Below, piece after piece: positions 1 through 26,662 of a stretch of DNA of 26,662 nucleotides (position 1 is the first letter of the stretch; every line of letters starts with the position of its first letter). The translations under genes were made by a program, and so were the position numbers. The stretch comes from a virus. The DNA lies in IMG/VR virus record IMGVR_UViG_3300035183_000161, positions 1-26,662 of that record. One strand, 5' to 3'. Below the pieces are notes generated by a model. That model was given only the letters and a program-made list of their open reading frames with translations, was not told where the DNA came from and made no database searches.

Positions 1-43
1 CCAGACTGCCGACGGTCGGACGCCCCACGTCACGGGGCCCTAT

Positions 44-118
44 CGCGGGGTAGCTCAGAGGCAGAGCGGACGGCTCATAACCGTCAGGCCGTGGGTTCGA
101 ATCCCACCCCCGCAACCA
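44..118 (+). tRNA. tRNA-Met (CAT), initiator-like
   Basis: A full cloverleaf can be folded. The acceptor strand is 44-50, paired with 108-114; the D stem is 53-56 with 64-67; the anticodon stem is 69-73 with 81-85 around loop CTCATAA (anticodon CAT at 76-78); the T stem is 91-95 with 103-107 around TTCGAAT; the discriminator is A115 and CCA is encoded at 116-118. The first acceptor pair is a C1 x A72 mismatch, the hallmark of bacterial initiator tRNA, followed by G2-C71, C3-G70 and G4-C69, which are known formylase determinants. The D stem carries C11-G24 instead of the usual initiator A11-U24, and the anticodon stem has only two of the three initiator G-C pairs. It is therefore a hybrid. The alternative is an elongator Met or a lysidine-modified Ile tRNA, but those normally have a paired 1-72. 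Confidence 0.93.
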
Positions 119-135
119 TTCGATAGGATGAAGCT

Positions 136-282
136 ATGGCGAATGAAACTTTGATTGCCATCCTTCTGGTTGCTGTTGTCGCGGCGATGATGGTCTGGTC
201 GTTCTGGTCTGATGATGGCAGCGCAAGTAGTGGAGATAGGTCTGGAAGACCGAATAGGAAGAAGCGTGTCGACGATGAGTAG
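136..282 (+). CDS. 48-residue single-pass membrane protein
   Basis: This short frame encodes a 48-residue protein. It has one hydrophobic helix (about residues 5-23, LIAILLVAVVAAMMVWSFW) followed by a polar, strongly basic tail (RPNRKKR) and a final acidic DDE. An AGGA at 125-128 lies 7 bases before the ATG. The stop codon overlaps the endolysin start in the sequence ATGAGTAG, which suggests coupled translation. Its place directly before the endolysin and its architecture fit a small holin or antiholin-like lysis protein, but there is no diagnostic motif and the function is inferred only from position. A second, more conventional holin candidate lies at 721. Confidence 0.7.
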   Translation: MANETLIAILLVAVVAAMMVWSFWSDDGSASSGDRSGRPNRKKRVDDE

Positions 283-706
283 CAGGAGCATCTACGATCT
301 GTTGCCTCACGTCGCAGATGCGGCGCAGCTTTGGCTCGACGACTGTGCTGCTAACAAGCTCGACGTGCTAATCACCTGTACCTACAGGTCTCCAGAGGAG
401 CAGGACGAACTGTTCAAGATCGGTCGGACGAAACCCGGTCGGATCGTGACGAACGCGCGCGCTTGGGAAAGCTGGCACCAGTATCGGCGGGCCATCGACT
501 TCGTTCCAGTGCGCGCAGGGAAACCGGTGTGGGGAACGCTCGGTGACGACTGGGCGCTTTGGGAAGCGATTGGCCAGCTTGCTGAGGCGCGCGGTTTTGA
601 ATGGGCTGCACGGTGGCGCGAAATGAGAGAGTACGCGCACATTCAGATCACCGGCGGACTCACGATTGCAGAAGCGCGCGATCAGGTTTTTGGAAAGTGC
701 GGATAG
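275..706 (+). CDS. Endolysin, M15-type L,D-peptidase
   Basis: The 143-residue product is probably a zinc peptidase that cuts peptide cross-links in peptidoglycan (VanY / T5 L-alanyl-D-glutamate peptidase-like, M15 family). Residues 67-76 (WHQYRRAIDF) match the family pattern HxxxxAxD, giving H68 and D75 as zinc ligands; H122 in AHIQ is the third. The TYRSPEEQ segment near residue 36 is also typical of the fold. Length fits single-domain phage endolysins, and no separate cell-wall-binding domain is present. The frame is open back to 212, but the ATG at 275 is preferred. It is preceded by AGGAAGAAG, overlaps the upstream stop, and removes an N-terminus unlike the family. No signal peptide is seen, so export through a holin is expected. 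Confidence 0.92.
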   Translation: MSSRSIYDLLPHVADAAQLWLDDCAANKLDVLITCTYRSPEEQDELFKIGRTKPGRIVTNARAWESWHQYRRAIDFVPVRAGKPVWGTLGDDWALWEAIGQLAEARGFEWAARWREMREYAHIQITGGLTIAEARDQVFGKCG

Positions 707-720
707 AGGAGATGGGACAA

Positions 721-1074
721 ATGAATGAACCTAGCGGCGGCATCGACCCCGGGCTGACGGCGAAGGGAGTCGCAATCGCCGCCTCTGCGGTCGGTGCAGC
801 GGTGATGGCGGCGACGAAACCGCCGGAAAGCCGGATGCAGCTTCTGCGTTACGGGATCGTTTCAATCGGTTCCGGGTTCCTGTTTGCCGAACTTGTTGCA
901 GAGGTTGCTTCGCACTACCTTGGTATTCCTTCGACGAAACTTGTTTTGCCAGCGGGTGGACTTGTTGGCGCAATAGCTTGGGGCGTGTGGGGATACGCGC
1001 GCCACATTCTTGATCAGGTCTCGTCGTCGGACGAAGGTCTGATCCCTGCGATCAAGAAGGCGATCTTCGGATGA
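721..1074 (+). CDS. Putative holin, three membrane segments
   Basis: The 117-residue protein has three hydrophobic stretches, roughly residues 14-31, 46-66 and 77-95, and a short charged C-terminus (DQVSSSDEGLIPAIKK). Size, segment number and position between the endolysin and the spanins fit a phage holin, which forms inner-membrane lesions that set lysis time. The ATG at 721 is chosen because AGAGGAG at 705-711 stands 9 bases upstream; an in-frame ATG at 712 touches that site and is a weaker choice. The last codons overlap the i-spanin start (ATGA at 1071-1074). No named holin family is recognised with certainty. Confidence 0.75.
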   Translation: MNEPSGGIDPGLTAKGVAIAASAVGAAVMAATKPPESRMQLLRYGIVSIGSGFLFAELVAEVASHYLGIPSTKLVLPAGGLVGAIAWGVWGYARHILDQVSSSDEGLIPAIKKAIFG

Positions 1075-1622
1075 TTCCGTTCCTGCCTGCGTTCGGCATT
1101 GCGGCATGGATGAGAATCCTGACGTACGCAGCAGTCGCGTTGTCGGTTTTCATTGCAGGTCGGTCGTTCGGAGTCTGGCAAGAACGTAACGCGTGGATCG
1201 CGCGCGAAAAGGTGCGCATCGAGGCGGAGGCAGAAGCAAAAAGGACGGAGGCGATCCTGTACGCGAGGAACTCTGCAACCGTTGCGGAGTTGGCAAAGTC
1301 GGCAGCGGTCGAGACGGAGAAAATCAAGGTTGTTACGTCGGTGATCAAGGAAAGGGTCGAGGTATATGTACCGAGTGATGCTCCCGATCTGCCTGCTGGT
1401 TGGCGCGTGCTGCACGACGCCGCCGCCACAGGTCGTGAACCAGATCCCTCCGCCGCCTCAGGATCTGATGCGGCCCCCGTCTCCGCTAAAGACGCTGCCG
1501 AAACCGTCGCAGAAAACTACGGAGCCTGCCGAGAAGACCAAGAGCGGTTGAGGCTGCTGCAGCAGTACGTGAGGGACGTAGTCCTAGGCGATAAGAATGT
1601 GGGTCAATCCAGAGACGACTAG
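1071..1622 (+). CDS. Rz: i-spanin (Rz-like)
   Basis: The 183-residue inner-membrane spanin subunit has an N-terminal transmembrane segment at about residues 10-30. A long charged helical stretch follows (about 36-95, rich in A, E, K and R) and should form a periplasmic coiled coil. The C-terminal third contains VRVHDAA-like WRVLHDAAATG (111-121) and YGACREDQERLRLLQQY (150-166), both typical of Rz-family proteins. With its outer-membrane partner, spanin is known to fuse inner and outer membranes in the last step of lysis of Gram-negative hosts. The partner gene is nested in another frame (1366-1551). The start overlaps the holin stop by ATGA. Confidence 0.88.
   Translation: MIPFLPAFGIAAWMRILTYAAVALSVFIAGRSFGVWQERNAWIAREKVRIEAEAEAKRTEAILYARNSATVAELAKSAAVETEKIKVVTSVIKERVEVYVPSDAPDLPAGWRVLHDAAATGREPDPSAASGSDAAPVSAKDAAETVAENYGACREDQERLRLLQQYVRDVVLGDKNVGQSRDD
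1366..1551 (+). CDS. Rz1: o-spanin lipoprotein (Rz1-like), nested in Rz
   Basis: This 61-residue frame lies wholly inside the i-spanin gene in a different frame. The product begins with a short hydrophobic signal and a lipobox, V12-G13-A14-C15, predicting lipidation at C15 and export to the outer membrane. The mature part is short and rich in proline (PPPQ, IPPPPQ, RPPSP, LPKP), as in Rz1 proteins. AGGAAAGGG at 1348-1356 stands about 9 bases before the ATG. The nested arrangement, lipobox and proline content together make this one of the firmer calls in the lysis cassette. Codon choice is constrained by the overlapping gene. Confidence 0.9.
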   Translation: MYRVMLPICLLVGACCTTPPPQVVNQIPPPPQDLMRPPSPLKTLPKPSQKTTEPAEKTKSG

Positions 1623-1893
1623 GTACTATGCGGAGGCGATCAAGAGCGCTGCCACCAAAAATGGATCGCCCGTCTATGTTTACTCGTGCGGCGGAGCAAA
1701 GTTTCACTGTTCGCCAAAGGAAGTTGTTTCGCTTGCGCCGTTTCTGATCGGGGTCTACAACGCAGATGTTCCAGTCAGTTGGATTGAAGTTGACCTGTTT
1801 GACTACGTCTCCGGAAGCTACTACCGGCGTGATGACCGCAGATCAGGTGGAGGCGGTGGTTGGACTCGCATTGCGGAACTGCTGCAAGTGTGA
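1597..1893 (+). CDS. Hypothetical protein, 98 residues
   Basis: The open frame starts at ATG 1597, 26 bases inside the i-spanin gene, and ends at 1893. The product is soluble-looking, with aromatic and cysteine-containing stretches (VYVYSCGGAKFHC near residues 26-38; VSWIEVDLFDYV near 60-71) and a glycine run near the C-terminus. I do not recognise a family. The ribosome-binding site is weak (TAGGCGATAAG). Its last 62 bases overlap the next frame, which is more than usual here, so the C-terminal region or one of the two genes could be spurious. It is listed because no other plus-strand frame explains 1623-1831. Confidence 0.6.
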   Translation: MWVNPETTRYYAEAIKSAATKNGSPVYVYSCGGAKFHCSPKEVVSLAPFLIGVYNADVPVSWIEVDLFDYVSGSYYRRDDRRSGGGGGWTRIAELLQV

Positions 1894-2002
1894 AGAGTGC
1901 ATGGACAACCTGATCGAGGATCTGAACGAAACGATCGAAGGGTGGCGTTTCGAGATCTCGTATCTTGACCGGTCGATCAGATACAAGAGCATCACGCAAT
2001 GA
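1832..2002 (+). CDS. Hypothetical Cys-rich small protein, 56 residues
   Basis: The 56-residue frame from ATG 1832 contains four closely spaced cysteines (C17, C18, C20, C23 in NCCKCEEC), followed by an acidic, helix-prone segment. The cysteine cluster could bind a metal or iron, but no known family is recognised. Codons after the cluster look like those of neighbouring genes. The stop overlaps the next start as ATGA (1999-2002), supporting translation. The frame is open upstream to 1766, but the earlier start gives an implausible N-terminus inside the preceding gene. Function unknown. Confidence 0.6.
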   Translation: MTADQVEAVVGLALRNCCKCEECMDNLIEDLNETIEGWRFEISYLDRSIRYKSITQ

Positions 2003-2082
2003 GTTATGACGATCACCTCGAGACCATCGGTTGTATCTGGCTCGCGGTCGTGTTCGTTTCTCTGCTGCTGGTGTTCTCATGA
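1999..2082 (+). CDS. 27-residue single-pass membrane peptide
   Basis: A very short frame, linked by ATGA overlaps to both the gene before it (1999-2002) and the gene after it (2079-2082). The peptide has a polar start (MSYDDHLETIG) and one hydrophobic helix running to the C-terminus (about residues 11-26). It fills exactly the gap between two genes. The double overlap is the main reason to believe it is translated, if only to carry ribosomes to the next start. No homologue is recognised. Confidence 0.5.
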   Translation: MSYDDHLETIGCIWLAVVFVSLLLVFS

Positions 2083-2501
2083 TCAGGCTGATCCTTGCCG
2101 CTGCATTCCTGTTGCCGTTGTCGGCTGCAGCGTCGGAAGTTGTATTCCACCTTGGCAGCAGGCATGGGGAGCGGATCAGGGGCGACGGTGAGCCGTACGT
2201 CGAGAAAAATCCGGGCGTAGGCGTCAGGTTCGGCAACGTGCAATTTGGCGCCTACCGTAATTCGTGGGGAAAAGGAAGCGCGTACGCGTTGCTTGACATC
2301 GAGCCGGTCAGGTTTGGGCCGGTGAGTGCAGGCGTGTTCGTCGGTGCGGCGACCGGGTATCCGGGCAAGGCTGTACTACCTGCTGCAGGGATCGTGTGCC
2401 GGTTCAGAGTCGGCGGCGCGTCGATGACGTTGAGGGCAATTCCGCCTGTAGGTGGATTGTCGGGCGTCGCGGCGGTCGAGGTCGGATGGAGGATCAGATG
2501 A
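2079..2501 (+). CDS. Exported protein, probable outer-membrane beta-barrel-like
   Basis: The 140-residue product starts with a clear signal peptide (hydrophobic core about residues 3-13, ending LSAAAS near residue 19). The mature part has alternating hydrophobic and polar strands and conserved-looking glycines and aromatics (NPGVGVRFGNVQFGAYRNS, near residues 43-61). It ends in GWRIR, so it lacks a classic terminal phenylalanine. From memory, small uncharacterised envelope proteins in proteobacteria and phages share the pattern NPG...GAYRNS...GAATGYP...IPP; I cannot confirm this here. Export from the late operon points to a role in the envelope during infection. The start overlaps the previous stop (ATGA), which is why 2079 is preferred over the open frame from 2031. 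Confidence 0.7.
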   Translation: MIRLILAAAFLLPLSAAASEVVFHLGSRHGERIRGDGEPYVEKNPGVGVRFGNVQFGAYRNSWGKGSAYALLDIEPVRFGPVSAGVFVGAATGYPGKAVLPAAGIVCRFRVGGASMTLRAIPPVGGLSGVAAVEVGWRIR

Positions 2502-2902
2502 GGTGGATCCAGCAGGTCGGCGCGCTTGTCGTGTTTCTTGTCTCGACGTTCGCGGTTCTTGCGTACTCCGAAGAAGTGACGGTTGAGTTTGACAAAGGAA
2601 CCGCCGTCGTAAACCTGCGGACACTACGGGTTGTGCCTCTGCCTGACGGTGATACAGCATATGGGGCCAACGCAGTGCTGTTGTGGAAAGACGGCAGGAA
2701 GGTGGCGGTGACGATCTACGTTACCGGGCGCGCAGGTTGTGGGAGCAAGCCGCACGTCCTGTACCTCACCGAGTATGGCAATGACGAAGTCGCGGTTGCA
2801 GTCGTAGCGCAACCGGGGAGTCCAGACGAGCAGGTGGCCGAGGCGATCTGCGGTGCGATTGGGAAGGCGAAGGAGACGGCGGGCCCGGACCGGTCCGTCT
2901 AG
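2498..2902 (+). CDS. Exported hypothetical protein, 134 residues
   Basis: The protein begins with a hydrophobic segment (about residues 6-22, ending AVLAYS), read as a signal peptide or an N-terminal anchor. A beta-rich domain follows with two cysteines (GRAGCGSKP near residue 80 and EAICGAIGK near 119). The ATG overlaps the upstream stop (ATGA at 2498-2501), so the two exported proteins are probably translated together. I recognise no family. It is the last gene of the first plus-strand block; the hairpin downstream serves the convergent gene rather than this one. Confidence 0.65.
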   Translation: MRWIQQVGALVVFLVSTFAVLAYSEEVTVEFDKGTAVVNLRTLRVVPLPDGDTAYGANAVLLWKDGRKVAVTIYVTGRAGCGSKPHVLYLTEYGNDEVAVAVVAQPGSPDEQVAEAICGAIGKAKETAGPDRSV

Positions 2903-2905
2903 GCG

Positions 2906-2931
2906 AAAAAAAAGCCCGCCGGGTGGCGGGC
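2906..2931 (-). terminator. Rho-independent terminator of the minus-strand gene
   Basis: Perfect 7-bp stem GCCCGCC (2914-2920) and GGCGGGC (2925-2931) with a four-base loop. On the plus strand it is preceded by eight A (2906-2913), so read on the minus strand it is a GC stem followed by eight T. It lies 18 bases after the stop of the minus-strand gene. Plus-strand transcripts meet the hairpin without a U-tract. Confidence 0.9.
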
Positions 2932-2949
2932 GGTGATGGTTGGGTCGGC

Positions 2950-3204
2950 CTACATCCTATCGTAGGCGTAGGCCTTGGCCGCAAGTGCGGCCTTGATCGC
3001 CTCCCTCCATTCGGAGGGAGTGATCTCCCAATGCTCGCAGTCGTACGGGTCTGCTGGGAGTTGGAGGGCCCGTATCAGTTCGTGGACGGTATTCATATCG
3101 TAGCACGCTTCTGCGAAGCGTACCCAATTCTGGATTGGCAGCGGCTGCGGCGAGATACCACGGTTGACGATCTCGGAATACTCTTCGCGTGTGATCATTT
3201 TCAT
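2950..3204 (-). CDS. Hypothetical 84-residue protein, reversed gene unit
   Basis: The only convincing minus-strand gene. On that strand GGAGG stands 8 bases before the ATG, a good promoter lies further upstream (3268-3296), and a terminator follows the stop (2906-2931). The 84-residue product is soluble, with two cysteines, several tryptophans (including HWEITPSEWREA near residue 58) and a helical C-terminus (AIKAALAAKAYAYDRM). I recognise no family or catalytic motif. Opposite orientation with private start and stop signals is the pattern of a phage moron, that is, a gene expressed on its own schedule, possibly while late genes are off. Confidence 0.85.
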   Translation of the reverse strand: MKMITREEYSEIVNRGISPQPLPIQNWVRFAEACYDMNTVHELIRALQLPADPYDCEHWEITPSEWREAIKAALAAKAYAYDRM

Positions 3205-3267
3205 ACCCTAGCCTCCAGCCCCTGACTCCCCGGGGCGCGGTTGGCAGAACATCCGCCAGTGGTGAGC

Positions 3268-3296
3268 AATGTAGCACGGTGCGGCAGAAAAGTCAA
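3268..3296 (-). promoter_or_regulatory. Sigma70-type promoter for the minus-strand gene
   Basis: Read on the minus strand: -35 TTGACT (3291-3296), 17-base spacer, -10 TACATT (3268-3273), with TG one base upstream of the -10 box (extended -10). Five of six and four of six consensus bases match. The predicted start is near 3261, giving a leader of about 57 bases before the ATG at 3204. Confidence 0.75.
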
Positions 3297-3297
3297 A

Positions 3298-3322
3298 ACA
3301 TGTAAATGTGTGACATGTAACA
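3298..3322. promoter_or_regulatory. Repeated ACATGTAA boxes, possible operator
   Basis: ACATGTAA occurs twice, at 3298-3305 and 3313-3320, 15 bases apart. The second copy sits in a near-perfect 14-bp palindrome (TGTGACATGTAACA, 3309-3322; one unmatched pair). The site lies just upstream of the -35 of the minus-strand promoter and just before the ribosome-binding site of the first plus-strand gene (3335). It could be an operator or an AT-rich UP element; the binding protein is unknown. Confidence 0.5.
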
Positions 3323-3334
3323 ACGGAGGGTGGT

Positions 3335-3541
3335 GTGATCGAGATCATCATCGCAGCGGCGGCGGCGACGGCGGTTCCGGAACGGTGGCCACTGTGGCCA
3401 GAGTTTTGGTCGAAGTATGAGGCGCACGCTGCGGTGTATCAGTCGGAGAAAAGGAAGAAAGATGCTGCCAAGCGGATGGAGGATAAACATCGAGGAGACG
3501 GTGGCCGGAGAAATCAGGATGCTGATCGAGTCACCAAGTAG
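3335..3541 (+). CDS. Hypothetical basic small protein, GTG start
   Basis: The 68-residue frame starts at GTG 3335, with a strong GGAGGG (3325-3330) four bases upstream. The N-terminus is short and hydrophobic (MIEIIIAAAAATAV), then comes a tryptophan-rich stretch (PERWPLWPEFWSKY, residues 15-28) and a very basic, lysine- and arginine-rich C-terminus (from about residue 36). This could be a membrane-tethered or nucleic-acid-contacting peptide, but no family is recognised. It is the first gene of the packaging block, and its last 80 bases overlap the next candidate gene. Confidence 0.6.
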   Translation: MIEIIIAAAAATAVPERWPLWPEFWSKYEAHAAVYQSEKRKKDAAKRMEDKHRGDGGRRNQDADRVTK

Positions 3542-3662
3542 CGGCGGAGCGGTATTCATGGTTCCGGCATGCTCTGCAAGAGGTGAAATTCTCCGCAAGT
3601 TGGCGGCGGAAATTAGGAAAGAGGATGGCGCAACAGAAACCGAAACACCGGCCCGGTCGTAG
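3462..3662 (+). CDS. Hypothetical 66-residue protein
   Basis: Candidate frame from ATG 3462, with AAGGAAGAAAG just upstream. The product is helix-prone and charged (INIEETVAGEIRMLIES near residues 9-24; GEILRKLAAEIRKE near 41-54) and ends in a threonine- and glutamate-rich tail. It overlaps the 68-residue gene by 80 bases and the small terminase by 38, more than most neighbours, so it may be partly spurious. It does explain the stretch 3542-3624, which no other frame covers. Function unknown. Confidence 0.5.
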   Translation: MLPSGWRINIEETVAGEIRMLIESPSSGGAVFMVPACSARGEILRKLAAEIRKEDGATETETPARS

Positions 3663-4284
3663 GCCAATCGACTGGGATCCGATCGAAGTCGAGTATCGGA
3701 TGGGGCGGCTGACTCTGGCCGCACTCGAGGCGAAGTACGGCGTCTCGGCCACGAACATCAGTCGCCACATGCGTAAGAACGGGATCGTGCGCGACCTGAC
3801 TGATTCTGTGCGGCTGGCGACGCGGGCGAAGATCATCGAGCGCGAGTACAACAGGCGGCTTGAGAGTGCAACAGGTTTCGCGAAGAACGCAGTTGAGGCG
3901 GCGGCGGAAGTTGTGGCGGACGTGGTCGAGCGTCACAAATCCTCGATGCTGCAACTGAGGGAAATTTGGACGACACTTGTCTCAGAACTGATGAGTTTGT
4001 CGGTCGCGAAGCGGAAAGGGCTGACAAGGGAGCGGCTGATCCAGATCGGGGCGGATGCAGGGCTGGACGAAGAAGAAGTACGCGCAGCAATCGAGGCGGC
4101 GACTATGCAGGCGAGGATCGGTGCGGTGGACAAACTTGCGAACGTGCTTGCGAAACTCGTACCGCTGGAAAGAAAGACGTACGGTCTGGACGAAGATGGC
4201 GCAGAGAACGAGTGGGAGACGAAATGGAGATTGCTCGCAGAGCAGTACGACACGGAGTTGACGCAATCCACGCAGGCGTCGTGA
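3625..4284 (+). CDS. terS: Terminase small subunit
   Basis: The 219-residue protein directly precedes the large terminase (with one tiny gene between). Residues about 10-50 form a helix-turn-helix (LTLAALEAKYGVSATNISRHMRKNG), as in small terminases that recognise the packaging site. The rest is helical: residues about 60-110 are rich in A, E, V and R and suit the oligomerisation core, and the acidic C-terminus (DEDGAENEWETKWRLLAEQYD) would contact the large subunit. The ATG at 3625 follows AGGAAAGAGG and is preferred to the upstream in-frame start at 3583. The assignment rests on domain layout and position. Confidence 0.82.
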   Translation: MAQQKPKHRPGRRPIDWDPIEVEYRMGRLTLAALEAKYGVSATNISRHMRKNGIVRDLTDSVRLATRAKIIEREYNRRLESATGFAKNAVEAAAEVVADVVERHKSSMLQLREIWTTLVSELMSLSVAKRKGLTRERLIQIGADAGLDEEEVRAAIEAATMQARIGAVDKLANVLAKLVPLERKTYGLDEDGAENEWETKWRLLAEQYDTELTQSTQAS

Positions 4285-4409
4285 GAGTGAATCTGGCGAA
4301 TGACCTGTTCGATGCTCCGCTGAAGCGGACAAGTCGGTTGCCAGACGCGGTTGCAGTCGCAGTCGCAGCGTTCGTTGTCGTGATGTTCTGTTGGGCGATG
4401 TGCATCTAG
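4281..4409 (+). CDS. 42-residue membrane peptide between terminase genes
   Basis: A GTG start at 4281 overlaps the small-terminase stop (GTGA), and the frame ends 6 bases before the large terminase. The product has a polar N-terminal half (NDLFDAPLKRTSRLPD) and one hydrophobic helix at the C-terminus (AVAVAVAAFVVVMFCWAMC, about residues 23-41). It fills the gap between terS and terL exactly. No family is recognised, and translation is inferred from coupling and from the coherent hydrophobic segment. A second GTG at 4287 is possible. Confidence 0.5.
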   Translation: MRVNLANDLFDAPLKRTSRLPDAVAVAVAAFVVVMFCWAMCI

Positions 4410-4415
4410 AGGCTT

Positions 4416-5987
4416 ATGGACGGCCCGAGTGAGCGTGTGACACTTGACACCGCCGACGTTGTTGGTCGTGGCGCGAAGGACTACAGGTTCTACGCCTACG
4501 TGTTCCAGCGTGTGCTTTCGAAGAGCGGCGAGCTTGTGCCGTTCAAGCTTAACCGGGCCCAGTTGCATGTCCACGAGTTGATCGAGCGTCAACTGAAGGA
4601 AAAGGGTTGGGTGCGCGCGATCATCCTCAAAGGTCGGCAGCAAGGCATCTCAACCTACATTCAAGGCCGACTCAACTGGCGGTTGAAACACCGCGCGGGA
4701 GCGAAGGCGTACGTCGTAGCTCACGAGCAGCGGGCGAGTGACAACCTGTACGCGATGGCGCTTAGGTTCCACGAGAACACGCCGCCAGAATTCAGACCGT
4801 CGACTGGTGCTGCGAACGCGAAGGAACTCTGGTTCGACTTGCTTGATAGCAGGTACGAAGTTGCAACGGCTGGAACTCGAGAGACGGGTCGGTCGGGTAC
4901 GGCGCAGTATCTGCACGCGTCAGAGTACGCCTACTGGCCGACGCCTGAGGCGCACTGGGCAGGGCTCGGTCAGACGGTGCCGCTGTTGCCGAACACGGAG
5001 GTTATCGTCGAGTCGACGGCGAACGGCGTCAACAACGATTTCTATCGGCGGTGGAAGGCGGCGATCAACGGGTCGAGCGACTATCTGCCGATCTTTATCC
5101 CGTGGTTCTGGCAGACGGAGTACACGCTGCCGGTGCCGGACGGTTGGACGCGGACGCCAGAGGAGGATCAGCTTGTCGAGGTGTACGGCGACAAGGGTCT
5201 GACCGACGAACACCTAGTCTGGCGGCGGTGGAAAATCGCCAACGATTTCGACGGCGACATCAACAGGTTCCACGCCGAATATCCGTGCAACTGGCAGGAA
5301 GCGTTCGTCTCGGATGCTCGAGATTCGTTCATTCCGGGCAGTCTGGTCGTGCGGGCGCAGGCGATGCAATCAGTTGTGCCTTCGGGCCCGATGGTCGTGG
5401 GCGTAGACCCTGCGCGATATGGCGACGACCGTACTGCGATCGTTGTCAGGCAAGGCCGGAAGGTTAGGGCGGTCAAGACGTACGCGAAGCGTGGCACGAT
5501 GGAGGTTGCTGGCATCGTGGCCCGCTTTATCGAGGCGCACAATCCTGACGCCGTCTTTATCGACGTGATCGGCATCGGCGCAGGCGTGTACGACAGGTTG
5601 TGCGAACTCGGGTACGGCGCACAAGATGATGAGTCCAAGAACGTTGTCTTCGCGGTGAACGCTGCGGAGACTGCAATCGAGAGCGACAAGTATGTCAACC
5701 GCCGCGCCGAGATGTGGGGCGAAATGAAACGTTGGCTCGAGGAGTTCCCGTGTTCGCTGCCGCAGTCGGACGAAATCCTCGCAGACCTGACTGCGCCGGG
5801 GTACACGTACGACAGTTCTGGTCGCCTGAGGATCGAATCGAAGGAAAGCATGAAGAAGCGGGACGAGAAATCTCCCGACATCGCAGACGCGCTTGCGCTG
5901 ACGTTCGCGGAGCCCGTACGCAAGAAGGAAAAGAGCGGCCCAGTTGTTGCCGCATTCAGACCGTTCGATGAGGTTGTTGGCTACTGA
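4416..5987 (+). CDS. terL: Terminase large subunit
   Basis: The 523-residue DNA-packaging motor has an N-terminal ATPase and a C-terminal nuclease. A Walker A-like loop is seen at 72-80 (KGRQQGIST), preceded by RAIIL. The HASEYAYW segment (167-174) fits the region of Walker B and the catalytic Glu, and TEVIVESTANG (194-204) fits the coupling motif. The nuclease shows D331 (VVGVDPARYGDDRT), D383 (AVFIDVIGIGAG) and D488 (KSPDIADALAL), as expected of the RNase H-like fold. Length is typical. The ATG follows AGAGG. Its stop overlaps the portal start (TGATG), so motor and portal are made together. The enzyme acts at the portal vertex, cutting concatemers and pumping DNA with ATP. Confidence 0.95.
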   Translation: MDGPSERVTLDTADVVGRGAKDYRFYAYVFQRVLSKSGELVPFKLNRAQLHVHELIERQLKEKGWVRAIILKGRQQGISTYIQGRLNWRLKHRAGAKAYVVAHEQRASDNLYAMALRFHENTPPEFRPSTGAANAKELWFDLLDSRYEVATAGTRETGRSGTAQYLHASEYAYWPTPEAHWAGLGQTVPLLPNTEVIVESTANGVNNDFYRRWKAAINGSSDYLPIFIPWFWQTEYTLPVPDGWTRTPEEDQLVEVYGDKGLTDEHLVWRRWKIANDFDGDINRFHAEYPCNWQEAFVSDARDSFIPGSLVVRAQAMQSVVPSGPMVVGVDPARYGDDRTAIVVRQGRKVRAVKTYAKRGTMEVAGIVARFIEAHNPDAVFIDVIGIGAGVYDRLCELGYGAQDDESKNVVFAVNAAETAIESDKYVNRRAEMWGEMKRWLEEFPCSLPQSDEILADLTAPGYTYDSSGRLRIESKESMKKRDEKSPDIADALALTFAEPVRKKEKSGPVVAAFRPFDEVVGY

Positions 5988-8170
5988 TGCAAACGGAAAA
6001 CTATCCGCCGAGTGAAGGCGAGGTTCTTGACCGCCTCGAGGCGTTCGGCGTCGCGGTCCAGAAGCTGATCGACGAAGCGATCAGTGCGCGTGATGCGAGC
6101 GGCATCGAGTCGCGGTGGATCGAAGACCTGCGGCAGTACTACGGGTCAGAGATCTCGCAGCACTCGTACAGGTCGATGACGCAGATGGCGCAGGAGGGGG
6201 CGACCGATGCGGTCGTATCTGGCGACCGGCAGACGCGCAGCAGGATCTCGGTCAACATCACGCGTCCGAAAACCAACGCCGCCATCTCGCGGATCGCGGA
6301 GATGATGCTTCCGACGGACGACAAGAACTTCGCGATCAGGCCGACTCCGAACCCGGATCTTTCGTCAGATCTGACAAAGGGGCACGGGACGGTGCTGACC
6401 GTCGGTGGCCAGCCGATCATGAAGCCAGACGGCACAGAACTGACCGCTGCCGACGCTGCCAAGCAGGCCATCGAGGAGGCGGCGGAGCGTGCGAAGCGGA
6501 TGGAGCGGGAGATCGAGGACCAGCTTGTCGAGTGCAACTACAACGCCGAGTTCCGCAAGGGCATCTGGGACTTCTGCGTCCTCGGGACGATGATCCTGCG
6601 TGGCCCATTCGTGAAGCGTTACGTAGGCAAGAAGTGGACGAAGCTTCCGGACGGTTGGATGCTGCAGATCGAGGAGAAGTACGCGCCAGCGGTTGTACGA
6701 GTGAGCCCGTGGAACTTCTACCCGGACCCTGCTGCAGGTGGCGACATCGAGAAAGCTCGATACGTCGTGGAAGTCGAGGAGTTCAACGCGAAGACTCTCC
6801 GTGAGTTGCGCGGTCAGCACGGGTACATCACGAGCCAGATCAACGAATGCCTGAACGAGGGGCCCAAGGCTTCCAAGGCTGGCAGGGGCCGCAGGGTAGG
6901 AGTCGACAGGATCGTGCCGGGCGAGTATGTGACGCCAGACGACGCGGTCTTCGACGTGTACATCGTCCACGGCGAGTTCACTCGTGGCGACCTTGAGGCG
7001 GCTGGAGTCGAAGGGTGCGAGTGCCAGAACGATGATGAGCGTCAGGATGCAGTAAGCGGGTGCGTGTTTATCTGCAACGGGCGACCGATCAAGGCGTACC
7101 TGAACCCGCTCGACTCCGGTGAGCTTCCGTACTCGGTGGCGCAGTACGAGCGGATCGAAGGCCAGATGTTCGGAGTCGGCATCCCCTACATCCTGCGGAA
7201 TCCGTCGAAGGTCGTGACTGCCGGGTGGCGGATGATGATGGACAACGCGGCACTGTCAGCAGGTGGGCAGATCGTCATCAACCGCAAGCTGATCGAACCT
7301 GCCGACAAGTCTTGGGCGCTCACTGGATCCAAGATCTGGTTCTCGAAGGACGGAGTGGTCGACGTCGGGCACGCGTTCAAGACGTACCAGTTCGACACGC
7401 GTCAGGCCGAGATTCAGGCGATCATCGACCGCGCACTAAGGTTTGCCGAAGATGAGTCGAGCATCCCGTCGCTGCTGGAGGGCAATCAGGGGCAAGCGCC
7501 AGATCAGGTCGGGTCGATGACGCTGCTGTACAACAACGCCAACACGGTCCTCCGCAGAGTCGTGAAGACCATCGACGACTGCATCACCGACACGATGATC
7601 TCGCGGTTCTACGACTGGAACATGCAGTACAACGAGGACGAGTCGATCAAGGGAGACTTTCAGGTCGACGCGCGCGGTTCGTCTGCACTCATCCAGCGCG
7701 ACATGCAGAAGCAGATGCTACTGCAGATCGCAACCTACGTACTACACCCGGTCCTTGCGAAGTTCCACAAGAACGAGGGGTACGACTGGCTCAAGTCGGT
7801 CTACGAGATGAACCAGATCGACGCGAAGAGCATCCTTGTTGGTGAGGATGAGGCGACCCGCATCATCCAGCAGATGCAGCAGCAGCCGCAGCAGCAGGAT
7901 CCGAAGGTTGCGGTAGCCCAGATCAAGGCGCAACTTGATAGCGCCAAGCTGCAGGCGTCGATGCAGGATGCGGAGCGTGACCGTCAGGCTGACCTGCAGA
8001 AGATGAACCTGCAGTACGAGCTTGAGGTGATCAAGTATGCGAACGAGAACAAGATGAAGCTCGAGGACGTGAAGGCGAAGATGACGGAACTTCTTCTGCA
8101 GCAGCGGCACGAAGAGCGTATGCAGCAGAGGGAGCTTGACATCAAGGCCAGATTTGGCACAGGCATCTGA
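5987..8170 (+). CDS. Portal protein
   Basis: At 727 residues, next to terL, this has the size and place of a podovirus portal, the dodecameric ring through which DNA enters and leaves the head. The N-terminal part includes a helical segment and the stretch SRISVNITRPKTNAAISRIAEMMLP (residues about 85-109), resembling portals of short-tailed phages. The middle contains WNFYPDP (near 240), a typical portal motif. From about residue 625 the chain becomes a long, glutamine-rich and charged coiled coil (QQMQQQPQQQ then alternating K, E, Q), suiting the barrel that extends into the capsid. The start overlaps the terL stop. The ORF is intact. Confidence 0.9.
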   Translation: MQTENYPPSEGEVLDRLEAFGVAVQKLIDEAISARDASGIESRWIEDLRQYYGSEISQHSYRSMTQMAQEGATDAVVSGDRQTRSRISVNITRPKTNAAISRIAEMMLPTDDKNFAIRPTPNPDLSSDLTKGHGTVLTVGGQPIMKPDGTELTAADAAKQAIEEAAERAKRMEREIEDQLVECNYNAEFRKGIWDFCVLGTMILRGPFVKRYVGKKWTKLPDGWMLQIEEKYAPAVVRVSPWNFYPDPAAGGDIEKARYVVEVEEFNAKTLRELRGQHGYITSQINECLNEGPKASKAGRGRRVGVDRIVPGEYVTPDDAVFDVYIVHGEFTRGDLEAAGVEGCECQNDDERQDAVSGCVFICNGRPIKAYLNPLDSGELPYSVAQYERIEGQMFGVGIPYILRNPSKVVTAGWRMMMDNAALSAGGQIVINRKLIEPADKSWALTGSKIWFSKDGVVDVGHAFKTYQFDTRQAEIQAIIDRALRFAEDESSIPSLLEGNQGQAPDQVGSMTLLYNNANTVLRRVVKTIDDCITDTMISRFYDWNMQYNEDESIKGDFQVDARGSSALIQRDMQKQMLLQIATYVLHPVLAKFHKNEGYDWLKSVYEMNQIDAKSILVGEDEATRIIQQMQQQPQQQDPKVAVAQIKAQLDSAKLQASMQDAERDRQADLQKMNLQYELEVIKYANENKMKLEDVKAKMTELLLQQRHEERMQQRELDIKARFGTGI

Positions 8171-8181
8171 GGGAGAAGTAG

Positions 8182-8547
8182 ATGGCAACCATTTCTGCGA
8201 CGGTGAGTCGCATCAGCAACAACTCCGTCGTCATCACGTGGACCGGTGCCACCAACGGCGACACGTTCGAACCTGTTCCGTCGGAGTTTGCGGACTACTC
8301 GGACCGCAGCATTCAGGCGTCCGGGACGTTCGGTGGCGCGACCATCAACCTGCAGGGCAGCAACGACGGGACCAACTACGCGAACCTGAGTGACCCGCAG
8401 GGGGTGGTGATTGGTCTTACTGCTGCAGGAATCAAGCAGGTGCTTGAGGCAGTCCGTTACCAGCGTCCTGCAATTTCGGGTGGTACTGGTTCTTCCATCA
8501 ACGTGACCATGTTCCTGCGTCGTGGACGCGGCGGCAAGGAGGTCTGA
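8182..8547 (+). CDS. Small virion structural protein
   Basis: The 121-residue beta-rich protein has the pattern ATVSRISNNSVVITWTG at its N-terminus and QGSNDGTNYANLSDPQG near residues 58-74. I recall small phage structural proteins with this outline (GSNDG...L.DPQG...) encoded near portal or capsid genes; they are candidates for head decoration or connector roles. No enzymatic motif is seen. GGGAGAAG stands shortly before the ATG, and the next gene follows the stop immediately. The precise role is unknown. Confidence 0.7.
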   Translation: MATISATVSRISNNSVVITWTGATNGDTFEPVPSEFADYSDRSIQASGTFGGATINLQGSNDGTNYANLSDPQGVVIGLTAAGIKQVLEAVRYQRPAISGGTGSSINVTMFLRRGRGGKEV

Positions 8548-9090
8548 ATGGCAACTGAAAACTATCACCGGTCGCTTGCAAGTCTCGAGCAGCTTGCGCG
8601 CATCCTCCGCGACGTCAACGAGGCGGCGGAAGTTATCCGAACGATTGGCGCACACGAGGACCACGTCAACGAACTGAAGTCTGCAATCGCTGAGCTTGGC
8701 CAACAGAAGGAGGCGGCGTTGGCCGAGTACCAGAACATCAAGCGGCGCGTCGCAGAGGAGACGGCGAAGGCCGAGAGTGCTCTCCGTGACGCGAAGCGTG
8801 AGTCGACTGAACTCCTTGAGTCGACGAAGGCTGCCTGTGAAGCCAAGGTCGCCGAAGCGAACCGGAGGGCCGACGAGATCGTCTCGAACGCGAACGCGAG
8901 GGCCGAGTCGATTGCTAAGGCGTCCCGTGAGACTGTGGAGGCCACGAGGGGCGAGATCGCTCAGATGAAAGCTGAGCTTGCAGACCTTGAGAAGAAGGTC
9001 GAGGATAAGAAGGCTGAGCTTGCCGACATCCAGTCGAAGATCGCCAAGGCCCGCGAAGCTGTTTCGAGAATGTTCGGAGACGACGAATGA
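8548..9090 (+). CDS. Coiled-coil protein
   Basis: The 180-residue product is nearly all helix. From about residue 35 to 172 there is a dense run of A, E, K and R with heptad-like spacing (AEETAKAESALRDAKRES; AELADLEKKVEDKKAELADI) and no proline. This predicts a long rod, probably dimeric or trimeric. It could be a structural rod, an assembly chaperone or a second scaffold-like protein. A better scaffold candidate lies next to the capsid gene (16404). The start abuts the previous stop, and its end overlaps the next gene by four bases (ATGA). Confidence 0.72.
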   Translation: MATENYHRSLASLEQLARILRDVNEAAEVIRTIGAHEDHVNELKSAIAELGQQKEAALAEYQNIKRRVAEETAKAESALRDAKRESTELLESTKAACEAKVAEANRRADEIVSNANARAESIAKASRETVEATRGEIAQMKAELADLEKKVEDKKAELADIQSKIAKAREAVSRMFGDDE

Positions 9091-9665
9091 AGCGACCGAA
9101 GAAAGTCAGCCTGATCAAGGTGTGGGACTACCCCAAGAACGATTACTCCGCATATTGGGAGATCGTCGTCACAGAGGGCAACCCGTACACGTGGTCGGCC
9201 AAGATCCTCTCGTACGACCCGGTGGCTTGGGAGCACGGCGGAGTCGTGTCGAGTGAGCGTCCGGATGTGCCGTGGCCAGTGTATCCGCCAGACCTTCCTG
9301 CTGGCGCGACGGAGGAGCAGCGTGAGGCGCGCCTGAAGCTGATCCACAAGTTGTGGGATGAGTCGCCAAAGCCGATCCACCTTCTGGAGGAAGGCTCTGG
9401 ATCGGCGGCGTCTCGAGATGAGGCTGACGAGGCTGCACAGAAGTGGGTTCTGTCTCGGATGGAGACGTACCGGCGACCTGAGCCGCTGCACCGGTACACG
9501 GACGAGGAGGTCGACAACTTGGTCGCCACCTTCGACCTTGCGCGCAAGTCTCTCGACTTCGCCCGCGTCGACGAAATCCGTGGGCTTCTGAGGGCTCAAG
9601 GGATCGTTCTGGATGAGGGCGAAAGCATCGGGTACGGCGGCCACACGACTTGGAAGAGGGTATAG
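9087..9665 (+). CDS. Unknown protein with CysRS C-terminal-like domain
   Basis: The 192-residue protein has two parts. Residues 1-135 are unlike anything I recognise (tryptophan- and proline-containing, e.g. SAYWEIVVTEGNPYTWSAK near 21-39). Residues about 140-192 closely follow the C-terminal segment of cysteinyl-tRNA synthetase: LARKSLDFARVDEIRGLL, then AQGIVLDEG, then TTWKRV, against the bacterial pattern ARKxKDWxxADxIRDxL...GIVLEDGPxGTTWRR. The catalytic Rossmann domain is absent, so it cannot charge tRNA alone. The similarity is seen directly; what the domain does here is unknown. Neighbours are virion genes. Confidence 0.75.
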   Translation: MKRPKKVSLIKVWDYPKNDYSAYWEIVVTEGNPYTWSAKILSYDPVAWEHGGVVSSERPDVPWPVYPPDLPAGATEEQREARLKLIHKLWDESPKPIHLLEEGSGSAASRDEADEAAQKWVLSRMETYRRPEPLHRYTDEEVDNLVATFDLARKSLDFARVDEIRGLLRAQGIVLDEGESIGYGGHTTWKRV

Positions 9666-10088
9666 ATGGCACAGCAACTTTCTCTCGCGGGGTCGATCCG
9701 CGCAAACATGCTCAACCAGATCCGTGACGCAATCGACGCCGGTACTGGAGCCGGACTCTTCCGTGTCTACAACGGGACACGTCCGTCTACGGGTGGCGCC
9801 GTGACCACTCTGCTTGCCGAGCTTACGTTCTCCGACCCGTGCGCGCCGAACGCGTCCGGTACTACTGGTGGCGCGGCGACGCTGACGTTCAACTCGATCA
9901 CTGCCGACTCCAGCGCAGACAACACCGGCACAGCGACTTGGGGGCGCATCGTCGACTCGTCGGGGACGTTCGTTGCAGACTTCAACGTCGGCACGTCTGG
10001 TGCCGACTTCAACCTGAACACCACTTCGATCAACGCTGGCGTGCAGGTTAGCTGCACGTCGGCAACCATCTCTGCGGGGAACCAGTGA
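9666..10088 (+). CDS. Virion structural protein, beta-rich
   Basis: The 140-residue protein has an N-terminal helix (SIRANMLNQIRDAIDAG) and a beta-rich, threonine-, serine- and glycine-rich remainder (TATWGRIVDSSGTFVADFNVGTSGADF near 95-121). The composition and the motif SSADNTGTATW...GTSGADFNLNTTSI suggest a small virion or tail-associated protein; I recall similar uncharacterised phage proteins. The start follows the previous stop directly, and the next gene starts at a GTG overlapping its stop (GTGA). No enzymatic motif is seen. Confidence 0.7.
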   Translation: MAQQLSLAGSIRANMLNQIRDAIDAGTGAGLFRVYNGTRPSTGGAVTTLLAELTFSDPCAPNASGTTGGAATLTFNSITADSSADNTGTATWGRIVDSSGTFVADFNVGTSGADFNLNTTSINAGVQVSCTSATISAGNQ

Positions 10089-10315
10089 GAGTAACCGTAA
10101 TCGAGGTTATCGAGGCGCTCAACCGTGGCGGCCAGATGACTGTGGCGGAGATCGTCGAGTCAACGAAGATGAATGTCGACACCGTGAGGGACACGCTTGC
10201 GACGCTTTCGAAGGCTGGTTGGGTCTACCCGTGCGGTTTGAGGGGCAGGGTTCCCGGGAAGATGAAGGCAGTCGTGTGGAAGTCTGCTGTGCATCGATCA
10301 GAGAGGAGCGAATGA
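10085..10315 (+). CDS. Winged helix-turn-helix protein
   Basis: The 76-residue product looks like a minimal winged-helix domain: helix 1 (VIEVIEALNR, about 5-14), helix 2 (TVAEIVEST, about 19-27), recognition helix (NVDTVRDTLATLSKAG, about 30-45) and a basic wing (YPCGLRGRVPGKMKAVVW). Such domains bind DNA and often regulate transcription. It starts at GTG 10085, overlapping the preceding stop. A DNA-binding protein embedded among virion genes is unusual; it may regulate late genes or control the neighbouring accessory genes. It overlaps the next start by ATGA (10312-10315). Confidence 0.7.
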   Translation: MRVTVIEVIEALNRGGQMTVAEIVESTKMNVDTVRDTLATLSKAGWVYPCGLRGRVPGKMKAVVWKSAVHRSERSE

Positions 10316-10641
10316 GGGAGACAGTTTTTGCAATCCTGATGGCGGCAGCATCGGTTGCTTTTGCCGGTGACGCGCGCGTGTGCCACGTGAATCCTGACGA
10401 TATTGCGAGGAATGCCGACGGCACGATCAAACGGAGTCAGACGGCGAAGCGCAACTTCGTGAGGGAGCACCCGTGCCCGTCTACCGGCCTTACCACTGGA
10501 GCATGTGCAGGGTGGTACATCGACCACGTCATCCCTCTGGCATGTGGCGGGTGTGACGACGTTATCAACATGCAGTGGCTTCCTGAGTCTCAGTGGAAAG
10601 ACAAGAGCAAGTGGGAACGCAAGGTCTACTGTGGACGGTGA
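10312..10641 (+). CDS. Exported HNH-like nuclease
   Basis: The 109-residue protein begins with a signal peptide (hydrophobic core about 4-16, cleavage after AFAG near residue 19). The mature domain carries GWYIDHVIPLACGGCDD (68-83), the beta-beta-alpha core with D71 and H72, then NMQW (N86), then KDKSKWERKVY (97-106) where the last HNH His is usually found; here lysines occupy that place, as I recall for one subfamily. Six cysteines (24, 55, 65, 78, 81, 107) would suit disulfides or metal sites in the periplasm. It is predicted to nick or degrade DNA outside the cytoplasm. The start overlaps the previous stop (ATGA). Confidence 0.8.
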   Translation: MRETVFAILMAAASVAFAGDARVCHVNPDDIARNADGTIKRSQTAKRNFVREHPCPSTGLTTGACAGWYIDHVIPLACGGCDDVINMQWLPESQWKDKSKWERKVYCGR

Positions 10642-10647
10642 GTAACG

Positions 10648-11217
10648 ATGAAGAAGGCTCTCCTGATTCTGAACGACTTGGTGATCGCGGTAGCAGTCGA
10701 GATCATCTCGTGGCCTCTTGCACTCTTGGTTCCAGTCGTTGCGCTATTCGCCAAGTGGGACGACAAGCCGACGACTTGGACAGGAGGTGCGGACGACTAC
10801 GACCACCCCACGATTCGTGGCGACCTGCCGCGTTGGGCATATATCTGGGGCACTCCAGACGAGCGGCTGCCGGGTGATGTGGGTATGCAACAGACGCGCG
10901 ATGTGTTCGACTGGACGACGAAGAAGTTCGGTGAGAAGGTCGGTCGTTACCTGACGAGCGTCTGGTGGCTGTTCCGTAACCGCATGTACGGCCTCTCGTG
11001 GGTTACGAGTGCAAGGCCTAGCGACGGAGAGTTCGTCAAGCCGCAGACTCCCGGGCTTGCATGGTACGAGAGCGAAGGTATCTGGCGGTGGTGGAGAAGG
11101 TTCGGTCCTGTTGAACTTCAGGCTGGATGGAAGCCGCACAGGGCGGACGAGAAGGCGCACTGGCAGCGTGGACCTTTCGTAGTGATCCGGTACGTATCGG
11201 TCAGGAAGGCGAGGTAG
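10648..11217 (+). CDS. DUF7338-like phage membrane protein
   Basis: The 189-residue protein has one or two N-terminal membrane segments (about residues 8-34, LVIAVAVEIISWPLALLVPVVALF). An invariant-looking core follows: KWDDKPTTWTG, TIRGDLPRWAYIWGTPDERLPGD (about 56-78), and WWLFRNRMYGLSW (about 107-119). I recognise this as the outline of an uncharacterised phage family (DUF7338 as I recall). The cytoplasmic or periplasmic domain is rich in W and R. Function unknown. It follows the exported nuclease by six bases and precedes a virion gene by three, so it is part of the same operon. Confidence 0.75.
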   Translation: MKKALLILNDLVIAVAVEIISWPLALLVPVVALFAKWDDKPTTWTGGADDYDHPTIRGDLPRWAYIWGTPDERLPGDVGMQQTRDVFDWTTKKFGEKVGRYLTSVWWLFRNRMYGLSWVTSARPSDGEFVKPQTPGLAWYESEGIWRWWRRFGPVELQAGWKPHRADEKAHWQRGPFVVIRYVSVRKAR

Positions 11218-11220
11218 GAA

Positions 11221-11706
11221 ATGCGCGGTCAATACAAGGTCATCGTCCCTCTGGTGCGTTTCGAGACGACGGAGGACAGCGTTGCAGGGATCATCGTCCC
11301 GGCGAACACGGTCGCGCAACTGAATCGCATCCGCGTTGCCGGTCCGTCGATCACATCGAACAACGCTATCCGGCTCCGCATCCGACGGTTCACAGGCAAC
11401 ACGCCGACGCTGAGCAATGCCAACACGCCGAAGGCGGTCATCGACTCGAACCAGTTGTCGGCAAGCGTCCAGTGGGGCGATCGCGGATCGGCAGGGACGG
11501 GCACCGTCTGGAGCGCAACGCCGACGACGCCGCAGGCTGACATCTTCAATCAGGAGGCGAACCTGTTCGGCGGCGTGATCCAGTGGCAGTCCACGCTTCA
11601 GGAATCGCTCGACATTGGTGGACAGACGTCCGCGACTTACTACGACGTCCTTGGGAAGGCCGGGACGCAGGCGTTCGGGACGATTGAGTTCGTGTTCACC
11701 GAATGA
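11221..11706 (+). CDS. Virion structural protein, 161 residues
   Basis: A beta-rich protein with no signal peptide, rich in T, S, N and Q. The segment VPANTVAQLNRIRVAGPSITSNNAIRLRIRRFTG (about 26-59) suggests a jelly-roll-like virion component. I do not recognise a specific family. Its stop overlaps the start of the glycosidase-like gene (ATGA at 11703-11706), so it may be the partner or base for that enzyme on the particle. AGGAA stands just before the ATG. Confidence 0.65.
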   Translation: MRGQYKVIVPLVRFETTEDSVAGIIVPANTVAQLNRIRVAGPSITSNNAIRLRIRRFTGNTPTLSNANTPKAVIDSNQLSASVQWGDRGSAGTGTVWSATPTTPQADIFNQEANLFGGVIQWQSTLQESLDIGGQTSATYYDVLGKAGTQAFGTIEFVFTE

Positions 11707-13043
11707 CGCCACGGCTGCGGTCTGGGGTGACGACGAGGCTCTCGGCGGCCACTGCTCGCGGTCGTCCCGGAAGCATCTGGCCGTTGGCGATATCCAGCAA
11801 CGGGCGATACCTGCAAGGCGCCAATGGGCAGGCGTTCCTGATTCACGGAGATACTCCGTGGTCGATTGTAGTGCAGTTGACGAACGCTCAGATAGACACC
11901 TACTTTGCGGACCGCGCCGCCAAGGGCTTCACTGCCATCCTGTTCAACGCCATCGAGCACTACTTCTCCAGCCAGACGCCATTCTACAGAGACGTTAGTG
12001 GGAACGATCCGTTCGTCGGCATGACGCACAACAACGTGGACTTCACGCAGCCGGTGGAGGCGTACTGGCAGCGCGTCGATTACATCGTGCAGAAGGCCAA
12101 GGACAACGGCATCGTCTGCCTGATGTGCCCCGCCTACCTTGGCTTCGGGGGCGGCACGAACAGCGCAACCGACCAAGGGTGGGATTCTGCGGTAACGAAC
12201 GCATCGGCGGCGAACCTGCAGTCCTACGGACAGTGGCTGGCTAACAGGTATTCGTCCTACGGCAACGTGATCTGGGTGATGGGCGGCGACTACGCAGGCT
12301 CGACGAGCGTATCCAAGCAGTGGAACATCGCAATCGGCATCCGCAACGTCAACTCGGGCGCGATCATCACGGGGCACGCGGCACGGACGCAGGAGGCGTA
12401 TACGGCTTGGTCAGGCTTCACCGGTTGGAACCTGAACAACATCTACACGGATGGCGTCGAGTACACCTACGCGGCCACGGCGTACGGACGCTCAGGGCCG
12501 ATCCCGTTCTTCCTGATCGAGGGCTACTACGACGGGGAAACAGCGACCGCCGCCGACTGTAGGCGGCAGGTATATGCGACCATGCTGTCGGGCGGATGCG
12601 GGCATATGTATGGCAACAACCCGATCTGGGGGTTCGGCGAGCCTCATGCGAACGGCGGCGCGGGGGCTGCGTCCGCTCTCTCGACAGGACTGAACACGAC
12701 CGCCGCCCAGCAGATGGCGCACGTGAGGACGCTGTTCGACGCCTACCAGTGGTGGAAACTTCAGCCGAAGACTGATACCAGCCTTATCTCGTCGTCGCTC
12801 GGAAGCGGAACGGGCCGGGTGTGTCCGGCGCTGGCGAGCGACGGAAGCTTTGCGATGATCTGGGTGCCGTCGTCGCAGACGGTGACGCTCGTCAAGTCTG
12901 CGCTCACGCCGAACCCGATCCGCGTGCGGCTGTACGATCCAACGAACGGCACGTACACGGTGCACACGGCAAGCACCAGCAACACCGGAACGCTGAACGT
13001 CGCCACTGGCGGCGAGCGCATCGTCGTGGTGGATGCGGCATGA
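11703..13043 (+). CDS. Apiosidase-like glycoside hydrolase, likely virion-borne
   Basis: The 446-residue protein matches the outline of apiosidase-like / DUF4038 TIM-barrel enzymes (GH140-related). N-terminal region: SSNGRYLQGANGQAFLIHGD followed by TPW (about 31-53), the usual first strand. Catalytic acid candidate: D196 in NVIWVMGGDY. Nucleophile candidate: E273 in PFFLIEGYYDG. A C-terminal beta domain (about 360-446, with FAMIWVPSSQTVTL and RLYDPTNGTYT) corresponds to the small domain that usually follows. Residues 1-25 are arginine-rich and not part of the barrel; they may be a linker or an anchor. No signal peptide is seen, so secretion is unlikely and attachment to the virion is inferred from fibre-like neighbours. 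A substrate cannot be read from sequence; capsule or lipopolysaccharide glycans are plausible. Confidence 0.85.
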   Translation: MTPRLRSGVTTRLSAATARGRPGSIWPLAISSNGRYLQGANGQAFLIHGDTPWSIVVQLTNAQIDTYFADRAAKGFTAILFNAIEHYFSSQTPFYRDVSGNDPFVGMTHNNVDFTQPVEAYWQRVDYIVQKAKDNGIVCLMCPAYLGFGGGTNSATDQGWDSAVTNASAANLQSYGQWLANRYSSYGNVIWVMGGDYAGSTSVSKQWNIAIGIRNVNSGAIITGHAARTQEAYTAWSGFTGWNLNNIYTDGVEYTYAATAYGRSGPIPFFLIEGYYDGETATAADCRRQVYATMLSGGCGHMYGNNPIWGFGEPHANGGAGAASALSTGLNTTAAQQMAHVRTLFDAYQWWKLQPKTDTSLISSSLGSGTGRVCPALASDGSFAMIWVPSSQTVTLVKSALTPNPIRVRLYDPTNGTYTVHTASTSNTGTLNVATGGERIVVVDAA

Positions 13044-13807
13044 CGACACACACTGACAACTTCAACCGGGCGAACGAAACTCCGCTGGCCGCTCCGTGGA
13101 GCACCTGCTTCGGCGGCGGTGCGCGGCTGGTTTCAAATGCCGTCACCAGCGTAGGCGGCACTGAATCTGGCAGCTACTACTCCGACACGTGGGGCGCAGA
13201 TCAGGAGTCGATGGCTACCGTCGGCAACCTGTCGCCTAACAACAACTATGCGGAACTTCTTGTTCGGGCAGACGGAAGCGGGAACGCATTCGCGCTGACT
13301 ACCGACGGACAGTCCGGGCTGGGACACACAGAGTTCGCACGGTGGAATGCCGGAACGTACACAGCCCTCGGTGGAATTGCGACGACCTTCGCCAACGGCG
13401 ACAAGATGCGCCTCACTGTCAGCGGGTCGTCTGGCTCGATCACGCTGACCGCATACAAGGACTCAGGCAGCGGGTGGGTGCAGGTCGGCCAGATCACAGG
13501 CCAGACCGGGCCAAACAGCGGAGCGCCGGGCGTCGCAGCTTACGGGTTGGCGACAATCGATGACTGGACCGGCACGGATGGCGCGGCCTCCACGACGCTC
13601 GACCAGAAGGTCTACCGCTACTTCAACGACGACGGCAGCGAGAGCGGGAGCACGCCGATGGCTGGGCAGAACGTGGACGTGACGGTAGCGCCCGGAGGCG
13701 TCTTCCGCATCCGCTTCGGTATCAAAGCGACCGGCGACCCGACAGGAAAGCAGTTCCGCCTCGAATATGACACCGTAGGCGGATCGAACTGGAAACAGGT
13801 GCCCTGA
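13040..13807 (+). CDS. Jelly-roll (LamG/ConA-like) virion protein
   Basis: The 255-residue protein opens with DNFNRANETPLAAPWST (6-22), the common start of concanavalin-like glucanase/lectin domains in phage and bacterial proteins. About residues 25-185 continue as alternating beta strands (MRLTVSGSSGSITLTAYKD). A second small domain, about 193-255, contains FNDDGSESGST and FRIRFGIKATGD, a pattern often appended to phage fibre proteins. It probably binds sugars or supports fibres. The start at 13040 is preferred since it overlaps the glycosidase stop (ATGA); the open frame upstream is a shadow of that gene. It overlaps the next start (TGATG). Confidence 0.75.
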   Translation: MTTHTDNFNRANETPLAAPWSTCFGGGARLVSNAVTSVGGTESGSYYSDTWGADQESMATVGNLSPNNNYAELLVRADGSGNAFALTTDGQSGLGHTEFARWNAGTYTALGGIATTFANGDKMRLTVSGSSGSITLTAYKDSGSGWVQVGQITGQTGPNSGAPGVAAYGLATIDDWTGTDGAASTTLDQKVYRYFNDDGSESGSTPMAGQNVDVTVAPGGVFRIRFGIKATGDPTGKQFRLEYDTVGGSNWKQVP

Positions 13808-14790
13808 TGTTCCATACCGTTTCACGGGTAGCAGAAAGCTCGACCAGTACCGGAACCGGCGACTTCACGCTCGCTGGCGCGCTGGCTGGACACATCCGCG
13901 CGAACCAGATTCCGAACATCGCAATCAACGACTTCTTCGACTACCTGATCGAGTCGGTCGATGCGAACGGTGTGCCGAATGGAGATTGGGAAGTCGGCAT
14001 CGGCACATACAGCGCGGCGAACACGCTCAACCGCACCATCGTCACCGAGTCGAGCAACGGTGGTTCGCTTGTCAACTTCGGCTCTGGCACGAAGTACGTC
14101 TACCTGAGCCCGATCTCATTGCGGTTCGGACTGAACAGAAGCCGGTGGGCGTTCTACGAGACGGATTTCCTCGGTCCGGCAGGCGCGGCGACGCTCGAGG
14201 CGGCGTCGATGATCTGGGACGTGGCGCTCCTAAGCTCCGGCACGCAGGCAAAAGTGGCGGGAACGGCTGGACACCCCGGACAGTGGAGACCTTCGTCTTC
14301 CACGACCGCCAACAGCGGCGCATACGTGATGAGCGACACGACCGCATTCGTGATCGAGGGCGGAGAGGTCGGCGAGTTCATCATCAACCCGCAAACGAAC
14401 ACAGGCACGACGATCCGTGCCGGGCACCACAACGCGACAACCGCGACCGCCCCGACCAACGGTGTTTTCTTCGAGATCGTTGCTGGAGCGGTTGTGGGAA
14501 TCTGCCGCAACGCTGGCACCCAGACAGCTACAGCGACGCTCGCAACGCTGTCGACGGCAACGTGGTACCGGCTGCGGTATCGAATCAACCTTGCCAAGAC
14601 GGAAGCCCTGTTCCAAGTCTTCAGCGAGACCGGGACTCTACTTGGCTCCGGCACGGTGACCTCGAACATACCGGCGGCTACGAGCACAATGGGTCACGGG
14701 CTGATCGCCACGAACAGCGGCACGACCGCCGTTGCGCTCGTGATCGTGGACTACATGTCGCTTGCGTCGCTCCGCCGACTGACGAGGTAG
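13807..14790 (+). CDS. Fibre-like virion protein
   Basis: The 327-residue protein is in two parts. Residues 1-105 match the N-terminal module seen in many phage fibre and appendage proteins: RVAESSTSTGTGDFTLAGAL (7-26), then NGDWEVGIGTYS (58-69), then NTLNRTIVTESSNGGSLVNFG and KYVYLSP. From about 115 a jelly-roll-like domain follows (WAFYETDFLGPAG; GHPGQWRP; YRLRYRINLAKTEALFQVF). The layout suggests a particle-attached sugar- or receptor-binding protein. The start overlaps the preceding stop and the end is four bases before the next gene. No enzymatic residues are apparent. Confidence 0.75.
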   Translation: MFHTVSRVAESSTSTGTGDFTLAGALAGHIRANQIPNIAINDFFDYLIESVDANGVPNGDWEVGIGTYSAANTLNRTIVTESSNGGSLVNFGSGTKYVYLSPISLRFGLNRSRWAFYETDFLGPAGAATLEAASMIWDVALLSSGTQAKVAGTAGHPGQWRPSSSTTANSGAYVMSDTTAFVIEGGEVGEFIINPQTNTGTTIRAGHHNATTATAPTNGVFFEIVAGAVVGICRNAGTQTATATLATLSTATWYRLRYRINLAKTEALFQVFSETGTLLGSGTVTSNIPAATSTMGHGLIATNSGTTAVALVIVDYMSLASLRRLTR

Positions 14791-14794
14791 CACG

Positions 14795-16039
14795 ATGCAG
14801 TGGCGCGTATACGGGCGGCTGCCGTATGCGCCCGGTCTCAAACGTCCCGGCCAAGCTGAGCCGGAGGTCCACCTCGTCGACTCGACGTTCATCGCCTCCG
14901 GCGCTGCGACGAGCACGACGCAGCGGCTGACAGGGCTCACCGGCACCTTCACCGCTGGCCGGATCAGCGACGACACGAACCCGCTGCCGTCGATCGACAT
15001 CGGTAACGACGGCAATACCGAGGTCGAGTTCTGCGTCAAGATCGCAGCCTCGGTAACCAACGGCACCCAGTTCAAGTTCCGCATCACTGCCAACGGGACG
15101 CCGCTTGATACCTACACGGTCACGCCGGTCGTCACGGTCGGCACGCCTGCACCTCCGGCGCCTCCGGAGGGATTGAGGGCGACCCCGCTTGCGCCCGACC
15201 CTGACCTCGAATACGCGGCGAGGGAGTGGCGGCAGCCTGATGTTGCGCCATTTGCTGCGCTGCTTCAGCCGACTAATGTCAGCGGCTCGCTGGCGTCGAC
15301 GTTGGACGGTGCAACACTAGGTGCCAATGGGGCGGTTAATAACAGTGGGGCACTATCATCTGTACTGGATGGCGCGACGCTGTCATCCTCCGGTGCAGTA
15401 AACAACCGTGGGACACTGTCATCGTCTGTGGCAGATGCCGTCATGTCTGCCGCTGGCGGAACTGCCTATGTCGGGTCGTTCTCTTCTGCGCTTGATAACA
15501 TCACACTCGCTGTGTCAGGCGTAGTGAACGACAGTGGAACGTTCTCTGGTTTGACTGATGGCGCACAAATGTCGGCGTCCGGCGTAGTTGGAAGCGGAGC
15601 AGTTTTCGGGTCGCTGTCGTCTGATCTGCAGGACTTGGTGGCGTCATTCTCTGGCGTAGTAAATAACCGTGGCGTGCTGTCTGGCGCGACCGCCGATGCG
15701 GCCATGTATGCCGCCGGGGTAGTCGACAACAGGGGTTCACTGTCTGTACAGGTTGTGTCTGCCTCACTGTCAGCCACCGGTGTGGTGGACAACCGTGGGA
15801 CGCTGTCGTCACAGGTGTCCTCGACGATGTCCTCCTCAGGGCTTGTCGCAGTGATTGGCACCCTGTCGATGCAGCTTGATGACGCCACGATGTCTGCCTC
15901 CGGCACCGTCAGTCAGAACGTGAGCGGAACATTTTCCGCGCAAGTTCAGGATGCAGTCATGCTTGCGACAGGTACTGCAGGCGGATCGGTAACTCAATCT
16001 TCCGATTGGATGATTCAATGGAGACGCCGCAGGTATTAG
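14795..16039 (+). CDS. Repeat-containing fibre-like protein
   Basis: The 414-residue protein has a non-repeat N-terminal domain (about 1-160), including a strand-rich stretch ending in VTPVVTVGTPAPPAPPEG, a proline linker, and a domain pattern similar to the end of the 13040 gene (EVEFCVKIAASVTNGTQFKFRI). Residues 164-397 consist of eleven imperfect repeats of about 21 residues, of the type G-[ST]-[LF]-S-x5-[DA]-x-x-[ML]-x-[AS]-x-G-x-V-x-N-[NR]. This is a beta-solenoid-like or stacked-strand rod. The last residues are basic and aromatic (WMIQWRRRRY). It is probably a virion fibre, and no family name is assigned. Confidence 0.75.
   Translation: MQWRVYGRLPYAPGLKRPGQAEPEVHLVDSTFIASGAATSTTQRLTGLTGTFTAGRISDDTNPLPSIDIGNDGNTEVEFCVKIAASVTNGTQFKFRITANGTPLDTYTVTPVVTVGTPAPPAPPEGLRATPLAPDPDLEYAAREWRQPDVAPFAALLQPTNVSGSLASTLDGATLGANGAVNNSGALSSVLDGATLSSSGAVNNRGTLSSSVADAVMSAAGGTAYVGSFSSALDNITLAVSGVVNDSGTFSGLTDGAQMSASGVVGSGAVFGSLSSDLQDLVASFSGVVNNRGVLSGATADAAMYAAGVVDNRGSLSVQVVSASLSATGVVDNRGTLSSQVSSTMSSSGLVAVIGTLSMQLDDATMSASGTVSQNVSGTFSAQVQDAVMLATGTAGGSVTQSSDWMIQWRRRRY
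15284..15985 (+). repeat. Eleven degenerate 63-bp coding repeats
   Basis: Repeat units begin at residues 164, 185, 206, 227, 248, 272, 293, 314, 335, 355 and 378 of the fibre-like protein, with spacing of 20-24 and mostly 21 residues. DNA similarity is highest in the VNNRG-type part (e.g. AACCGTGGGAC near 15406 and 15791), pointing to duplication followed by divergence. Confidence 0.8.
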
Positions 16040-16042
16040 GCG

Positions 16043-16051
16043 TGCTATAGT
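16043..16051 (+). promoter_or_regulatory. Extended -10 promoter candidate ahead of capsid genes
   Basis: TGCTATAGT gives a TGn motif plus a five-of-six -10 box (TATAGT, 16046-16051). No good -35 box stands 16-18 bases upstream. It lies in the 87-base gap between the fibre-like gene and the capsid module, where a promoter would make sense. A phage-RNA-polymerase type of site is also possible, since CTATAG is part of such promoters, but nothing else supports this. Confidence 0.4.
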
Positions 16052-16086
16052 CTCCGCCGGAACAATCTGGAATTTCTATGGTCAGA

Positions 16087-16106
16087 GGCGCAGGGGTTAG
16101 TGCGCC
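16087..16106 (+). other. Stem-loop in leader before capsid module
   Basis: GGCGCA (16087-16092) pairs perfectly with TGCGCC (16101-16106) around an eight-base loop, 21 bases before the start at 16127. A TTTT follows nine bases later, too weak for a confident terminator. It may be a leader structure, an RNase site or a weak terminator of the upstream operon. Confidence 0.4.
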
Positions 16107-16126
16107 CACACATTTTGGGGGACAGT

Positions 16127-16375
16127 TTGTCGATCGAGTTATTCACGGCGACCGACTTCCAGTCGTCAACTTGGGTGAAGCTCAGGAAGCTCATGGAGGA
16201 GCGGCTGCAGCTTCACCGTGAGATGAACGACGAACCAATCCCCGAGAGCGATACATCACTCCTTCGAGGGCGTATCGCCGAGTTGAGGTTTCTGCTTGCG
16301 CTTCCCGAGTACGTTACTCGTGCTAGGGAGGCCCAAGTAACAATCGAACCGGGTGACATCTCTTCGATGTATTGA
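16127..16375 (+). CDS. Small capsid-module protein, TTG start
   Basis: The 82-residue product starts at TTG 16127, chosen because GGGGGA (16117-16122) stands just upstream; the open frame reaches back to GTG 16100, but that lies inside the stem-loop. It has helical, charged stretches (LRKLMEERLQLHREMNDEP; LRGRIAELRFLLALPE) with an N-terminal IELFTATDFQSSTWVKLR. From memory, small genes of this outline stand before scaffold genes in short-tailed phages. It may help head assembly, but this is inference from position. It is followed by the scaffold gene after 28 bases. Confidence 0.65.
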   Translation: MSIELFTATDFQSSTWVKLRKLMEERLQLHREMNDEPIPESDTSLLRGRIAELRFLLALPEYVTRAREAQVTIEPGDISSMY

Positions 16376-16403
16376 CCCCGTTCGGTAACCACACGGAGCA
16401 CGT

Positions 16404-17249
16404 ATGGCCGTTGAGCCGAACAACCAAGAGGAACTGACACCGGAGCAGATCTGGCGTGAGCTTGATGCAGAAGAGTCTGCCGGGAATAACCCGCCAGAGG
16501 AGCAGCAGGCGCACACTGAATCTGCTCAGAAGCATGAGGAGAAGGCTGAGGAGAAGGCGGCCCCAGTTCAAGCTCTCTCTGACCAAGAGAGGGAGATGCT
16601 GCGGCAGCTACCTGAGCTAATTCACCTCGTCAAGACGACCGTCGGGAGAGTAGGGTCCATCCAGTCTGAACTTCAGAAGATCGGGAAGGCTGCCGCCGCT
16701 CAGGCCGCAGACTCTCCGACCGAGAAGCAGATCGAGAGGGCGTCCGAGAGTCCCGAGGCGTGGAAAAAACTGAAGGAAGACTTCCCCGACTGGGCGGAAG
16801 GTGTCGAGGCATACGTCTCGTCACGAATTCCCAGTGGCACGGTACCTGACACGCAGAAGATCGTGTCTGAGGCTGTCGCCAAGGCGAGGGCAGAGATTGT
16901 TGCCCTACGCGAGAAGGAAGCCGAGGAGGAGTTGGACGACGTCAGGCCAGACTGGCGTAACGTCGTCAAGAGTGAGGACTTTGCGAAGTGGCTCTCGTCG
17001 CAGCCCGCTGACTACCAGCAGCGCGCCATGTCGACGTGGAGACCTTCGGCGGTTCTCCGGATCATCTCCGACTTTGAGAAGGCTTCGAAACCGAAGCCGC
17101 AGGATGGTACGCCGCAGAAGCGTCTTGCTTCGGCAGCTATCCCGAGCGGTACGTCCAACAAAGTCAACCTGACGAAGTCGCTCGACGAGATGACTCCACA
17201 GGAACTGTGGGCCTACTACGACGAGATGGACCGTCGCGGAAAGAGATAA
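16404..17249 (+). CDS. Scaffolding protein
   Basis: The 281-residue, highly charged helical protein lies directly before the major capsid gene. The N-terminal region is acidic (EELTPEQIWRELDAEES), residues about 30-60 are glutamate- and alanine-rich, 60-110 suggest a coiled coil (LSDQEREMLRQLPELIHLVKTTVGRVGSIQSEL), and 145-180 form another helix. The C-terminus is basic and helical (TPQELWAYYDEMDRRGKR), as expected for the segment that contacts coat protein. Composition, length and position all fit an internal scaffold that guides procapsid assembly and leaves before packaging. GGAG precedes the ATG. Confidence 0.85.
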   Translation: MAVEPNNQEELTPEQIWRELDAEESAGNNPPEEQQAHTESAQKHEEKAEEKAAPVQALSDQEREMLRQLPELIHLVKTTVGRVGSIQSELQKIGKAAAAQAADSPTEKQIERASESPEAWKKLKEDFPDWAEGVEAYVSSRIPSGTVPDTQKIVSEAVAKARAEIVALREKEAEEELDDVRPDWRNVVKSEDFAKWLSSQPADYQQRAMSTWRPSAVLRIISDFEKASKPKPQDGTPQKRLASAAIPSGTSNKVNLTKSLDEMTPQELWAYYDEMDRRGKR

Positions 17250-17263
17250 CGGAGTAACCTGAA

Positions 17264-18286
17264 ATGACCATGCAAACCTATTTTAGTCCTGCACCGCCAC
17301 GAGTACTTGTCCGTGCGGAGCGAGAACTTCTGAAGTCGGCTGAGCCGATCATGGCGCTGTCGTACTTCGGTGTCCAGAAGCAGCAGCCGAAGAACAGCAC
17401 CGACACGATTGTGTTCCGCCGGTACCTGCCGCTCGATGCGGCTGCCAACGGTGCGCCTGTTGTCGATGCGGCGAACTACCTGTTGGCCGAGGGCTTGACG
17501 CCGAATGCCAAGACTCTGACGCCGCAGGACGTCCAAGTGACGCTGCAGCAGTATGGCGTCCTCATGAAGCTCACGAACAAGACGGAAGACCTGCACGAGG
17601 ACGATATTCCGTCCGAGATGATCAAGAAGGTCGGCGAACACATGGGTTCGCTGTCCGAGGTCATCAACTACGGCGTCGTCCGCTCCGGCACCAACGTGAT
17701 CACGGCAAGTGGTGGTGCTCGCAACACCATCAACACCCCGATCACGCTGAACCTGCTGCGGAAGGCTGACCGGCAGCTTCAGGCTGCCCACGCCCGCGAG
17801 GTCACGCAGCGGCTCGCCGCCGGTGTCAACTTCGGTACGGAGCCGGTTGCGCCGTCGTATCTGGTGTTCGCACATACGGACGTCATCGCCGACATCCGCA
17901 ACATCGCTGGCTTCACCCCGGTCGAGGAGTACGGCTCCTTCAAACCGGTGCATGACCGCGAAGTTGGGAAGATCGAGTGCTTCCGCGTCATCTCGTCGCC
18001 CTACTTCCGCCCGTTCGCCAACGCTGGTTCGTCCACGCTGAACGGCATGATCGGCGGTACCGCCGTCGACGTCTACCCGGTCATCGTGGTCGGCGAGGAT
18101 GCGTGGGGTCAGGTTGCCCTGAAGGGTCAGGGTGCCGTCAGGCCGACGTACCTTCCGGCGAAGATCAAGAACCACGCGAACCCGATGGGCATGTTCGGCT
18201 ACGTCGGTGCCGACTTCTGGAAGGCGGCTGTCCGGCTCAACGAGTCGTGGATGGTCCGTATCGAAGTTGGTGCGACCAACCTGTAA
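17264..18286 (+). CDS. Major capsid protein, N4-gp56 family
   Basis: The 340-residue coat protein shows the outline of the N4-gp56 family (HK97 fold): VLVRAERELLKSAEPIMALSYF near 14-35, FGVQKQQPKNSTDTIVFRRY (35-54), LLAEGLTPNAKTLTPQDVQVTLQQYG (73-98) and, late in the chain, VFAHTDVIADIRNIAGFTPVEEYG. Four hundred or so copies would form the icosahedral shell. The ATG at 17264 is chosen because GGAG (17251-17254) stands nine bases upstream; the second Met at 17270 is too far from it. The gene is followed by a strong hairpin and probably has a more abundant message than its neighbours. Confidence 0.93.
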   Translation: MTMQTYFSPAPPRVLVRAERELLKSAEPIMALSYFGVQKQQPKNSTDTIVFRRYLPLDAAANGAPVVDAANYLLAEGLTPNAKTLTPQDVQVTLQQYGVLMKLTNKTEDLHEDDIPSEMIKKVGEHMGSLSEVINYGVVRSGTNVITASGGARNTINTPITLNLLRKADRQLQAAHAREVTQRLAAGVNFGTEPVAPSYLVFAHTDVIADIRNIAGFTPVEEYGSFKPVHDREVGKIECFRVISSPYFRPFANAGSSTLNGMIGGTAVDVYPVIVVGEDAWGQVALKGQGAVRPTYLPAKIKNHANPMGMFGYVGADFWKAAVRLNESWMVRIEVGATNL

Positions 18287-18292
18287 CCTGAG

Positions 18293-18313
18293 TGTGGGGG
18301 CCTAGCCCCCACA
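18293..18313 (+). other. Stem-loop after major capsid gene
   Basis: Perfect 8-bp stem TGTGGGGG (18293-18300) with CCCCCACA (18306-18313) and a five-base loop CCTAG. No U-tract follows, so it is more likely a 3-prime stabiliser, an RNA-processing site or a pause site than a full terminator. It sits 7 bases after the capsid stop and 15 before the next start. Confidence 0.7.
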
Positions 18314-18328
18314 TAAACGGAGGAACAC

Positions 18329-18544
18329 ATGCCGTACAAGCAAGTACTCAACAGCACCCGGGCCTTCACGGCGTCCGAGGTCCACCTCCTGATTCAGGAG
18401 AACGACTCACTCCGCGCCGAGTTGGACGACATCCGCACCAAGTTTGGCCAACTTCTGGCGAAGCTCGATGCGGACGCCGGGGTCACTGACACCAACTATG
18501 CGTCGCTGCTCGCCCTTGCGCCTGCGCGATTCACCGCAACCTGA
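18329..18544 (+). CDS. Small protein after capsid gene, 71 residues
   Basis: A helical 71-residue product with an N-terminal SEVHLLIQENDSLRAELDDIRTKFGQLLAKLDADAG (about 16-51) that should form a coiled coil, and a short C-terminal tail (ALAPARFTAT). GGAGGA at 18319-18324 stands just before the ATG. Position directly after the coat gene and before another structural gene suggests a capsid-associated protein, but no family is recognised. Confidence 0.75.
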   Translation: MPYKQVLNSTRAFTASEVHLLIQENDSLRAELDDIRTKFGQLLAKLDADAGVTDTNYASLLALAPARFTAT

Positions 18545-18558
18545 TCGGAGACAATGAA

Positions 18559-19002
18559 ATGAGCTACAACCTGCAAGACAACTCTGGCGTCAGCGGCTGC
18601 TTCTCGAAGGCTGGCCTGACCATCGCCACCACGACGTCTGCGTACCGCATCGTCAACGCCACAACGTACGCGATCAACGGGAAGCTGTATTCGAAGGCGG
18701 CGACGGACAACATCGCCTTCTCGGCGTGGAGCGGCTCCCTGACGAACCTCTCTGCCGGTCAAGCGTGCGCGCTCCTCGTGCTCCTTGACTCGTCTGGCAC
18801 CGCCAAGGTCGCTCAGGGCGACATCCGCGCTGCCGGTGAGGCGTGCCCGGTGCCGACGGTCCCGAACGGTTACGCCACCATTGGCGCGATCAAGATCGTT
18901 GCCAACACGGTCGGCTTCACGTTCGGTACGACGGCCCTGAACGCATCCGGTATCACGACCACCTACACCGACCTCGCCAGCCACCCGGGCGAGGCTCTCT
19001 GA
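18559..19002 (+). CDS. Virion structural protein, possible decoration protein
   Basis: The 147-residue, beta-rich product is small, neutral and rich in A, S, T and G (TIATTTSAYRIVNATTYAINGKLYSKA; LNASGITTTYTDLASHPGEAL). It has four cysteines. It is the last gene of the capsid block and is followed by a strong terminator, placing it with the coat protein in the highly expressed group. A role as head decoration or vertex protein is plausible, but no family is recognised with certainty. Confidence 0.7.
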   Translation: MSYNLQDNSGVSGCFSKAGLTIATTTSAYRIVNATTYAINGKLYSKAATDNIAFSAWSGSLTNLSAGQACALLVLLDSSGTAKVAQGDIRAAGEACPVPTVPNGYATIGAIKIVANTVGFTFGTTALNASGITTTYTDLASHPGEAL

Positions 19003-19017
19003 CCGGTGTAGTCCCAA

Positions 19018-19048
19018 AGGGGGGCACGAGTGTGTCCCCCTCTTTTTT
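19018..19048 (+). terminator. Rho-independent terminator after capsid block
   Basis: A 10-bp stem (AGGGGGGCAC, 19018-19027, with GTGTCCCCCT, 19032-19041; one G-U pair) and a GAGT loop are followed by CTTTTTT. The next gene starts only 12 bases later, so tail genes need read-through or a promoter I cannot see. Confidence 0.9.
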
Positions 19049-19060
19049 CATGGAGCATAT

Positions 19061-19549
19061 ATGGCGCGCACACAGCCGACCACTTTCTCGAAGGATGTTG
19101 CATCGACGGACGACATCAAGCTGGATGACGTTCCGGTGGACCTCGATAAGGCTAAGACGTCAGGCGTCGACGAAGTCGTCGTCCCCGTCGAGGCCGACAT
19201 CAGCAAGCTGATGAAGGTCGACGCCTTCTACGCAGAGAAGGTGCTAGTCGCCTTCGCAGAGCCTGCCACCGAGAATGAGCCGCCGTTCGTTGAGGCGAAT
19301 GTCAATGGACACACATTCGTCCACCGCCGCGACATGCAGCCGGTCGAGGTTCCGCGGATCATCCTCGAGTACATCGCCCGCGCCAAGACGATGCGTGTGC
19401 GGACGGAGCGGAAGGTTCTGGAGGACGGGTCGGAGACGATGGTCCCGAAGGTGACATACTCGCCAGACTACCCATTCACCGTCCTGCATGACCCAAGTGG
19501 CGCAAAGGGCGTCGCTTGGCTGAAGAATGTCCTCTCTCAGCCCGGTTGA
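19061..19549 (+). CDS. Hypothetical structural-region protein, 162 residues
   Basis: The protein has a low-complexity, acidic N-terminal third (FSKDVASTDDIKLDDVPVDLDK), a central strand-rich part (AFYAEKVLVAFAEPATENEPPFVEANVNGHTF about 56-87), and a C-terminal part with YSPDYPFTVLHDPSG. It lies between the capsid terminator and the adaptor gene, so a head-completion or connector role is plausible, but I recognise no family. GGAG stands about 6 bases before the ATG. It ends three bases before the next gene. Confidence 0.75.
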   Translation: MARTQPTTFSKDVASTDDIKLDDVPVDLDKAKTSGVDEVVVPVEADISKLMKVDAFYAEKVLVAFAEPATENEPPFVEANVNGHTFVHRRDMQPVEVPRIILEYIARAKTMRVRTERKVLEDGSETMVPKVTYSPDYPFTVLHDPSGAKGVAWLKNVLSQPG

Positions 19550-19552
19550 TGA

Positions 19553-20233
19553 ATGAACTTCCTTCAGCTTGCACAGCGCGTCGCCCGTGAGGCTGGCGTC
19601 TCAGGGAGCGGACCAGCGTCAGTTGTCGGACAGACTGGCGAGATGTATCGCATCGTCAACTGGACGGCTGAGGCGTGGAGGAAGATTCAGGAGTACCGGC
19701 CAAACTGGCGGTGGATGCGTGACACAGCAACAACTACTACTGTGTCAGGGACAAACAGGTACTCACCATCCGGAGCGGCGCCGAACTTCGGTCTGACGCG
19801 GTGGGGAAGGTGGATCGTCACAAGCTTCTACATCACTTACCCATCCGGTCAGAACAGGGAGCTTGTGTACATGCCGTACGCCGACTTTCGGCGGCGGTTC
19901 ATTGTTCTGGCTCCCGCTACGGCTATGCCGACGCACGTCACAGAGGCGCCGAACGGCGACATCATCCTTGGCCCCACTCCTGATGCGGCGTACCCGCTCG
20001 TTGGCGACTACTACAAGAGCATTCAGGAGATGACGCAGAACAACGACACTCCTGAGATGCCTGCTGATTACCACGTCGCCATCGTCTACAGGGCGCTGAT
20101 GATGTACGCCAGATACGAGGCTGCGGCTGAGATCTATCAGGATGCGCTGAACAACTTCGATGAGGAGATGTCGCGCCTTGAGCGTGACCAGCTTGAGCAG
20201 CCACAGGTATACACGCAGACTCTGGTTGAGTAG
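19553..20233 (+). CDS. Head-to-tail adaptor protein
   Basis: The 226-residue protein matches the outline of podovirus adaptor proteins (SU10/P22 gp4-like): MNFLQLAQRVAREAGVSGSGP at the N-terminus, then GQTGEMYRIVNWTAEAWRKIQ (26-46) and PNWRWMRD. Later there is a helical C-terminus (HVAIVYRALMMYARYEAAAEIYQDALNNFDEEMSRLERD). Such a protein joins the portal ring to the tail nozzle. The nozzle-like gene follows immediately (stop TAG then ATG), as in short-tailed phages. Confidence comes from the conserved N-terminal pattern and the gene order. Confidence 0.85.
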   Translation: MNFLQLAQRVAREAGVSGSGPASVVGQTGEMYRIVNWTAEAWRKIQEYRPNWRWMRDTATTTTVSGTNRYSPSGAAPNFGLTRWGRWIVTSFYITYPSGQNRELVYMPYADFRRRFIVLAPATAMPTHVTEAPNGDIILGPTPDAAYPLVGDYYKSIQEMTQNNDTPEMPADYHVAIVYRALMMYARYEAAAEIYQDALNNFDEEMSRLERDQLEQPQVYTQTLVE

Positions 20234-22303
20234 ATGGCTGAAGTCAAGATGCCTCCTGTCCAGACGGAGTACTTCCCTCTGGTCGGCGGACTGAACGTTA
20301 TCGACCCGCAGATTGCCATCAAGCCCGGAGTGGCTATTGGTGCAGCAAATTACGAGGTTGCGCCAGAGGGTGGCTACTCAAGGGTCGGCGGGTACGAGAG
20401 GTTCGACGGTAGACCGAAGCCATCCGAAGCAGACTTCACTGTCCTCTTCGCTACCACGACGTTTTCTGCAACGGTTGCCGCTGGCCAGACGATCACAGGT
20501 GGTACGAGCAACGCCTCAGGCAAGATCATATCAGTCTCACCTGACTTCAAATACGTTGTCGTTACTAGGCAGTCTGGAGTCTTTCAGTTGGGCGAGAACC
20601 TGAATGTCTCGTCAGTAACAGTTGCTGTAAACGGGCCATCGAATACAGACTTGACGCAGTTTGACGACAACAAGTTTGCCGAAGCTGCGGCGAACGACTA
20701 CAGAACAGACATTCATGCCCCACCCGGGTCTGGCCCTGTGCGTGGCATATGGTCCCTGAAGGACGAGGTTTACTGCTTCAGGGACAACGCTGCAGCGACG
20801 CAGTGCATCATGTACAGGGCAACCGGCAGCGGGTGGCAGCAGGTGAGCCTCGGATTCGAGTTGAAGTTCAATAGCGGCGACACCGGAACAGCGATAGTCG
20901 ACGGCCAGACTGTCGTAGGCGGAACGAGCGGGGCAACAGGGGTCGTCAGGAGGGTGGTAGTCCAATCTGGGACGAACTGGGCTGCAGCGACTCCGTGCTC
21001 AGGTCGCCTCATCTTTTCGTCCATTACAGGGACGTTCCAGAACGGTGAAGAAATCAGGGTATCTGGAGTCAGGCGCGCAACGTGCGTAGGTACGCAGAGC
21101 GCGATCACGCTGCAGCCGGGTGGTCGGTTCGAGTTCGATAACTACAACTTCACCGGTAGCGCCGATACACTCAGGATGTACGGGTGCGACGGCGTAAACC
21201 GTGGCTTCGAGTTCGATGGGAACACCTTCGTCCCGATTGAAACCGGGATGACTCAAGACTCCCCGAAGTTCGTCAGGTGCCACAAGGGGCACCTCTTCTT
21301 CGCGTTCAAGGGGTCTCTGCAGCACAGTTCAATCGGCGAGCCGTACAGGTGGTCTGTCATCGTCGGAGGAGCATCCGAACTTGGGCTCGGTGACGAGTGT
21401 ACCGGGCTACATGTCGTGTCCGGCTCTGAGGGTGTTGCCGCACTGATGGTGTTCTGCAGGAACAGGATCAGGGTGCTCTACGGCAACTCGTCTGCAGACT
21501 GGAATCTGGTTGCCCTGTCAGACACGACAGGCGCAATTCCGTACACGACACAAACCGTAGTATCCCCGGTATTCCTTGATGACCTTGGGATTACGACAGC
21601 CGACCAGTCGCTGAAATTCGGCAACTTCGAACAGGGGATCATCTCTGACAAGATTTCCCCACTACTGTCCGGGATCGTGTCTGACGCAGTCGCATCGACA
21701 GTAGTCAGGACGAGGAACCAGTACAAGCTATTCTTCAAGAACGGGTACGGACTCACGGTCACGTTCAGGGGTGTACAGATAATTGGCATCATGCCGTTCA
21801 ACTTCCCTGTGACCGTCAGTTGCATATGCAATGCAGAGATCAACGGGAAGGAAACAATCCTGTTTGGCGCAACCGACGGGTTCGTGTACGAGCTAAACAG
21901 GGGAAGGAGTTTCGACGGGGCCGAGATTCAGGCGACCCTGAGGCCAGCGTTCAACCACAGCCGCACCCCAAGGACTAGGAAGCGGTATAGGAAGGCTATC
22001 TTCGAACTTAAGCCTACATCGGCGTGTACTCTGTCGATACAGCCAGAGTTCAGCTACGGCAACGGTGACGCGCAGACGCACACGATCTGGGATCAGTCTG
22101 TCACTGGACTTGGTGGCCGGTGGGACACGTCGAACTGGGACAGGTTCTACTGGGACAGCAACGAGTTCACGAGCATAGAGGTGAAGCTGGATGGGGTCGG
22201 GACGAATATCTCGTTCACGATCATCAGCAAGACTTCGAATGAGTTGCCCCACACCATTCAGGGTGTAACTCTCCATTACACCCCAAGACGTTTGGAGAGG
22301 TAG
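20234..22303 (+). CDS. Tail nozzle / tail-tubular-B-like protein
   Basis: The 689-residue, beta-rich protein starts FPLVGGLNVIDPQIAIKPGVAIGAANYEVAPEGGYSRVGGYERFDG (14-59), the typical N-terminus of podovirus tail-tube or nozzle proteins. Repeated strands in the middle and late parts (GHLFFAFKGSLQHSSIGEPYRW; FCRNRIRVLYGNSS) fit a beta-propeller, and the C-terminus has WDTSNWDRFYWDSN. Two similar modules of about 45-56 residues are inserted in the N-terminal half, at about 82-126 and 222-277 (GQTITGGTSNASG and GQTVVGGTSGATG; GVFQLGENLNVS and GTFQNGEEIRVS). It follows the adaptor directly, as expected for the tail channel. It overlaps nothing, and the next gene starts after its stop. Confidence 0.85.
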   Translation: MAEVKMPPVQTEYFPLVGGLNVIDPQIAIKPGVAIGAANYEVAPEGGYSRVGGYERFDGRPKPSEADFTVLFATTTFSATVAAGQTITGGTSNASGKIISVSPDFKYVVVTRQSGVFQLGENLNVSSVTVAVNGPSNTDLTQFDDNKFAEAAANDYRTDIHAPPGSGPVRGIWSLKDEVYCFRDNAAATQCIMYRATGSGWQQVSLGFELKFNSGDTGTAIVDGQTVVGGTSGATGVVRRVVVQSGTNWAAATPCSGRLIFSSITGTFQNGEEIRVSGVRRATCVGTQSAITLQPGGRFEFDNYNFTGSADTLRMYGCDGVNRGFEFDGNTFVPIETGMTQDSPKFVRCHKGHLFFAFKGSLQHSSIGEPYRWSVIVGGASELGLGDECTGLHVVSGSEGVAALMVFCRNRIRVLYGNSSADWNLVALSDTTGAIPYTTQTVVSPVFLDDLGITTADQSLKFGNFEQGIISDKISPLLSGIVSDAVASTVVRTRNQYKLFFKNGYGLTVTFRGVQIIGIMPFNFPVTVSCICNAEINGKETILFGATDGFVYELNRGRSFDGAEIQATLRPAFNHSRTPRTRKRYRKAIFELKPTSACTLSIQPEFSYGNGDAQTHTIWDQSVTGLGGRWDTSNWDRFYWDSNEFTSIEVKLDGVGTNISFTIISKTSNELPHTIQGVTLHYTPRRLER

Positions 22304-23410
22304 ATGGCAAACAACTACTACACGAGGGTGTTCAACGCTGCGCCAGACACTAGGGCGCGCTCTGGCGACGTGAAGGCTGAGTACGACAACATAGTTACTG
22401 CCTTCGACAAGCTACCTCAGCCTCACCCGACACTGAAGGGATTCAACGAGCCAATCGTTGTCGGCACACCTACGCAAGATGGACACGCGGCCCCAAAGTC
22501 GTTCGTCGCGTCATTCACTGGTAATGGAATCCTGATCGGAACGTCGTCGACGAACGTGTCATTCGGAACAGGCGCCAAGACATTCTCGCTCACAGAGTCA
22601 GTCGCGAGATCTTGGGTTGTAGGGACTGAGCTTAAGGTCGTCTCACAGACAGACAACTCGAAGTACATGGTCGGGAAGGTGACGTCCTACTCTCACCCGA
22701 GCGTCACCATCAACGTTGTGCATACCAACCAGACTTCTGGGTCCGATTCATCGTGGGTCATCGCGCCAGCGATGGTGTCGGTCGCAACGCGGTTTCCTTC
22801 TGGTAGCGCGTCGCAGCCGGGGCTATATGCTGAAGACTACCCGACGACTGGCTTGTATGCTGCGCTCAATCAGCTTGGGATTTCGATCAACGGGGCGTCC
22901 GTTGCCCTGATTACCACGTCGGCATTCACGTTCAGCGTCGCACCTACGTACAACGCTGACCCGGCGTCAGCAAACGCGCTCGCTCGAAAGAGCTACGTCG
23001 ACGCTGCCGACGCTGCGACGCTTTCGTCTGCAAACTCGTACTCTGATACGCAGCTTACGTCCGGCACGGTGACGGTAACGAACAAGACGTACACGAACCC
23101 GGGCCACACGACGCAGACGCTCACCGACGGAGCAACCGTCTCGTGGGATATGAACTTGGGCCACATCGCTACGCTGACGCTCGGCGGAAACAGGGCCATC
23201 AGTAACCCGGCCAACCTGAAGGCCGGGAGCGCGCTGCTGATCCTGAAGCAGGATGCAACTGGCGGAAGGACGGTGACTTGGGGGTCAGCGTACAAGTGGC
23301 CATCAGGTACTCCACCGGCTCTATCGTCGGCGGCTAATGCCACCGACATCATCACCTTCGTCTCTGACGGGACGAATCTTTACGGCAACATACTTAGAGG
23401 GTTCGCATGA
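22304..23410 (+). CDS. Tail fibre-like protein
   Basis: The 368-residue protein opens with NNYYTRVFNAAPDTRARSGDVKAEYDNI (3-30), a start I associate with phage tail-associated fibre proteins. Central strands (SFVASFTGNGILIGTSSTNVSFG) and YPTTGLYAALNQLGISINGASVALI (about 179-203) resemble bacteriophage fibre-shaft modules. The C-terminal part (TLTLGGNRAISNPANLKAGSALLILKQDATGGRTVTWGSAYKWPSG, about 289-335) matches a repeated phage fibre domain. It probably forms trimers attached to the tail. It follows the nozzle gene and overlaps the next start (ATGA). Confidence 0.85.
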   Translation: MANNYYTRVFNAAPDTRARSGDVKAEYDNIVTAFDKLPQPHPTLKGFNEPIVVGTPTQDGHAAPKSFVASFTGNGILIGTSSTNVSFGTGAKTFSLTESVARSWVVGTELKVVSQTDNSKYMVGKVTSYSHPSVTINVVHTNQTSGSDSSWVIAPAMVSVATRFPSGSASQPGLYAEDYPTTGLYAALNQLGISINGASVALITTSAFTFSVAPTYNADPASANALARKSYVDAADAATLSSANSYSDTQLTSGTVTVTNKTYTNPGHTTQTLTDGATVSWDMNLGHIATLTLGGNRAISNPANLKAGSALLILKQDATGGRTVTWGSAYKWPSGTPPALSSAANATDIITFVSDGTNLYGNILRGFA

Positions 23411-23847
23411 ACGAAGACGCCATCAAACTGAAGGGCAAGTTCCGGTTCGAACTTGTTGGCCCCGACGGCACCATCAAGCAGGTGGAGGAGTCGGAGAATC
23501 TTGTCGTGACGAGTGGCCGCAACCACGTCGCATCCCGCCTCGTCGGTACTGCGCAAGCTGTCATGTCGCACATGGCTGTAGGAAGCTCCGGTACCGCGCC
23601 AGCGCTTGGCGACACGACGCTCGGCGGCGAGCTTGGACGCGTCGCTCTCTCCGGCTGGAGCGCTAGCAACAACGTCGCAACAGCGACCGCGTCGTTCGGC
23701 GCAGGTGTGGCTACTGGTACGCTTCAGGAGGTTGGCCTGTTCAATGCCTCCTCCGGTGGGACGATGCTGTGCCGCTCCACGTATAGCTCCATCGTCAAGG
23801 GCTCCGCAGACACGCTGAACGTCACGTACACCGTCACCGCCTCCTGA
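23407..23847 (+). CDS. Small tail fibre-associated protein
   Basis: The 146-residue protein has the pattern ESENLVVTSGRNHVASRLVG (28-47), then AVGSSGTAPALGDTTLGGELGR, then GTLQEVGLFNASSGGTMLCRSTY near 104-126, an outline common in phage tail fibre-associated proteins. It may form part of the fibre tip or an assembly partner. It overlaps the previous gene by four bases. The next gene follows after 30 bases, with no clear promoter. Confidence 0.78.
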   Translation: MNEDAIKLKGKFRFELVGPDGTIKQVEESENLVVTSGRNHVASRLVGTAQAVMSHMAVGSSGTAPALGDTTLGGELGRVALSGWSASNNVATATASFGAGVATGTLQEVGLFNASSGGTMLCRSTYSSIVKGSADTLNVTYTVTAS

Positions 23848-23877
23848 TCCCGGCGCCCCGGATGTAGGCTGAGTACG

Positions 23878-25359
23878 ATGCTTCTGCCTGTCATCCTGAC
23901 GGGGCACGATTACAGGATCGAGGTAAACGATGTCGCCGTCCAGTCAGATTCAGCCGCCGCTGCTGTTAACAGGGTTCTGCAGGAAGCAGATGTTGTCTAT
24001 GTTGCTGACGATGCCCAGCCGCAAGTCACGTTCTTCCTGCAGCAGTCTGACGACGTATTCATTTCTGACTTTGCGGCACCATCTGTCGCTATAGGTCTGT
24101 CGGTCGCGGAGTCTGTAATGCTGCTACCGGTCGTTCTAACCGCCCAAGAATACAACCGGACAGTCAACGACTCCGTGTCTGTATCAGACTCCGTTGCTAC
24201 CGCAGCAGCGTTCAACCTTTCTGTCTCAGATTCGTTTGCGAACTCTGATTCCGCGCAGGCTGGCCCTGAGAAGAACATGAGCGCATCTGAGACTGTGGTG
24301 GTGTCTGACGCTCCGTCGAACAGTCTGACGATGAACAGTACTCTTGGGGCCGACACGACGACGCTATCTGACAGCGCAAGCACGTCTCTGGATATGAACA
24401 GGACGCTAGGCGCAGACGCAGTCTCTATGTCAGACTCTGAGTCCAGCGCGCTGGACATGAACAGGACGCTCGGTTCAGATTCAGTCTCGATGTCCGACTC
24501 CGCGTCGCCAACGCTCGTTCCGGGTGATATAACGGTCAACCTGACAATATCGTCAAGCACATACAACTACAACATCTGGAACGCTGTCGTTGCACAGCTT
24601 GGGTACACGCCGACGGTAAAGGTAAATTGTACGCTGACCATCAACTCCGGAGTGATCGTTGGGTCGACAAGCACGTCGTCACCGGCTCTCGACACAGGTA
24701 CCGGTTGGCCAACGAACTCGACGATCACTGTCGTCAACAACGGGACGATACAGGGCAAGGGCGGAAAAGGTGGAGATGGTCCAGCGCCTCCATCATTTGA
24801 CGGTACTGTCGCTGGCAACGCAGGAGAGAACGGCGGGGACGCAATCTCACTACATTGGCCTGTAACCATCAACAACACGAACGGTTACATTTGGGGAGGA
24901 GGAGGCGGCGGAGGAAGTTCTGGAAGTGGAAAGTCGACTGTTGCTGGAACTCTTGCGCTTGGTGGGAGTGGCGGCTCAGGAGGAGCAGGCACAAACGCTG
25001 GTGCGGGCGGAGCTAGGGATCCCACAGCAACTGGTGGCACAGGCGGAACACCAAGCGACGGGAACGCAGGATCGCAGAGCGCAGGCGGCGGCGCGGTGCC
25101 ATCAGTTACTAGGACATCGTCAATATTTAGAATTAAAACAGACGCTGGCGGCGCAGGAGGCGGACCCGGACAAGCAGGAAGCAGTGGCGGCACCTGCTAT
25201 TCAGATGAGTACGATTCAGAACTTAATCAATGGGTTAACAATAGTTTTAGCGCTGGCGGCTCAGGCGGTGCCGCAGGGTACGCGGTACGAAGGAACTCGA
25301 ACTCCGTTACATGGACTGGCGGGAACAACAGCACACAGGTCAAAGGTTTGGATGCATAA
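23878..25359 (+). CDS. Glycine-rich receptor-binding adhesin candidate
   Basis: The 493-residue protein has three regions. Residues 1-215 carry serine- and aspartate-rich repeats (SVSDS, SMSDS), including two copies of a 25-residue start (MLLPVILTG at 1 and MLLPVVLTA at 81) and three 21-residue units at 152, 173 and 194. Residues about 216-290 are beta-rich. From 292 to 467 runs a series of glycine-rich segments (GKGGKGGDG, a seven-glycine run at 340-346, GGSGGSGGAG, GGAGGGPG, GGSGGAAG) separated by short loops. This resembles polyglycine-II sandwich adhesins of the T4-like gp38 type, where glycine cores hold variable loops for receptor binding. No signal peptide is seen. The assignment is by composition. 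Confidence 0.75.
   Translation: MLLPVILTGHDYRIEVNDVAVQSDSAAAAVNRVLQEADVVYVADDAQPQVTFFLQQSDDVFISDFAAPSVAIGLSVAESVMLLPVVLTAQEYNRTVNDSVSVSDSVATAAAFNLSVSDSFANSDSAQAGPEKNMSASETVVVSDAPSNSLTMNSTLGADTTTLSDSASTSLDMNRTLGADAVSMSDSESSALDMNRTLGSDSVSMSDSASPTLVPGDITVNLTISSSTYNYNIWNAVVAQLGYTPTVKVNCTLTINSGVIVGSTSTSSPALDTGTGWPTNSTITVVNNGTIQGKGGKGGDGPAPPSFDGTVAGNAGENGGDAISLHWPVTINNTNGYIWGGGGGGGSSGSGKSTVAGTLALGGSGGSGGAGTNAGAGGARDPTATGGTGGTPSDGNAGSQSAGGGAVPSVTRTSSIFRIKTDAGGAGGGPGQAGSSGGTCYSDEYDSELNQWVNNSFSAGGSGGAAGYAVRRNSNSVTWTGGNNSTQVKGLDA
24331..24519 (+). repeat. Three 63-bp coding repeats in the adhesin
   Basis: Three consecutive 21-residue units start with MNSTLGAD, MNRTLGAD and MNRTLGSD (residues 152, 173, 194). 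DNA similarity is high around GATATGAACAGGACGCT and GACATGAACAGGACGCT, suggesting a fairly recent duplication. Confidence 0.8.
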
Positions 25360-25368
25360 GGAAGCGAG

Positions 25369-26490
25369 ATGGCTGTACTGAAAACATACCTGCCTCAGTA
25401 TGAGGATGGAATGTCACCGTATACTTACGGTAGCAAGCCTCCGTCGACGACTTCTGGCAATCAGAACAACGTCACTACAGGTTTATACAGTAGCTCTGGG
25501 CCTGTTACTGGTGGCCAAAGTTCTGGCTCGCTGCAGCCGCCTCCTCCTCCAAATACTACGATTCAGAGCACGCCCCCGGCTCCAACACCTTCTCCTGCGC
25601 CGTCTCCATCTCCAGCACCAACTCCTGCTCCGTCTACGTGGCAATCTACAAACCAGATTCCAACTCCGCCGACGATCACTGCTCCACCTGTTCCTCCCGC
25701 TCCGCCAGCCGCGACGGTCACTCCGGTCACAAGGAACGTGTCGCAGGACGAGACTGTGGAGAGCCGTCTTGGTGGTCTGCTTACTCGTGGGAACCCGCTA
25801 CTTGAGCTTGCGGTGACGCGAGCGCAGCAGCAGGCTGCCGCACGTGGACTCCTGAATAGCTCAATCGCAGCAGAAGCTGGTCAGGCAGCGGTCATCCAGA
25901 ATGCCCTCCCGATTGCATCACAAGATGCATCCACGTACAACAAGGTTCTGTCTGAGAACCTGAACTACATGAATCAGGCCGCGCAAATGAATGCGGCTGA
26001 ACAGAACAAGTTCGGGCTTCAGTCGCAGCAGCTTGCGTCCGACCTGCAGAAGCTCGCCATGAGCGGCAACATCGAGCTTCAGAAGCAGTACCTTCAGAGT
26101 GCGTACAACCTCGAAGAGAAGCGCGTCGAGGCACAGTATCAGCAGCTACTGAGGGGGTCCGCGTCTGCGACTCAGGTCTACCAGCAGATGCAGCAGAACG
26201 TTGCCAACATCATGATGAACAAGGACTTGGATGCCGCCTCGAAGACGCGTCTGGTTGCTGAGCAGGTTGAGCTTACACGCGGAGCCCTGCGGATCATCGG
26301 GTCGATGGCTGGAGACATCAACCTAGTCAGCCAGCTTGATGACATCCTGAAGCCGGGTGTGAAAATTGCGGTTCCGCCGCCTCCTCCGCCACCGCCTCCT
26401 CCGCCGCCTCCGCCGCCACCGCAGATTCTACCGCCGCCAAATTATCCGCCATATTATCCATATTACCCCGGCTACGCTGATGGCCCGTGA
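25369..26490 (+). CDS. Internal virion / ejection-like protein with polyproline
   Basis: The 373-residue protein has a proline-rich N-terminal third (about 57-118, PPPPP and repeated PAPSPSPAPTP), a helical middle (about 125-330, QQAAARGLLNSSIAAEAGQAAVIQNALPIASQDASTYN) and 16 consecutive prolines at 336-351, then a tyrosine- and proline-rich end (PPPNYPPYYPYYPGYADGP). The ARGLLNSSIAAEAGQ...ALPIASQDA stretch recalls internal or ejection proteins of short-tailed phages, which leave the head with the DNA. Family membership is not certain. It follows the adhesin after nine bases and precedes a hydrophobic protein, as ejection genes often do. Confidence 0.75.
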   Translation: MAVLKTYLPQYEDGMSPYTYGSKPPSTTSGNQNNVTTGLYSSSGPVTGGQSSGSLQPPPPPNTTIQSTPPAPTPSPAPSPSPAPTPAPSTWQSTNQIPTPPTITAPPVPPAPPAATVTPVTRNVSQDETVESRLGGLLTRGNPLLELAVTRAQQQAAARGLLNSSIAAEAGQAAVIQNALPIASQDASTYNKVLSENLNYMNQAAQMNAAEQNKFGLQSQQLASDLQKLAMSGNIELQKQYLQSAYNLEEKRVEAQYQQLLRGSASATQVYQQMQQNVANIMMNKDLDAASKTRLVAEQVELTRGALRIIGSMAGDINLVSQLDDILKPGVKIAVPPPPPPPPPPPPPPPPQILPPPNYPPYYPYYPGYADGP

Positions 26491-26508
26491 CCGAAATGGA
26501 GTTGACAG

Positions 26509-26662
26509 ATGGGACTCGGTAACTTTCTGAAGAGTATCGTCAAGGTTGTCGCAATCGTTGCTGCAGTCGTTTCTGTCGTTGGGCTGGTTGCGCCAGCATT
26601 TGGTGAGATGGTGACTGGTGCGCTCTCCAGCATCGGTAGCTCCATTGCGAGCACTGTTTCGA
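26509..26662 (+). CDS. Hydrophobic protein, truncated by window end
   Basis: The frame from ATG 26509 stays open to the last base, so only the first 51 residues are visible. GGAG (26498-26501) stands 7 bases upstream. The visible part is hydrophobic (IVKVVAIVAAVVSVVGLVAPAFG) followed by small residues (GALSSIGSSIAST). Position after the polyproline gene suggests a membrane-interacting internal virion or ejection protein; the full length is needed to judge. Confidence 0.6.
   Translation, partial: MGLGNFLKSIVKVVAIVAAVVSVVGLVAPAFGEMVTGALSSIGSSIASTVS

Follow-up and report, generated by a model that had tools for sequence, protein, structure and literature searches.

We analyzed a virus record of 26,662 bases (the window, by which we mean this whole stretch of DNA), which is classed as linear and is possibly a fragment. 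PHROG matches outline a podovirus-like head/tail block, and inside it lies a gene for a predicted glycosidase of the Apiosidase family (PF13204, DUF4038). The enzyme, its predicted parts, and the genes that frame it are listed below.

4416-5987, large terminase (PHROG)
5987-8170, plus strand, portal/head-tail adaptor protein (phrog_332, phrog_1216), 5' border of a variable slot
9666-10088, plus strand, virion structural protein (phrog_3758, E = 2.7e-34)
11221-11706, plus strand, 161-residue protein, ATGA-coupled to the enzyme gene, no family match
11703-13043, plus strand, PF13204 Apiosidase-family glycosidase of 446 residues (Pfam E = 6.6e-59; AF2 pLDDT 90.8; TM 0.81 to 8t9w)
11703-11768, plus strand, arginine-rich disordered leader, residues 1-22, possible docking peptide (charge, pLDDT, similar starts in relatives)
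11793-12758, plus strand, catalytic TIM-barrel domain, residues 31-352 (PF13204)
12288-12290, plus strand, D196 of the GGD motif, predicted catalytic (invariant in family alignments)
12519-12521, plus strand, E273 of the IEG motif, predicted catalytic (invariant in family alignments; aligned with a glutamate of 8t9w)
12774-12989, plus strand, C-terminal all-beta domain, PF12904-like, residues 358-429 (Pfam E = 8.4e-05; strands in the model)
13040-13807, plus strand, 255-residue protein coupled to the enzyme gene, its C-terminal domain shared with the post-enzyme gene of viral contig L172 (43% over 75 residues)
13807-14790, plus strand, tail-fiber-like protein with a fiber N-terminal and an SO2946-like C-terminal domain (PF22237, E = 1.3e-23)
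14795-16039, plus strand, protein rich in repeats, with homologous repeats downstream of the enzyme in L172 and also in the close relative L003
16404-17249, plus strand, scaffold-like protein (phrog_13678, function unknown; position kept in relatives), 3' border of the variable slot
17264-18286, plus strand, major head protein (phrog_1357, E = 4.3e-57)
from 19553, tail proteins (PHROG)
22304 and 23878, fiber-like proteins (PHROG)

The enzyme gene is a complete open reading frame of 446 codons with an ATG start; shuffling the window 100 times gave stop-free runs of at most 370 codons. Four-base ATGA overlaps join it to its neighbors at both ends, with the stop codon of the upstream gene and the ATG of the downstream one. 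GC content is 0.62-0.63 for the enzyme gene and the two genes that follow, a little higher than the mean of 0.59 for the window. The stretch between 8000 and 17300 showed no promoter-like site, which is compatible with, and weak evidence for, a single late transcription unit.

PF13204 covers residues 31-352 over the full length of the model (positions 1-320 of 320), scoring 200.5 bits against a curated cut-off of 26.5. An AF2 model calculated from a 36-sequence alignment has a mean pLDDT of 90.8, with values below 50 for residues 1-20 only. Among solved structures its top fold matches are the GH140 apiosidases 8t9w (TM 0.81) and BT_1012 (TM 0.79), at 19-24% sequence identity, and the enzyme matches no NCBIfam model. 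D196 (GGD motif) and E273 (IEG motif) do not vary in either of two family alignments, one with 38 members and one with 36, the alignment places E273 opposite the glutamate of the DGE motif in 8t9w, and both residues with their surrounding motifs are constant across all phage members. By what is established for BT_1012, we take the two residues to be the acid/base and the nucleophile. An earlier note on this DNA, made from its letters, had proposed a TIM-barrel enzyme related to DUF4038 and GH140 with D196 and E273 in the usual motifs, and both proposals are borne out. The modeled fold is a TIM barrel and not a right-handed beta-helix; this excludes only the beta-helix subtype of phage depolymerase, since the wider class accepts other folds.

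The catalytic domain is preceded by a short leader. Residues 1-22 carry a net charge of +5. Shuffling gives p = 0.003 for this, without correction for the roughly 30 proteins examined, and once these are taken into account the arginine enrichment is modest. The arginine-rich start described in the earlier note is thus present, and the structure prediction that it called for returns the first 20 residues as disordered. Short basic starts (MRSRRALRR, VPRLRS, and MPARRLMR) also occur in stand-alone phage relatives, among them L087, L088, and L172, whereas bacterial relatives such as that of Methylibium have signal sequences at the N-terminus. We rejected a reading of the leader as a cryptic signal peptide, as it has no hydrophobic segment; such a segment is absent from the enzyme, in agreement with the earlier statement that a signal peptide is lacking. 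The leader may plausibly serve as a docking peptide. In viral contig L170 the enzyme starts with a Tat-type signal, followed by an internal methionine and the stretch QRPRPRG; the window enzyme has no Tat-type signal. Several phage-type genes beside the enzyme in L170 (1238-5647) likewise encode Sec- or Tat-like signals at their start, which gives the impression that a group of virion-like proteins is exported.

The gene had been described as lying between structural and jelly-roll genes, and the structural part of this description holds: a virion structural protein is encoded upstream (9666-10088), and the product of 13807-14790 resembles annotated tail fiber proteins of three phages over residues 4-101. 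The jelly-roll part finds no support for the gene directly downstream, because the 13040-13807 product matches no family and its single-sequence AF2 model is poor and uninformative (pLDDT 39). Neither immediate neighbor (11221-11706 and 13040-13807) has a match in PHROG or Pfam. We assign a scaffold role to the 16404-17249 product because its gene precedes that of the major head protein. The catalytic gene is located among tail and virion genes, as is expected for a depolymerase of the phage particle. Elsewhere, the window carries a tRNA-Met (CAT) gene at the contig start (44-118), a small predicted exported protein with a signal-like start (2076-2501), and a small protein whose start is signal-like and whose C-terminal part contains an HNH-like motif (DHVIPLACGG...NMQWL), without PHROG or NCBIfam match (10312-10641). 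Its last gene (25369-26490) encodes long proline runs near both protein ends.

Comparison with relatives identified by their head protein revealed that the region between the portal and scaffold genes is a variable slot. Both border genes could be placed in 30 relatives; the gap measures 0.5-1.0 kb in 21 of them and holds an insert of 2.5-5.1 kb in the other nine, and it spans 8.2 kb in the window. The inserts of three relatives (L007, L036, and L079) code for PHROG tail or tail-fiber proteins. None of 50 head-protein relatives, many of them fragments, contains PF13204, and the enzyme is therefore a sporadic occupant of the slot.

We then searched for phage homologs of the enzyme itself. Among 50,697 records of a phage collection, no genuine annotated phage yielded a match. 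Two records labeled 'Bacteriophage sp.' (MT835628.1 and MT835684.1) do match, and we rejected them as phages, as their SusD-like, glycosidase, transporter, and two-component genes mark bacterial DNA. Two unannotated 3.9-kb records of Listeria phage LM 4-11-1 (OR847300.1 and OR847301.1) give weak DUF4038-like matches and may be bacterial fragments. A scan of viral contigs for close relatives with the single window protein as query returned nothing; relatives surfaced in IMG/VR scans when alignments and a relative served as queries. These are the viral contigs L085, L086, L087/L089, L088, L170, and L172, with identities of about 44-57%, together with two genome contigs, one from Methylibium and one from an Arenimonas metagenome-assembled genome. 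The Arenimonas gene lies beside a terminase, and its protein is essentially the same as that of L088. In a maximum-likelihood tree the window enzyme falls into an eight-row clade (support 99/96), which spans seven phage lineages with differing terminases. The Methylibium lipoprotein lies inside this clade and is its only member of clearly cellular origin.

The contexts of these relatives bear on where the enzyme acts. In L085, a contig that also carries terminase and major head genes, the enzyme domain is part of a single protein of 1306 residues (8360-12280), which combines fn3, GHL15 (a second predicted glycosidase domain), and Apiosidase domains. The L086 enzyme directly follows an SU10-type portal gene and is contained in a larger protein that runs to the contig end; C-terminal to the enzyme there is a weak beta-helix match (E = 0.002, 17 bits against a cut-off of 141.5), and this region has no match in PHROG or the phage database. 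L172 has a terminase of a family (phrog_15) different from that of the window, and its gene order resembles the window: after the enzyme come a protein that has a domain in common with the 13040-13807 product (43% identity over 75 residues) and a repeat protein homologous to that of 14795-16039. L170 is a Mu-like contig with transposase-like genes.

To approach the substrate, we studied the loci of cellular relatives. The closest plasmid genes (33-36% identity) lie in exopolysaccharide loci of Shinella and Roseateles, which encode a tyrosine autokinase, an export protein, a flippase, glycosyltransferases, and a polysaccharide pyruvyl transferase. A pyruvyl-transferase/glycosyltransferase setting also occurs in Rhodovastum, Neorhizobium, and Agrobacterium. 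In the unannotated Sinorhizobium locus we found matches to a glycosyltransferase, a flippase, and a pyruvyl transferase near the gene, and the same comparison returned no such neighbors in Phyllobacterium. Rhodococcus has a pyruvyl transferase nearby, and Acidisarcina a TonB receptor instead. Most proteobacterial relatives examined are thus situated in exopolysaccharide loci, often adjoining a polysaccharide pyruvyl transferase. DUF4038 genes of this kind, often beside a pyruvyl transferase gene, are those of the proteobacterial loci L173, L174, L176, L187, L188, and L192.

The Methylibium gene has a comparable setting. Upstream of it are genes that, read from their sequences, belong to nucleotide-sugar metabolism (types cytidylyltransferase, CDP-glucose dehydratase, and rfbC), as well as matches to a pyruvyl transferase and a GT2 enzyme, and a flippase gene lies downstream. 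Its protein has a lipoprotein-type N-terminal signal that is absent from the window protein. Among 80 loci from the genome collection, with flanks of at most about 6 kb per side, Methylibium is the only one with exopolysaccharide-type neighbors. Within the Methylibium order the family is rare (5 of 399 genomes), and so it is in the class of L143 (2 of 385 genomes). The tree places the phage clade and the exopolysaccharide-locus clade in the same half, with weak support (59/81). Because the relatives sit in exopolysaccharide loci, we infer an exopolysaccharide of the host, or a coat glycan resembling one, as the substrate. The earlier note had suggested an unusual branched glycan on the host surface; host exopolysaccharide is a concrete alternative, and a likelier one than an apiose-containing glycan. 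'Apiosidase' is probably the wrong substrate name for this enzyme. In the open-access literature we found no paper linking DUF4038 to phage, or linking such a glycosidase to exopolysaccharide biosynthesis.

On balance, we think that the window probably encodes a tail-fiber-associated hydrolase of the phage particle. The Apiosidase/DUF4038 enzyme would be made together with the head and tail-fiber proteins and be carried on the particle within a tail-fiber-like cassette (11.2-16.0 kb), perhaps docked via the arginine-rich leader. D196 and E273 would cleave glycosidic bonds of a host exopolysaccharide or O-antigen-like coat, which would let the phage reach its receptor. We favor the particle because of the slot, the fiber-like company of the gene, the larger-protein forms in L085 and L086, and the L172 cassette. 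The earlier designation as a probable virion part thereby gains a footing stronger than position alone, while presence in the particle, like docking, activity, substrate class, and a role in adsorption, is something we infer. A broader version, which we put forward tentatively and think somewhat less likely to be right than wrong, holds that the enzyme belongs to a portable particle cassette. This cassette would move among phages with unrelated terminases, would carry a DUF4038 enzyme of the exopolysaccharide type that docks by its leader where it is not fused, and would be exchanged between phages and bacteria in either direction, since Methylibium falls inside the phage clade.

The likeliest of the alternatives, though itself rather unlikely, is a soluble late enzyme that stays outside the particle, is freed at lysis, and clears exopolysaccharide for progeny phages. 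In the window the gene is a stand-alone one of 446 codons, and Pfam recognizes no virion or tail-anchor domain in its product. The Tat-type start in L170 also suits an exported enzyme better than a particle part, and some phage versions may be secreted by it. The fusion of the L085 and L086 forms into larger proteins beside terminase or portal genes argues against a free enzyme, as do the fiber genes held by the slot in relatives and the coupling of the window gene to fiber-like genes. We consider it improbable that the gene instead serves host fitness or superinfection by remodeling exopolysaccharide in the infected or lysogenic cell. Its nearest cellular relatives presumably do remodel exopolysaccharide, and L170 combines a Mu-like contig with a Tat-type signal, but the window protein lacks a signal peptide and is sited in a late structural block, and no integrase or repressor was recognized in the 26.7-kb window, which may be a fragment.

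A genuine apiosidase, with apiose-bearing glycans from plants or from bacteria that make apiose as its substrate, would account for the GH140 enzymes being the best solved matches (TM 0.79-0.81). The low identity to these structures speaks against it, as does a tree position outside the Bacteroidota/Planctomycetota clade and nearer the exopolysaccharide-locus enzymes (with weak support), and we regard it as very improbable. Enzyme folds are now and then repurposed for binding, yet a TIM barrel that has lost catalysis and only binds carbohydrate during adsorption is scarcely credible here, given that D196, E273, and nearby motifs are invariant across the phage members.

The particle-borne hydrolase that we favor would bring a further enzyme family into the set of phage depolymerases, one likely to escape fold- and keyword-based tools whose training covered beta-helices, propellers, and triple helices. 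The loci of the relatives also tie the poorly understood DUF4038 family to exopolysaccharide loci with pyruvyl transferases, and thus provide a short list of polysaccharides on which phage and bacterial enzymes could be assayed.

Several known systems invite comparison with the enzyme. With the GH140 apiosidases (BT_1012, PDB 5msy/3kzs, and the mangrove-metagenome enzyme 8t9w) it shares the TIM barrel, the C-terminal beta domain, and the GGD and glutamate motifs (TM 0.77-0.81), but it is phage-encoded, has only 19-24% identity, lacks a signal peptide and a polysaccharide-utilization locus, and probably differs in substrate. The exopolysaccharide-locus DUF4038 proteins of Shinella, Roseateles, Neorhizobium, Agrobacterium, and Rhodovastum belong to the same family, and the tree puts them close to the phage clade. 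Closer still, the Methylibium protein is 57% identical and has the same active-site motifs; it is lipoprotein-like, exported, and encoded in a polysaccharide biosynthesis locus, whereas the phage versions lie in structural blocks. Exopolysaccharide biosynthesis loci encode other glycosidases too, among them PslG, a TIM-barrel hydrolase; it is a PDB fold match (TM 0.50) from a different family, and its comparison with a phage use is by analogy. In a library of viral structures the best match reaches TM 0.64 at 10% identity, and no member shows this fold at a comparable similarity. Aci07-type tail proteins and GH5-like phage proteins are also TIM-barrel glycosidases located at or close to the tail, with a host surface glycan as their presumed target; the Aci07 protein is from a different family (TM 0.35). 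Four such Acinetobacter tail proteins, e.g. that of Aci07, are from phages with reported depolymerase activity (PMC11823257). TIM barrels make up 10 of 984 depolymerase-fold hits in DepoScope, whose training left them out (PMC11326577), so that the fold is indeed uncommon for a particle enzyme, as the earlier note had it, though examples exist (PMC11823257). Taken together, TIM-barrel phage depolymerases are known, though rare; the novelty here lies in the family of the enzyme, in its cassette, and in the connection with enzymes of exopolysaccharide loci.
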